A stretch of 49,606 bases of DNA. Origin: Planctomycetota bacterium. Its GTDB lineage: Bacteria > Planctomycetota > JAMOSO01. Below, in pieces: positions 1 through 49,606 of this stretch. The stretch spans positions 1-49,606 of the forward strand of contig JAMOSO010000027.1 of NCBI GenBank assembly GCA_027063065.1. Direction: 5' to 3'. The translations under genes were made by a program, and so were the position numbers. A model generated the notes under the pieces. That model saw only the letters and a list, made by a program, of their open reading frames with translations, was not told where the DNA came from and made no database searches. How positions within the stretch are numbered: position 1 is the first letter of the stretch; every line of letters starts with the position of its first letter.

Positions 1-586
1 CTTCGTGGGCTAATCCCTCAGAAGCATCAAACATAGTTACTAATATACCCTCAATATCTACCTCTTTTCCATTAATAGCTTTAACCATATCAAGTATCTC
101 TACTATTTGCGACAGACCTTCTAATGGATAATATTCAGCTTGAATAGGTATTAAAATAGAATCAGAAGCCATAAAACAAGAAAGGGGTATCAACGAAAGC
201 GATGGAGGACAATCTATAATAACGAAATCAAAATCGATTTTTATTCTATTTAAAGCATCGGCCAAACGAGCATAAGCCGTCTCATTATTAGCTAACATTT
301 GATCCAGCTTAACCAACTCATGATTTCCTTTTATCATCGATAAACAGTCATATTTTGTTGATGCCAAAGCACCTTCAACGCATTGAGGATTTACAAAAAT
401 ATGGTAAGCATCAAAACCAGGCTGACCTAACAAAACCTCGCCCAATGCAGACGTAGCGTTGCATTGTGGGTCGACATCGACCAGTAAAGTCCGCTTGCCA
501 GCCAAAGCCAAGCCTGTAGCCAAGTTAACTGCTGTAGTAGTTTTTCCCACTCCACCTTTTTGATTTGCAACTGATATTATTTTCAT
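1..586 (-). CDS. parA: Chromosome-partitioning ATPase ParA/Soj (partial, C-terminus beyond window)
   Basis: Reading the minus strand from the ATG at 586 gives 195 codons with no stop before the window edge, so the C-terminal part is missing. The N-terminus has the deviant Walker A motif KGGVGKTT at residues 10-17, then LLVDVDPQ (Walker A' region) and IIDCPPS (Walker B), the order of ParA/Soj/MinD ATPases. ParA forms ATP-dependent dimers on the nucleoid and moves ParB-parS complexes. The start ATG shares one base with the stop of the upstream metallophosphoesterase (TAATG), so the two are probably translationally coupled. Two perfect parS sites lie about 0.75 kb upstream, which supports a chromosomal ParABS system; parB would be expected just outside the window. 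MinD and plasmid ParA are less likely because of the parS sites. Confidence 0.95.
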   Translation of the reverse strand, partial: MKIISVANQKGGVGKTTTAVNLATGLALAGKRTLLVDVDPQCNATSALGEVLLGQPGFDAYHIFVNPQCVEGALASTKYDCLSMIKGNHELVKLDQMLANNETAYARLADALNRIKIDFDFVIIDCPPSLSLIPLSCFMASDSILIPIQAEYYPLEGLSQIVEILDMVKAINGKEVDIEGILVTMFDASEGLAHE

Positions 587-1302
587 TACTGCCCCACAAA
601 AAGTCTTTTAGCCAAAACTTCTGGAAGCCCGGCATCAATTATTTTTTTAGCCGCTTTGGCCACCTCATATTTCAAACGAACCATTTCACACTCCAAGGTT
701 ATAGTATCATAAACAACATAAGACAAAAAAGCAGAACCATCACGAGGTTGTCCTATCGAACCAGCATTTATCATTGCAATATCATCTATTACGGTTTGCT
801 TATCACGGGTAAAACAATTTTTATCATCCTTTTTCAATACCATAGAAACATGAGAGTGACCGAAAAAACAAACTTCTTCTTCAAAAGAATCAAACGCATC
901 TAATACATCAACCTCATTAATAATATACCTAAAGGATTTAGGTTTAAAAGGGGAAGCGTGTGTAAAAAGCATATTTTTAAAAACAACCTGATATCTTAAA
1001 CTTTTTAAAAACCTTTTACTTTTATCAGACAATTGTTCTTGTGTCCAAAGGGTAGCCAATTTAGCTACATTATTAAATGAGGATATATCAATTTCTCCCA
1101 ACACAGCTTTATCGTGATTACCAACAACCACAATATCTGCTTTTTTTGAAACCAACTCCACAACTTCATTAACACTAGCACCATAACCGACTACATCACC
1201 TAAGCAAACACGCATATCCACGCCACGCTTATCCATATCGCAAAAAGCTGAATCTAAAGCCTCTAAATTAGAATGAACATCAGAAAAAACAGCTAACTTC
1301 AT
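586..1302 (-). CDS. Metallophosphoesterase (YfcE/calcineurin-like family)
   Basis: A 238-residue protein with the full metallophosphoesterase motif set in order: SDVHSN near the N-terminus, GDVVGYG, GNHD, FTHAS and GHSH. These residues bind the two catalytic metal ions. The substrate cannot be read from the sequence; family members hydrolyse phosphodiesters, nucleotides or phosphoproteins. I place the start at the ATG at 1302, which has a GAGGA ribosome-binding site six bases upstream. A longer version from a TTG at 1320 would contain that site inside the gene and is unlikely. It is the first gene of a two-gene unit with parA and lies directly downstream of a parS site. There is no signal peptide or membrane segment, so it is probably cytosolic. 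Confidence 0.9.
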   Translation of the reverse strand: MKLAVFSDVHSNLEALDSAFCDMDKRGVDMRVCLGDVVGYGASVNEVVELVSKKADIVVVGNHDKAVLGEIDISSFNNVAKLATLWTQEQLSDKSKRFLKSLRYQVVFKNMLFTHASPFKPKSFRYIINEVDVLDAFDSFEEEVCFFGHSHVSMVLKKDDKNCFTRDKQTVIDDIAMINAGSIGQPRDGSAFLSYVVYDTITLECEMVRLKYEVAKAAKKIIDAGLPEVLAKRLFVGQ

Positions 1303-1328
1303 AGAAATCCTCGAAAACAAATATTTAA

Positions 1329-1344
1329 TGTTTCACGTGAAACA
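1329..1344. promoter_or_regulatory. parS centromere site 1
   Basis: A perfect 16-bp palindrome TGTTTCACGTGAAACA, matching the widely conserved bacterial parS consensus bound by ParB. The symmetry continues outward to 1324-1349, giving a 26-bp perfect inverted repeat. It lies between the metallophosphoesterase start and the rest of the intergenic gap, so bound ParB may also repress the metallophosphoesterase-parA transcript. Confidence 0.95.
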
Positions 1345-1441
1345 TTAAAACAATATTTTAATTTAATGCAATGCTTTTATATGCAAATAGATAATATCGA
1401 TACAAAACATCAAAAAAACATCTAAACAACCACAAACTTAC

Positions 1442-1457
1442 TGTTTCACGTGAAACA
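1442..1457. promoter_or_regulatory. parS centromere site 2
   Basis: A second copy of the identical 16-mer TGTTTCACGTGAAACA, starting 113 bp from the start of the first. A degenerate half-site with the core TTTCACGT lies at 1480-1487. A cluster of parS sites next to parA is typical of the origin-proximal chromosome region. Confidence 0.95.
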
Positions 1458-1536
1458 TACCTGCTATTAAAAGCACTGTTTTCACGTTACACTATACTGC
1501 TCTAAGAACTTATTGACTCGTTAGTGTAAAACAAAA

Positions 1537-1571
1537 AAGGACGCTTTGCGAAATTATCGCAAAGCGTCCTT
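1537..1571 (-). terminator. Strong intrinsic terminator (minus strand)
   Basis: A perfect 15-bp stem (1537-1551 with 1557-1571) with a 5-nt loop. The stem is much more GC-rich than the surrounding DNA. Read on the minus strand it is followed directly by a run of Ts (positions 1538 down to 1533). It would end transcripts coming from amtB-glnB or from a small RNA in the gap. Read on the plus strand no T-run follows. Confidence 0.85.
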
Positions 1572-1700
1572 ATCCTCAGTAGAGAGGAAACAAGGGTAAT
1601 TTTTAAGCGCCTTGAAAACACTTGCCAATCTAAAAAACCAGCTTTTGATTCCTCGTTTCTGCTCTAACTTAACTATCGACAAATCGCAACACTAACATTA
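1572..1700 (-). ncRNA. Candidate structured small RNA or long 3' UTR downstream of glnB
   Basis: This is most of the otherwise gene-free gap 1458-1767. On the minus strand it leads directly into the strong terminator at 1537-1571. Just before the terminator, CCTC and GAGG (1583-1586 and 1573-1576 in plus coordinates) can form a hairpin extended by CCT/AGG pairs. A GAGGAA segment further 5' can pair instead with TTCCTC, which would close a larger stem. I do not recognise 6S, SRP, tmRNA or RNase P signatures. It could simply be the 3' UTR of the amtB-glnB transcript. Confidence 0.25.
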
Positions 1701-1767
1701 GATTTTTTTTTAAAATAAATATTTTTTGTAGCCACTTGATTTACAAACACATATCAAAAGATAACAA

Positions 1768-2109
1768 TCAACCTATAGCATCAGTACCCTCATAACCATC
1801 TCTAATACGTACACAACGAGTCAATTCCGTTACAAAAATCTTGCCGTCACCAACCTCACCCGTCTGAGCACCTTTTACTATCGCCTCAATAACAGCCTTT
1901 TCATACTCGTCATTAATAGCTATTTCAAACCTTACCTTATCGAGCAAAACCGTGTTTAACTCCTTACCCCTATAATGCTCCCTAAAACCCTCTTGCTTAC
2001 CACACCCCTTTACCCTACTTACGGTCATACGTTGAACATCAGCATATTTTAAAGCCTCTTTAACAGACTCTAAACACTCTGGTTGAACTACGGCGGTAAT
2101 TAATTTCAT
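1768..2109 (-). CDS. glnB: Nitrogen regulatory protein PII
   Basis: A 113-residue PII protein, the normal family length. It has the N-terminal strand MKLITAVV, Gln39 in GKQEG (2-oxoglutarate ligand in the family), the T-loop start HYRGKE, the B-loop signature TGEVGDGKIF and the C-loop RIRDG. PII trimers sense ATP/ADP and 2-oxoglutarate and block AmtB or control other targets. The residue at the uridylylation position 51 is Leu rather than Tyr, while Tyr46 is kept, so GlnD-type control should not be possible. It lies 12 bp downstream of amtB, with its AGGAG site overlapping the amtB stop region. It could equally be named GlnK because of its pairing with amtB. Confidence 0.95.
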   Translation of the reverse strand: MKLITAVVQPECLESVKEALKYADVQRMTVSRVKGCGKQEGFREHYRGKELNTVLLDKVRFEIAINDEYEKAVIEAIVKGAQTGEVGDGKIFVTELTRCVRIRDGYEGTDAIG

Positions 2110-2121
2110 AACACTCTCCTA

Positions 2122-3318
2122 CTAAAAAGACTCTTCTGGATTAGAATCAATACCATGAACAGAACGATCAGAACCTATTATTTCTTCTTTATCACTCAAA
2201 CGAATACCAACTGTATATTTAGCCACTCCGTAAACTATGGTACCTGCCAACAATCCTATCAACAAAATAATTACAGCTACAATAATCTGAGAATAAAACG
2301 AAACCCCACCTAATCCACCTAGTATCTCCTGACCAAATAAACCAGTAGCAATTGCACCCCAAGTACCACATAAACCATGCAGAGGCCACACACCTAAAAC
2401 ATCATCAATCTTCCATACTTCAGTTTCAACACGAAACATCACAACAAAAATCAAACCAGCGCCCCCACCAACAACCAAAGCCATAACAGGATGATAAATA
2501 TCAGAACCAGCACAAACAGCCACCAACCCCGCCAAAGCACCATTATGTACAAAACCAGCATCATTACGCGATACAACTAAAGCCACAAGCACGCCGCCAA
2601 CAGTAGCCATCAATGAATTAATAGCAACCAACCCTGAAATGCCGCCCAAACTGCCTGCACTCATTACGTTAAAACCAAACCAGCCAACAATTAAAATCCA
2701 ACTTCCCAAAGCTAAAAACGGGATAGAACTTACCCTAATTAAATCAGTCTCATAACGCTTTAATCTAGCCCCCAACAAAATAACAGCTGGCAAAGCCAAC
2801 CATCCACCTAAACTATGAACTACGGCAGATCCTGCAAAATCGTGAAAAGGGGCTCCAAAATTTATAGCTAACCATCCATTAGGACTCGCCAAACAATCAG
2901 AAAATCTACCCCAAGTAATACTTTCCACAAAAGGATACACCAAGCCTACAAATATAGCCCCAGCTATAGTATTTGGTAAAAATTTCATTCTTTCTGATAC
3001 ACCACCACTAATAATAGCTGGTATACAGGCAGCAAAACCTAAATACAAAAAGAATTTCATCAAATCTAAACCATGTCCAGCTTGCAATTCTTGGGTAGTC
3101 AAAAGAAAACTGACACCACGAGACAAAGGATAACCCACAAAAAAGTAAACCATAGTAGATACAGAATAATCTACCAATATTTTATTAAGAGCATTAACCT
3201 GATTCTTCTTGCGAACCGAACCTACTTCCAGAAATGCAAAACCAGCATGCATAGCTAAAATCATAACCGCACCCACCATAACAAACAGGGTATCGCTAAC
3301 CTGAATTAAATTTTCCAT
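2122..3318 (-). CDS. amtB: Ammonium transporter Amt
   Basis: A 398-residue polytopic membrane protein of the Amt/MEP/Rh family, conducting ammonium into the cell as a trimer. It contains FHDFAGSAVVHSLGG with Asp160 and the first pore His168, and WPLHGLCGTWG with the second pore His314, as well as the N-terminal AGFAFLEVGSVR signature. The cytosolic C-terminal tail (GIRLSDKEE...) is of the type that interacts with PII. I choose the ATG at 3318, which has AGGAG nine bases upstream; a TTG nine bases earlier would abut the ribosome-binding site. It is first in the amtB-glnB operon, downstream of a candidate sigma-54 promoter. Confidence 0.95.
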   Translation of the reverse strand: MENLIQVSDTLFVMVGAVMILAMHAGFAFLEVGSVRKKNQVNALNKILVDYSVSTMVYFFVGYPLSRGVSFLLTTQELQAGHGLDLMKFFLYLGFAACIPAIISGGVSERMKFLPNTIAGAIFVGLVYPFVESITWGRFSDCLASPNGWLAINFGAPFHDFAGSAVVHSLGGWLALPAVILLGARLKRYETDLIRVSSIPFLALGSWILIVGWFGFNVMSAGSLGGISGLVAINSLMATVGGVLVALVVSRNDAGFVHNGALAGLVAVCAGSDIYHPVMALVVGGGAGLIFVVMFRVETEVWKIDDVLGVWPLHGLCGTWGAIATGLFGQEILGGLGGVSFYSQIIVAVIILLIGLLAGTIVYGVAKYTVGIRLSDKEEIIGSDRSVHGIDSNPEESF

Positions 3319-3354
3319 ATAAAACAACTCCTAAAATAAAATAAGCTGGTTATG

Positions 3355-3371
3355 AGCGACAAATATGCCAA
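3355..3371 (-). promoter_or_regulatory. Candidate sigma-54 promoter of amtB-glnB
   Basis: On the minus strand the sequence TTGGCATATTTGTCGCT has the invariant GG and GC doublets separated by exactly 10 bases and a good -24 element (TTGGCA). The -12 side (TCGC) is one base off the TTGC consensus. It lies about 37 bp upstream of the amtB start, which fits a short leader. Sigma-54 control of amtB-glnB by an NtrC-type activator is common in proteobacteria. Confidence 0.55.
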
Positions 3372-3482
3372 AGAAAAGCACACAATTCATTAATATTTTA
3401 CTTAAAAAAGACATATCTGTATAAAACACCTCATTAAAGATACATAAAAGTAATTTATGTAAAATCACAAACACGATAGATT

Positions 3483-3501
3483 ATAACATTACAAATGTTA
3501 T
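3483..3501. repeat. Perfect inverted repeat in the amtB/argBD divergent region
   Basis: ATAACATT and AATGTTAT form 8-bp perfect arms around a 3-bp spacer. It lies upstream of the candidate -35 box for argBD and between two divergent operons, so it may be an operator. In AT-rich DNA a chance repeat is possible. Confidence 0.35.
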
Positions 3502-3529
3502 CTATTAATAATATTATATTGAAGCAACC

Positions 3530-3559
3530 TTGACTAATCAGCAACTATACATATATAAT
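3530..3559 (+). promoter_or_regulatory. Candidate sigma-70 promoter of the arginine operon
   Basis: TTGACT at 3530-3535 and TATAAT at 3554-3559 with an 18-bp spacer. It lies 34 bp upstream of the argBD start. A short inverted repeat (ATTAG/CTAAT around a T-run) lies between the -10 box and the gene. Confidence 0.55.
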
Positions 3560-3592
3560 TATTAGTTTTTCTAATATAAATAACGAGATAAG

Positions 3593-5641
3593 ATGCAAGA
3601 AGCTATTTTTAAATCATCAGTACTGGTTGAAGCTTTACCATATATGCAGTCGTTTCATAATAAATATGTGGTTGTAAAATTTGGCGGATCAGTTTTTACC
3701 CAAGACGAACATTTACATAATGTATTGCAAGATTTAGTTTTTATGCGTCAAGCTGGAATGCGCCCAGTATTAGTTCATGGCGGTGGTCCATTTATCAATA
3801 AAGCCATGCAAGACAAAGGAATTAAACCTAAATTTATTAATGGGCAACGAGTAACCGACAAAGCAACATTAAATATAGTCTCCGATGTTTTAATTGGTCA
3901 TGTTGGTGAAAGAATTGTTAAAATTATAGAATCTTTTGGTGGCAAAGCCAAAACAGTCAATCGAGAATTGGCAATAGTTGCCGAAAAACACATGCCAGAA
4001 GGTGTTGACTTAGGCTTTGTCGGTAAAATATCTCAAATAAAACACGATATTTTTGAAGAAATATCCAATAACGGAGGTATACCTGTCGTTTCACCTTTAG
4101 GAATGGATATTACTGGACAACTATATAATATAAATGGCGATATTGCCGCATGGAAAATTGCCGCAGACTTAAAAGCAGAAAAATTGGTTTTTCTTTCAAA
4201 TATCAAAGGCATTATGCGTGATATGCATAATGACGACTCACTAATATCAACTATGCGTGTTGAACGTATTGCCGAATACATCAACAATGGCACAATATCT
4301 GGCGGGATGATTCCTAAAGTTAAAGCGGCAGAAAACGCTATCCGTAGCGGAGTACACAAAACGCATATTGTCGATGGACGCTTACGCCACGCCTTATTGC
4401 TAGAAATATTTAGCGAAAAGGGCGTAGGCACTCAAATTATTAAAAGTACTGACCCAGAAGGCTATGCCACATCAGAAACTTTAAAACTATATGACGAATT
4501 TGTTATCGGTAACTATGGCAGACTGCCAGTTGTCATAAACAAAGCCAAAGGCTCAAGAATTTGGGATGTTGAAAATAAAAGCTACTTGGATTTTTTTCCA
4601 GGCTTTGCCGTATCTGGAATAGGATACAATCACGACAAAGTTGTCGAAGCCCTACACAGACAAACCGATGAATTATTACACATTGGCAATAATTTTCATA
4701 TGGAAGCCCAAGCTATTTTGGCAAAATTGATTGCTCAACATTCATATCCCGTCAAAAGTTTTTTCTGCAATTCTGGTGCTGAAGCGAATGAAGCGGCTAT
4801 TAAATTAGCACGTATTTATCATCAAGGTAAACGCAATAAAATAATTACAACCATAGGCAGTTTTCACGGACGTACATTGGGGTCGTTATCTGCGACAGGG
4901 CAAGAAAGTCTACAAAAAGAATTTACCCCCATAGTACCTGGCTTTACTTATATTCCTTTCAATGATATCGACGCATTAAAAGAAATAGATCAAAATACTG
5001 CGGCAGTAATGATTGAACTTATTCAGGGAGAAGGCGGTATAAACGTTGCTACAGAAAAATATGTAAAAAAATTACAAGAAACTTGTCAAAAAAATGGCGT
5101 ATTATTAATAATAGATGAAGTACAAACAGGAATGGGGCGTACAGGAAAATACTTTAGTTTTCAACACTTTGACATAAAACCTGATATTTTTACACTGGCT
5201 AAAAGTTTAGGTGGAGGAATGGCTATTGGTTCAATGAGTGCAAAACCAGAAATTTCAGCGGCCTTAGTCCCTGGAACACATGGTTCGACTTTTGGTGGAA
5301 ATCCAATGGCGTGTCGAGCAGGAATTGCAGTATTTGAAGCTATTGATGAAGAAAAAATGCTAGATAATGTGGCAGATATACAAAAATTAATGCTAAAAAA
5401 ATTACAAAGTTTAAAATCTAAATATAATATTATTACAGATTTACGCGGCAAAGGTGTAATGATTGGTATACAAGTAGCAAAAAATGGCATGCAAATTATG
5501 CAAGATTGCTTAAAAGCTGGATTAATAATTAATTGCACAAAAGGCGATACTTTAAGAATGTTACCTGCTATAAATATTACCCCTGCTGAAATAGATGAAG
5601 GTTTGGCTATATTTGAAACAATTCTGGAGAAACATCAATGA
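3593..5641 (+). CDS. argBD: Fused acetylglutamate kinase / acetylornithine aminotransferase (ArgB-ArgD)
   Basis: A single 682-residue frame holding two arginine-pathway enzymes. Residues about 1-285 are an N-acetylglutamate kinase (ArgB), with VVVKFGGSVF, LVHGGGPFIN, INGDIAAWKIAADL and SGGMIPKV. Residues about 295-682 are a class-III PLP aminotransferase of the ArgD type, with FCNSGAEANEAAIKLAR, IQGEGG, IIDEVQTGMGRTG and the Schiff-base Lys537 in AKSLGGG. The enzymes catalyse steps 2 and 4 of ornithine synthesis; ArgC (step 3) is not in the window. The frame is open across the join without a stop, so this is a real fusion in the sequence as given. argF follows with a 4-bp ATGA overlap. The aminotransferase half could also act on succinylated substrates. 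Confidence 0.93.
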   Translation: MQEAIFKSSVLVEALPYMQSFHNKYVVVKFGGSVFTQDEHLHNVLQDLVFMRQAGMRPVLVHGGGPFINKAMQDKGIKPKFINGQRVTDKATLNIVSDVLIGHVGERIVKIIESFGGKAKTVNRELAIVAEKHMPEGVDLGFVGKISQIKHDIFEEISNNGGIPVVSPLGMDITGQLYNINGDIAAWKIAADLKAEKLVFLSNIKGIMRDMHNDDSLISTMRVERIAEYINNGTISGGMIPKVKAAENAIRSGVHKTHIVDGRLRHALLLEIFSEKGVGTQIIKSTDPEGYATSETLKLYDEFVIGNYGRLPVVINKAKGSRIWDVENKSYLDFFPGFAVSGIGYNHDKVVEALHRQTDELLHIGNNFHMEAQAILAKLIAQHSYPVKSFFCNSGAEANEAAIKLARIYHQGKRNKIITTIGSFHGRTLGSLSATGQESLQKEFTPIVPGFTYIPFNDIDALKEIDQNTAAVMIELIQGEGGINVATEKYVKKLQETCQKNGVLLIIDEVQTGMGRTGKYFSFQHFDIKPDIFTLAKSLGGGMAIGSMSAKPEISAALVPGTHGSTFGGNPMACRAGIAVFEAIDEEKMLDNVADIQKLMLKKLQSLKSKYNIITDLRGKGVMIGIQVAKNGMQIMQDCLKAGLIINCTKGDTLRMLPAINITPAEIDEGLAIFETILEKHQ

Positions 5642-6552
5642 GACATTTACTAAGTATTGCTGATTTAAGTACAACCGAAATAAAAGAAATTTTAGCCTCT
5701 GCGGTCAAAATGAAAGCAGAGTTAAAAACTGGTGCAAAAGAAAACTGCTGTTCACGTAAAACATTGGCAATGATTTTTGAGAAAGATAGCTTACGCACAA
5801 GATTGTCTTTTGAAATTGGTATGACCCAAATGGGAGGTCACGCCATCAATATTGGCGCAACTCAAATCAAAATGCGCCAACGAGAATCTATTGAAGATAT
5901 CGCCCAAGTAACCAGCAGATTTGCCGATATTATTATGATACGTACTTTTGCTGATAAAGATTTACAAGATTTTGCGCAAAACTCACAAGTACCTGTAATC
6001 AATGGATTAACTGATGGGTTTCATCCTTGCCAAGCAATGGCTGATATTTTAACAGCCCAAGAACATTTTAAATCTTTGGATAATATTAAAATTGCCTATA
6101 TTGGTGACGGCAATAATGTCAGTAATTCTTTAGCTTTAATTTGTGATAAATTAAATATCCCATTTGCCATAGCTACACCTAAAGGCTATGAACTAGACTG
6201 TAAACTTTTACAACAGTACGGTGCTGATACATCTAAAATATTACAAAGCAATGACGTCAACCAAGTAGCTGAATGTTCTAATATTTTATATACAGATGTT
6301 TGGACAAGTATGGGACAAGAAGCCGAAAAAGAAAAACGCCTTAAAGATTTTAAAGGTTATCAGATAAATTTAAACTTAATAAAAAAAGCGATGCCAAATG
6401 CAAAAGTAATGCATTGCTTACCTGCACATCGTGGCGAAGAAATCAGTGCAGATGCTATGGATAGTGATTATTGCATTGCATACGATCAAGCAGAAAATCG
6501 TCTACACGCCCAAAAGGCTATAGTACGTTTTTTATTAGAGCAACAAAACTAA
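5638..6552 (+). CDS. argF: Ornithine carbamoyltransferase
   Basis: A 304-residue carbamoyltransferase converting ornithine and carbamoyl phosphate to citrulline. It has FEKDSLRTRLSFE at residues 48-59 (carbamoyl-phosphate binding; the usual Ser-Thr-Arg-Thr-Arg reads Ser-Leu-Arg-Thr-Arg here), GFHPCQAMADI, GDGNNVSNSL, DVWTSMGQE and HCLPAHRGEE. The last two are typical of ornithine rather than aspartate carbamoyltransferase. The Thr to Leu change at residue 52 is unusual but leaves the two arginines. It overlaps argBD by ATGA and the next gene by one base (TAATG), so the three form a tightly coupled operon. A few related enzymes use acetyl- or succinyl-ornithine, which I cannot exclude. Confidence 0.92.
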   Translation: MRHLLSIADLSTTEIKEILASAVKMKAELKTGAKENCCSRKTLAMIFEKDSLRTRLSFEIGMTQMGGHAINIGATQIKMRQRESIEDIAQVTSRFADIIMIRTFADKDLQDFAQNSQVPVINGLTDGFHPCQAMADILTAQEHFKSLDNIKIAYIGDGNNVSNSLALICDKLNIPFAIATPKGYELDCKLLQQYGADTSKILQSNDVNQVAECSNILYTDVWTSMGQEAEKEKRLKDFKGYQINLNLIKKAMPNAKVMHCLPAHRGEEISADAMDSDYCIAYDQAENRLHAQKAIVRFLLEQQN

Positions 6553-7586
6553 TGAGCCTATTGCAAAAACAATTATTAGAGGATGAAGTTCGTTCTCAAA
6601 GAATATTAATTATTGAAGATCAATTTGATACTAGGCGTATTTTACAATTAACTTTTGAAAGTGGTGGGTATCAAGATATTATCACTGCTGCTGGAGGTAA
6701 TGAAGCCGTAGAAAAATTAATAGAATCTAAAAACAAACAAACGCCTGTTAAGTTAGTATTATTAGATCTAATGTTACCAGAAGTGGATGGGTTTGAACTT
6801 TGTGAACGCATCACAAAAGATTTTAGAATTCCAGTAATAGTTGTCACTGCCAAACACTCAAAAGAAGTGCAAGTTAAATGTTTTGAATTAGGCGCTGAAG
6901 ATTTTATCGAAAAACCTTTTCACAATGAAATTTTAAGACTTAAAGTTGGTAAATTATTAACCGAGCGATTATTGCTACATAAAGTTGAATCTAGTAATTA
7001 TCGCAGTAAAAAATTATTTTTAAATATTTTACAAGCTATGGCAAATATTTTAGAAGCTAAAGATCCATATACTAAGTATCACTCTGAAAATGTAGCCCGC
7101 TATTCTCGTAGACTCGCACGAAAAATAGGATTTGCCACTGATCAAATAGACGTAATTGGTGTTTCAGCTATTTTGCATGATATCGGTAAAATTGGAATAC
7201 AAGATGATATTTTATGCAAACCAGAAAAATTAACTGAACAAGAGTATAAAATAGTACAAAGACATCCCGTCATTGCCGAAGCCATATTAAAGCCCATTGA
7301 TGAATTTCAACCTATTATTCGCGACATTAAACATCATCATGAAAAATTTGATGGTACTGGCTATCCAGATGGATTAAAAGGCTCTCGTATTCCACTAGGT
7401 GCACGTATTATTGCTGTAGCGGATACGTATGACGTTATAACTACAGGACGAGTTTACAAAAAAGCTCGCTCACCAAGGTATGCTATTAACGAGTTAAAAC
7501 GTTACAGTGGTATTCAATTTGATCCAGCTATTGTAGAATTTTTAGAAGAATGCCTAATTGAAGATGGCACTCTAAAAGATACATAA
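6552..7586 (+). CDS. Response regulator with HD-GYP phosphodiesterase output domain
   Basis: A 344-residue protein. Residues about 17-135 are a receiver domain with acidic residues Glu22/Asp23, phosphoacceptor Asp72 in LLDLMLPEVDG and Lys121 in EKPF. Residues about 155-335 are an HD-GYP domain with HDIGKIGI (His209-Asp210) and HHHEKFDGTGYPDGL (261-275), so the catalytic and GYP residues are intact. Such proteins usually degrade cyclic di-GMP and affect motility, biofilm and pili. The start ATG shares one base with the argF stop. A longer frame running upstream inside argF is discarded. Its place as the last gene of an arginine operon is odd; no partner kinase is adjacent. Confidence 0.93.
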   Translation: MSLLQKQLLEDEVRSQRILIIEDQFDTRRILQLTFESGGYQDIITAAGGNEAVEKLIESKNKQTPVKLVLLDLMLPEVDGFELCERITKDFRIPVIVVTAKHSKEVQVKCFELGAEDFIEKPFHNEILRLKVGKLLTERLLLHKVESSNYRSKKLFLNILQAMANILEAKDPYTKYHSENVARYSRRLARKIGFATDQIDVIGVSAILHDIGKIGIQDDILCKPEKLTEQEYKIVQRHPVIAEAILKPIDEFQPIIRDIKHHHEKFDGTGYPDGLKGSRIPLGARIIAVADTYDVITTGRVYKKARSPRYAINELKRYSGIQFDPAIVEFLEECLIEDGTLKDT

Positions 7587-7644
7587 TTACCTATACTACA
7601 ACTAAACAAAGTACAGCCTTTAGCACTGCACTCCATATATAAAT

Positions 7645-8259
7645 TTAAAATTGTAAAGTGTTATAATCTTCTACTAAGTGATAATTTAAAGCGCTTAAAG
7701 GAGCGGTAGACGAATATTCTAATTCATCTAAAGAGCCCTTGTAATTATAACGGCATACTGCAAACCGCCATGTTTCGCCAAACGGAATGTCTTTACGTTG
7801 AAAGCTAGACCAAGGAATAGTAATATCTGTTATCCAAAAATCATCACCTTTTTGCACTTGATAAGATGCGCCAGAATTACAATTAAGCATATCATCAAAA
7901 TTATATTTTTGAGAACGAAATCCTTTATTGTCTGGTATTTTTAAATCCATAAAAAAACCATTTGGACTTAAATGTATCTCCCAATAAGTTTCTGTACCAG
8001 ATGGCAATATAAAAAACTCTGCTACCGAACTAAATTGACACAATATTTTGCTATCTTCTGTAGCCGTATCAAACAAATCACTGTCTTCAAAATAAGTATA
8101 AAAATGTAAACCATCATTATTATGACCAACATAAGCCACGCCTAATTCTTGAGGTTTAGAATTTTGCCAATTTTGAATTAAAGGCAATGGAATCAAATCC
8201 TTATTTTCTGGCACTTTACTTAAATGTGTAGGTGTAATAAATTCTATAGATTTAACCAT
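7645..8259 (-). CDS. CBM9-like (carbohydrate-binding family 9-like) protein
   Basis: A 204-residue protein resembling CBM9-like/DOMON-type beta-sandwich proteins. Typical features are an LGVAYVGHNNDGLHFYTYFEDSD strand pair early on, ETYWEIHLSPNGFFMDLKI in the middle and the ITIPWSSF...GETWRFAVCRYNY core near the end. There is no signal peptide or membrane segment, so it may be cytosolic, unlike secreted xylanase-linked CBM9 domains. The ligand cannot be predicted. It stands alone on the minus strand, convergent with the HD-GYP gene and divergent from pilT. The ribosome-binding site is a weak AAAGAG. Confidence 0.65.
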   Translation of the reverse strand: MVKSIEFITPTHLSKVPENKDLIPLPLIQNWQNSKPQELGVAYVGHNNDGLHFYTYFEDSDLFDTATEDSKILCQFSSVAEFFILPSGTETYWEIHLSPNGFFMDLKIPDNKGFRSQKYNFDDMLNCNSGASYQVQKGDDFWITDITIPWSSFQRKDIPFGETWRFAVCRYNYKGSLDELEYSSTAPLSALNYHLVEDYNTLQF

Positions 8260-8320
8260 TATTCTCTTTCTTAAAAAATATTATTTTATATGTATATAAA
8301 AAAATTAACAACCAATAATT

Positions 8321-8348
8321 TTGAATTAAATATGCAATACGTTATTAT
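8321..8348 (+). promoter_or_regulatory. Candidate sigma-70 promoter of pilT-bioF-bioH
   Basis: TTGAAT at 8321-8326 and TATTAT at 8343-8348, spacer 16 bp, in the AT-rich gap between the divergent CBM9-like gene and pilT. The pilT start follows 22 bp downstream of the -10 box, with an AGGAG ribosome-binding site. Confidence 0.4.
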
Positions 8349-8370
8349 GATACAATAATTAGGAGCTTAT

Positions 8371-9513
8371 ATGAATATTGATTTAGTACTCTCATCTATG
8401 GTAGAAGCAAATGCTTCTGATTTACATCTTAAAGCGGGTAGACCACCACTAATGCGTATTGATGGTAAATTAAAACCCACCGAATTACCAACGATAAACC
8501 TTGATGAATTAACCAGTATTTTTAAAACAATGATGAGTCAAACACAATGGGATAATTTTGAAAAATGCCGAGAGGCTGATTTTTCTTACGAAGTACAAGA
8601 TGTAGCTAGATATCGTGTTAATTTATTTCATCAACGCGGCATTGTTGGTGGCGTTATTAGAATGATTCCTACTAAGATACCAACTATTGAAGAACTACAT
8701 TTACCAAAAATATTACAAGATTTAACTCAGCATCCACAAGGGCTAATTTTAGTAACAGGACCAACCGGCAGTGGTAAATCAACTACTTTAGCAGCTATGA
8801 TTAATCATATAAATCAAACGCGCCATGTACATATTATGACATTGGAAGATCCTATCGAATTTACCTACGAAGATAATTTTGCAACTATAAATCAACGTGA
8901 ACTAGGTACAGATACTCTAAGTTTAAAAGAAGGCTTAAAACGTGTCTTGCGTCAAGATCCAGATATTATTTTGATGGGTGAAATGCGCGATGCCGAAACA
9001 ATCGAAACTGCTATACACGCTGCCGAAACAGGCCATTTAGTTTTTTCGACTTTACATACAAACGATGCAAAACAATCAGTTGATAGAATTTTAGATTCCT
9101 TTCCATCAGATAGGGGAGGACAAATAAGGCAAATGCTCGCTCTATCTTTAAAAGGCATTATATCACAACGTTTAGTCAGAAAAAAAACTGGTGGACGTAC
9201 AGGTGCCTTAGAAATTTTAATTAATTCTCCAAATGTATCTGAGCTAATAGAAGCTGGCAATACTCGCGATATTGAAAAAGCTATTTTAACTGCTGGCGAA
9301 TATTACGGAATGCAAAATTTTAACCAAGCTCTTAATCAATTAGTCGAAAAAGACATTATCAGTGAAGAAGTTGCTTTGTCGGCTTCTACCAATCCAGCAG
9401 ATTTAGAACTTATGTTTAAAGGAATCAAAAAAGGTGGAGGCGATGAAGATTTTGCACCAGAGCCAACCAAGGCAAAACCACAATTAAAATTAGATAAAGA
9501 AACATTTAGATAA
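8371..9513 (+). CDS. pilT: Type IV pilus retraction ATPase PilT
   Basis: A 380-residue hexameric secretion-type ATPase that powers pilus retraction. It has the N-terminal ASDLHLKAGRPP motif, Walker A GPTGSGKST at residues 130-138, the Asp box LEDPIEF, the Walker B region ILMGEMRDAETI and the His box AAETGHLVFSTLHTNDA. GEMRD..ETI followed by FSTLHTND matches PilT better than PilU. The C-terminal 30 residues form a charged tail (GGGDEDFAPEP...) of unknown role. The pilus assembly genes are not in the window. The stop overlaps the bioF start by one base (TAATG), so a biotin gene pair is translationally coupled to a motility ATPase. Confidence 0.95.
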   Translation: MNIDLVLSSMVEANASDLHLKAGRPPLMRIDGKLKPTELPTINLDELTSIFKTMMSQTQWDNFEKCREADFSYEVQDVARYRVNLFHQRGIVGGVIRMIPTKIPTIEELHLPKILQDLTQHPQGLILVTGPTGSGKSTTLAAMINHINQTRHVHIMTLEDPIEFTYEDNFATINQRELGTDTLSLKEGLKRVLRQDPDIILMGEMRDAETIETAIHAAETGHLVFSTLHTNDAKQSVDRILDSFPSDRGGQIRQMLALSLKGIISQRLVRKKTGGRTGALEILINSPNVSELIEAGNTRDIEKAILTAGEYYGMQNFNQALNQLVEKDIISEEVALSASTNPADLELMFKGIKKGGGDEDFAPEPTKAKPQLKLDKETFR

Positions 9514-10616
9514 TGTATGCAATAATTGACACCTATTTACAAACAATTAATCAAAAAGGTTTATTGAGAACCTTAGATATTAATACAGGTATTGATTTTG
9601 CATCCAATGACTTTTTAGGTTTATCTAAACATCCACAACTAATTAAGGCTTGTCAAAACGCAAGTATTAAATATGGTGTTGGATCTGGCGCTTCAAGGTT
9701 AGTTAGTGCAGAAAGTTTATTATTTAAAAATGTAGAAAATAAATTAGCCAATTTTGCCAATCAAGAAAGTGCTTTATTATTTTCTACAGGCTATATGACA
9801 AACTTAGGGGTTATTTCTAGCTTAGCCAAAATTGGTGCCGAATTTTTTATCGACAAATATTGCCATGCATCTATTTACGATGGGCTCAAACTAGGCAACG
9901 CCACATACCAACGCTATAAGCATTGCGATATAAAAAATTTAGAAAAAAAAATAAAAAAGAGTGCTAGCCCTTTAAAAATAATTTGTAGCGAATCTATCTT
10001 TAGTATGGATGGAGATATTGCACCCATCGAAAAAATTATAAATATATCTAAAAAATATAAAGCATTATTTTTATTAGATGAAGCCCATGCCATTGGCATA
10101 TACGGAGAAAAAGGCAGTGGTATTGCAGAAGAATTAAAACTATCAAATAAAATAGATATTTATATAGGAACTCTTGGAAAAGCTATGGGATGCGCTGGTG
10201 GATTTGTTGCCTGTAAAAAATCAATTCGCCAACTTATTATAAATAATGCACGTCCATTTATCTACAGCACTGCATTACCACCTATGCAACTGGGCGTAAT
10301 TGAACAAGCTATTAAAATATTAAACAAATTACGCCCCAAAGCTAAACAATTATTGATCAACGCTAAATTATTGCGCGATACTTTAAATGCCGATACAGGC
10401 AAATCTCAAAGTCATATTATTCCTGTGATTATTGGTGAAGAAAATAAAACCATTCAAATAGCTACAAAAATACAACAACAAGGTTTTAACGTCAAAGCTA
10501 TTAGACCACCAACTGTTCCGCCAAACACATCCAGACTACGTATAACCATACATACATATAATACTATTACACAAATAAACAAATTAAGTTCTTTAATAAA
10601 TCAATACCTATCATGA
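9513..10616 (+). CDS. bioF: 8-amino-7-oxononanoate synthase
   Basis: A 367-residue alpha-oxoamine synthase of fold-type I PLP enzymes. BioF condenses pimeloyl-ACP (or -CoA) with alanine to make 8-amino-7-oxononanoate in biotin synthesis. Visible motifs are FASNDFLGLSKHP, GVGSGASRLVSAES, FIDKYCHASIYDG, ICSESIFSMDGDIAP, LLDEAHAIG and the PLP lysine Lys223 in GTLGKAMGCAGGF. The related enzymes Kbl, HemA and serine palmitoyltransferase share the fold, but the bioH-like neighbour supports BioF. It is about 15-20 residues shorter than usual. It starts on the pilT stop and overlaps the next gene by ATGA. Confidence 0.88.
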   Translation: MYAIIDTYLQTINQKGLLRTLDINTGIDFASNDFLGLSKHPQLIKACQNASIKYGVGSGASRLVSAESLLFKNVENKLANFANQESALLFSTGYMTNLGVISSLAKIGAEFFIDKYCHASIYDGLKLGNATYQRYKHCDIKNLEKKIKKSASPLKIICSESIFSMDGDIAPIEKIINISKKYKALFLLDEAHAIGIYGEKGSGIAEELKLSNKIDIYIGTLGKAMGCAGGFVACKKSIRQLIINNARPFIYSTALPPMQLGVIEQAIKILNKLRPKAKQLLINAKLLRDTLNADTGKSQSHIIPVIIGEENKTIQIATKIQQQGFNVKAIRPPTVPPNTSRLRITIHTYNTITQINKLSSLINQYLS

Positions 10617-11263
10617 ATAAAATAATCTTCATCCACGGTTGGGCATGTGATGCGTCTGTATTTGATATTCTATTACCAAAAATAGATACATCTAATGTCT
10701 GTTGCATTAATTATGCCAATAATTATGACTTTGAATCACAATTAGTAAAAGAAATACAAGCACATAAAAACTCTCATATCTTTGCTTGGAGTATGGGAGG
10801 AATGATTGTTTTAAATAATTGGCAACAAATAAAATCACATATTAAAACATTAAATTTAATTTCTGTACCAGATAAGTTTTGCGGAAAACACAACCACACT
10901 ACCATGCGCCTAGAGCAAATGATTACATCACTAACTAATAATCCAAAAAAAGAATTAAAACGATTTTGGTTAAATGCTGGTGTAAAAAGGTTATATTCAT
11001 CGGCAATAAAACTAGATTTCGATTGGCTTAAACATAGTTTAATATATTTAAGCCAATTTGATGCATATCCAATGGTCAAAAATATTGCGGTGCCTACTAA
11101 TATACTACAAGGCCAAATGGATAATATTTGTTTACCACAAGCAGGAAAAGCTCTACACCAACTCATACCACAATCTAAATTAAATATATTTCAAAATAGT
11201 AAGCATGCTCCATTTATAGATACTGAAGAAGAATTTTTACGATTTTATACTAATATAATCTAA
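10613..11263 (+). CDS. bioH: Alpha/beta hydrolase, likely pimeloyl-ACP methyl ester esterase BioH
   Basis: A 216-residue alpha/beta hydrolase. It has the oxyanion-side HGWACD segment near residue 8, the nucleophile elbow AWSMGG (Ser60), Asp170 in LQGQMDNICLP and His198 in SKHAPFID, giving a full catalytic triad. The HAPFI segment and the direct linkage to bioF point to BioH, which frees pimeloyl-ACP from its methyl ester. It is about 40 residues shorter than E. coli BioH and closer in length to BioG, which does the same job, so the exact subfamily is open. It overlaps bioF by ATGA. Confidence 0.7.
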   Translation: MNKIIFIHGWACDASVFDILLPKIDTSNVCCINYANNYDFESQLVKEIQAHKNSHIFAWSMGGMIVLNNWQQIKSHIKTLNLISVPDKFCGKHNHTTMRLEQMITSLTNNPKKELKRFWLNAGVKRLYSSAIKLDFDWLKHSLIYLSQFDAYPMVKNIAVPTNILQGQMDNICLPQAGKALHQLIPQSKLNIFQNSKHAPFIDTEEEFLRFYTNII

Positions 11264-11304
11264 CTAAATATTGAGCATAACCCTCGGGCTTTACACGTAA
11301 ACAC

Positions 11305-11333
11305 TTGCCTATAGAGATTTTAGGTGCTAGTAT
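11305..11333 (+). promoter_or_regulatory. Candidate promoter of the receiver-kinase gene
   Basis: TTGCCT at 11305-11310 and TAGTAT at 11328-11333, spacer 17 bp. If real, transcription would start only a base or two before the ATG at 11342, giving a nearly leaderless message. This would fit the lack of a well-placed Shine-Dalgarno site. Confidence 0.3.
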
Positions 11334-11341
11334 ATTGATAT

Positions 11342-12643
11342 ATGAAAAATGAAATAAATATATTAATAGTTGATGATACCCCATCGATACACGAAGATTA
11401 CAAACAAATATTAAATCCACAATTACATAAAACAAACTTGTATGAGTTTTCTGACATTTTCGACATTAAACCTGCCAATACCAAAATACCAGATACGCCT
11501 ACTTACATATTAGACCATGCATATCAAGGCGAAGAGGCTATAGAACTTGTTAAACAATCTAAGGCTAACAATAAACCTTATGCATTAGCTTTTATCGATG
11601 TGTGTATGCCACCTGGTTTAGATGGTATTGAAACTATATCAAAAATTTGGGAAATCGATAAAAATATTGAAATTATTATATGCACTGCATTCTCAAACTA
11701 TTCTTGGGAAAGTATCATTGATAAATTAGGTATAACTAATAACTTTATGATTTTAAAAAAACCTTTTGACATTATTGAAGTTAAACAAATGACATTATCA
11801 TTAACTTCTAAATGGCAATTAAGTTGCGAAAATAAAGAATTTATTAATCAAATAAAAAAAAATCAAACCGAATTAAATAAAGCAAGGTTAGTAGCAGAAG
11901 AAAATAGTAAAATCAAATCTGACTTTATATCTATTATCTCTCATGAATTAAAAACTCCTTTAACAGCTATTTTGGGTTATACTGATTTATTAATTTCAAA
12001 TGCTAAAGATACAAATAATTTAAATCAAATATGTCAATGCGACTGTAATGCTATAAGGCGTATTGATATTAATGCCCATAAATTAAATGATTTAATCAAA
12101 GATATTTTATTAATTTCTAATATAGAGTCCGGAACAATTAATTGTAATATTGCATTTTTTTACCCACAACAAACTATTGAACGAATTGTAGACGGATTTA
12201 AAAATTTAATAGAGAACAAACATTTAACCATCAAAAATTATATTAAAAATGAAGATATTTATATTAATAGCGACAGAGTAAAATTTGAAACTATCGTTAC
12301 AAATATAATATCTAACGCTATAAAATTTACAAAAAATGGCTCTATTGATATTGAATGTAACATAGATGAAAAATTTTTTTATGTATCTATAAGAGATACT
12401 GGTATTGGAATCCCAAAAGATAAATTTAACATTATCTTTGAAAATTTTAGGCAAGTAGATCAAAAACTAACCCGTGATTATACAGGTACAGGCATTGGAC
12501 TTGCTATTGCAATGCGTATGGCTCAATTATTAGGTGGTGGAATAAAACTAGAAAGCCAAGAAGGGGTAGGTAGTATTTTTACACTATATTTAAAACGCGA
12601 CTTGGATAATTGTCATCAGACTACCAAAGCGTATAATGATTAA
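11342..12643 (+). CDS. Receiver-histidine kinase (N-terminal REC, C-terminal HisKA/HATPase)
   Basis: A 433-residue soluble two-component protein. Residues about 5-150 form a receiver domain, longer than usual, with Asp11/Asp12, phosphoacceptor Asp86 in FIDVCMPPGLDG and Lys140. A coiled-coil linker precedes a HisKA domain with His201 in ISHELKTPLTAILGY. The HATPase domain follows, with N-box IISNAIKFT, G1 DTGIGIP, F-box and G2 GTGIGLAIA. There are no membrane segments or PAS domain, so the input signal probably comes through phosphorylation of Asp86 by another kinase. The last 23 bp overlap the 3' end of lptD on the opposite strand. The target regulator is unknown. Confidence 0.9.
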   Translation: MKNEINILIVDDTPSIHEDYKQILNPQLHKTNLYEFSDIFDIKPANTKIPDTPTYILDHAYQGEEAIELVKQSKANNKPYALAFIDVCMPPGLDGIETISKIWEIDKNIEIIICTAFSNYSWESIIDKLGITNNFMILKKPFDIIEVKQMTLSLTSKWQLSCENKEFINQIKKNQTELNKARLVAEENSKIKSDFISIISHELKTPLTAILGYTDLLISNAKDTNNLNQICQCDCNAIRRIDINAHKLNDLIKDILLISNIESGTINCNIAFFYPQQTIERIVDGFKNLIENKHLTIKNYIKNEDIYINSDRVKFETIVTNIISNAIKFTKNGSIDIECNIDEKFFYVSIRDTGIGIPKDKFNIIFENFRQVDQKLTRDYTGTGIGLAIAMRMAQLLGGGIKLESQEGVGSIFTLYLKRDLDNCHQTTKAYND

Positions 12644-14777
12644 CTGATTTATTGGCAAAAAAGTTAGGCCATAAATCAAAATTTATTTTTTTCTCATTAG
12701 TTAATTCATTGTATTCAATAGTAGTAGCAATAGTCCAACAGTGATTGTTTCTAGATATACTTAAACCATATTCGCGATGGTCACTATCATCCCAATCCTG
12801 ACGCAAAACAAGGCCACCGCTGTAAATTCTGCTTATCTTTCCATTTAAACTTAATGCAATATGATTATGATCATCATGCTCAAATCGTTGCTCTATTTGA
12901 TAATTCCATTGTTTAGATTGCGATAAATGTTTTAAACGAGCTGAATATTTTTCTATTCTACCTTGATGAGAATCATACTCTATATCATTAAAAAAACGAA
13001 TACGTTCAGTGGGTCTAATATCTATTTGATGATAAAAATTACCTAAAGCTTGACCATAATTATGAATTTTTCTGGCTCTATCCGTAGCAAAATATTTGCG
13101 TTCCAAACGCCAATCGACCAAATCAAAAACGTTTTTTTTGCCTTTTGCATCTATATGTTTAGTTTGAAAAATATTATCTATACGTAAAGTTACGACACGA
13201 TTATGCTCTAACTCATCTATAGAATCAAAATGTAACAATTCATCAGAGCTTGTTGTGGGGTCTTCTAAAGCATCGTATAAAATTGATGGTTCAATAATAT
13301 GGCGAACAGAATTAATATTTAAAGCCTTATAGTTATAATCAAAGACAGCAAAACTTCTATAAGTCATTTGTCCTCCCCAAGCACCTTGAGCACGTGATAT
13401 TTGATTATTTGAATCTTTGGAACGACTATAAAAAGAACCGCGATAACCTGCGTATACTTGTGAAGCAAATAAATTAAACAAGGTAAATGGACGATTAATT
13501 TCTTGATATGTATCGGCACGTGCAGCTTCGTAATCAGGTATTAATAAATCTTTGGCTTCTTTATGTCGTAAATAGCCAACACGAGTATCAGATTGATAAA
13601 AAATGCCTCCCCAACCCAATTGACGAGGAAGATAAAAATAACGTAATTCTGGTAAATATTCTGTTTCTGATTCCCAATCATCTGGGCGCACCTCAGAATA
13701 AACTTCAAAATATGAATATTTAACATTGCGATATAACGCTAAAGAATTTTCATTACCATCACTGGAATTAGACTCACTACGAAAATAATCATATAACATA
13801 TCTTCATCGGACTGGGTATTTAACTCTACTTGAAATCCCCAATCTTTATTAATAATTTGCTTATGCTCCATGGCAACACGCCAACGCTCATCCTTAATCT
13901 TTTCACTATCTTGCCAAGATTCTGAACTGCCATAAATATGTGCTTTGCTATGCAGTGTATCATTATCGATGGTGTAACCTAGACCAAATCCCATGCCAAG
14001 TTTTTCACGCGTATCTATATCAGCATATACAAAAGTATCACGCCTAATTGCAAAACCAGTTTTAACCAAACCGTACACACCCCATGCAGAACTAGAACCT
14101 GTTTTTAATTTGACCCATGGATAATCCCCACGATTATCATTGGTATTAAACCACATATAAGGTATATAAAAAATTGGCAACTTACCTGCATATAAAATAT
14201 TGTTCCAACTGCGGACTGTTCCAGAACCATCTTCTTTATTTTGAATATAAGATGCCTCAGAACTTTTGACTGACCAATGAGGGTTTTCACAACCACAATT
14301 ACTAACAGATAACTTTTTAACAGTAAATTTACCAATATCATTTTGTTGCAACTCATCGGCACTGAGATACATTTTGGTTTGATTGTTTGAATTAATTAAA
14401 GATAGATTTTCTAGTTTATCTAAATTGGTAAATCTAACCTTTTTTAATAAGCCTTTTTTAGTATTCCACTGATAAAAAGCTTCCTGACAATGCATCATAA
14501 TACCATGCGATTTAATCATAACATTGCCAGATATATATAATTCTTTATCCTTTTGAAATATTACAGCACGATCGCAGTTTAATTCTGTATCTTGATATTT
14601 AATTTGAACTTGCCCACCAAAAATAATTAACCCCTCCATAGGCTTTATTAATTTTTCTTTAGCTACAATCTTTAAAGGAATATTTAAACTGTTATCGCCA
14701 TTTGCATATATACTTACGGATAAGCATATATGAATACAAATAAAACTGAACAATTGAATATATTTACCTGTATTCAT
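12621..14777 (-). CDS. lptD: LPS-assembly outer-membrane protein LptD
   Basis: A 718-residue protein with a signal peptide (residues about 1-25, ending SIYA). A periplasmic OstA/LptA-like domain follows (about 30-165: VAKEKLIKPMEG, FGGQVQIKYQDTELNCDRAV, ISGNVMIKS). The rest looks like a beta-barrel rich in alternating aromatic residues and ends in Trp, as expected for a BAM substrate. The segment CGCENPHWSV resembles the cysteine/Trp region at the end of the LptD N-domain. It inserts LPS into the outer leaflet, so it marks a diderm cell. It is the last gene of the minus-strand unit with the Ig/TPR gene, 20 bp upstream. The C-terminal end overlaps a histidine kinase gene convergently. Confidence 0.85.
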   Translation of the reverse strand: MNTGKYIQLFSFICIHICLSVSIYANGDNSLNIPLKIVAKEKLIKPMEGLIIFGGQVQIKYQDTELNCDRAVIFQKDKELYISGNVMIKSHGIMMHCQEAFYQWNTKKGLLKKVRFTNLDKLENLSLINSNNQTKMYLSADELQQNDIGKFTVKKLSVSNCGCENPHWSVKSSEASYIQNKEDGSGTVRSWNNILYAGKLPIFYIPYMWFNTNDNRGDYPWVKLKTGSSSAWGVYGLVKTGFAIRRDTFVYADIDTREKLGMGFGLGYTIDNDTLHSKAHIYGSSESWQDSEKIKDERWRVAMEHKQIINKDWGFQVELNTQSDEDMLYDYFRSESNSSDGNENSLALYRNVKYSYFEVYSEVRPDDWESETEYLPELRYFYLPRQLGWGGIFYQSDTRVGYLRHKEAKDLLIPDYEAARADTYQEINRPFTLFNLFASQVYAGYRGSFYSRSKDSNNQISRAQGAWGGQMTYRSFAVFDYNYKALNINSVRHIIEPSILYDALEDPTTSSDELLHFDSIDELEHNRVVTLRIDNIFQTKHIDAKGKKNVFDLVDWRLERKYFATDRARKIHNYGQALGNFYHQIDIRPTERIRFFNDIEYDSHQGRIEKYSARLKHLSQSKQWNYQIEQRFEHDDHNHIALSLNGKISRIYSGGLVLRQDWDDSDHREYGLSISRNNHCWTIATTIEYNELTNEKKINFDLWPNFFANKSVNHYTLW

Positions 14778-14797
14778 ATTTAAACCTTAATTAACAA

Positions 14798-17092
14798 TTA
14801 TTGTAATTTTTTTAATGCCATATTTTTAAATTGCGTTGCACTGTTATGGTATTTATAAAATTTAGTTTTAGGACCTGAAAGACGTTCTACCTCTTCCCAA
14901 TAAGAAACAGCTAAACGATAATTACGGTTTTTTTCGGCTATTTTAGCCAAATACCAAGATGCTAAAGGGCTACTTCCGCCTGCTTGGATACCTCTTTTTA
15001 AATACATTTTAGACTCTCTTAACCTATTATATTTAAAATTCATAATACCTAAATTAATATAATCACCTGCATCACCACTAGAATTAACAACCTTTTTTAA
15101 ATCATCTATAGCACGTGTATACTCTTTTAACTGATAATAACTTGTACCGCGTTTACGCAATACCTCAATAGAATAAGGTCTAATTTGCAAAGATTTTGTA
15201 TAGAAAAATACAGCGCGATTATATTTGCGCTTACGTGCCATCAAATCACCATTACGCATCCAAGTGCCTGCATCATTTGGGTAACGCTTAACTAATGTAT
15301 TAATAACCATTTGTGCCTGAACCAAATCACCTCTGGAAAATGCATTATCAAATGCCAAAAATTTATCTATTGGCCTAGATGATTTTTTTATTGCCATTGG
15401 CATTTTAGTGGGTTTTACACTGGCAGATTTTACACTCGAATTACTAACTTTTGATTTGTTTATTTTTTTAGGTAGCATTTTTTTTACTTTAACTTTAACT
15501 TTTTTTGGTGCTACCGTTCTATTAATTTTAGGTCTTGAATTGGCATTAGGATTAAATGTAGCGCACGATTCTGGTGCTGTAGAATCAATAATAAAAGGTC
15601 TCTTAGAGATAACAGAACGAGTATTACCCATCTGATCAACTGCTGTAATTTTAACCATAGCTTGATCCGTATCTATATTTGGCACTACCCAAGCAAAATT
15701 ACCCGAATTTACCATAGCTTTACCTATTGGCCGCCAAGAAGAACCACCATCAGAGCTAAATTGTAATGTTATAGCTTTTTCTGCCAGATTAGAATCTTTT
15801 GCCAACCAACGCATAGTTTGCACTGATCCACCCTGAAATACACCACCATCATTAAGCGCTAATAAAGCAACTTCTGGAGCTGTCAAATCAATGGCAACTG
15901 TTTTAAGATCATTTGCCAAGTCAACCCTAACGCTAGGATTCTTTTGACTATTGCCAACTTTATCAATACCAACTGCAACAAAATCAACATAGCCCTCAAT
16001 AGGTGACTCAAAATCAAATGGTTTATTAAGGTCAGTTGTACTAGCATATTTTTGCCAAGTTTTATTAGGTAATTTATACCATAATTCAACTGTTGAGATT
16101 CCTGAACCGCCTTTATCAAACGCTGTAAATGGTATTTTAAATTTTTTCATCCCCACAACTGTTGGCGTGTTAATTGCAGTAATGGGCGCAATGCCATCCA
16201 CTAAAAAACTTCCAGACACACCAACACCTGGATTACCTGCCAAATCTGTTGCAATTATACGCAATTTTACATCAGCAAAGGTGCCTCCTTCTGGCTTCCA
16301 TGCATAAAATCCAGTATTTGGTAAATTATTTGCTAAATCACTCCAACTATTACCACCATCAGTTGAAACTTGAATAGTAATAGGACTTTGACCAAAATTT
16401 AAATCTTCAGCTTGCCAACGGATATTTCGTGTATCTACTGCATTATACATACTACTTGTTGCTGGCTCGATAACTTTAACAGTTGGATCTTGTCTATCCA
16501 CAATCACCGATACTTGAGGACGAGTACCTGGCATAGGAGCTGGTTCCATATTGCCAGCTTTATCAATAGCAACCGTATAAAAACCATACTGAGCATCATT
16601 TAATACATTAAAATCAAACGGTGGCTTGGCATCTATATCCTTACCATATAATGTCCAAGTTTTACCATCGTTAATAGTATAATATAATTCTATGCCTGCT
16701 AAACCTGCTTCACCTCTGTCGGCAACACTATATGAAATCGGCAATGTATTCATATTTACAACTGGCAAATTAATATTGCGTAAACGCTTAGTACTCTGAA
16801 CTGGCGTAATATTATTTTGTACAGGCTTTAATGATGGTTTTTCTGATAATTTTGGATTTTTTTGAATACTGTTAGGCTTTTCATTAATTTCAGGCTCTAT
16901 AACATCCACTACATTATCAAGCTTTTTTGCAGGTGGTTGTATTTTAACTTGTTCCACTGATTTCATTGGTGTAATTGGTATAACAGAGGTGGCTTTACTA
17001 GGTTTAATTCTACTGCGCCTAGCAAAAGCATAATCGGCATTATTAACTAAAATAGCTGCCGAAATAGTAAATAAAGTTACTTTTTTTATCAT
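14798..17092 (-). CDS. Secreted Ig-like / TPR repeat protein
   Basis: A 764-residue protein with a signal peptide (residues about 1-24), then a Pro/Lys-rich spacer to about residue 105. Residues about 105-510 hold repeated beta-sandwich units with the recurring patterns YYTINDGKTWTLYG, ITIQVSTDGGNSW and LQFSSDGGSSW, each followed by A-D-x-x-G-N. These are Ig-like/sialidase-Asp-box-like modules. A basic linker (about 520-600, rich in KVKVKK-type sequence) leads to four or so TPR units to the C-terminus. No enzyme motif is seen. Placement between rsmI and lptD suggests a periplasmic or outer-membrane scaffold role, but the function is unknown. It begins 2 bp after the rsmI stop. Confidence 0.75.
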   Translation of the reverse strand: MIKKVTLFTISAAILVNNADYAFARRSRIKPSKATSVIPITPMKSVEQVKIQPPAKKLDNVVDVIEPEINEKPNSIQKNPKLSEKPSLKPVQNNITPVQSTKRLRNINLPVVNMNTLPISYSVADRGEAGLAGIELYYTINDGKTWTLYGKDIDAKPPFDFNVLNDAQYGFYTVAIDKAGNMEPAPMPGTRPQVSVIVDRQDPTVKVIEPATSSMYNAVDTRNIRWQAEDLNFGQSPITIQVSTDGGNSWSDLANNLPNTGFYAWKPEGGTFADVKLRIIATDLAGNPGVGVSGSFLVDGIAPITAINTPTVVGMKKFKIPFTAFDKGGSGISTVELWYKLPNKTWQKYASTTDLNKPFDFESPIEGYVDFVAVGIDKVGNSQKNPSVRVDLANDLKTVAIDLTAPEVALLALNDGGVFQGGSVQTMRWLAKDSNLAEKAITLQFSSDGGSSWRPIGKAMVNSGNFAWVVPNIDTDQAMVKITAVDQMGNTRSVISKRPFIIDSTAPESCATFNPNANSRPKINRTVAPKKVKVKVKKMLPKKINKSKVSNSSVKSASVKPTKMPMAIKKSSRPIDKFLAFDNAFSRGDLVQAQMVINTLVKRYPNDAGTWMRNGDLMARKRKYNRAVFFYTKSLQIRPYSIEVLRKRGTSYYQLKEYTRAIDDLKKVVNSSGDAGDYINLGIMNFKYNRLRESKMYLKRGIQAGGSSPLASWYLAKIAEKNRNYRLAVSYWEEVERLSGPKTKFYKYHNSATQFKNMALKKLQ

Positions 17093-17094
17093 TT

Positions 17095-17787
17095 TTAACC
17101 TTCCACAATAATGGTAATTTCACCCTTTACGGTGCGTTCTCCAATAATTTTTAATATATCAGCGGCTGTTCCGCGCATATTTTCTTCAAATAATTTAGTC
17201 ATTTCTCGACCTACACATATTTTAGCTTCTGGGTGATTTTCAAGCAATATACCCAAAGTCTTTTTTAAGCGGTGAGGTGATTCATAAAATATAGTTGAAC
17301 CTTCTTCTGCTACTGCAGCGGCTAAAGCCCTTGCCATCTGAGTTGATTTCTTTGGTAAAAACCCTCTAAAAGAAAATTCATGAACGGCTAAACCACTAGT
17401 TGCTAATGCATTAATTGCCGCACACGGCCCCGGAATACCAGTTACATAAATATTAGCTTCAACAGCAGCATTAACCAATCTATACCCAGGATCAGATATC
17501 AATGGCGTACCAGCATCACTCACTAACGCTATACGCTCTCCATTTAACATACGCTCAACAAGCTGAGGTGCAAAACGCTTTTCATTATGATCATGGTATC
17601 CAAGCATAGGGGTTTCAATTTCTAATTTCTTTAATAAACGCCCTGTATTACGCGTATCCTCAGCAGCAATCACATCTACTTCGTTCAATACGCGTATGGC
17701 CCGTAAGGTTATATCCTCCAGGTTGCCAATGGGTGTTGCCACCACATATAAACCGCTAGCAAGGGTAGAGTTCTCTGACTTTTTCAA
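17095..17787 (-). CDS. rsmI: 16S rRNA (cytidine-1402-2'-O)-methyltransferase RsmI
   Basis: A 230-residue SAM-dependent tetrapyrrole-methylase-fold enzyme that methylates C1402 of 16S rRNA. Diagnostic motifs are LYVVATPIGNLEDITLRA, AAEDTRNTGRLL, LVSDAGTPLISDPGYRLV, GIPGPCAAINALATSGL, FRGFLPKK, FYESPHRL and GREMTKLFEE. The start is uncertain: the frame opens with a TTG at 17787 inside the upstream response-regulator gene (32-bp overlap), and no ATG lies before the conserved region. The alternative is a GTG at the VVATP segment. The overlap makes co-translation with the response regulator likely. It is somewhat shorter at the C-terminus than the E. coli enzyme. Confidence 0.93.
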   Translation of the reverse strand: MKKSENSTLASGLYVVATPIGNLEDITLRAIRVLNEVDVIAAEDTRNTGRLLKKLEIETPMLGYHDHNEKRFAPQLVERMLNGERIALVSDAGTPLISDPGYRLVNAAVEANIYVTGIPGPCAAINALATSGLAVHEFSFRGFLPKKSTQMARALAAAVAEEGSTIFYESPHRLKKTLGILLENHPEAKICVGREMTKLFEENMRGTAADILKIIGERTVKGEITIIVEG

Positions 17788-18124
17788 GGAGTTCTTGGTT
17801 TTTAAAAGGTTTAGTCATATATTCAATGGCTCCAGACATAAAGCCTTGAAATTTATCAACAAGCTCTGTTTTACCTGTTAACATAATAACTGGCAAATTG
17901 GCGTATTGTTTATTATCTTGTATTTGTTCACATAATTCATAACCGCTAAGTCCTGGCATCATAACATCTAAAATTAAAAGCCCTATGTCTTCCTTGGCTA
18001 AAACATCTAATGCCATATTGCCATTTTCAGCCCCAACTGTGGCATAACCTGTTTTATTAAGTAAATGCATAACAATTTTACGTAAACTATCATCATCATC
18101 CACTACTAAAATTTTCTTTGCCAT
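17756..18124 (-). CDS. Single-domain response regulator (CheY-like)
   Basis: A 122-residue stand-alone receiver domain with the acidic pocket VVDDDDS, phosphoacceptor Asp in LILDVMMPGLSGYELC, Thr in MLTGK and Lys in TKPF. There is no output domain, so it probably acts by protein contact or as a phosphorelay intermediate. The phosphodonor is unknown; the receiver-kinase at 11.3 kb is a possible but unproven partner. It opens the minus-strand operon with rsmI, the Ig/TPR gene and lptD, divergent from purL. Confidence 0.92.
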   Translation of the reverse strand: MAKKILVVDDDDSLRKIVMHLLNKTGYATVGAENGNMALDVLAKEDIGLLILDVMMPGLSGYELCEQIQDNKQYANLPVIMLTGKTELVDKFQGFMSGAIEYMTKPFKNQELLEKVRELYPC

Positions 18125-18287
18125 AGTTAAAACCCCAAATTAGTATACAACATAACGCTTTACAAATGTACTGTTTAGATAAAATTTTGCAAGATTTCTT
18201 TAACTAAATCTTCATCATGATTATTCTACTTTTTTATGATAAAATATTGTATTATTCTAATTTTAGACTAAACCTATGGAGAATCCC

Positions 18288-21200
18288 GTGGCGCCTCTTA
18301 TCCTTGAAGGTAATTCAGCTTTATCACAATTTCGTATCAACACATTACTTGATGATTTAAAAAAAGTTGGATTCGATATTGCTGATATCAATTCGCATTT
18401 TGTATATGCAATAGATAGTGATGATAATTTAAGTAACGACCATTTAACCAAAACCTTTGCATTGTTAAATGCCACTGGTAATTTTAGTGCCACTACACAA
18501 GAAGGTTTTTTTATCACACCACGCAAAGGTACTATCTCACCTTGGTCATCGAAAGCCAGTGATATTTTTCATAATTGCGGATTAAATACCATCAAACGTG
18601 TTGAGCGAGGCACATTAATAAAAGTTGTCGACAAAAACTCTAAAGTATTAACCTCGCAAGATTTAAAAAAAGCCATTGAACTATTATACGACCCTATGAC
18701 AGAGGGAATCTACACAGATATAACCGATATATTTATCCATTCGCAACCCGCACCGTTAAGTTACATAGATACCCTAAACCATGGCAAAGACTCATTAAAC
18801 CAAGCTAATATTCAACTTGGATTGGCCATGAGTCCCGATGAAATAGATTATATTTTTGAATATTACGATTCTAAAAAACGCAATCCAACTGATGTTGAGT
18901 TAGTAATGTTTGCACAAGCTAATTCTGAGCACTGTCGCCACAAGATATTTAATGCCGACTGGATAATAGATGGCCAAGCCAAAGACACATCATTATTTAA
19001 AATGATCCGTCATACCCACGCCCAAAATCCACAAGAAACACTAATCGCTTACAGTGACAATTCTGGCGGTATGATAGGTCATGAATCAGACTGGTTTGAA
19101 GTGGCTCGCCAACAAGAAACTGTATATGGATACACCCCTTGTCCCATCGATATTATTATGAAAGTCGAAACCCATAATCATCCAACAGCAATTTCTCCAT
19201 TTCCAGGAGCAGCCACAGGGGTGGGGGGCGAAATACGTGATGAGGGAGCAACAGGGGTTGGCTCTAAACCCAAAGCTGGCTTATCTGCTTTTATAGTCTC
19301 TAATCTAAATATCCCAGAAAACATAAAAGCATGGGAAAACCCAAACCGCAGTTTTCCAGACCGCATTGCTACACCTTTGCAAATTATGTTAGAAGGCCCT
19401 ATCGGCGGTGCATCTTTTGGCAATGAATTTGGACGACCTCAACTTTGTGGTTTTTTTAAAACATTTGAAGAAACGCATTTAGGGCGTAATAGAGGTTATC
19501 ACAAACCAATTATGACAGCTGGTGGAATGGGCAATATCAAACGCCAACATGTCGAAAAACAAAGCATACCAAAAGGTACAGCCATTATACAATTAGGTGG
19601 ACCATCTATGCGTATTGGCGTTGGTGGTGGCGCGGCATCTTCAATGGATACAGGTAGTAATTCTTTAGAATTAGATTTCAATTCAGTACAACGTGGCAAT
19701 CCAGAAATGCAACGTCGGTGTCAAGAAGTTATCGATGCCTGTGTTGCCTTGGGTGATAAAAACCCTATTTTAAGCGCGCATGACATTGGAGCCGGTGGTT
19801 TATCAAATGCTTGCCCAGAATTAATTGAAGAATGTGGCGCTAAATTTGAGTTACGCAAGGTACACAATGAAGAAATTTCCATGAGTCCTATGGAAATATG
19901 GTGCAATGAATCCCAAGAACGATATATGTTGGCGGTTAAAGAAAGTGATGTAGAAATCTTTTCACAATTATGTCAACGCGAACGCTGTCCATTTGCTATA
20001 TTGGGACAGGCTACAGACGATAATCACCTAACTCTTACAGATGAACATTTTAATAATACACCCATTGATTTAGAGCTAGGTTTTTTACTTGGTAAACCTC
20101 CAAAGATGCTACGTGATGTTACCCGTATAAAAGAAAATCACCCCGACTTAAAAATCGACAACATAAAAATTAAAGAGGCATGCAAAAGGGTTTTACAGTT
20201 ACCAACTGTTGCCGATAAAACATTTTTAATAACAATAGCAGATCGCTCGATAACAGGTCATGTCGCCAGAGACCAAATGGTTGGACCTTGGCAACAACCA
20301 TTAGCAGATGTTGCCGTTACTGCCACTGGCTTTAAAACCACCAGTGGCGAAGCTATGGCAATGGGCGAAGCTGTCAATTTAGCGATTGTCGATGCGCCAG
20401 CATCGGGCAGAATGGCTATAGGTGAAGCATTAACCAATATAGCTGCCGCGGATATTGGCTCTTTAAAAACAGTAAAATTATCTGCAAATTGGATGGCTGC
20501 TTGCGGAGAAAAAGGTGAAGACGCCAATTTATTTGATACAGTCAACACAATTGCCATGGATTTATGTCCAAAACTTGGAGTGGCAATTCCTGTCGGCAAA
20601 GACTCTATGAGTATGCGTACCGTATGGAATGAAAACGGTAAAGAAAAAACAGTAGTATCACCACTATCTTTAGTTATCACAGCATTTGCTTCTGTTGATG
20701 ATGTCAATAAAACCTTAACTCCTGATTTTAAAACAAATGATTCAGAAATTATTTTAATTGATTTAGGACGTGGTAAAAATCGCTTGGGAGCCAGTTGTTT
20801 AGCCCAAGTTTACAATCAAGTAGGTAATGAAGTTCCCAATTTAGATAATCCACAAGATTTAGTATCTGCCATTGAAGCATTACGCGAGCTAGTAAATCAA
20901 AACGTAGCCTTAAGTTATCACGATCGTAGTGATGGCGGAATCTTTACCAGCTTAGCCGAAATGGCATTTGGAGGACGTTGCGGATTTAAAGTTGATTGTG
21001 CCAAACTAGGTAATCAATTAGAAGTTTTATTTAACGAAGAATTGGGTATGCTTATCGAAGTCTCCAAAGAAAACCTACAGATTGCCAAAGACGTATTTGC
21101 CCAAAAAGGCCTCGCTGATATTTGCCACCACATAGGCTCTACAACCACTAAAAAAGAAATGCATTTTAATGATTTATGCTTAGATTTAATTAAAATGGAA

Positions 21201-22121
21201 AGATACTGGAGTGATACAACATATAAAATGCAAAGTTTGCGTGATAATCCAGAATGTGCCAAAGAAGAATATGACTCCATATTAGATGCTAATGACCCTG
21301 GAATACAAACCAAATTAAGCTTTAACCCTGAAGAACAACCTAAACAATATAACACTAAACCTAAAATGGCAATTTTAAGAGAACAGGGAATCAATGGTCA
21401 AGTAGAGATGGCAGCAGCCTTTGATAAGGCAGGTTTTGAAACCATTGATATACACATGACAGATTTAATTGAAAAACGGGTTAGCCTAGATAATTTTGCT
21501 GGCTTAGTCGCCTGTGGTGGTTTTTCTTATGGTGATGTATTAGGGGCTGGTTCTGGATGGGCTAAATCTATTTTATATAATGAATATCTTAAAAATATGT
21601 TTAGTAATTTCTTTAAACGCCCCAATACTTTTACACTGGGCGTATGTAACGGCTGTCAAATGATTAGCCAATTATCAGAAATTATACCTGGCGCTGAGAA
21701 CTGGCCACGCTTTAAACGCAATCGCAGTGAACAATTTGAAGCACGTTTAAGTAATGTTGAAATATTGCCAAGCCCTTCAATATTTTTTAAAGGTATGGAA
21801 GGCTCTATTTTGCCAATTCCTGTTGCCCACGGTGAAGGACGTGCCGACTTTAAAAATAGTGGCTCTCAAGCTGATTGCATTGCATCATTACGTTATGTAA
21901 ATAACTATGGTGAAATAGCCCAAAAATATCCAGCCAATCCTAATGGGTCGCCAGAAGGAATAACTGGACTTACTACAACTGATGGGCGAGTAACTATTAT
22001 GATGCCTCACCCAGAAAGAGCTTTTAGAGCTTTACAATTATCTTACAATCCAAATGGAATGTTTTTAGAAAATGGTCCTTGGTTAAAAATGTTTCAAAAT
22101 GCCCGTGATTTTATTGGCTAA
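18288..22121 (+). CDS. purL: Phosphoribosylformylglycinamidine synthase, large one-piece form
   Basis: A 1277-residue enzyme of purine synthesis that makes FGAM from FGAR, glutamine and ATP. It is the large form with the glutaminase fused at the C-terminus. Visible parts are the N-terminal PurS-like part with [31 protein letters not shown]-like core, [23 protein letters not shown], the repeated synthetase half, and a C-terminal class-I glutaminase with GVCNGCQ (nucleophile Cys) and [10 protein letters not shown] prefer the GTG at 18288 because GGAG lies six bases upstream; an ATG at 18276 (four residues longer) overlaps that GGAG. It is alone on its transcript or reads into three small genes. 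Short multi-subunit PurL/PurQ/PurS is excluded by the length. Confidence 0.96.
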
Positions 22122-22203
22122 ACCTGACTCTTTGCAAATTAATGCTTTAAATTTTTTTTTATAATCTATAATATATATAAAATTTATTTAAAAAAGGAAA
22201 TAT

Positions 22204-22338
22204 ATGAGCGAAGAAAAAAAAGCAGATTATATCGGTTTAAATTTAAACGGATTAATAGTATTTATAGTACTACTTTTATTTTGCATACCACTATGTTGGT
22301 TGCCATGGGTTATTAGCTCGCTAAAAGCAGACAAATAA
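22204..22338 (+). CDS. Small single-pass membrane protein (44 residues)
   Basis: A short frame with an AAGGA ribosome-binding site. It encodes a hydrophilic N-terminus (MSEEKKADY), a stretch of about 22 hydrophobic residues (LIVFIVLLLFCIPLCWLPWV) and a short Lys-containing tail. The C-x-P-x-C-W-x-P-W pattern in the membrane part is distinctive. I do not recognise a family. It lies 5 bp upstream of a DUF2752 gene, so the two are probably co-expressed and may interact. The ribosome-binding site and tight spacing make it likely to be translated. Confidence 0.6.
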   Translation: MSEEKKADYIGLNLNGLIVFIVLLLFCIPLCWLPWVISSLKADK

Positions 22339-22343
22339 CTAAT

Positions 22344-22724
22344 ATGATTCACCCACGGTTATTAAAAAAAGCACAACCTCTTGAATGGGTTGCGCTTTTT
22401 TTATTTGGTATATATCTGGTATGGAATTTTAACTTTATTGCTAATGCTCAAATTCCTCCATCAATATTTATTTTTATAACCGATTTGCCTTGCCCGTCAA
22501 CCGGCTGTACCAGAGCTACTATAGCTCTGGTAAATGGCAACATAATACAATCACTAATACTAAACCCTGTGACAATTATTTACATAATGTTATTATTTTT
22601 AACATTTTTTAGTTTAATCTATAAAAAATATAACAAACAAAATATTATTTTAGATAGCTGGCTGAGTAAGGCATGGCTATTTAGTCTTTTGTTTGGGTGG
22701 ATATTTAAATTAGGAACAATATAA
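22344..22724 (+). CDS. DUF2752 family membrane protein
   Basis: A 126-residue protein with three predicted membrane segments and the DUF2752 signature, here CPSTGCTRATIALVNGN (usual form CPxCGxTR); the first Cys and GCTR are kept. The biochemical function of the family is not known. It is grouped with a 44-residue membrane protein upstream and a TM2 protein 22 bp downstream, a combination of small membrane proteins seen near each other in several phyla. Confidence 0.75.
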   Translation: MIHPRLLKKAQPLEWVALFLFGIYLVWNFNFIANAQIPPSIFIFITDLPCPSTGCTRATIALVNGNIIQSLILNPVTIIYIMLLFLTFFSLIYKKYNKQNIILDSWLSKAWLFSLLFGWIFKLGTI

Positions 22725-22746
22725 CAAAGTTGAAAAAGGAATAACA

Positions 22747-23100
22747 ATGGACACAGAAAATAGCGTTCAAACTAAAGCTGCCGATGAAAAATTTTGTGCA
22801 GACTGTGGTAGCGCAATTAAAATTAAAGCCGAAATATGCCCAAAATGTGGTGTAAGACAGATAAATGTTGCTAATAATGGCACAGCTGCAAATGGTAAAA
22901 ATAGAATTTTAGCTGCCATTTTAGCATTTTGTTTGGGCGGTATTGGAATACATAAATTTTATTTGGGCAGAATAGGCGCAGGCATAGCATATGCCTTATT
23001 TTGCTGGACATTTATCCCTGCACTTTTAGCTTTCATTGACTTTATTATACTATTAGTTATGAGCGATGAAGCATTTGATGCAAAATACGGACAAATATAA
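22747..23100 (+). CDS. Zinc-ribbon TM2-domain membrane protein
   Basis: A 117-residue protein. Residues about 16-38 form a zinc ribbon with two CxxC pairs (FCADCGSAIKIKAEICPKCG). Residues about 52-115 are a TM2 domain of two membrane helices with the signature GGIGIHKFYLGRIGAGIAYALF. The TM2 function is not established. An AAAGGA site lies 8 bp before the ATG, and a strong terminator follows directly after the stop, which closes the unit. Confidence 0.85.
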   Translation: MDTENSVQTKAADEKFCADCGSAIKIKAEICPKCGVRQINVANNGTAANGKNRILAAILAFCLGGIGIHKFYLGRIGAGIAYALFCWTFIPALLAFIDFIILLVMSDEAFDAKYGQI

Positions 23101-23138
23101 AAATTCCTAATACCATATATAGTATTAGGAATTTTTTT
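23101..23138 (+). terminator. Intrinsic terminator after the TM2 gene
   Basis: A 13-bp perfect stem (23101-23113 with 23122-23134), an 8-nt loop and a run of seven Ts. The arms begin with As, so the structure could also work on the minus strand. A further partial copy of the arm (TTCCTAATACC) follows at about 23137-23147. Confidence 0.85.
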
Positions 23139-23149
23139 CCTAATACCAA

Positions 23150-23190
23150 TAAAAGCTTAGGCAAGTTTAACTTTATTGCCTAAGCTTTTA
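23150..23190. repeat. Second long hairpin downstream of the terminator
   Basis: A perfect 15-bp inverted repeat (23150-23164 with 23176-23190) with an 11-nt loop. The right arm ends in CTTTTA and no longer T-run follows, so it may be a backup terminator or insulator between the small-protein genes and the flagellar region. Confidence 0.6.
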
Positions 23191-23320
23191 TCATTATAGG
23201 GTTTACATTGAATAATATTTTACATTTAGCCTTGAATAGGAAAAAATTTCCGCTAAAGTTACATTTTTAAATATATTCATTATATTGATACCTTTTTTAG
23301 CATAGAAACCATAGGGGATT

Positions 23321-25939
23321 ATGGCTGACGACGAAATTGATTTTGATGATCTCGACCTCAGTTTAGAAGACACTCCTGATGAGACTGGCAAACTGGGCGA
23401 AGACGCCATTGACGAAGCAGATGATAGTTTTGACAACTTAGACGATTTAGATGATTTAGATCTCGGTGGCACCCAAGCAGACACAAATGACGATAGTGAT
23501 GATCTTTTTAAAGATTTAGATGATACTGTCACCAAAAAAGAAGAAAAAAAACCTAAAAAAAAGAATTTATTAGCCAAAAGATGGCAATGGCCTATTTTTA
23601 TTGCGTCAATTATTTTAGCTATTTTAAATTTTATAGTATTTCCTGCTTCGGAAATGAAGAAAAACAAAATAGAAAGATTTAATAGACTAGCACACGAACA
23701 AATTGAAAAAGAAAATTGGCCATTGGCTAAGCAATATTTAGATCAAATTTTTGCATTAGAAAAAAAACAAGACATTGAAGTACAACAGTTAATTGCGGAT
23801 GTCAGTTTTGCCATAGCCGAACAAATACGCTTAGATCCAAAAAGAGCAAACTATATTGCCAGATACCATAATGCCCAAGGGTTATACCAAATTTTATTAG
23901 ATGCCCGTGATGAAGAAACAAAAAAACCACTATTAAATAAAGAAAAAAAATTTTACGTCCATTATCAAATTGCTAGATGTTTATTTCATCAAAATTTATT
24001 TAATGAAGCACGTAGTGCTTTTGAAAAACTACAAGATAAAATCGATCAAACTAAGCGACAACGCCTAATAGACGAAAAAAAAGGCAAGGTATATACTGCA
24101 ACAAATGAAGTTTGGCCTGATGAAATTTCAGCTAAATATCCATTGGCAAAAAAACGCAGTGATGTTTTAAATTATTTAGGTCGTGCAAATGCTAAAATGG
24201 ATAGACTGCAAGAATCTATTTTATGGTTTAAACGTTATGCCCCTTATGCAGAACATGGTGTAGACCAATTAAAAGTTTGGGAAAAAATAGCACAAGGTTA
24301 TTTTTTAGATGGAGATATAAATTCTGCCATCAATTGGTATAATCGCATAGCCAAAGAATACACAACATATCCACAAGCCAAAAACGCTCTTTACGAATTA
24401 GGTAATTTATTACGCAAAAATAAGCGTTATGATGAAGCAAGAGATTGTTTAAAACGCTCGATGGAGATTGGTAAAATTGACACAGAACATAATGAAAAAA
24501 CTTTATTTTTAATTGGTCAAACATATTTAGAACAAAATAATTTTAAAGATGCAAGCCGTATATTTCAGGGTAAGTTAGCTACGGCTATAAAATTTCATGA
24601 CAGGCCTGTTGGGACAGCTGGAGCTTTAAAACAAGGTGAAATTTTTTATAAACAATCAAAATATGATAAAGCATACGAACATTATAAACGTATTGTTAAA
24701 ACTCGCCAATTTGTATTTGACAATCCATTTGTTCCTCAAAAAGAAATTATAAATATACTGCAACAAATGAGCGTAAAAGCTTTTGAAGATAACCAGTATA
24801 AAAACTCTGCAAATATATATCGCTTTATGCTTAAAAATTTTAATATACAACGAGATTTTATTTTAAATAAACTAGCGGAATCAATCGTTGCCCAATCTAA
24901 AAAAGGCGGTACAAAATATTTGGTTGAAGCTGGATTAACATATCAACGGATACCAATAGAAGCCCCTTCTAGTAAATTAACAAAACAAGCTAGAGAAAAA
25001 GCTGCAGATTTATTTTATGATGCACAAGATTGGGCAAAGGCCGATAAAGCCTATGGGGATTTATTAAAAATATATCCAGGTGATCCACAAGAAGCACGCT
25101 CTAGTTATAGACGTGGTATGGCCTTAAAACATCTATTACAGTTAAGTGAAGTAGCCAAAGACGGCACATTAATTGGTGGTGCAGAATTTTATTTTAAAGA
25201 TACTATTAATAGACATACCAATGCTTTATTTGCATATCAGGCACGGTACGAGTTAGGCTTGCTATACGCGCAACGTGATGATTGGTCATCGGCCAGAAAA
25301 ACATTTAATAAAATTATCAATGACGATTTATTCACACCTCGCTCACAAGTTTGGAGAGATTCACTATTTGAACTTGGCAGAGTTGAGCATTTTATGAATC
25401 TACCAATCCCAGCTATCAAACATCTATTAGAAGCCATTGAAAGATACCCCGATGATAAACGTATTTTTGCTAGCCGTACTTTTTTAGGATATAGTTATTT
25501 CAAATTAAAAAAATATGCTGACGCCAGAGAACAACTTAGACAGGTAGTATCTAGTACGCCAACCACAGCACTAGATAAAGATTTACAGCGCTATACTAGC
25601 TTAACTATTGCCGATAGTTATGTACGTGAAAAAAACTATACACAAGCACTTGCCGAATACAGAAGAGCATATAATAAATACCAACGCACTGCGGATGCAC
25701 CTTGGATAAATTTTCAAATTGCACGTTGTTTAGAACATTTAAATCAACCACAACAAGCTTTAGTAGAATACAACAAAGCCCATTGGCTATATAAGCGCAG
25801 TAAAAAAAATAACTACCAAGATTTACCAGATAATTTACGAAAAAAATATTGGATAGATCAAGTCGATTGGACTAAAAATACCAAAGACTGGTTTGAAAAA
25901 CAAAAAAATATTAATAATTCTTTCTTTGGGACTTTATAA
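23321..25939 (+). CDS. Membrane-anchored TPR protein with acidic N-terminus
   Basis: An 872-residue protein. Residues 1-70 are very acidic with repeated DDLDDLDL-like units, then a Lys-rich patch (about 72-87) and one membrane helix at about 89-108. The rest is predicted helical repeats: many TPR-like units such as ALYELGNLLRKNKRYDEARD and AYEHYKRIVK spread to about residue 850. By the positive-inside pattern the acidic part should be cytosolic and the TPR array periplasmic. It starts a tight unit with a FlgN-like protein and the flagellar kinase/regulator pair (3-bp gap to the next gene), so a motility role is likely. A comparison is PflA-type periplasmic TPR scaffolds of some flagellar motors, but I see no proof of homology. 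Confidence 0.75.
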   Translation: MADDEIDFDDLDLSLEDTPDETGKLGEDAIDEADDSFDNLDDLDDLDLGGTQADTNDDSDDLFKDLDDTVTKKEEKKPKKKNLLAKRWQWPIFIASIILAILNFIVFPASEMKKNKIERFNRLAHEQIEKENWPLAKQYLDQIFALEKKQDIEVQQLIADVSFAIAEQIRLDPKRANYIARYHNAQGLYQILLDARDEETKKPLLNKEKKFYVHYQIARCLFHQNLFNEARSAFEKLQDKIDQTKRQRLIDEKKGKVYTATNEVWPDEISAKYPLAKKRSDVLNYLGRANAKMDRLQESILWFKRYAPYAEHGVDQLKVWEKIAQGYFLDGDINSAINWYNRIAKEYTTYPQAKNALYELGNLLRKNKRYDEARDCLKRSMEIGKIDTEHNEKTLFLIGQTYLEQNNFKDASRIFQGKLATAIKFHDRPVGTAGALKQGEIFYKQSKYDKAYEHYKRIVKTRQFVFDNPFVPQKEIINILQQMSVKAFEDNQYKNSANIYRFMLKNFNIQRDFILNKLAESIVAQSKKGGTKYLVEAGLTYQRIPIEAPSSKLTKQAREKAADLFYDAQDWAKADKAYGDLLKIYPGDPQEARSSYRRGMALKHLLQLSEVAKDGTLIGGAEFYFKDTINRHTNALFAYQARYELGLLYAQRDDWSSARKTFNKIINDDLFTPRSQVWRDSLFELGRVEHFMNLPIPAIKHLLEAIERYPDDKRIFASRTFLGYSYFKLKKYADAREQLRQVVSSTPTTALDKDLQRYTSLTIADSYVREKNYTQALAEYRRAYNKYQRTADAPWINFQIARCLEHLNQPQQALVEYNKAHWLYKRSKKNNYQDLPDNLRKKYWIDQVDWTKNTKDWFEKQKNINNSFFGTL

Positions 25940-25942
25940 ATT

Positions 25943-26401
25943 ATGAATACAAAACAGCAAGAAAAATTACATAAAGTTTTAACTACCCAAACACTACATT
26001 ATCAAGAGATTTTGACATTATCTAAAACACAAAGTCAATTAATTGCCGAAGGTAAAATTTTAGAATTATTCCCTATATTTAATAAAATCAATGAACTGAT
26101 GCAAATTGTTAAAAAATTGGATCAAAGTGTTATTGAAGAAAAAGAAGCTTGGGAAAAAAACAAACTTTTATTACCAGAAGAACAACGTCAACCCATAGCT
26201 ATACAGGTAGATAAGATAAGTGATTTGCTTAAACAAATTATAGCTCTTGAACAAACACAACAAGATAGTATAGGGGCACAACAAAAACGTAATAGAACTG
26301 ATGTTAGTAAAATAAATAGGGGTAGACAAATGGCTAAAGCTTATGGACAAGCTTATAAGCCACCTCGTCAATTAGATAATTTAGTAGATAAAAGAACATA
26401 A
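25943..26401 (+). CDS. FlgN-like export chaperone (tentative)
   Basis: A 152-residue, almost wholly helical protein with a leading amphipathic coiled-coil (residues about 1-110) and a basic, Gly/Pro-containing tail (RGRQMAKAYGQAYKPPRQ). This layout matches FlgN/FlgN-like chaperones for hook-associated proteins, and the position between a TPR protein and the flagellar two-component pair fits. Sequence similarity alone is weak. Its stop overlaps the kinase start by one base (TAATG). Confidence 0.45.
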   Translation: MNTKQQEKLHKVLTTQTLHYQEILTLSKTQSQLIAEGKILELFPIFNKINELMQIVKKLDQSVIEEKEAWEKNKLLLPEEQRQPIAIQVDKISDLLKQIIALEQTQQDSIGAQQKRNRTDVSKINRGRQMAKAYGQAYKPPRQLDNLVDKRT

Positions 26402-27657
26402 TGCTAAACGACACTGCACATATACCAAATGATTTATTAGAGCTACAAGAGGCTTTTTCTAGCCTTGGTCAAGCTGAAGCAGAGTTTAAAAAAGGTCAAG
26501 ACAACCTACTGTCATTGGTAAAAACATTATCCGAACAACTCGATGTTAAAAATAAAGATTTAGAAACTAAAGTAGCTGAAATTGCCAGTCTAAAAGCACA
26601 AAGCGATGAAATGGTAGAATCCATATCTGATGGAGTAATAGCCTGTGATAAACAAGGTAAAATTTTAATTTTTAATCGTTGCGCCCAAGAACTAACCCAA
26701 TGTTCTAGCATCCCAGCAGATATTCGTGCGGCCAATAGTAATATTGCCGATGCCTTTATGCCTTTATTTCAAATGTTAAATAATACCCTAGAAGGTCATA
26801 CAAAACCTGTTAGAGAATTGCCATTAATAATTGATTTTAATCAAAATAATTTAACTTTTTTGGTTTCTATTAATACTGTTAAAAATGACGATGGACATAT
26901 AACAGGTGCAGTAGCATCATTTAATGATCATACTGAAGTAGTACGTTTGCAAGAGGATTTAAAACGGCGCGATCGCTTACAAGCTTTGGGTAGTATGGCT
27001 GCCGGTGTCGCTCATGAGATACGTAATCCACTTGGAGGTATTGCACTATATGCCGATATGATATCAGATGATATGCTATCTGCTGGTTTAGATAATAGTG
27101 CCGCACTCAAAATCAGCTCGGCAGTGTCTGGTTTAAATCGTTTAGTTGAAGATATGCTAAGTTTTACACGCAGTCAAAAATTACATTTAACATATTTTGC
27201 AATTAAGCCATTATTACAACAATGTACAGAGTTGGCACTGGCAAGATTTAAAAAACACAATATTAAAATTATATACAATATTACATTAACACAGATCTAT
27301 GCAGATAAAAATCAATTAGAACAAATAATTTTAAATATTATTCAAAATGCCTGCCAAGCCATGCACGGAACTGGAGAATTAATTTTAAGTTGTTGTAAAG
27401 ATAACGAACGCAAAGATATGCTAGAAATTAGCATTGCCGATTCTGGAGATGGCATTAGTGAGGAATTACGTTCAACTATTTTTGATCCATTTTACACCAA
27501 AGGTAAAACAGAGGGTACTGGACTAGGCTTAGCTATTGCATTGAAATGTGCCGAAAGTCATCACGGAACAATTGATATTCGCACTGCAAAAAGTGGAGGC
27601 GCAGAATTTATAATACGTTTAAAGGCGGATACTCCGCCAAGTATACAAGGAAATTAA
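26401..27657 (+). CDS. flrB: Flagellar sensor histidine kinase (FlrB/AtoS-like)
   Basis: A 418-residue soluble kinase. It has an N-terminal coiled coil (about 12-70), a PAS domain (about 70-180, with MVESISDGVIACDKQGKILIFNRCAQ), a HisKA domain with His205 in GVAHEIRNPLGGI, and a HATPase domain with N-box QIILNIIQNACQAM, DSGDGISEE and GTGLGLAIA. The absence of membrane helices and the neighbouring sigma-54 activator match FlrB/FleS kinases, which phosphorylate FlrC/FleR when an assembly checkpoint is met. The next gene follows after 1 bp. Confidence 0.88.
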   Translation: MLNDTAHIPNDLLELQEAFSSLGQAEAEFKKGQDNLLSLVKTLSEQLDVKNKDLETKVAEIASLKAQSDEMVESISDGVIACDKQGKILIFNRCAQELTQCSSIPADIRAANSNIADAFMPLFQMLNNTLEGHTKPVRELPLIIDFNQNNLTFLVSINTVKNDDGHITGAVASFNDHTEVVRLQEDLKRRDRLQALGSMAAGVAHEIRNPLGGIALYADMISDDMLSAGLDNSAALKISSAVSGLNRLVEDMLSFTRSQKLHLTYFAIKPLLQQCTELALARFKKHNIKIIYNITLTQIYADKNQLEQIILNIIQNACQAMHGTGELILSCCKDNERKDMLEISIADSGDGISEELRSTIFDPFYTKGKTEGTGLGLAIALKCAESHHGTIDIRTAKSGGAEFIIRLKADTPPSIQGN

Positions 27658-27658
27658 C

Positions 27659-29014
27659 ATGACCAAGAAACATATAATTGTTGTGGATGATCAAGAAGTC
27701 ATGCGGGATTCTTTAGCGATGACCTTAGAACGTCAAGGATATCGAGTATCTGCTTTTGACAGTGGCGAAACTATGAAACCGTTAATCACTAGCATGGGTG
27801 CCGATATGGTAATCACTGATTTAGCTATGCCAGAAATGGATGGTATAGAAGTATTACGTTTTGTAAAAGATATCGATGAAAATATCCCCGTTATTATCAA
27901 TACAGCATTTGGCACAATAGAAAAAGCTGTAGAAGCTATGAAATTAGGTGCGTTTAATTTTATTACCAAACCATTTAAAGCTGCCGAAATTGAAATTTTA
28001 GTAAAAAAAGCTCTTGAACACAGCAAATTAATTATTGAAAACATTGCATTAAAAGAAGAATTAAACAGTCAATATGCCGATAAAAAGATGATTGCAAGCG
28101 GCGAAGAAATGGCAAAAGTAGTCGCTACTATCAACAAAATAAAAAGTAGCAATGCCACCGTTATGATAAGGGGGGCATCGGGTACCGGCAAAGAAGTTGT
28201 CGCCAGAGAAATACATCAACAATCAAATAGAGCAGATAAACCATTTATTAAAGTAAATTGTGCTGCGCTATCTGCTGGCGTATTAGAGTCTGAACTATTT
28301 GGACATGAAAAAGGTGCATTTACTGGGGCAGAAAAAAAGCGTAAAGGACGTTTTGAAATTGCAGATGGAGGTACACTTTTACTCGATGAAATAAGTGAAA
28401 TGGATCTAGGTCTACAGGCTAAACTATTGCGTGTATTACAAGAAAAAGAATTTGAAGCTGTCGGTAGTGATATGACTAAAAAAGTAGATGTACGCATTTT
28501 AGCTACCAGCAATCGCGATTTAGAAGATTGGGTAAAACAGGGTAAATTTAGAGAAGATCTATATTTTAGATTAAATGTAATCAGTATTAAAATACCTAAT
28601 CTGGCTAAACGCAGGGATGATATAACAAAACTAACCAAATATTTTTTAGAAATTAAAAGTCGTGCTGAAGGACTTAAAAAGACCAAAACAATTAGTAAAG
28701 ACGCTATGGCTTACATTCAAAGATATGATTGGCCAGGTAATGTACGCGAATTGGAAAATACTATCGAACGGGCTGTAATTTTATCTGGTGAATGTATTGA
28801 ATTAGAAGATTTAGGATCTAATAGCAATGCATTGGCAAATAAAAATATTCAAGAAGCTATACCATACGGACGTATATCTGTAGCAGAATTAGAAAAAGAC
28901 TTGATACTAGGAACCATAAAATTTTATGATGGACACCGCGAAAAATCTGCCAAAGCATTGGGTATAACTAGCAGAACTCTAAGGGAAAAACTTTCCAAAT
29001 GGAAAGATGATTAG
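27659..29014 (+). CDS. flrC: Sigma-54-dependent flagellar response regulator (FlrC-like)
   Basis: A 451-residue NtrC-family activator. The receiver domain has Asp54 in MVITDLAMPEMDG and Lys104 in TKPF. The AAA+ domain has Walker A GASGTGKE (172-179), the intact sigma-54 contact loop GAFTGA (219-224), Walker B LLLDEISEM and the Arg-finger region FREDLYFRLNV. A Fis-type HTH (GHREKSAKALGITSRTLREKL) forms the C-terminus. It should activate transcription at sigma-54 promoters, including the near-consensus site 77 bp after its own stop, in front of flgB. Confidence 0.9.
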   Translation: MTKKHIIVVDDQEVMRDSLAMTLERQGYRVSAFDSGETMKPLITSMGADMVITDLAMPEMDGIEVLRFVKDIDENIPVIINTAFGTIEKAVEAMKLGAFNFITKPFKAAEIEILVKKALEHSKLIIENIALKEELNSQYADKKMIASGEEMAKVVATINKIKSSNATVMIRGASGTGKEVVAREIHQQSNRADKPFIKVNCAALSAGVLESELFGHEKGAFTGAEKKRKGRFEIADGGTLLLDEISEMDLGLQAKLLRVLQEKEFEAVGSDMTKKVDVRILATSNRDLEDWVKQGKFREDLYFRLNVISIKIPNLAKRRDDITKLTKYFLEIKSRAEGLKKTKTISKDAMAYIQRYDWPGNVRELENTIERAVILSGECIELEDLGSNSNALANKNIQEAIPYGRISVAELEKDLILGTIKFYDGHREKSAKALGITSRTLREKLSKWKDD

Positions 29015-29090
29015 GAAAAAACTTCCAATGACATTAATACCTTATATAGAACTGATAAAAAACAAACCACAACATATAGTATGTAATATC

Positions 29091-29106
29091 TGGCATTATA
29101 TTTGCT
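29091..29106 (+). promoter_or_regulatory. Sigma-54 promoter of the flgB operon
   Basis: TGGCATTATATTTGCT matches the -24/-12 consensus, with GG at 29092-29093 and GC at 29104-29105 separated by exactly 10 bases. Transcription would start near 29117, 23 bp before flgB. An FlrC-type activator gene immediately upstream makes this a convincing class of flagellar promoter. Confidence 0.9.
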
Positions 29107-29139
29107 ATATATACATTATATATATTAATAAGGATTAAA

Positions 29140-29685
29140 ATGTATTTTCAAAGTCTATTTCAAAAAGATGCCACCCCTCTACTTCGTAGCATGAGCCAAT
29201 TTACACTCAAACGCCACGAATTGTTAGTTCAAGACATCGCCAATATAGACACTCCATACTACCGCAGTCAAAAATTAAATTTAGAAGATTTTCAAAAAAC
29301 ATTGCGTAAAGCTGTTGATAATCGCAATAAAAAGCATCCTCGCCAATTTCAAATAGGACGTTCTTCTCAGGTCAGTCTGCCAAGCAATTCTAATAATACT
29401 ACTGATTTTGGCGCAGTAAAAGATTCTTTTTTAGGTGAAATTCATATACGTAATAATTTTCAAGCTAATGGCTCAAATATTACAAATACCAGAAATAATG
29501 ACAACATTAACTTTAAACCTCATTTTGCTAAAAATGAAGGTATTTATCGTTATGATAATACATCTGGATCTATCGATAAGACAATGGCCGATTTAGCTCA
29601 AAATTCTCTTATGCAACGTACGTTTGACTCTTTGTTAAATAAAAAATATAAAATGTTAGCAACTGCCATCTCAGAAAGGGTATAG
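29140..29685 (+). CDS. flgB: Flagellar basal-body rod protein FlgB
   Basis: A 181-residue proximal rod protein. The N-terminus carries the rod-family signature RHELLVQDIANIDTPYYRSQ and the C-terminal helix contains NSLMQRTFDSLLNKKYKMLATAI, as in FlgB. It is about 45 residues longer than the E. coli protein because of an Asn/Ser-rich insert around residues 75-140. It is the first gene after the sigma-54 promoter and is followed 9 bp later by flgC. Confidence 0.93.
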   Translation: MYFQSLFQKDATPLLRSMSQFTLKRHELLVQDIANIDTPYYRSQKLNLEDFQKTLRKAVDNRNKKHPRQFQIGRSSQVSLPSNSNNTTDFGAVKDSFLGEIHIRNNFQANGSNITNTRNNDNINFKPHFAKNEGIYRYDNTSGSIDKTMADLAQNSLMQRTFDSLLNKKYKMLATAISERV

Positions 29686-29694
29686 GATTAAACT

Positions 29695-30126
29695 ATGAAC
29701 ATAGGATCTAATAAAATGTTTAAAGGTTTGGATATTAGCTCTTCAGCACTTTCATCACAACGTACTCGTATGAATGTTATTGCGCAAAATTTAGCCAACA
29801 TTAACACTACAAGAGATGCTAACGGCAATGTAAATCCTTATCGTCGTAAAAAAGTTGTTTTTTCTGAAGGTAACCCGCTATTTACAAATACAAAAAATTT
29901 AGGCGTGCGTGTTGAAAAAATATATGAAGATAAAAGTGATTTTAAAAAAGTTTACCGACCTGAACATCCAGACGCCAACGAAGAAGGTTATGTTTTAATG
30001 CCAAATATAGATGTTCCTGTTGAGATGGTTGATATGATTGAAGCAACCAGAGCTTATGAAGCAAATGTTACAGCAATGGATTCAACAAAATCTATGGTTA
30101 CTAGATTATTAGGAATATTATCATAA
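29695..30126 (+). CDS. flgC: Flagellar basal-body rod protein FlgC
   Basis: A 143-residue rod protein with MFKGLDISSSALSSQRTRMNVIAQNLANINTTR at the N-terminus, the RPEHPDANEEGYVLMPNIDVPVEMVDMIEATRAYEANVTAM signature and the C-terminal rod helix. Length is normal. An in-frame Met at residue 8 is an alternative start. The stop overlaps fliE by one base. Confidence 0.95.
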   Translation: MNIGSNKMFKGLDISSSALSSQRTRMNVIAQNLANINTTRDANGNVNPYRRKKVVFSEGNPLFTNTKNLGVRVEKIYEDKSDFKKVYRPEHPDANEEGYVLMPNIDVPVEMVDMIEATRAYEANVTAMDSTKSMVTRLLGILS

Positions 30127-30452
30127 TGGCACTAGACAGATTAAACCAATTACAAAATTTGCTTAGCACACCATCAACTAAGACAAGTGCGGCAGGACCA
30201 GCCAACCAAGTTGGTGGACCAGTAAATGTAGATGTCCCATTTAAAGATCTGCTTAAACAAAGTATCGCAGAAGTTAATGCTATGAAAAATGAAGCTGATG
30301 ATTTACAACAAAAATTAGCTACTGGAGAAATTCAAGATGTTGGACAAGTAGTAAACGCTGTAGAAAAAGCCGATCTTGCTTTTAAACTATTAATGCAAGT
30401 ACGCAATAAACTAACCGATGCTTACCAAGAAGTCTTAAGGATGAGAACCTAG
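30126..30452 (+). CDS. fliE: Flagellar hook-basal body protein FliE
   Basis: A 108-residue protein linking the MS ring to the rod. The C-terminal half carries the family signature VGQVVNAVEKADLAFKLLMQVRNKLTDAYQEVLRM, preceded by FKDLLKQSIAEVNAM. The N-terminal 35 residues are low-complexity. It is coupled to flgC by TAATG and followed by fliF after 8 bp. Confidence 0.95.
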   Translation: MALDRLNQLQNLLSTPSTKTSAAGPANQVGGPVNVDVPFKDLLKQSIAEVNAMKNEADDLQQKLATGEIQDVGQVVNAVEKADLAFKLLMQVRNKLTDAYQEVLRMRT

Positions 30453-30460
30453 GTTAGGTT

Positions 30461-32020
30461 ATGGAAGCATTTAGAAAATTAAGTAGCCAATTACAATCGG
30501 TCATTAACCAAATGACCATGAGTCAAAAAGCAACCATATTAATGTTTGTTATGGTCGTTATTATTAGCTTATTTATGTTGATGATGTGGGGATCTAGAAC
30601 AGAAATGCGTCCTGTGGTTGATGTAAATGACAAACGCGCAACACAGATTCAAACTAAATTAAAAGAAATGGGCATTAAGACAGATCTTAAAAACGGCAAA
30701 GTTGTTGTGGATGCCGAAAAATGGGATAGCGTCCTTATGATGCTTTCTGACAATAATTTATTACCAGAAGAAGTAGACTACACATGGAGCAAGGTTCTTG
30801 ACGATACCAGTTTAACCACCACTCGCAGTTTACGAGAAATGAAATACAAACGCGCATTGGAAAATTCTATTGGTTCAATTATAAAATCAATGGACCCTGT
30901 AACCAATGCTCAGGTATCAATTAGCCTTCCATCAGATACTGTTTTTTTACGCGATGTGCCACCTGTTACAGCATCAGTAGTATTAAAATTAACTCGTAAT
31001 CGCAGATTAAATGATGAAGCAGTAGAAGCTATTAGTTATTTGGTATCTCATGCTGTTAAAGGACTTGATAGCGAAAATGTAGTTATCACCGATACTGCAG
31101 GACGACACTACGAACAAGAAGATGCCACGTCTGCTAGTGGAATGGCCGATAGGTATTTAAAATTAAAAAAAGCCATCGAAGAAGATTATGCTACAAAAGC
31201 ACGAATGGCTTTATCTTTTTTAAATAAAGTAAATGCTGTTGCCACCATTGAATTGGATATGGATGTTATCCGTGAAGAGTGGAAAGATTTAGATTATCAA
31301 GGAACTGGGCCAATAGCTATGCGTGATTCTAAATCACAAAGTAGCTCTAATAGTAAAAGTGGCGGAGGTGATGTTGGAGTAGACCCAAACACCCGTGGAG
31401 ATGTAGAAGCTTTTAACGGTGAAAAAACTGAAACTAAAGAAAAAACAAATGATACAACGTATGATGTTGATCACATCATTAAAAAAATTCAACGTATGCC
31501 CGGCACAATCAAACAACGTTCTATCGCGGTTGTAATTCCATATAAACGCAAACCACAAACACAAAAAGAAAAAGACGAAGGTCTAGAAAGAGCTTCTGAA
31601 CCTTACTCCGCAGAAGAAATAGCCACTTTTACACAGCATATACGTTCGGCATTAGATATGAAACCAGATGAAAAAATATCTATGATTTCTGCATTAATGG
31701 AATTTGACGACGAAAAACAAGAAGAAAGCGCATTTGACAATTTTCAATTATTTATGTCTGAATATGGAAGATATTTATTTTTAGGTACAATTGTAATTGT
31801 TATGTTAATGGTGATGGTCAATATGATGAAAGCAACTGCCTTGCAAATGCAAGAAGAGCGTGAGCGAGAATTTAAATTTCTTGAAGAACAGATAGAAACC
31901 CTTGACGAACCTGAAATTCTGGGTGCTCAAGGTAGGTTATTGCAAGAAAAAATCACCGAAATGGTACATGATAATCCACAACGCGCTGCAAGATTAGCTA
32001 ATAAATGGGCTAAAGAATAA
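30461..32020 (+). CDS. fliF: Flagellar MS-ring protein FliF
   Basis: A 519-residue membrane-ring protein. Membrane helices lie at about residues 22-43 and 437-455, enclosing a large periplasmic part with secretin/YscJ-like ring modules (EMGIKTDLKNGKVVV and ARVSISLPSDTVFL-like segments). The cytosolic tail ends in VHDNPQRAARLANKWAKE, the FliG-binding peptide. The periplasmic part contains a Ser/Gly-rich loop (about 288-325) as in other FliF proteins. The stop overlaps fliG (TAATGG). Confidence 0.95.
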   Translation: MEAFRKLSSQLQSVINQMTMSQKATILMFVMVVIISLFMLMMWGSRTEMRPVVDVNDKRATQIQTKLKEMGIKTDLKNGKVVVDAEKWDSVLMMLSDNNLLPEEVDYTWSKVLDDTSLTTTRSLREMKYKRALENSIGSIIKSMDPVTNAQVSISLPSDTVFLRDVPPVTASVVLKLTRNRRLNDEAVEAISYLVSHAVKGLDSENVVITDTAGRHYEQEDATSASGMADRYLKLKKAIEEDYATKARMALSFLNKVNAVATIELDMDVIREEWKDLDYQGTGPIAMRDSKSQSSSNSKSGGGDVGVDPNTRGDVEAFNGEKTETKEKTNDTTYDVDHIIKKIQRMPGTIKQRSIAVVIPYKRKPQTQKEKDEGLERASEPYSAEEIATFTQHIRSALDMKPDEKISMISALMEFDDEKQEESAFDNFQLFMSEYGRYLFLGTIVIVMLMVMVNMMKATALQMQEEREREFKFLEEQIETLDEPEILGAQGRLLQEKITEMVHDNPQRAARLANKWAKE

Positions 32021-33045
32021 TGGCTAATAATGTAGATACTGCACAGATACCTGGAGTTCGTAAAGCGGCTATACTAATGATTAGCTTGGATACAGAAACA
32101 TCATCTTTAATTATGGCTAATATGGAACCAAACTCTGTTGAAATGCTATCGATGATGATTGCCCGTTTAACTGAAGATGTTAATGCCGATGTACGCCAAG
32201 CAGTTATGCAAAATTTTTATGAAGAATTACTAGCTAAACAATACTTAGAAGAAGGTGGTTTAGATTATGCACGCATACTATTAGAAAAAGCTTTAAGCCC
32301 TGAGCGAGCTGCTGAAATTTTAGGCAATATGGAAAACTCTATTCAAGAAGCGCCGTTTCACTTCTTAGCAAAAGCTGAAGCTGAAACATTATTAACATTT
32401 ATACAAGATGAACATCCACAAACTATTGCGCTGATTTTATCACACTTAGAGCCGGGGATGTCCAGTGAGGTTTTAGCTGGTTTAACTAGCAAAAAACAAG
32501 TTGAAGTAATAAAACGTGTAGCCAAAATGGAGCAAACATCTCCAGAAACCATTAAACAAGTGGAAGATGGATTAGAAAGAAGATTATCAACATTGCTAAA
32601 TCAAGAATTTCAAAAAACTGGTGGTGTGGATTCTGTTGCCGAAATACTTAACCTTATCGATCGCACTACTGAAAAATCTATTTTGGAAAATTTGGAAGAA
32701 GACGATCCAGATTTAGTAGAACAAATACGCAAACTTATGTTTATCTTCGAAGATATTTCTTTGGTCAACGACAAAGGTATTCAAGCCTTGCTCAAAGAAG
32801 TGGACAACGAAGAATTGGCATTGGCACTCAAAACTGCTTCAGAAGATTTACAAAACAAAATTTTCAACAATATGTCAGAACGTGCTGCTATGATGGTCAA
32901 AGAAGAGATGGAATTTATGGGGCCTGTTCGCGTTGCCGATGTAGAACAATCACAACAACGCATAGTCGATATTGTACGTCGCCTAGAAGAAGCTGGCGAA
33001 GTAATTATATCAGGACGCGGTGGAGATGATGATGTCGTTGTTTAG
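32020..33045 (+). CDS. fliG: Flagellar motor switch protein FliG
   Basis: A 341-residue switch protein. It has the N-terminal GVRKAAILMISL start, the middle EHPQTIALILSHLEPGMSSEVLAGL motif (EHPQ) and the C-terminal torque helix region with DLVEQIRKLMFIFEDI, ALKTASEDLQNKIFNNMSERAAMMVKEEMEFMGPVRVADVE, rich in the charged residues that meet MotA. It sits on FliF and transmits torque. The end overlaps the fliH start. Confidence 0.96.
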   Translation: MANNVDTAQIPGVRKAAILMISLDTETSSLIMANMEPNSVEMLSMMIARLTEDVNADVRQAVMQNFYEELLAKQYLEEGGLDYARILLEKALSPERAAEILGNMENSIQEAPFHFLAKAEAETLLTFIQDEHPQTIALILSHLEPGMSSEVLAGLTSKKQVEVIKRVAKMEQTSPETIKQVEDGLERRLSTLLNQEFQKTGGVDSVAEILNLIDRTTEKSILENLEEDDPDLVEQIRKLMFIFEDISLVNDKGIQALLKEVDNEELALALKTASEDLQNKIFNNMSERAAMMVKEEMEFMGPVRVADVEQSQQRIVDIVRRLEEAGEVIISGRGGDDDVVV

Positions 33046-33715
33046 CACAGAATTAACCTCTAGTGCAAAGGCAGTCGAAGCTTTTAATTTTAATGATTTT
33101 GAAGCTGAGGGCGAACAAATACTAGCCAAGGCACATGCAGAGGCTAAAGCTATCAAAGAAAGCATTGAAGCAGAAAAACAAGCGGCAATTAAAACGGCCA
33201 AAGAAGAAGCAAAAAAAGAAGCCTACGCCATTGGTTTTAAAGAAGGAAAAAACGAAGGATATAAAGTTGGTCTAAAACAAGGCACTGACGAAACAACTGC
33301 AAAATTAAGCCCTTCTCTTAAGACCTTTGATAATGTTACTCAACAACTTGAAACAAAAATAAACAAGTTAGTACAAGAAGCGCAAAATGATTTTATAGAG
33401 CTAGTAAAAGTTATTGCACTAAAAGTAATTCATAAACATTTAAATGGTGACGATACAATCATTGCCAATGCGATGGAACATATATCTGAGTTCATAGTAC
33501 AAAAAAATTCACTCATCATTAATTTAAATCCTGATGATAAAGCAATGGCAACACAATGGTTACGCAATAATAAAGCTCGTTTTGATAAATTAAAATCATT
33601 AAAAATCAATAGTGATGAAAGTATCAGCAGAGGTAGCTGTAAAATTACTACACCTGAAGGTGGCATTAATTTAAATATTGAAGAAGCCATTACTGCAATA
33701 GTAGAAGAATTATAA
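33032..33715 (+). CDS. fliH: Flagellar assembly protein FliH
   Basis: A 227-residue regulator of the FliI ATPase. It has a long charged helix (about 25-75) with repeated Ala/Lys/Glu and small-residue spacing (AIGFKEGKNEGYKVGLKQG), then the FliH/V-ATPase E-subunit-like domain with FIELVKVIALKVIHKHL and a final EEAITAIVEEL. Three consecutive in-frame ATGs occur at 33026, 33029 and 33032; the third has GGTGGAG at the best distance, so I start there. It overlaps fliG by 14 bp. Confidence 0.88.
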   Translation: MSLFSTELTSSAKAVEAFNFNDFEAEGEQILAKAHAEAKAIKESIEAEKQAAIKTAKEEAKKEAYAIGFKEGKNEGYKVGLKQGTDETTAKLSPSLKTFDNVTQQLETKINKLVQEAQNDFIELVKVIALKVIHKHLNGDDTIIANAMEHISEFIVQKNSLIINLNPDDKAMATQWLRNNKARFDKLKSLKINSDESISRGSCKITTPEGGINLNIEEAITAIVEEL

Positions 33716-35067
33716 TGAGCATATTTGCCGAAAAAGCCAATGTATTGCGTAACATAACGACCCATAAACCATGGTCAAGAGTTACAAGAGTCATTGGCTT
33801 GGTTATCGAATCCACCGGATTAGATGTACCAGTTGGTGCTTATTGTTCAATACAAACAGATGATGGATTTACTGATGCCGAAGTGGTTGGCTTTAGAGAT
33901 GATGCAACATTATTAATGCCATTTGGTGATATGCGTGGCATTAAACGCGGTGCTCAGGTGATATGTTTAAGTAATAGTCAAAATGTTAATGTAGGACCTG
34001 CCTTATTGGGAAGAGTTTTAAATGCTAAAGGCGAACCAATTGACGGCAAAGGTGCAATTGAAACTGAAGGTTTTAATCCACTTTACGCAGATCCACCAAA
34101 CCCTATTTTTAGACGACCTGTAGACGAGCCATTAGGCACAGGAATACGCAGTATTGATGGATTAATTACAGTTGGCAAAGGTCAACGTTTGGGTATTTTT
34201 GCAGGATCAGGTGTAGGCAAATCCGTAACTATGGGTATGATAGCCCGCTATACCCAAGCTGATATTTCTGTAATTGTAATGGTTGGTGAACGTGGACGTG
34301 AAGTAAGACATTTTATTGAACACGAATTAGGTCCAGAAGGATTAGCTCGCTCTGTTGTTATTGTAGCTACATCTGATCAAAGCCCTTTATTGCGAGTTAG
34401 ATCTGGTTTTATTGGCTCTGCCATAGCAGAATACTTTAGAGAACAAGGCCGAGATGTTGTATTAATGATGGACTCTGTTACCCGTGTATCTATGGCTCAA
34501 CGTGAAATTGGTCTTTCAATTGGTGAACCACCAGCAACTAAAGGTTATCCGCCTTCTGTTTTTTCTTTGATGCCACGTTTAATGGAACGTTCTGGCACAA
34601 GCGAAAAAGGATCTATTACTGGATTTTATACTGTATTAGTTGAAGGCGATGATATGAATGAGCCAATTGCCGATACAGCCCGTGGTATTTTAGATGGCCA
34701 TATTGTTTTAAATAGAAAACTTGCACAAAAAAATCATTATCCAGCTATTGATGTTTTACAAAGTTTAAGCCGTGTAATGAGTGATGTCGCCGATAAAGAA
34801 CATTTACAATCTGCTGCTAAATTACGTGAAATTTTAGCCACTTATGCCGAAGCAGAAGACTTAATTAATATCGGTGCTTATTCAAAAGGTTCTAACCCAG
34901 CAGTAGATAAAGCCATTGCTAATATAGATGCTGTAACTAATTATTTACGCCAAGGTATGAACGAACATTATGATTTTGCTATAAATTCTACATTATTAAA
35001 AAAATTATTAGCTACCCCTGAAGAACAAAATAATAATGCAAATCAAGGGGGATTAATTAATGGCTAA
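33715..35067 (+). CDS. fliI: Flagellum-specific export ATPase FliI
   Basis: A 450-residue ATPase of the F1-beta/type III secretion family. Walker A AGSGVGKS lies at residues 163-170, followed by MVGERGREVRHFIEHELG, VVIVATSDQSPLLR, Walker B VVLMMDSVTR and PSVFSLMPRLMERSG. It is coupled to fliH by TAATG and overlaps the next gene by 8 bp. The C-terminal tail is Asn-rich. Confidence 0.96.
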   Translation: MSIFAEKANVLRNITTHKPWSRVTRVIGLVIESTGLDVPVGAYCSIQTDDGFTDAEVVGFRDDATLLMPFGDMRGIKRGAQVICLSNSQNVNVGPALLGRVLNAKGEPIDGKGAIETEGFNPLYADPPNPIFRRPVDEPLGTGIRSIDGLITVGKGQRLGIFAGSGVGKSVTMGMIARYTQADISVIVMVGERGREVRHFIEHELGPEGLARSVVIVATSDQSPLLRVRSGFIGSAIAEYFREQGRDVVLMMDSVTRVSMAQREIGLSIGEPPATKGYPPSVFSLMPRLMERSGTSEKGSITGFYTVLVEGDDMNEPIADTARGILDGHIVLNRKLAQKNHYPAIDVLQSLSRVMSDVADKEHLQSAAKLREILATYAEAEDLINIGAYSKGSNPAVDKAIANIDAVTNYLRQGMNEHYDFAINSTLLKKLLATPEEQNNNANQGGLING

Positions 35068-36187
35068 GAAATTTAATTTTAGGTTTGCAGCCCTTGAACG
35101 TATGCGAGAATTGGTAGAAAAAAATCGCAAACGCGAATTTGGCATAGCAATGGAAAAAATGAATCAACTCAATGCACAATATAAAGAACTAGGCGAAGCT
35201 CGTTATACATCTATGCAAGATTTAAAACCACAACAAGTTGGTACATTAGATATGGATTCAGTACTAAGTTCACGCGCTTGGGTTGCACACCTAAGCGTTG
35301 AAGGCGCCAAAAAACAAAATGAAATGCGTGCCCAACAAGAAATTATTAATCAATGTCGCAATGAACTTTTACAAGCTACCCGCGATTGTAAGGTAATGGA
35401 AAAACTAAATGAACGCGATAAAACTATATGGCAAAAAGAAGTTGAAATTGAAGAACAAAAATTATTAGATGACACACCTAAAAGTTCTTTACTAAACGAT
35501 GATACAGGTAATATAAGTCAAATTATCTTAATGATTATGGCAATGGCATCTTTAGCACTTATAGTAGTGATAGGAGCATTATTTGCATTTAATTATTTAT
35601 CACCTAAAAAAGTTAAACAAATACAATGGATATTAACTAACCAAGGACAGTTTTTAAATCAAGAGCAGTTAGACGTATATGCTAAGAGCGAAGAAAACAA
35701 AAAAAAATATACAGAACTTTTTAATAAACAAAAAATTGCTACTGACGGCCTAGCAGTTAATAAAAGTTTTGATGCACAAGAAAAATTATTAGAAAAAAAA
35801 CGCCAATCATTATTTGAAATTGAAAAGCGACTAAGGGTTATACGTGCAGAAATAGAAAATGAAAAAAATAGAATATCAGCAATGCAAGATCAAGTTATAG
35901 CAAAAATAAAAGACTTTAATCAACGTAGAAAAAAAGCAGAAGATTTTGCAAAAAGCGAAGGTATTCAAAAAGCAATTAAAATATTTAACAATATGGATCC
36001 TGCAACTATTAGCAATACTTTAACTAAAGGTAAAAATCCAAAAGGTAATGTCTTAACTGAAACTACCACTTATTTAAAATTGATGCGTGAAGACTTAGCA
36101 GCTGAAGTAATCTCTGCAATGTCTTTACCTTGGCAACAAGCAATTAAAGATGAACTAAATCGTATTCCAATTGTGGAGAAAAAATAA
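35060..36187 (+). CDS. FliJ-transmembrane-MotE (YlxF)-like fusion protein
   Basis: A 375-residue protein in the fliJ position. Residues 1-135 look like FliJ, a cytosolic coiled coil: start MAKKFNFRFAALERMRELVEKNRKREFG and the paired helix to EIEEQK. A clear membrane helix follows at about 154-178. Residues about 180-300 form a second coiled coil, and about 305-360 resemble the MgtE-N/MotE (YlxF) motif: IFNNMDPATISNTLTK...LKLMREDLAAEVISAM. FliJ is normally soluble at about 147 residues. In Bacillus and others fliJ is followed by a separate ylxF-type gene, so this looks like a fusion of the two. It would join the export ATPase on the inside to a periplasmic motor chaperone-like domain. The overlap with fliI and TAATG link to the next gene show one operon. 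Confidence 0.8.
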   Translation: MAKKFNFRFAALERMRELVEKNRKREFGIAMEKMNQLNAQYKELGEARYTSMQDLKPQQVGTLDMDSVLSSRAWVAHLSVEGAKKQNEMRAQQEIINQCRNELLQATRDCKVMEKLNERDKTIWQKEVEIEEQKLLDDTPKSSLLNDDTGNISQIILMIMAMASLALIVVIGALFAFNYLSPKKVKQIQWILTNQGQFLNQEQLDVYAKSEENKKKYTELFNKQKIATDGLAVNKSFDAQEKLLEKKRQSLFEIEKRLRVIRAEIENEKNRISAMQDQVIAKIKDFNQRRKKAEDFAKSEGIQKAIKIFNNMDPATISNTLTKGKNPKGNVLTETTTYLKLMREDLAAEVISAMSLPWQQAIKDELNRIPIVEKK

Positions 36188-36978
36188 TGAATCCACAAAT
36201 TTTTAATTATTTAAAAATAATTTTAATTATTTTAGGCCTATTCTATACTAATACATCTTTTGCCATCTTATCTCCTTTTTTACCTAACATTAATACACAA
36301 GAAATAAAATATAAGCAAAAAGATACCACCATTAAAGCTCCGCACATTCCAGTAGAAGAAATTGTATACTACCATGAAAAATCTCAAGGACAACCTATGC
36401 AAGCTACTGTTATTGAATATCAAAGTAGTTTACAAATAGATAACCATCCCCTAAGAAGTGTTAATATAAAAGAAGGACAACGCTTGAAAACAGTTAAAAA
36501 TTCTCAAGCGCAAATAAAAATTAATGGTGTCAATTTAAGAATATATTCTAATAGTGATGTACAATTACAAGAACTGCGCAGTTTTGATTATCATAAAGAA
36601 ATAACATTTAAATTATATAAAGGTCGTATCCGTTTATCTCCAGGAAAAAAATATGTTGGAGCATTAAGTATTATAACACCGCAAGAAACTATCATATCGC
36701 ATAATGCAAATTTAATGGTCAATTTAGAAAAAACTAAATCTGTATGGAGCTTTGATGGCTCTGTAGAAATTATTACAAAAGATAAAAAACTAATTATTAT
36801 GCCCGGAGAACGTGCCGACAGAAGGGGTTCTGTTTGGTTCGTTAGTGCTTTGCTCAGTCCGAGCTCTTTAAGTAAATTAAAACAAAAATTTGCTTTAAGA
36901 GGTGAGCTTAAAACTGATGGAACTATTGTTGCATCACACCGTTATGTAAAAACTGTGAATGGAGAAAATCTACCATAG
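36187..36978 (+). CDS. Secreted FecR-like protein in the flagellar operon
   Basis: A 263-residue protein with a signal peptide or anchor (about residues 9-26, LKIILIILGLFYTNTSFA). It has a FecR-like beta-structure: VNIKEGQRLKTVKNSQAQIKINGVNLRIYSNSDVQLQEL, then FKLYKGRIRLSPGKKYVGALSIITPQETIISHNANLMVNL and GSVEIITKDKKLIIMPGERA. FecR domains usually sense or bind partner proteins in the periplasm; a fixed role in flagella is not known to me. It shares one base with the fliJ-type fusion stop and precedes a 103-bp structured gap before fliK. I cannot assign a function. Confidence 0.6.
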   Translation: MNPQIFNYLKIILIILGLFYTNTSFAILSPFLPNINTQEIKYKQKDTTIKAPHIPVEEIVYYHEKSQGQPMQATVIEYQSSLQIDNHPLRSVNIKEGQRLKTVKNSQAQIKINGVNLRIYSNSDVQLQELRSFDYHKEITFKLYKGRIRLSPGKKYVGALSIITPQETIISHNANLMVNLEKTKSVWSFDGSVEIITKDKKLIIMPGERADRRGSVWFVSALLSPSSLSKLKQKFALRGELKTDGTIVASHRYVKTVNGENLP

Positions 36979-36988
36979 TTAACAGGTG

Positions 36989-37030
36989 AATCTTAGTCAT
37001 TCAGCAGGGCTAAGATTATAAATTTGCTGA
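36989..37030 (+). promoter_or_regulatory. Pseudoknot-capable leader upstream of fliK
   Basis: A perfect 8-bp stem AATCTTAG/CTAAGATT (36989-36996 with 37010-37017) encloses a 13-nt loop. Six loop bases, TCAGCA (37001-37006), can pair with TGCTGA at 37025-37030, giving an H-type pseudoknot with connecting loops of 4, 3 and 7 nt. It lies just after the fecR-like stop in the longest gap inside the flagellar operon. It could be an attenuator, an RNA processing site or a translational control element. Confidence 0.45.
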
Positions 37031-37046
37031 GGGTTGTTATTGCTAA

Positions 37047-37066
37047 ATATTCACATTTGTGAATAT
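37047..37066. promoter_or_regulatory. Perfect palindrome just before the fliK ribosome-binding site
   Basis: ATATTCACA and TGTGAATAT form 9-bp arms around two bases. It ends 4 bp before the AAGGAG site of fliK (37071-37076). As DNA it looks like an operator; as RNA it would be a stable hairpin next to the ribosome-binding site. Confidence 0.5.
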
Positions 37067-37081
37067 ACGAAAGGAGAGTTT

Positions 37082-38524
37082 ATGCCTAAACCAGTGGCTG
37101 AGAAATCTGATAATATCAGTAATCTCAAGCTACAACTAACAATACCAAACTCTAGTTTAACTGGAGATGGTGCATCTAATCTATTTGGAGAAATGTTAAG
37201 TCGTAGTAAAAATGATTTTATAAAAAATAATCACCAATACGATAGAACAACTAAACCAAAGCAGATAGATGATACTGATGTATCTGATTTTTCTACTCAG
37301 TCTAAAATATTACAGCCAAATGTGAATCAAGATTTTATTAATGTGCAACCAAATAGCACATTAATTCATTCTGAAAAATCTAAAACAAAAAAAGAAGATA
37401 AGGATTTTAAAGATGAAAAAATTGAATCAACAGATATAAAAAATAAAATTAGCGAGCCACTTAAAAATATAACTACTCAACAAGATTGTAAAACAGAAAC
37501 TACTCATATTCAAAATACAGATATTAATTCTGATCAAGACACAATATCAGCAAGTAAGCTTGCAACAAACGATGAAGGTCAATTAAACACAGCTATTATT
37601 AATAGTGATACTGTGATTAATAAAAATGAAAAAACTTCTACAATTAAAGAATCTCAAACAACTGACAATTTAAACGATACAACTAATAATGATGAACTCA
37701 GCATCGATATAGTTACATCTGAAAAAAACAGTGACGATGATTCTCAAGAAAAATCAACTGAAGACTCACAAGATACATCAATAGATGAAACAGCAGAAGA
37801 ATCAAACAGTAATGAAAATAATCAAACAGCCGATGATATTTCAGAAACAGTTAAAAAATCTGAAACTCACAAAAAAAGTTTACATGATAACATTACAAAA
37901 GATTCTAAGATTGAGATTGATAATAAAATTAATAATTTAAATCAACTTGAAGTAAAACCAAGTAAAAATACTTCAAAAAATCTCAACAAGATCAAGGTAA
38001 CCGAGGTAAAATCTGCAACTGCCAAAGCTGAATTTAATTCTCAAATTACAGCTAAAATAGATCAGAATTTACAAACTCAAAAACCTCAAAGTACAGTAAA
38101 AATGGCCAATCAACAAGCCATGATAAATCGTATAACATCTAACGTAAAATTAATGGTTGGACGTCAACAAAGCTCTATTCGTATGGATTTAGATCCACCT
38201 GAATTGGGTAAAATGCAAGTTCGTTTAACTGTTAAAGATTCTAATTTAATCGGTCATTTACGTGTAGAATCAGTAGAAGCAAAAGATATTATCAATCGCA
38301 ATTTAGATACGCTAAAAAATTCCCTTGAAAAAGAAGGCTTAGCAATCACAAATTTTCAAGTTGATGTTGATGCTGGCAAAAGCGGCAATCATTGGCAAAA
38401 TCAATATCGTGATAATCAAAATATGGCTGATAATGCACCAGGTAGTTTAATTATATCTGAAACTTTTACTGAAATAAGCGATGAAAATATCATGACACAA
38501 GATAGGTTAAACTTAATTGTTTAG
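37082..38524 (+). CDS. fliK: Flagellar hook-length control protein FliK
   Basis: A 480-residue protein. Residues about 40-340 are low-complexity, acidic and rich in Asn, Asp, Ser, Thr and Lys, as in the unfolded ruler part of FliK. The C-terminal domain (about 355-445) has the FliK signature SIRMDLDPPELGKMQVRLTVKDSNLIGHLRVES and ends in a short tail. FliK measures hook length and switches export from hook to filament proteins. The ATG at 37082 has AAGGAG at good spacing; an upstream in-frame extension through the palindrome is rejected. flgD follows after 9 bp. Confidence 0.85.
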   Translation: MPKPVAEKSDNISNLKLQLTIPNSSLTGDGASNLFGEMLSRSKNDFIKNNHQYDRTTKPKQIDDTDVSDFSTQSKILQPNVNQDFINVQPNSTLIHSEKSKTKKEDKDFKDEKIESTDIKNKISEPLKNITTQQDCKTETTHIQNTDINSDQDTISASKLATNDEGQLNTAIINSDTVINKNEKTSTIKESQTTDNLNDTTNNDELSIDIVTSEKNSDDDSQEKSTEDSQDTSIDETAEESNSNENNQTADDISETVKKSETHKKSLHDNITKDSKIEIDNKINNLNQLEVKPSKNTSKNLNKIKVTEVKSATAKAEFNSQITAKIDQNLQTQKPQSTVKMANQQAMINRITSNVKLMVGRQQSSIRMDLDPPELGKMQVRLTVKDSNLIGHLRVESVEAKDIINRNLDTLKNSLEKEGLAITNFQVDVDAGKSGNHWQNQYRDNQNMADNAPGSLIISETFTEISDENIMTQDRLNLIV

Positions 38525-38533
38525 GAGACAATC

Positions 38534-39043
38534 ATGGAAGTAAGCGCAAATACTTTAGCAGCAGGAACAGCGACTACAGCAGCTATACCAGAAAATAATA
38601 GCAAAGTGGATAAAGATGCTTTTTTAAATTTATTAGTTGCACAACTAAAAAATCAAGATCCTCTTGATCCTGCATCTAATGAAGAATTTATGGGGCAATT
38701 AGCTCAAATGGAAGAATTAGAAAATTCACAAAACCAAATAACAGCATTAAACGATATGACAGAACAGTTGAGCTTGTTATTAAATCAACAAAGTATGTTA
38801 AGTGCTTCTAGCTTGCTGGGCTCACAAGTAAAAACATCTGATAGTAACGGTATGACTACTGGAATTGTCGACAAAGTTTCTGTTGTTGATGGCCAAATAA
38901 AATTAGCTGTTGACGGCTACAAAAAACTCATCGGCGAAGATGGTATCCCTCATGATAAAGATATCGAAACCACTGTTGCAATTAGCGAATTAACTGAAGT
39001 AGCTGTTCCAAAATACGATACTAATGGGGATTGGATTAGATAA
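38534..39043 (+). CDS. flgD: Flagellar hook-cap/assembly protein FlgD
   Basis: A 169-residue hook scaffold protein with the family signature KDAFLNLLVAQLKNQDPLDPASNEEFMGQLAQMEELENSQN in the N-terminal half. It keeps only a reduced C-terminal part with the start of the tudor-like segment (SSLLGSQVKTSDSNG) and lacks the FlgD Ig/FnIII-like region, so it is among the shorter FlgD proteins. It is coupled by TAATG to the next gene. Confidence 0.92.
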   Translation: MEVSANTLAAGTATTAAIPENNSKVDKDAFLNLLVAQLKNQDPLDPASNEEFMGQLAQMEELENSQNQITALNDMTEQLSLLLNQQSMLSASSLLGSQVKTSDSNGMTTGIVDKVSVVDGQIKLAVDGYKKLIGEDGIPHDKDIETTVAISELTEVAVPKYDTNGDWIR

Positions 39044-39501
39044 TGTCCAAACAAATTAATACTATTTTGCACACACCTGTCGTTCCAGGTAATGTAAATA
39101 ACAAGCCCAAAGGGACTAAAAATTTACATACGGCAGAAAATGCTTTTGGCAAATTATTGCAAAGTAAAATAGCCAGTGCTGATGGCATTAAACTCTCTGG
39201 ACATGCGGCAGATAGAGTACGTCAAAGGGGACTTAATGTTACCCAAACAGATTTGACTAACCTAAGCGAAGCCGTCACCAAAGCAGATGCTAAAGGTGCT
39301 AAGGATACCCTTTTTTTGATGGGTGATAATGCATTCTTGGTAAATATTAAAAACCGAGTTGTAGTTACTGTCATTGATCAACAAAAATTAAAAGATGATA
39401 TATTCACTAATATTGATTCTGTTGCTATTGTCAATAAAGATGGAAAAAGCAAAGAATTAAATGGGCAGGACCTCCTATCGAGGATGCCCCTAGCTCGCTG
39501 A
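39043..39501 (+). CDS. Flagellar operon protein of the TIGR02530 type
   Basis: A 152-residue protein whose core ENAFGKLLQ...IKLSGHAADRVRQRGLNVTQTDLTNLSEAVTKADAKGAKDTLFLMGDNAFLVNIKNRVVVTVID matches the small conserved protein found between flgD and flgE in Firmicutes, Deltaproteobacteria and others. Its role is unknown but the genomic link to hook genes is strong. The last codons overlap the first hairpin of the flgE1 leader element (39463-39516). Confidence 0.85.
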   Translation: MSKQINTILHTPVVPGNVNNKPKGTKNLHTAENAFGKLLQSKIASADGIKLSGHAADRVRQRGLNVTQTDLTNLSEAVTKADAKGAKDTLFLMGDNAFLVNIKNRVVVTVIDQQKLKDDIFTNIDSVAIVNKDGKSKELNGQDLLSRMPLAR

Positions 39502-39516
39502 TCGATTGACGCGAGC
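39463..39516 (+). promoter_or_regulatory. Two-hairpin leader element, copy 1 (upstream of flgE1)
   Basis: Hairpin 1 has outer stem GGGCA/TGCCC (39463-39467 with 39485-39489), an asymmetric internal loop of GGA against a single A, inner stem CCTC/GAGG and a 5-nt loop. After 3 nt, hairpin 2 has a 6-bp stem GCTCGC/GCGAGC (39493-39498 with 39511-39516) with the 12-nt loop TGATCGATTGAC. The AAAGGAG ribosome-binding site of flgE1 follows at once. The same architecture recurs before flgE2. The 5' part lies inside the upstream coding sequence. Confidence 0.65.
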
Positions 39517-39529
39517 AAAGGAGAATAAT

Positions 39530-41275
39530 ATGGGCACATCAGCTCTACAAGTAGGCAAGTCTGGATTGTTAGCCAATCAGAAACACTTAGATATAATAGG
39601 TGCAAATATATCTAATGTGTCAACTGTCGGTTATCATAATTCACGTGCTGAATTTTCAAGTTTAATGAGTCGCACACTTGATGGTGGAAGTGGCACACAA
39701 GGAAACCGCGGTGGTATTAATCCTATGCAAATAGGATTAGGCGTAAAAATGTCGGCTGTTTCTAAAAATTTTATACAAGGACGCTTAAGTCAAACTGGTC
39801 AAAAAACTGATTTCGGTATTGATGGTAAGGGCTTTATGCCAGTTGCCACCTTAAATTCAGATGGATCTGTACCAGATAATAAAGATTGGTATTTAACCCG
39901 TGATGGTTCTATGTCAGTTGGTATGATAACTGATAACAATAACTCATTTAAACAAGTTTTAATGCAAAAAGGCACAGGTATGCCACTTTTAGGTGTACCA
40001 AGTGATCCGACTACAGGCTTAGTACCAAGTGGGGATGCAGATGGTATTTACAAACCAAATATTTTAGAACCAATTGAAATCCCAAGTGATTCTATTTATC
40101 CAGCTGAAGCAACAAAAAATATTTTTTTAACAGGCAACTTAAATGCTAGTGGTGATGTAGCTACTCAACCAGCAAAACAAAAAACTGACTTTTATCTATT
40201 TGATGGATCAGCAATTAAACTAACAACAGATTTAGCTGATTTATATAATGATAGTGGAACAACTATGTTTACGGATTTAGCTAATGAACCAACAATATCT
40301 GTTAATATGGATATCGGCGGAAAACCACAAAGTATGGATTTTATTTATGGACAGGATGGTACTACTGTTGATGACTTAGGTAAATTTTATACAAATTTTA
40401 TCGATACATCTATTGTGCCACCTGCTGGTATTGAAGAAGCATCAGTACAATTTATAGATAATCAGTTAGTACTTACTGGAAACTTAGGTCAATCCAATAA
40501 TCTTAGCAATTTAAGTTTAAAACAAAATGATCAACGCTCTACAAATTTTACAGAAATTCAAAAAGCCGATGGTGAATCGACACGATTTACTTCTACAGCT
40601 TATGATTCTTTAGGTAATCTACATGATATTGATTTAACATTAGTTAAAGAAGATGTTGCTGTAAACAACGGACAAACATGGCGGTGGTTTGCTACTTCAA
40701 AAGATAATGCTGGTGACAAACTAGCTGTTGGTACAGGAACAGTGCTTTTTGATAATCAAGGTTCTTATGTTAAAAGTTCTGATGATATTATAAATTTAAA
40801 TTTGGACAATGGAGCAGTTACTCCATTCAAATTTGATTTTCATTTTGATCAATTATCTAATTTATCTAATCCAAATGGTAGCGATGTTACGGTACAGGAT
40901 CTAGATGGATTTGGTAAAGGTGAATTACGTGATTGGATAGTTGAATCTAATGGCACAGTTGTAGGTAATTATACCAATGGTAAAAATCGCGAATTTGGTC
41001 GTATACCAATTTTAACCCTTACAAATCAAGCTGGGTTGATGGCACAAGGTGATAATTTATATAAACAAAGTGAGAATACAGGAGATTTATTTGTACGCAC
41101 CGCAGGTACATCTGTTGCTGGAAATTTACGCCAATTTACACTTGAAGATTCAAATGTAGATTTAGCTGTTGAGATGACAAGAATGATAGAAGCGCAAAGG
41201 GCTTTTTCTTCAAATTCAAAAGTTATCACTACTGATCAAGAAATTATTGATGTGGCAATTAATTTAATACGTTAA
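39530..41275 (+). CDS. flgE: Flagellar hook protein, first copy (FlgE family)
   Basis: A 581-residue protein of the FlgE/FlgF/FlgG family. The N-terminus has KSGLLANQKHLDIIGANISNVSTVGYHNSRAEF (rod/hook signature ANNISNV..GY), the core includes GIDGKGFMPV, and the C-terminus EDSNVDLAVEMTRMIEAQRAFSSNSKVITTDQEIIDVAINLIR is the hook coiled-coil. It is longer than E. coli FlgE (about 400). The real start is the ATG at 39530 with AAAGGAG; an in-frame TTG at 39506 lies inside the leader hairpin. A second, larger hook gene follows. Confidence 0.9.
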   Translation: MGTSALQVGKSGLLANQKHLDIIGANISNVSTVGYHNSRAEFSSLMSRTLDGGSGTQGNRGGINPMQIGLGVKMSAVSKNFIQGRLSQTGQKTDFGIDGKGFMPVATLNSDGSVPDNKDWYLTRDGSMSVGMITDNNNSFKQVLMQKGTGMPLLGVPSDPTTGLVPSGDADGIYKPNILEPIEIPSDSIYPAEATKNIFLTGNLNASGDVATQPAKQKTDFYLFDGSAIKLTTDLADLYNDSGTTMFTDLANEPTISVNMDIGGKPQSMDFIYGQDGTTVDDLGKFYTNFIDTSIVPPAGIEEASVQFIDNQLVLTGNLGQSNNLSNLSLKQNDQRSTNFTEIQKADGESTRFTSTAYDSLGNLHDIDLTLVKEDVAVNNGQTWRWFATSKDNAGDKLAVGTGTVLFDNQGSYVKSSDDIINLNLDNGAVTPFKFDFHFDQLSNLSNPNGSDVTVQDLDGFGKGELRDWIVESNGTVVGNYTNGKNREFGRIPILTLTNQAGLMAQGDNLYKQSENTGDLFVRTAGTSVAGNLRQFTLEDSNVDLAVEMTRMIEAQRAFSSNSKVITTDQEIIDVAINLIR

Positions 41276-41285
41276 TTTATTTAAT

Positions 41286-41340
41286 AGGCTGGACCCAAAC
41301 CACGGGAAGCCTTATTTGTCGTTGACCGATTGATACGACA
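41286..41340 (+). promoter_or_regulatory. Two-hairpin leader element, copy 2 (upstream of flgE2)
   Basis: Hairpin 1 has outer stem AGGCT/AGCCT (41286-41290 with 41308-41312), internal loop GGA against A, inner stem CCC/GGG and a 7-nt loop. After 4 nt, hairpin 2 has a 6-bp stem TGTCGT/ACGACA (41317-41322 with 41335-41340) with the 12-nt loop TGACCGATTGAT. The AAGGAG site of flgE2 follows 4-5 bases later. Stem bases differ from copy 1 by paired changes, while the GGA/A internal loop and the 12-nt loop are kept. Unlike copy 1 it is fully intergenic. Confidence 0.7.
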
Positions 41341-41358
41341 TAAAAAGGAGAAAATTTT

Positions 41359-44157
41359 ATGGCTTTACTACGCTCATTAACAACTGGTATTTCTGGTTTA
41401 CAAAACCATCAAATCGCAATGGATGTCATTGGCGATAATCTTGCAAATGTAAATACAACAGGTTTCAAATCTGGACGTGTTCAATTTGCAACAATGTTTT
41501 CACAAACAATAGGCTCTGCAGAACGCCCAACTATGCAAAAAGGTGGACTTGATCCACAGCAAATTGGTGTCGGAATGAAAACTGCCGAGATTTCTCATAA
41601 TTTTAATCAAGGAGCACTAGAAAATACTGGAGTAAAATCTGATTTAGGTATTGATGGTGAAGGATTTTTTGTTTTAGATTCAATGGGACAAAATTTTTAT
41701 ACTCGTGATGGTGCATTTGAATTAGGACTTAAAAAATCAATCAATGATAAAGGAGTTGAAGTTACAAAAAGAACTTTAATTCATAAAGGCACTGGCCTTG
41801 CTTTACAAGGTCAAATTGCAAATACCGATGGAAGTATTGATGCTCCATCTATGGGTGCATTAGACGATATAAATATACCTCTTGGCGAATTGCAATTAGG
41901 CAAAGCAACTGAAAATGCTTTTTTTATGGGTAATTTAAATTCAGCTGGTCAAGTTTCTACTACAGGTACTCGCTCATTTTCTGCAGAATTTTTTAGTGAT
42001 CCAACACTATCTACTTATGCTCATGCCGATACTGACATTGGTGATTTATATACTAGTGATGGTTTATTGATGGAAAATCATAAATCAATAGATTTAAGTG
42101 TAGAAAAAGGTGGACGTAAAATTACAAATACTTTTGTCTACGGAAAAAATAAAAATGGTACCACTTTAGGCGATTTAGCTTTGTTTATGCAAAGGATGGC
42201 AGGATTACATACAGATAACACTATGATAAGTGATAATGCTATTGGCGGTGTAGGTATTGCAAAAGATGCCGGAGGCACAGTTGAAGAAGTTAATGTTGCC
42301 AATACTGGTTCATCTCCTAGCTTAAACCATAACCAAACACATGACGAAGGTGTTGCCGATAATGATGGTGTCAATGAAACCCGTTTACAATTTGGTGCTG
42401 CAAGACCTATGAATACAGTTGAAAATAAAACAACTAAAGTAATAAATGCCAATACATTTACCTTAACCGATAATGAATTGGCAAATACAAGAACTACTCA
42501 GGGCAACACTATTGCTTATGAATTTAATAAAATGCCAGCTGACAATCGCCATATGAGTGTACAAGTAGATTTAGATAATAATGGTAGCTATGAAACAACT
42601 GCAGAAATTACTGATATAGATGAAGCAACTGGAAAATTTACAATAAACACAAGTACAGCTCATGGGTTAACAGATGGTCAACCAGTTTCAGCAAGATTAT
42701 CTAATAGTGCGGATGGTGCCTCTGCACAATTTGGTATAAATGAGTTATATTTAAAAGATGGCGGTACATCATCATTAGCCGGTCATGTAGGTAATAAATT
42801 ATCAGTAACAGCAAATGTTAATAAAATTACTATCAGCGACTCGTCCGCAGATTATGATTGGACTGTTACTACAATGGGTGATGGAGATAGTATATATCTT
42901 TCTGGTGCTGATATTACAGATGGATGGTATAATATTAAAGGCGCTCCAGTAACTAATCAAGATACAAATGGTGATGGCCATTTAGATACAGTTATTACTC
43001 TAGATCGCGATGCTGGAACAGGATCGGTTAGCGATTTAATGGTTGGTAATGTTATTAGTTATACAGATATTACTGCAGAAAATAACTACTTATTTAATGA
43101 TATAATGGCTGGTGATAATATTGCGATGAAAGGTGATGGTGCTTTAGATGGTATGTATCAAGTGCTAGATAAAGCTGTAGATTCGGATGGTGATGGTGTG
43201 GCTGATTCTATTAGACTTGGTTTTAAAGGGGCAAGTGGTGCTAATATAGGAGATAATGCTTTTTCTGGTGTTTTAGGCAAAGAAACTGATATTACTTATC
43301 AAATAAATCCTAATAAATTATATGTAAATGGTAATTTGGGAACTAAAAATGAAATTTCAAATTGGCGAATGACATCTGGAAATACTACTTGGGAATCTTT
43401 TTCAAGCGATGACGATGTTGCCGCAGATGGCGAATCTACAACATCAACATTAACAGTATTTGATTCTCAAGGCGGAGCACATTCTATTAATATGGTAGCT
43501 ACTAGAATTGATACTAAAAGCAATAATGGTGCTTCATGGAGATGGTATGCTGATGCTATTGATGACGATAATGATTTAACAGATGATATAGATCCAGATA
43601 TTGCAGTAGGTTCAGGAACTATGAAATTTGATAATCTAGGTGATTATCTAGGCGAATCAAACGATCGTATTAAAATTGATTTAGATAATGGTCAAGCAAC
43701 ACAATTAATAATTGATCCTGATTTTGCTGGTATGAATCAACGAGAATCTTCAATAGGTGCTTCAGAATTAGATGTTAAAGAACAAGATGGATTAGAAAGA
43801 GGAATATTAAATAATTGGAGCATATCAGGAGACGGTACTGTAGTAGCTGTATATTCTAATGGATTGACAAAAGATGTTGCTAGAATTGCCGTTACTACAT
43901 TTCGCAATAATAATGGATTAGTAAGTACAGGTAGTAATTTATTTCGTGATGATTTAAATACTGGCGGACCGCGTGCTAATGTTGCAGGCCAAAATGAAGC
44001 AGGTAATATGCGTAGTTTTACACTTGAATCATCAAATGTTGATTTATCCTTAGAATTTACAAAAATGATAACAACACAAAGAGGTTTCCAAGCCAATGCT
44101 AGAACAATTACTACAAGTGATGAAATGCTAACTGAGCTTGTAAATCTAAAAAGATAA
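41359..44157 (+). CDS. flgE2: Flagellar hook protein, second copy with large insert (FlgE family)
   Basis: A 932-residue hook-type protein. The N-terminus MALLRSLTTGISGLQNHQIAMDVIGDNLANVNTTGFKSGRVQF and C-terminus LESSNVDLSLEFTKMITTQRGFQANARTITTSDEMLTELVNLKR are standard FlgE, with GIDGEGFFVL early on. The centre (about residues 320-700) is a big variable insert rich in Asp, Gly, Asn and Thr with three EF-hand-like loops: DLDNNGSYE (404), DTNGDGHLD (535) and DSDGDGVAD (608). Such loops suggest calcium binding. It should form, or decorate, the hook surface. Which of the two FlgE proteins builds the main hook is not clear from sequence. Confidence 0.9.
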   Translation: MALLRSLTTGISGLQNHQIAMDVIGDNLANVNTTGFKSGRVQFATMFSQTIGSAERPTMQKGGLDPQQIGVGMKTAEISHNFNQGALENTGVKSDLGIDGEGFFVLDSMGQNFYTRDGAFELGLKKSINDKGVEVTKRTLIHKGTGLALQGQIANTDGSIDAPSMGALDDINIPLGELQLGKATENAFFMGNLNSAGQVSTTGTRSFSAEFFSDPTLSTYAHADTDIGDLYTSDGLLMENHKSIDLSVEKGGRKITNTFVYGKNKNGTTLGDLALFMQRMAGLHTDNTMISDNAIGGVGIAKDAGGTVEEVNVANTGSSPSLNHNQTHDEGVADNDGVNETRLQFGAARPMNTVENKTTKVINANTFTLTDNELANTRTTQGNTIAYEFNKMPADNRHMSVQVDLDNNGSYETTAEITDIDEATGKFTINTSTAHGLTDGQPVSARLSNSADGASAQFGINELYLKDGGTSSLAGHVGNKLSVTANVNKITISDSSADYDWTVTTMGDGDSIYLSGADITDGWYNIKGAPVTNQDTNGDGHLDTVITLDRDAGTGSVSDLMVGNVISYTDITAENNYLFNDIMAGDNIAMKGDGALDGMYQVLDKAVDSDGDGVADSIRLGFKGASGANIGDNAFSGVLGKETDITYQINPNKLYVNGNLGTKNEISNWRMTSGNTTWESFSSDDDVAADGESTTSTLTVFDSQGGAHSINMVATRIDTKSNNGASWRWYADAIDDDNDLTDDIDPDIAVGSGTMKFDNLGDYLGESNDRIKIDLDNGQATQLIIDPDFAGMNQRESSIGASELDVKEQDGLERGILNNWSISGDGTVVAVYSNGLTKDVARIAVTTFRNNNGLVSTGSNLFRDDLNTGGPRANVAGQNEAGNMRSFTLESSNVDLSLEFTKMITTQRGFQANARTITTSDEMLTELVNLKR

Positions 44158-44165
44158 TAAATAGT

Positions 44166-44203
44166 TTTAGATGAGTATAGATAATCTGTACTCATCTAAA
44201 TTT
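44166..44203 (+). terminator. Hairpin between flgE2 and flbD, possible weak terminator
   Basis: A perfect 12-bp stem (44166-44177 with 44189-44200) with an 11-nt loop, followed only by TTT. It may reduce read-through or protect the flgE2 message end, separating hook genes from motA-motB. Confidence 0.5.
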
Positions 44204-44215
44204 ATGTGAGATATA

Positions 44216-44437
44216 ATGATTAAATTAACTAAAATAAATAACGAAAATTTTATTCTTAATGCCAATCTGATAAAGTTTGTAGAAGAAAAACCCGATACCA
44301 TCATTACATTGCAAAATAATGACAAGATTTTAGTCAAGGATAGTGCGGATTTGGTTATGGAAAAAGTAATTACTTATGCACGATTGATTAGATCTTTGCC
44401 AGAACAGTTAAATATGCACAGTGATAATTGTGGTTAG
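44216..44437 (+). CDS. flbD: FlbD/SwrD family flagellar protein
   Basis: A 73-residue small protein. MIKLTKINNENFILNANLIKFVEEKPDTIITLQNNDKILVKDSADLVMEKVITY matches the FlbD/SwrD family encoded between flgE and motA in many bacteria (not the Caulobacter activator of the same name). In Bacillus SwrD raises stator power. It fits its place directly upstream of motA. Confidence 0.9.
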   Translation: MIKLTKINNENFILNANLIKFVEEKPDTIITLQNNDKILVKDSADLVMEKVITYARLIRSLPEQLNMHSDNCG

Positions 44438-44449
44438 GATTTTCTAAAT

Positions 44450-45214
44450 ATGGATATAACAACATTAATAGGTTTAGTTTTAGGTACAGCCATGATTGTT
44501 TCTGGTATGGGCTTAGAACATTTAACTGAATATTACCTAGATATGCCATCAGTATATATGGTAATTGGTGGTGGTTTTGCCTCGGCATTATTTACTATTC
44601 CAATGGAAATTATGAAGGGTATGGTTGGTGTAGGTAAAAATACACTGCTAATTACTACTACAGATGTGGCCAAATTAATTGAAGATATGGTATCCTATGC
44701 AGAAATCGCCAGACGTGATGGTATTTTAGCATTAGAACAAGTATGTGATCAAATTTCTGACGAGTTTTTAACTAAAGGATTACGCTTAGCAGTTGACGGA
44801 ACTGATCCAGAATTAATACAAACAATTTTACAAACAGAAGTTGACTGTATTGGAATGCGCCACGAAACTAATTTAAAAATATTTGCATCAATGAGTAAGT
44901 ATTTTCCGGCTTGGGGAATGATTGGAACTTTAGTAGGACTTGTGGCCATGTTATATAATATGTCTGATCCTTCATCTATTGGACCTTCAATGGCTGTTGC
45001 CATTATTACTACTTTATATGGGGCTATTGTAGCTAATTTTATTACTGGCCCAATGGAAGACAAATTAGCAATCAGAAATGACCAAGAATTGTTTGCTAAA
45101 GAAATTATTATACAAGGTGTTATGAGTATTCAATCTGGAGATAATCCACGTATTGTTGAACAAAAGTTAAATATTTATTTAGCTCCTGGCGATCGTAAAG
45201 AATCAGAGGAATAG
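44450..45214 (+). CDS. motA: Flagellar stator protein MotA
   Basis: A 254-residue proton-channel stator subunit with four membrane segments (about 4-22, 30-50, 145-165, 180-200). It has the family signature GTLVGLVAMLYNMSDPSSIGPSMAVAIITTLYGAIVAN and the cytosolic loop with charged residues that contact FliG (IARRDGILALE). It pairs with MotB 9 bp downstream. Whether the ion is H+ or Na+ cannot be decided. Confidence 0.95.
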   Translation: MDITTLIGLVLGTAMIVSGMGLEHLTEYYLDMPSVYMVIGGGFASALFTIPMEIMKGMVGVGKNTLLITTTDVAKLIEDMVSYAEIARRDGILALEQVCDQISDEFLTKGLRLAVDGTDPELIQTILQTEVDCIGMRHETNLKIFASMSKYFPAWGMIGTLVGLVAMLYNMSDPSSIGPSMAVAIITTLYGAIVANFITGPMEDKLAIRNDQELFAKEIIIQGVMSIQSGDNPRIVEQKLNIYLAPGDRKESEE

Positions 45215-45223
45215 GAACTATTA

Positions 45224-45892
45224 ATGGGAAAAAAACACAAATGTCCTCCTACAGGTGCACCAGAATGGATGTGTACATTTGCAGATATGATGACATTATT
45301 AATGTGCTTTTTTGTATTATTAGTGGCTATGTCAACTATTACGCAAACAAAATTAATTGCCGCAATGGGTAGTTTTAGAGCTCATTTAGGTTTTATGCCA
45401 AATCAATTAAGAGTTTTAGCTATATTAAAAAATACCAATACAAACCGCAAAATAAAAGAATCAGTAAAAAAACAAGGCGTTAAAGGCAAGCATGTAAGGG
45501 TTATGACAATTAGAGAAGGTGATAAAATTGTTTTAGGTGGAAAGTTTACCTTTAATCCAGGTAGTGCTGATATCAGACAGGAAGCAATACCAGAATTAAT
45601 TAAAATTACTGATACTTTACGAGGGTATCGCAATATTATCGAAATTACAGGCAATACTTCTTCTGCGCAATTAAGCGCTAATTCTAAATTTAAAGATAAT
45701 TGGGAACTAAGTTGGGAAAGAGCAATGGCAATTGGTAGATTTTTTATAGAAGAAGGTAAAATTAATCCTAAAAGAATTAGAACAAAAGCGGCAGCTCAGT
45801 ATGATCCTGCAGCCAATAATCTATTTGCCGATGGACAAGATAGAAATCGCCGTGTTGAAATATTAGTATCCAATAAAGTAATAAAAAAATAA
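45224..45892 (+). CDS. motB: Flagellar stator protein MotB
   Basis: A 222-residue stator subunit. The short cytosolic N-terminus is followed by a membrane helix with the ion-binding Asp21 in WMCTFADMMTLLMCFFVLLVAM. A periplasmic linker and plug region lead to an OmpA/MotB peptidoglycan-binding domain (about 100-220) with FNPGSADI, NIIEITGNTSS, LSWERAMAIGRFF and DGQDRNRRVEILV. It anchors the stator to the cell wall. Confidence 0.95.
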   Translation: MGKKHKCPPTGAPEWMCTFADMMTLLMCFFVLLVAMSTITQTKLIAAMGSFRAHLGFMPNQLRVLAILKNTNTNRKIKESVKKQGVKGKHVRVMTIREGDKIVLGGKFTFNPGSADIRQEAIPELIKITDTLRGYRNIIEITGNTSSAQLSANSKFKDNWELSWERAMAIGRFFIEEGKINPKRIRTKAAAQYDPAANNLFADGQDRNRRVEILVSNKVIKK

Positions 45893-45932
45893 ATAATGCA
45901 ATTAAACATTTTATATGTTTAAATTAAAGCTA

Positions 45933-45961
45933 CTGACAATAAAAGTCGAATTGTGTAATAT
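45933..45961 (+). promoter_or_regulatory. Candidate sigma-70 promoter of fliL-fliN
   Basis: CTGACA at 45933-45938 and TAATAT at 45956-45961 with a 17-bp spacer, in the 98-bp gap after motB. fliL starts 30 bp downstream. A weak 8-bp hairpin (45902-45922) precedes it. Confidence 0.45.
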
Positions 45962-45990
45962 ACTCAAAATCTAATTAATTAGGAATAAAT

Positions 45991-46533
45991 ATGGCAGACG
46001 AAGAAGAAAAAAAAGATGATAAAAAAGAAGGGGCAGAGGATAATGCAAAACAGCCAATGTTCTCAAAAGTCGGATTAATTGTTTTTGTAGTTTGGACAAT
46101 TATTTTAGCTGCTGGTTTGGCGTTTTTTCTAAAGCCAGAAGCACCACCAGAAGGTGAAGAAGCAAAAGTAGAAGTTGTAAAAAAAATAGCCGTTACTGGT
46201 GCTATTGTCGAAATTGGAGCAGTACCTATTACCGTGATTGTTAATGCAACAACTCAAGAAGCAAAATTAATTAATATAGAAGTATCCATAGAACTTGCTT
46301 ATGATGCAGGTGATGAAGCTACTAAAATGGTAGAATCTTTAAAACCTTGGATAAAATCAGAATTAATTACTACTGTACAAAGTCGTGGATTTACTGAATT
46401 AATGAAACCAGAAGCTAAAGATTATATAAAAAATAAACTAAAATCTATTATTGAAAATCGCTTTAAACAAGCTGGGCATACAGAAGTTAAAATTGAAGAT
46501 GTCTTAATAACAAGTTTTATTATTGCTGGTTAA
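45991..46533 (+). CDS. fliL: Flagellar basal-body-associated protein FliL
   Basis: A 180-residue membrane protein that supports the stator. It has an acidic/Lys-rich N-terminus, a membrane helix (about 27-48) and a periplasmic stomatin-like domain with [43 protein letters not shown] and [16 protein letters not shown] at the end. fliN follows after 2 bp; the fliM gene usually found here is absent. Confidence 0.88.
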
Positions 46534-46535
46534 AT

Positions 46536-46985
46536 ATGGCTGATGATAATGCTTTATCACAAGATGAAATAGACGCCTTATTAGGTGGGTCTAGCGACCC
46601 AGCACCTCCTCCGCAAGAAGATATAAAGGCTGAATCTGTTGTAAATAATAAACCAGTTGCAAGTAATGCTGGTTTTGAAGAATTTAAAGCCGAAGAACCT
46701 TCTCAAGAAGAAGCATCGCTTAATATGCTTGATGATGTTACCTTAGATGTCAAAATAGAACTAGGGCGCACTCATATGGATATAAAACGTATCTTAGCAT
46801 TAGGCGAAGGCTCAATTGTAGAGTTAGATAAACTTGCGGGCGATCCTTGCGATATATTAATTAATGAAAAATTAGTAGCACGCGGTGAAGTTTTAGTATT
46901 AAATGAAAATTTTTCCGTTCGCGTTACTGATATAGTTACCCAAGAAGATAGAATTAATTTTGAAAAACGCAGACGAAAACATTAA
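46536..46985 (+). CDS. fliN: Flagellar motor switch protein FliN with FliM/FliY-type CheY-binding N-terminus
   Basis: A 149-residue protein. Residues 7-18 read [12 protein letters not shown], the N-terminal peptide of FliM and FliY that binds phospho-CheY. A Pro/Glu-rich linker (about 19-65) follows, then one SpoA domain (about 68-140: [70 protein letters not shown]), the FliN core. There is no CheC-like domain as in FliY and no FliM middle domain. It forms the base of the C ring. FliM must be encoded elsewhere or be missing. Confidence 0.92.
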
Positions 46986-47010
46986 AAATATATAATATTA
47001 TGTAAATCGT

Positions 47011-47772
47011 ATGAAAAACATACCTGTTTTAATGTATCACCATGTCAAACCAAACAAGGACATGGTAAGTATTACTCCAAAAAATTTTGAAGAACAAATA
47101 TCAACTTTGAATAAAATGAAATTTCATTTTTATTCAATCGATGAGTTTATTGATGTGATTAATGGTACTGCTAAAATAAAAAAAGGAGTTTTAATCACAT
47201 TTGATGACGGGTTTGTCGATAATTGGATTTGGGCATACCCAATATTAAAAAAATATAATGCAAAAGCTACCATATTTATAACCCCAAAACGTATGCCAAA
47301 ACATGGCATACGTGATGATAGTTTTAAGCCTGCTCCACATAGAAGCTTTGCTAGATTACCAGATATCAGTCAAGAATTTATAAGCCTTGAAGAAATGCAA
47401 CTAATGAGTGAATTAATAGACTTTCAATCACATACGATGACCCATTTACGTTGTACTCAACAAACAAACCAAACCAAAGCAGAAATCAAAGAAAGTAAAT
47501 TATATATCGAACAATTAACTAATAAGCCTTGTAAAGCCTTTGCTTGGCCATACGGTGATAACAACCAAGAAGACTTGCAATATCTTGCTAAACAAGGTTA
47601 TCAAGCTATCTTTACCATTAAAACTGGCACATACAGATATAATAGTAATCCATTAGATATTAAACGAATAGAAATGAAAGATAAGGGTAAAAATTTTATA
47701 AAATCAAGAATGTTCTTATATACAACCCCTATTTTAAGCCAATTATATGCTTTTATAAAAGGCAAAATATAA
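47011..47772 (+). CDS. Polysaccharide deacetylase (NodB homology) family protein
   Basis: A 253-residue NodB-fold protein. It has PVLMYHHV near the start, the catalytic LITFDDGF (Asp65-Asp66), the metal-binding His pair in QSHTMTH (His141, His145) and FAWPYGDNN (motif 3). No signal peptide is seen, so it may act inside the cell or be exported by another route. The substrate is unknown; family members deacetylate peptidoglycan, chitin-like or other sugars. It follows fliN by 25 bp with no clear ribosome-binding site. Confidence 0.85.
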   Translation: MKNIPVLMYHHVKPNKDMVSITPKNFEEQISTLNKMKFHFYSIDEFIDVINGTAKIKKGVLITFDDGFVDNWIWAYPILKKYNAKATIFITPKRMPKHGIRDDSFKPAPHRSFARLPDISQEFISLEEMQLMSELIDFQSHTMTHLRCTQQTNQTKAEIKESKLYIEQLTNKPCKAFAWPYGDNNQEDLQYLAKQGYQAIFTIKTGTYRYNSNPLDIKRIEMKDKGKNFIKSRMFLYTTPILSQLYAFIKGKI

Positions 47773-47780
47773 AAAATAGT

Positions 47781-47976
47781 ATGTAAATTAAATGTAAAAA
47801 CTATGTAAAAAGAATATATAAAAATATATAAACTAATTATAAAGTTTTACATAGATTTATAATTTAAAATACACACATATAAATTTATATTTTTTTTACT
47901 TAGATTTATCTATAGATTTAATAAACGTAATTGCTTACAATCTAAGCTCTTGTATTAGTTTTTACATTTTTTACAT
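47781..47976. repeat. ATGTAAA/TTTACAT repeat cluster upstream of dnaN
   Basis: Three ATGTAAA copies start at 47781, 47792 and 47803, exactly 11 bp apart, so they lie on one face of the helix. Three inverse copies (TTTACAT) lie at 47846-47852, 47961-47967 and 47970-47976. The whole 265-bp gap (47773-48037) is very AT-rich. I see no perfect DnaA box. It may be a regulator site for dnaN or part of a replication-related region. Confidence 0.5.
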
Positions 47977-48037
47977 ACCTTATAACTATGACTACTAATT
48001 TTTTATTAAATAATATAATTACTATATTGGGTAGCTT

Positions 48038-49126
48038 ATGAAATTCACTCACAACGGCAAAAGTCTATATCATGTTTTTAGTATTCTCAGCAGTATTGTA
48101 CCTCAGGTTTCTACTAGACCTATTCATCAAGTAGCTAGTATAAAAATCGAAGATGGCAATTTAATTTGTTGCGCAACTGATTTAGAAGTAGGTGTAGAAA
48201 TTCGCGAAAAATTAGATTTTGTGGAAGTTGAGGGTGATTATCTTTTCCCAGTTTCACAAATAGCAACTATTATCCGCGAATATCAAGACGTAGATGTTAC
48301 ATTTGAAGTTATTGAAAATGTAATAAATATTACAGCCAAAGGAGAAAAATTTCATTTCTTTGTTAATATTGAAGATGAATTTCCAGATTTACCCTTTGGT
48401 CAATATAAAAACACTATATCTATAAATCGTGAAGACTTTAGAAATTTAATTTCTAAGGTTGACTATGCTGTTTCTAACGATCAAACAAAAGTAATTTTGG
48501 GTGGTGTGATGATGGAAACTATAGATGGTAAGTTAAAATTAGCTGCTGCCGATGGTCATCGTATGGCTTTTATACAACATAAATGCGATCAAGATGCTAT
48601 TTTTGAAAGAAATGTAATACCGCGAAAAACTTTAAAAATTTTAAGAAAAACTTTAGCTGGAGAGGGTAAAATAAATATAAGTCATGATGAAAATCATATT
48701 TATTTTATAAGTGATAACTTAGTTTTAATATCTAGGCTTATCGAAGGTGTATTTCCTGATGTAGAATCTTTTATACCAACAACATTTAACGCAACTGCAA
48801 CAGTAAATCGTATACAACTAATTGATGCTGTAAAAAAATCTATTTTGGTTAATACAGAAAAAGATCAATCTATTTTATTATCGATAGCCCAAGGCAATAT
48901 GCACATGGCTACTTATGCAGCATCTATCAGTGGTGCTGATTTTGATATTCCAGTTAAATTAGATGGTCCAAGTTTAGATTTGGTTTTTAATCCACGGTTT
49001 TTATTAGAAATTATTGAAACTTTAAATAATGATGATGTTGTATTTTCGTTAATATCAGATCAAGAGCGTGTTATGATTCAGGAAGGTGAATTAAAATCAA
49101 TAATTATGCCTATTGCAAAACAATAA
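48038..49126 (+). CDS. dnaN: DNA polymerase III beta sliding clamp
   Basis: A 362-residue ring-forming processivity clamp. It has the typical three-domain layout, with ICCATDLEVGVEI in domain 1, ILGGVMMETIDGKLKLAAADGHRMA in domain 2, LISRLIEGVFPDVESFIP across the 2/3 border and the C-terminal MPIAKQ (usually MPMRL). Length is normal. dnaA, recF and gyrB are not next to it, which is unlike many bacteria; an AT-rich repeat-containing gap lies directly upstream. Confidence 0.97.
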   Translation: MKFTHNGKSLYHVFSILSSIVPQVSTRPIHQVASIKIEDGNLICCATDLEVGVEIREKLDFVEVEGDYLFPVSQIATIIREYQDVDVTFEVIENVINITAKGEKFHFFVNIEDEFPDLPFGQYKNTISINREDFRNLISKVDYAVSNDQTKVILGGVMMETIDGKLKLAAADGHRMAFIQHKCDQDAIFERNVIPRKTLKILRKTLAGEGKINISHDENHIYFISDNLVLISRLIEGVFPDVESFIPTTFNATATVNRIQLIDAVKKSILVNTEKDQSILLSIAQGNMHMATYAASISGADFDIPVKLDGPSLDLVFNPRFLLEIIETLNNDDVVFSLISDQERVMIQEGELKSIIMPIAKQ

Positions 49127-49158
49127 GCTAATAGTTGTTTTTGTAAAATATACGACTA

Positions 49159-49187
49159 TTGACATAAGCAATTGGTATCTATACAAT
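49159..49187 (+). promoter_or_regulatory. Sigma-70 promoter of rpmF-plsX
   Basis: TTGACA at 49159-49164 and TACAAT at 49182-49187 with a 17-bp spacer, close to the ideal vegetative promoter. rpmF begins 47 bp downstream with an AAAGG ribosome-binding site. Confidence 0.8.
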
Positions 49188-49234
49188 CTCGCAATCTATA
49201 ATTAAACTTAAAACATTTTAATAAAGGTATTACC

Positions 49235-49417
49235 ATGGCTGTACCAAAACGTAAAACAAGTAAATCAAAAAAGAATTCACGTCGTTCACATCACGGCGTA
49301 TCTGTCGCCTCTTTATCTGTTTGTCCACAATGTGGTCAAAAGAAAAAACCACATACAGTTTGTGAAGAATGTGGTTATTATAAGGGTAAAGAAGTTATTC
49401 AAGTAGAATCTGAATAA
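49235..49417 (+). CDS. rpmF: 50S ribosomal protein L32 (zinc-binding form)
   Basis: A 60-residue basic ribosomal protein starting MAVPKRKTSKSKKNSRRSHH. It has the zinc-binding form with two CxxC pairs (CPQCGQKKKPHTVCEECGYY). It is followed 13 bp later by plsX, the order rpmF-plsX found in many bacteria. Confidence 0.97.
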   Translation: MAVPKRKTSKSKKNSRRSHHGVSVASLSVCPQCGQKKKPHTVCEECGYYKGKEVIQVESE

Positions 49418-49430
49418 TTATATATAAACT

Positions 49431-49606
49431 ATGGATATAACCATAGCTGTCGATGCGATGGGAGGTGATTTTGCTCCCATCGAAGTCGTCAAAGGTGCTT
49501 TAGAATCACTTTCTATTGACCCTAAACTTAAAATAATTTTGGTTGGTCACCTAGAAACCATTAAATCTATTTTAAAGCAAGAATCAGGTCAAGATAACCA
49601 TCCAAA
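49431..49606 (+). CDS. plsX: Phosphate acyltransferase PlsX (partial, N-terminus)
   Basis: The first 58 codons of PlsX, cut by the window end. It begins MDITIAVDAMGGDFAPIEVVKGAL, where AVDAMGGD is the family signature, then ILVGHLETI. PlsX makes acyl-phosphate from acyl-ACP for phospholipid synthesis. The link to rpmF confirms the call. Confidence 0.95.
   Translation, partial: MDITIAVDAMGGDFAPIEVVKGALESLSIDPKLKIILVGHLETIKSILKQESGQDNHP

Follow-up and report, generated by a model that had tools for sequence, protein, structure and literature searches.

A conserved two-hairpin RNA element upstream of flagellar hook and rod genes and its candidate protein partner TIGR02530

The 49,606-nucleotide contig JAMOSO010000027.1 of a Planctomycetota bacterium (assembly GCA_027063065.1), the whole of which is referred to here as the window, carries two copies of a two-hairpin RNA element, one ahead of each of its two flgE-like hook genes. 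The conserved RNA itself is well established, as it recurs with covarying stems in several phyla. On balance we favour the view that it is a binding site for a trans-acting factor which controls hook and distal-rod synthesis post-transcriptionally, with the protein family TIGR02530 (Flagellar_put) as the likeliest binder.

The original prediction placed the elements at 39463–39516 and 41286–41340 and gave them a common two-hairpin plan; a check of the sequence bears out both the coordinates and the plan. In copy 1 the first hairpin (H1, 39463–39489) has a 5 bp outer stem GGGCA/TGCCC, an internal loop of GGA against A and an inner stem CCTC/GAGG, and the second (H2, 39493–39516) has a 6 bp stem GCTCGC/GCGAGC around the 12-nucleotide loop TGATCGATTGAC (39499–39510). 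The full plan is GGGCA-GGA-CCTC.CTATC.GAGG-A-TGCCC, the linker CTA and GCTCGC-TGATCGATTGAC-GCGAGC. Copy 2 H1 (41286–41312) pairs AGGCT with AGCCT and CCC with GGG around the same GGA-versus-A internal loop, and H2 (41317–41340) pairs TGTCGT with ACGACA around the loop TGACCGATTGAT (41323–41334), so that this copy reads AGGCT-GGA-CCC.AAACCAC.GGG-A-AGCCT, linker TATT, TGTCGT-TGACCGATTGAT-ACGACA. Both copies lie on the plus strand; the hairpins of copy 1 are supported by sequence, fold and covariation and those of copy 2 by sequence and fold. Folding each element alone reproduces the described hairpins, at −22.3 kcal/mol for copy 1 and −14.8 kcal/mol for copy 2. These single-copy energies are only mildly unusual (z of −2.3 and −1.7, respectively) and are insufficient as sole evidence, and H2 of copy 2 is missing from the minimum-energy fold once more flanking sequence is included. 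A Shine–Dalgarno-like AAAGGAG of the first flgE (39517–39523, plus strand) lies directly 3′ of copy 1 H2 and is unpaired in the predicted fold of 39455–39535. Loop–loop kissing and pairing of the copy 1 CCTCCT with the Shine–Dalgarno sequence were considered by eye and rejected, the letters involved not being retained in copy 2.

The surrounding flagellar cluster comprises fliI, fliJ, a FecR-domain gene, fliK, flgD, Flagellar_put, the two flgE-like genes, flbD, motA, motB and fliL, of which fliJ, motA, motB and fliL were named from position and sequence and not from a profile match. The hook-cap gene flgD (38534–39043; PF03963, 2.1e-17) is the upstream neighbour of the proposed partner gene (39043–39501; TIGR02530, flg_new, 7.2e-30; PF12611, 1.4e-7), which scores 103.6 bits against a curated cut-off of 83.2 for TIGR02530 and 31.6 against 21.1 for PF12611. 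The first hook gene, downstream of copy 1, encodes 581 residues (39530–41275; PF06429, PF07559 and PF00460) and the second, downstream of copy 2, encodes 932 (41359–44157; PF06429 and PF00460); all four genes are on the plus strand. The contexts of the two copies are unlike. Copy 2 is wholly intergenic, whereas copy 1 overlaps the 3′ end of the Flagellar_put reading frame, the final codons of which run over H1 and the TGA stop of which falls within the H2 loop. Because Flagellar_put homologues terminate at '...NIDSAVII', just ahead of the RNA, the additional codons that cover H1 in the window are best interpreted as part of the RNA and not as conserved protein. The tandem flgE-like genes (39530–44157) are strongly diverged, with 38–39% identity in their aligned ends, and each has its own element. 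The FecR-domain protein gene (36187–36978) sits between fliJ and fliK. In the 90% complete source genome PF00460, the rod/hook N-terminus, was found at just three places, and no flgF, flgG or flgK came up at that threshold.

Covariance searches extended the element well beyond this contig. A model built from the two window copies and run without filters found no others in the 2.13-Mb source genome, and nothing notable upstream of its own flagellin genes; a third exact copy of the H2 loop there is antisense within an apparent nusG and was attributed to chance. In distant genomes, all drawn from the same phylum, the matches of this model fall immediately upstream of flgE. Two weak matches (E of 0.003–0.07) were antisense or unrelated and were discarded, as were three matches of the second model and one of the third, described below. 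At least 12 further Planctomycetota genomes have the element immediately ahead of flgE, and it is present in many of the 138 flgE leaders of the phylum that were read, in which H1 carries GGA, GGU or GGC and the H2 loop variants include GGAACGATCGAA, CGAGCGACCGAG and GGATTGACTGAA. When 392 genomes of the phylum were searched with a nine-sequence model, 13 places in 11 genomes matched at E < 1e-3, all of them upstream of flgE and three in leaders that were new. One Planctomycetota clade, seen at three loci, keeps H1 with GGU and has an H2 loop of 7 nt that begins G[CU]GU; four other leaders keep H1 and have second hairpins of yet other kinds.

Named FlgE relatives with the element before flgE come from the Bacillota, the Actinomycetota, an Armatimonadetes bacterium and the unclassified bacterium BMS3Bbin03. 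When 80 named flgE loci were searched with a 35-sequence model, 30 proved to have it, each match being directly upstream of flgE, and there was no other match at E < 0.1 across the roughly 270 kb covered; none was seen at the Treponema flgE loci among them. The Armatimonadetes contig also holds a long near-perfect inverted repeat (2762–2842 of that contig) which attracts many spurious microRNA matches. In the phylum of Clostridium bornimense, evidently the Bacillota, from which the sample also includes Selenomonas and Thermovorax, 165 of 249 genomes carry the element and 67 have at least two copies. Among the best 26 new matches in this sample, a hook-type N-terminus lies just downstream in 24, and the other two were unmatched by the pattern. 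Copy number per genome ranges from one to three. Away from the main flgE, five copies were located between flgF and flgG, three before a further flgE and one about 630 nt before the flgB operon. Most of twenty second copies taken from Bacillota genomes are preceded by an flgF-like gene and followed by an flgG-like gene; a downstream rod motif is found in the stretch for 11 of the twenty, several others are followed by a protein beginning MMRAL(Y/W)TAS and a few are ambiguous. The original guess that rod genes might also carry the element holds for flgG in many Bacillota genomes, as does the expectation of further copies in related flgE leaders, which the covariance models recovered in the Planctomycetota and in other phyla. 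In an Actinomycetota genome a good match (about 5683–5732 of its locus) lies some 630 nt ahead of flgB, where it may head the operon.

The statistics argue firmly for selection on the RNA structure. Both hairpins occur in order in 27 of 223 flgE upstream regions, compared with none of 4460 shuffled sequences and none of 223 antisense sequences; within the leaders, the stretch from −300 to −120 also gave none. The H2 loop letters alone, with no selection for pairing, mark 45 sites where 5.1 are expected, and 37 of the 45 lie inside a stem of 4 bp or longer, where about 0.1 would be expected. In the 35-sequence alignment 97.1% of pair cells are paired (74.3% when shuffled), and 132 cells show double changes (30 when shuffled); variable loops and linkers were trimmed and the rows were chosen by a pairing descriptor, so that these pair counts lean toward structure. 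Double changes support covariation at 13 of 14 pairs, a covariation score reached by none of 500 shuffles, and every slid register is far worse than the true one. RNAalifold recovers the same structure from the alignment unaided. Copy 1 H1 corresponds to alignment columns 1–24, which covary across the 35 sequences, and the H2 helix, the third of the alignment, has double changes at all six of its pairs. The reading of the paired differences between the window copies as the mark of a selected RNA is upheld by these figures. The original prediction had named a lack of further copies or of covariation, or mere duplication, as grounds against it; instead, the structure was found again with covariation in several phyla. 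The element combines covarying helices with a constant position before related genes (flgE and flgG), as is expected of a structured cis-regulatory leader.

The consensus of H1 is NGGCY-GGN-CC...GG-R-RGCCN and that of H2 is a stem around the 12-nucleotide loop NGANYGAYNGAN. Conservation of the unpaired letters is high: columns 6–7 of H1 are GG in all 35 sequences, column 8 is A in 30, C in four and U in one, and column 19 is A in 29 and G in six. In the H2 loop the counts (n = 35) are 33 for G2, 35 for A3, 34 each for Y5, G6 and A7, and 35 each for G10 and A11. G2A3 opposite G10A11 could form tandem sheared G–A pairs under a hexaloop NYGAYN. H2 and the start codon are as little as about 14 nt apart in some leaders and 80 nt or more in others.

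The original statement that no known RNA family is involved agrees with Rfam 15, no member of which matches at gathering score anywhere in the window. When the elements of 20 loci were compared at E ≤ 10, the sole match was sul1, with 21.9 bits against a cut-off of 36.2 (E of 6.4). The Termite-flg RNA (RF01729) is a conserved RNA reportedly proposed for flagellar operons. Like it the element is a flagellar RNA, and flg-Rhizobiales (RF01736) is by its name a flagellar leader, but the element has no match to either up to E 10. According to their description (Weinberg, 2010; PMC2864571), the Termite-flg motif is known from the termite hindgut only and the flg-Rhizobiales motif from Rhizobiales only. 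The literature searched contained no earlier report linking flgE to an RNA motif, a negative that does not prove there is none, and the genome-scale RNA discovery surveys consulted are silent on flagella in their main text.

The element keeps close company with one protein family. Of 52 flgE leaders that bear the element, 50 have a Flagellar_put gene just upstream, as against seven of 171 that lack it; across the 223 flgE loci the table of both, element only, Flagellar_put only and neither is 50/2/7/164 (p of 1.5e-39). The two element leaders with no preceding Flagellar_put gene are that of the window's second flgE and one truncated by a contig end. Seven leaders have the gene and no scored element, and H1 is present in two of these. 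At the level of whole genomes, 163 of the 165 element carriers among the 249 Bacillota genomes have PF12611, and the corresponding table is 163/2/12/72 (p of 4e-47); the discordant genomes are 12 with PF12611 and no scored element and two with the element and no PF12611. Restricting the comparison to CsrA-bearing genomes gives 140/2/12/27. The link at flgE could reflect inherited gene order, and that between genomes is probably carried in part by genomes that have no flagella and lack both; controls such as the CsrA-bearing subset reduce these effects and do not eliminate them. Fourteen control genomes, those of Escherichia coli and Bacillus subtilis among them, gave no match to PF12611.

The invariant residues of TIGR02530 include Ser52, His54, Arg58, Arg62 and Lys84. 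An AlphaFold model predicts a core with pLDDT values of 85–95 and the element order β-α-α-β-β-β-α-β. Structure comparison of residues 46–123 of the model places ParE, RelE, HigB and Cami1 chains at Z scores of 4–6, tied with type III pantothenate kinases, and the VIA Z scores against RelE/ParE-type chains are below 8. Foldseek gave no match to the model at E < 0.001, and none below E 0.4, and a sequence search of solved structures returned no relative; weak DUF4258 matches occur in 15 of 30 members. The predicted core weakly resembles RelE/ParE-type proteins, which we take as a lead only, and TIGR02530 is perhaps a domesticated relative of the mRNA interferases.

In our view, the elements belong to a widespread family of cis-acting RNAs, so far without a name, that precedes flgE and, in many Bacillota, flgG in the mRNA. 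Since a single genome can carry this structure at separate operons, a factor acting in trans would read it, and we infer that the reader is most likely the TIGR02530/Flagellar_put protein, which is encoded beside flgE and accompanies the element in nearly one-to-one fashion. Its binding would adjust how the FlgE and FlgG messages are translated or processed. Both proteins are axial subunits needed in many copies, and their synthesis would be set against that of the low-copy products encoded beside them in the operon, or matched to the stage that assembly has reached; the control might take the form of repression, activation or cleavage. The Shine–Dalgarno sequence left free in the predicted fold of copy 1, together with the variable distance between H2 and the start codon, makes simple occlusion of the ribosome site unlikely as a mechanism in all species; local processing or a protein-dependent rearrangement may be involved. 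A more ambitious version, which we put forward tentatively, is a cross-phylum RNA regulon in which a RelE-like TIGR02530 protein recognizes the element on the flgE and flgG transcripts and ties production of the hook and distal rod to assembly. We know of no comparable RNA in the control of FlgE in Salmonella. That hook protein is reportedly regulated post-transcriptionally by assembly stage, as is proposed for the element.

It is also conceivable, if rather doubtful, that no dedicated binder exists and that the element serves intercistronic processing or stability. A general RNase would cleave within the hairpins or close to them, or else the hairpins would shield a new 5′ end. The flgE and flgG mRNA would then outlive that of upstream low-copy genes, and the subunit downstream of each such element, hook or rod, is needed in more copies than the upstream products. 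The position of the window elements between flgD–Flagellar_put and flgE and between both flgE genes, that of the Bacillota copies between flgF and flgG, and the variable spacing to the start codon are consistent with such a role. A structural stabilizer, however, needs neither a near-invariant GA.YGA..GA loop nor a GGN/R internal loop, and the near one-to-one presence of TIGR02530 is not required of it.

The conserved unpaired letters, compactness, proximity to the ribosome-binding site and broad phylogenetic spread would also suit a riboswitch by which a metabolite or second messenger times hook and rod synthesis. We consider this unlikely, since all of the strong copies inspected are at axial flagellar genes, with no example at a gene for transport, synthesis or signalling, and the strict company of one protein family is not expected for a free ligand. 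Less probable still is recognition by some other flagellar factor, such as FlbD, FliW, a component of the export apparatus or an antisense sRNA that pairs with the H2 loop. The window encodes FlbD just downstream of the hook genes, the export apparatus handles hook and rod proteins as a single class of substrate, and conservation in the element is highest among the loop letters. These letters nevertheless vary at several positions in ways that would disrupt a fixed antisense pairing.

The original prediction had proposed a flagellar RNA-binding protein, with CsrA in mind. The general proposal remains the best reading, with TIGR02530 as the candidate; a CsrA site, as in the Bacillus flagellin (hag) leader, is very improbable. 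Both window copies have GGA, as do 30 of the 35 aligned sequences, most element-bearing genomes encode CsrA, and CsrA/FliW control of flagellin leaders likewise acts post-transcriptionally on a flagellar structural gene. Those leaders differ from the element in architecture and target genes, however; the third base is C or U in five of 35 sequences, the GGN is in an internal and not an apical loop, the H2 loop has no GGA requirement, and no convincing CsrA gene was found in 23 of the 165 carriers. The idea that the two leaders are alike by chance or through recent duplication, with no selection on structure, to which the modest single-copy folding z-scores might point, is refuted by the covariation, the shuffles, the antisense and slid controls and the independent copies in several phyla, and we give it almost no credence.

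As a widespread structured family absent from Rfam, the element would be added to the catalogue of RNA families. Binding by TIGR02530/Flagellar_put would assign a function to a conserved and uncharacterized protein family, and the absence of PF12611 from E. coli and B. subtilis among the control genomes may explain why the element has gone unnoticed. Post-transcriptional setting of the amounts of hook and rod proteins would become testable beyond the enterobacterial and B. subtilis models.

What the first reader, a model, noticed from the sequence alone, without database searches (positions are those of the whole stretch)
45991..46985. fliM missing and FliN carrying the FliM/FliY CheY-binding peptide
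The usual fliL-fliM-fliN order lacks fliM; fliN follows fliL by 2 bp. The 149-residue FliN starts with [12 protein letters not shown], the phospho-CheY docking peptide of FliM and FliY, but has no FliM-middle or CheC domain. The switch may have shifted CheY binding to FliN, or FliM may be encoded elsewhere.
Basis: partly seen in the sequence, partly recalled or inferred. Interest (0 to 1): 0.65.

Follow-up and report, generated by a model that had tools for sequence, protein, structure and literature searches.

The report
FliN with a CheY-docking peptide
A flagellar motor protein (FliN) in this planctomycete draft genome carries the short hook that catches the chemotaxis signal CheY, which is common in its relatives alongside a normal FliM, and the 'missing' fliM gene most likely falls in an assembly gap next to a second switch gene found elsewhere in the genome.

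Summary
The local observation holds: motA-motB-fliL-fliN, fliN 2 bp after fliL, no fliM between them, and a 149-residue FliN starting [12 protein letters not shown] before a SpoA domain. The inference does not hold. In Planctomycetota relatives the same motB-fliL-fliN cluster with a peptide-bearing FliN is common. All 15 clear cases examined also have a FliM, usually encoded elsewhere, directly upstream of fliY.

No fliM is assembled in this MAG (90.5% complete, 71 contigs). However, contig C43 begins inside a fliY-type gene: at least 4 tandem docking-like peptides, a CheX/CheC-like domain, then SpoA. In 18 relatives fliM lies directly upstream of fliY, so the contig breaks where fliM is expected. 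A published survey (PMC6946799) already reports sporadic EIDAL motifs in FliN and FliY.

Best reading: an ordinary FliM/FliY/FliN switch with extra CheY docking sites, fliM being lost to an assembly gap. A FliM-less switch is not excluded. More unusual are the tandem peptides on FliY, three small stand-alone proteins with docking-like peptides, and an Omnitrophota MAG where the peptide sits on FliN but not on FliM.

The parts
46536..46985 (+). fliN, 149 aa: N-terminal docking-like peptide, linker, SpoA domain
   Evidence: ORF; Pfam FliMN_C; NCBIfam TIGR02480 above its cut-off
46554..46589 (+). CheY-docking-type peptide [12 protein letters not shown] (FliN residues 7-18)
   Evidence: 30.6 bits against a FliM N-terminus matrix, background maximum 8.6, 0 of 5000 shuffles
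46725..46937 (+). SpoA (FliMN_C) domain of FliN
   Evidence: PF01052 E 6.9e-22
45991..46533 (+). fliL
   Evidence: PF03748 E 9.2e-12
45224..45892 (+). motB
   Evidence: PF13677 and PF00691
44450..45214 (+). motA
   Evidence: PF01618
32020..33045 (+). fliG, the switch partner that FliM (or FliY) must contact
   Evidence: PF14842, PF14841 and PF01706 all matched

Best explanation
The gene is a FliN whose N-terminal tail carries a copy of the CheY-docking peptide normally found on FliM and FliY. It works in an ordinary FliG/FliM/FliY/FliN switch of the planctomycete kind. fliN sits in a motA-motB-fliL-fliN cluster, while fliM and fliY sit together elsewhere. In this draft genome fliY is cut by the start of contig C43, and fliM, which the most similar relatives carry immediately upstream of fliY, most likely fell into that assembly gap. 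[quoted passage not shown] Shown: domain content, peptide similarity, gene order in relatives, contig break. Inferred: fliM in the gap, CheY-P binding by the peptides, and their effect on switching.
For: The FliN peptide is far above chance. C43 starts inside a FliY-type gene, 5' open. In 18 relatives fliM is directly upstream of fliY on the same strand, including the families with the best FliY and FliN matches. All 15 clear peptide-bearing FliN genomes also have FliM. motB-fliL-fliN without fliM between is seen in G017, G093, G317, G309 and G240. The MAG is 90.5% complete in 71 contigs. Full or degenerate EIDAL motifs in FliN and FliY, and fliM-fliY adjacent with fliN elsewhere, are already published for other bacteria (PMC6946799).
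Against: fliM itself was not found anywhere in the assembly. In some relatives fliM and fliY are not adjacent (G005, G011, G028, G030, G036, G090), so the gap argument is not certain. No relative closer than phylum is held. FliY here has far more peptides than FliY of relatives, which could be compensation for a lost FliM. Docking was not tested.
Confidence: 0.8

Rival explanations
1. FliM has truly been lost. FliY (CheX-like middle plus SpoA, at least four docking peptides) links FliG to FliN, and FliY and FliN together take over CheY-P docking.
For: No FliM is detected at all in the assembly. FliY here carries tandem docking peptides that the FliY of relatives lacks. A FliM-type N-terminus survives on a 99-aa protein without a FliM body.
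Against: C43 breaks exactly where fliM lies in the most similar relatives. Comparable genomes keep FliM. T. [quoted passage not shown] A reported FliM loss in Aquifex was not borne out in a later search (PMC12199754).
Confidence: 0.1
2. A FliM too divergent for the profiles is present in the assembly.
For: Some planctomycete FliMs match PF02154 only marginally (G024, G057).
Against: Those divergent FliMs still show a SpoA domain, and this genome has only two SpoA proteins, FliN and the C43 FliY. A profile of phylum FliMs at E <= 10 added nothing but a peptide.
Confidence: 0.05
3. The FliN peptide is a non-functional leftover: FliN derives from a FliY-like ancestor by loss of the CheC domain and the peptide no longer binds CheY.
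For: FliN matches the FliY model NF005995 over linker plus SpoA. FliY of Firmicutes and spirochaetes carries the same peptide.
Against: The peptide is kept nearly intact across many families while the linker diverges, which argues for selection.
Confidence: 0.05

Closest known systems
FliN (flagellar switch protein, TIGR02480 / PF01052)
   Same: SpoA domain above the curated cut-offs, length, place after fliL in a flagellar cluster
   Different: carries an N-terminal FliM/FliY-type docking peptide, which E. coli FliN lacks (from general knowledge); reported as sporadic in FliN/FliY by PMC6946799
FliY (B. subtilis and T. maritima type)
   Same: same N-terminal peptide and a SpoA domain of the same kind
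   Different: FliY has a CheC-like phosphatase domain between peptide and SpoA; the window protein has only a linker. The C43 protein of the same genome is the FliY-type one
Campylobacter jejuni FliM/FliY/FliN set (PMC6946799)
   Same: fliY immediately downstream of fliM with fliN elsewhere, as in the planctomycete relatives
   Different: C. jejuni FliY lacks phosphatase active sites according to that paper; an E-x-x-N motif is kept in the C43 FliY here
FliM N-terminal CheY-binding peptide
   Same: LSQxEIDALL core and N-terminal position followed by a flexible linker
   Different: on FliN, not on FliM

Membership tests
FliN | C-terminal SpoA domain above the family cut-off | tested here: met
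   PF01052 76.6 bits against cut-off 23.8; TIGR02480 94.8 against 84.05
FliN | short protein without FliM-middle or CheC domain | tested here: met
   149 aa, only SpoA found
FliY | CheC/CheX-like domain between N-terminal peptide and SpoA | tested here: not met
   window protein has none; the C43 protein has a CheX-like region, PF13690 E 1.3e-5 but 25.5 bits against cut-off 27
FliM/FliY N-terminal docking peptide | LSQxEIDALL-type sequence at the N-terminus above chance | tested here: met
   30.6 bits, 0 of 5000 shuffles
FliM/FliY N-terminal docking peptide | binding of phospho-CheY | not testable with these tools
   needs a binding assay
FliM-less switch | no fliM in a complete genome | tested here: inconclusive
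   none in a 90.5% complete, 71-contig MAG, with a contig break at the expected place

The most novel reading that the evidence does not exclude
This bacterium runs its flagellar switch without FliM: a FliY with four or more tandem CheY-docking peptides plus a docking-competent FliN take over signal reception, while small stand-alone proteins with the same peptide compete for CheY-P.
Probability: 0.08. Interest if true: 0.75.

Novelty: new member of a known kind. Interest (0 to 1): 0.3.

Why it matters
It shows that docking-type peptides on FliN are a recurrent feature of planctomycete switches that also have FliM, so they look like additions, not replacements. The number and position of CheY-P docking sites then becomes a variable trait that can be compared across species. 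The Omnitrophota case, with the peptide on FliN only, would be a natural test of whether docking position matters.

Tried and rejected
A search for another contig end overlapping the C43 start found none. A single-protein scan of genome contigs with the C43 FliY found no relative. Tandem Repeats Finder missed the imperfect peptide repeats; the repeat finder found them. L149 (Paenibacillus) first looked like a FliM without peptide, but only a 272-aa FliM frame was found there, so it was set aside. Peptide-pattern hits in C19, C40 and C55 are internal to unrelated proteins and taken as chance. Structure prediction of the C43 protein was not attempted because its locus came from a tool outside the stated folding rule. 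Paper searches found no planctomycete switch study.

Full report
Observation. The window ends with motA (44450-45214), motB (45224-45892), fliL (45991-46533) and fliN (46536-46985), followed by a polysaccharide-deacetylase-like ORF and dnaN-like ORF, all on the + strand, with 2 bp between fliL and fliN. FliN is 149 aa. Pfam finds one domain, FliMN_C, at 64-134 (E 1.4e-21), and no FliM-middle, CheC or CheX domain. Residues 7-18 are [12 protein letters not shown]. Against a matrix built from FliM N-termini, mostly of relatives, this scores 30.6 bits; the best of 25,462 12-mers from unrelated ORFs scores 8.6, and none of 5000 shuffles of the N-terminus reaches it.

Is fliM missing? PF02154 finds no FliM in the host genome, a MAG with 2.13 Mb in 71 contigs, 90.46% complete. 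A profile from 12 phylum FliMs, searched at E <= 10, finds only the SpoA part of FliN and a 99-aa ORF that shares just the N-terminal peptide. PF01052 finds exactly two SpoA proteins: this FliN and a 418-aa frame that starts at base 1 of contig C43 and is open at its 5' end.

The C43 protein. It carries VSNEEIDALL, VSNDDIDALL, VSNDDIAALF and VSNDDMAALL at 25-28 residue spacing. The first two score 24 and 20 bits, the last two about 7, which alone is within the background range; their repeat register is what supports them. A CheX-like middle domain follows (PF13690 E 1.3e-5, just under its cut-off; weak match to 4hyn, a CheC/FliN fusion protein, E 0.03), then SpoA. The best NCBIfam match is FliY NF006272 over 166-416, below that model's cut-off. 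An E-x-x-N motif like that of CheC/CheX phosphatases is present (DAFGEAIN). It is a FliY-type protein whose start is missing because the contig ends there. A flagellin-like gene follows it.

Relatives. No relative closer than phylum is held. In 18 relatives fliM lies directly upstream of fliY on the same strand; they include the families that give the best FliY matches and the best peptide-bearing FliN matches. In others (G005, G011, G028, G030, G036, G090) the two genes are on different contigs. FliM in the adjacent class begins with LSQ[SN]EVDALL or close variants. The C43 contig thus breaks where fliM would be expected. That, with about 90% completeness and a repeat-rich contig edge, makes loss from the assembly more likely than loss from the organism. 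This last step is inference.

How common is the FliN peptide? Of 392 phylum genomes, 225 match the FliN profile and 194 have a PF02154 match. The clear peptide-bearing FliNs (G004, G031, G017, G093, G196, G293, G125, G249, G329, G259, G340, G240, G309, G317, G323) are all in genomes with FliM. So are looser forms with one or two peptides (G005, G011, G028, G036, G072). motB-fliL-fliN without fliM between is seen in G017, G093, G317, G309 and G240. Outside the phylum, FliY of Firmicutes and spirochaetes carries the same peptide beside a FliM that also has it, and a deltaproteobacterial SpoA protein of FliN size does too (L186). Henderson et al. [quoted passage not shown] The feature is already recorded as a kind.

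Mechanism. Published: phospho-CheY binds the FliM N-terminal peptide, and the tethered CheY may then contact a second site, for which E. coli FliN is a candidate (review PMC7355467). Putting the peptide on FliN and FliY would increase docking sites near that second site. The host has several CheA- and CheW-type frames, so a CheY signal is expected. Binding was not tested.

Rivals. A FliM-less switch remains possible (about 0.1), mainly because this FliY is unlike those of relatives. Against it: the contig break, the retention of FliM in comparable genomes, the report that the T. [quoted passage not shown] A divergent FliM within the assembly is unlikely because divergent FliMs keep a detectable SpoA domain and only two SpoA proteins exist here.

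Verdict. The gene is real and its reading as FliN with a docking-type peptide is right. The reading that the peptide moved to FliN because FliM is gone is not supported. Interest is modest; the side observations (tandem peptides on FliY, small stand-alone proteins with the peptide, Omnitrophota FliM without it) are more unusual than the finding itself.

Noticed in passing
G000 contig C43:1-1257 (L002): FliY-type gene cut by the contig start, with at least four tandem docking-like peptides before a CheX-like and a SpoA domain; FliY of the relatives examined lacks such a tandem array.
   Followed up: partly
G000 C24:10541-10840 (L252) and C41:24052-24312 minus (L272): Two paralogous small proteins (99 and about 92 aa, E 1.6e-6 to each other) with a FliM-type N-terminal peptide (LSQEEIDALLSG, LSNKEINLLLNN) and no switch domain; possible CheY-P decoys. 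Peptide scores 33.0 and 18.8, background maximum 10.9.
   Followed up: partly
G000 C64, around 17199 minus (L261:1308-1547): A 79-aa ORF beginning VNKKNIISQDELDTLLSINGF, also a docking-type N-terminus (score 17.9), of unknown function.
   Followed up: no
L141 (Omnitrophota MAG B26_G9), FliM 4718-5614, FliN 5642-6070: FliM lacks the N-terminal docking peptide and overlaps fliL, while the adjacent FliN has LSQEEIDQLTKG: an apparent case of the peptide on FliN only.
   Followed up: partly
L234 (G323), L235 (G309), L237 (G317), L241 (G036), L243 (G072), L244 (G028): FliN N-termini of several planctomycetes hold two docking-like motifs in tandem.
   Followed up: no
G000 C17 (L253:946-2451): A 501-aa acidic protein with about five xLDxLL repeats and no Pfam domain above cut-off, next to a LacI-HTH/PilZ protein.
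   Followed up: no
PHROG phrog_8774: A phage protein family of unknown function weakly matches the FliM-type N-terminus of the C24 protein (E 0.004).
   Followed up: no
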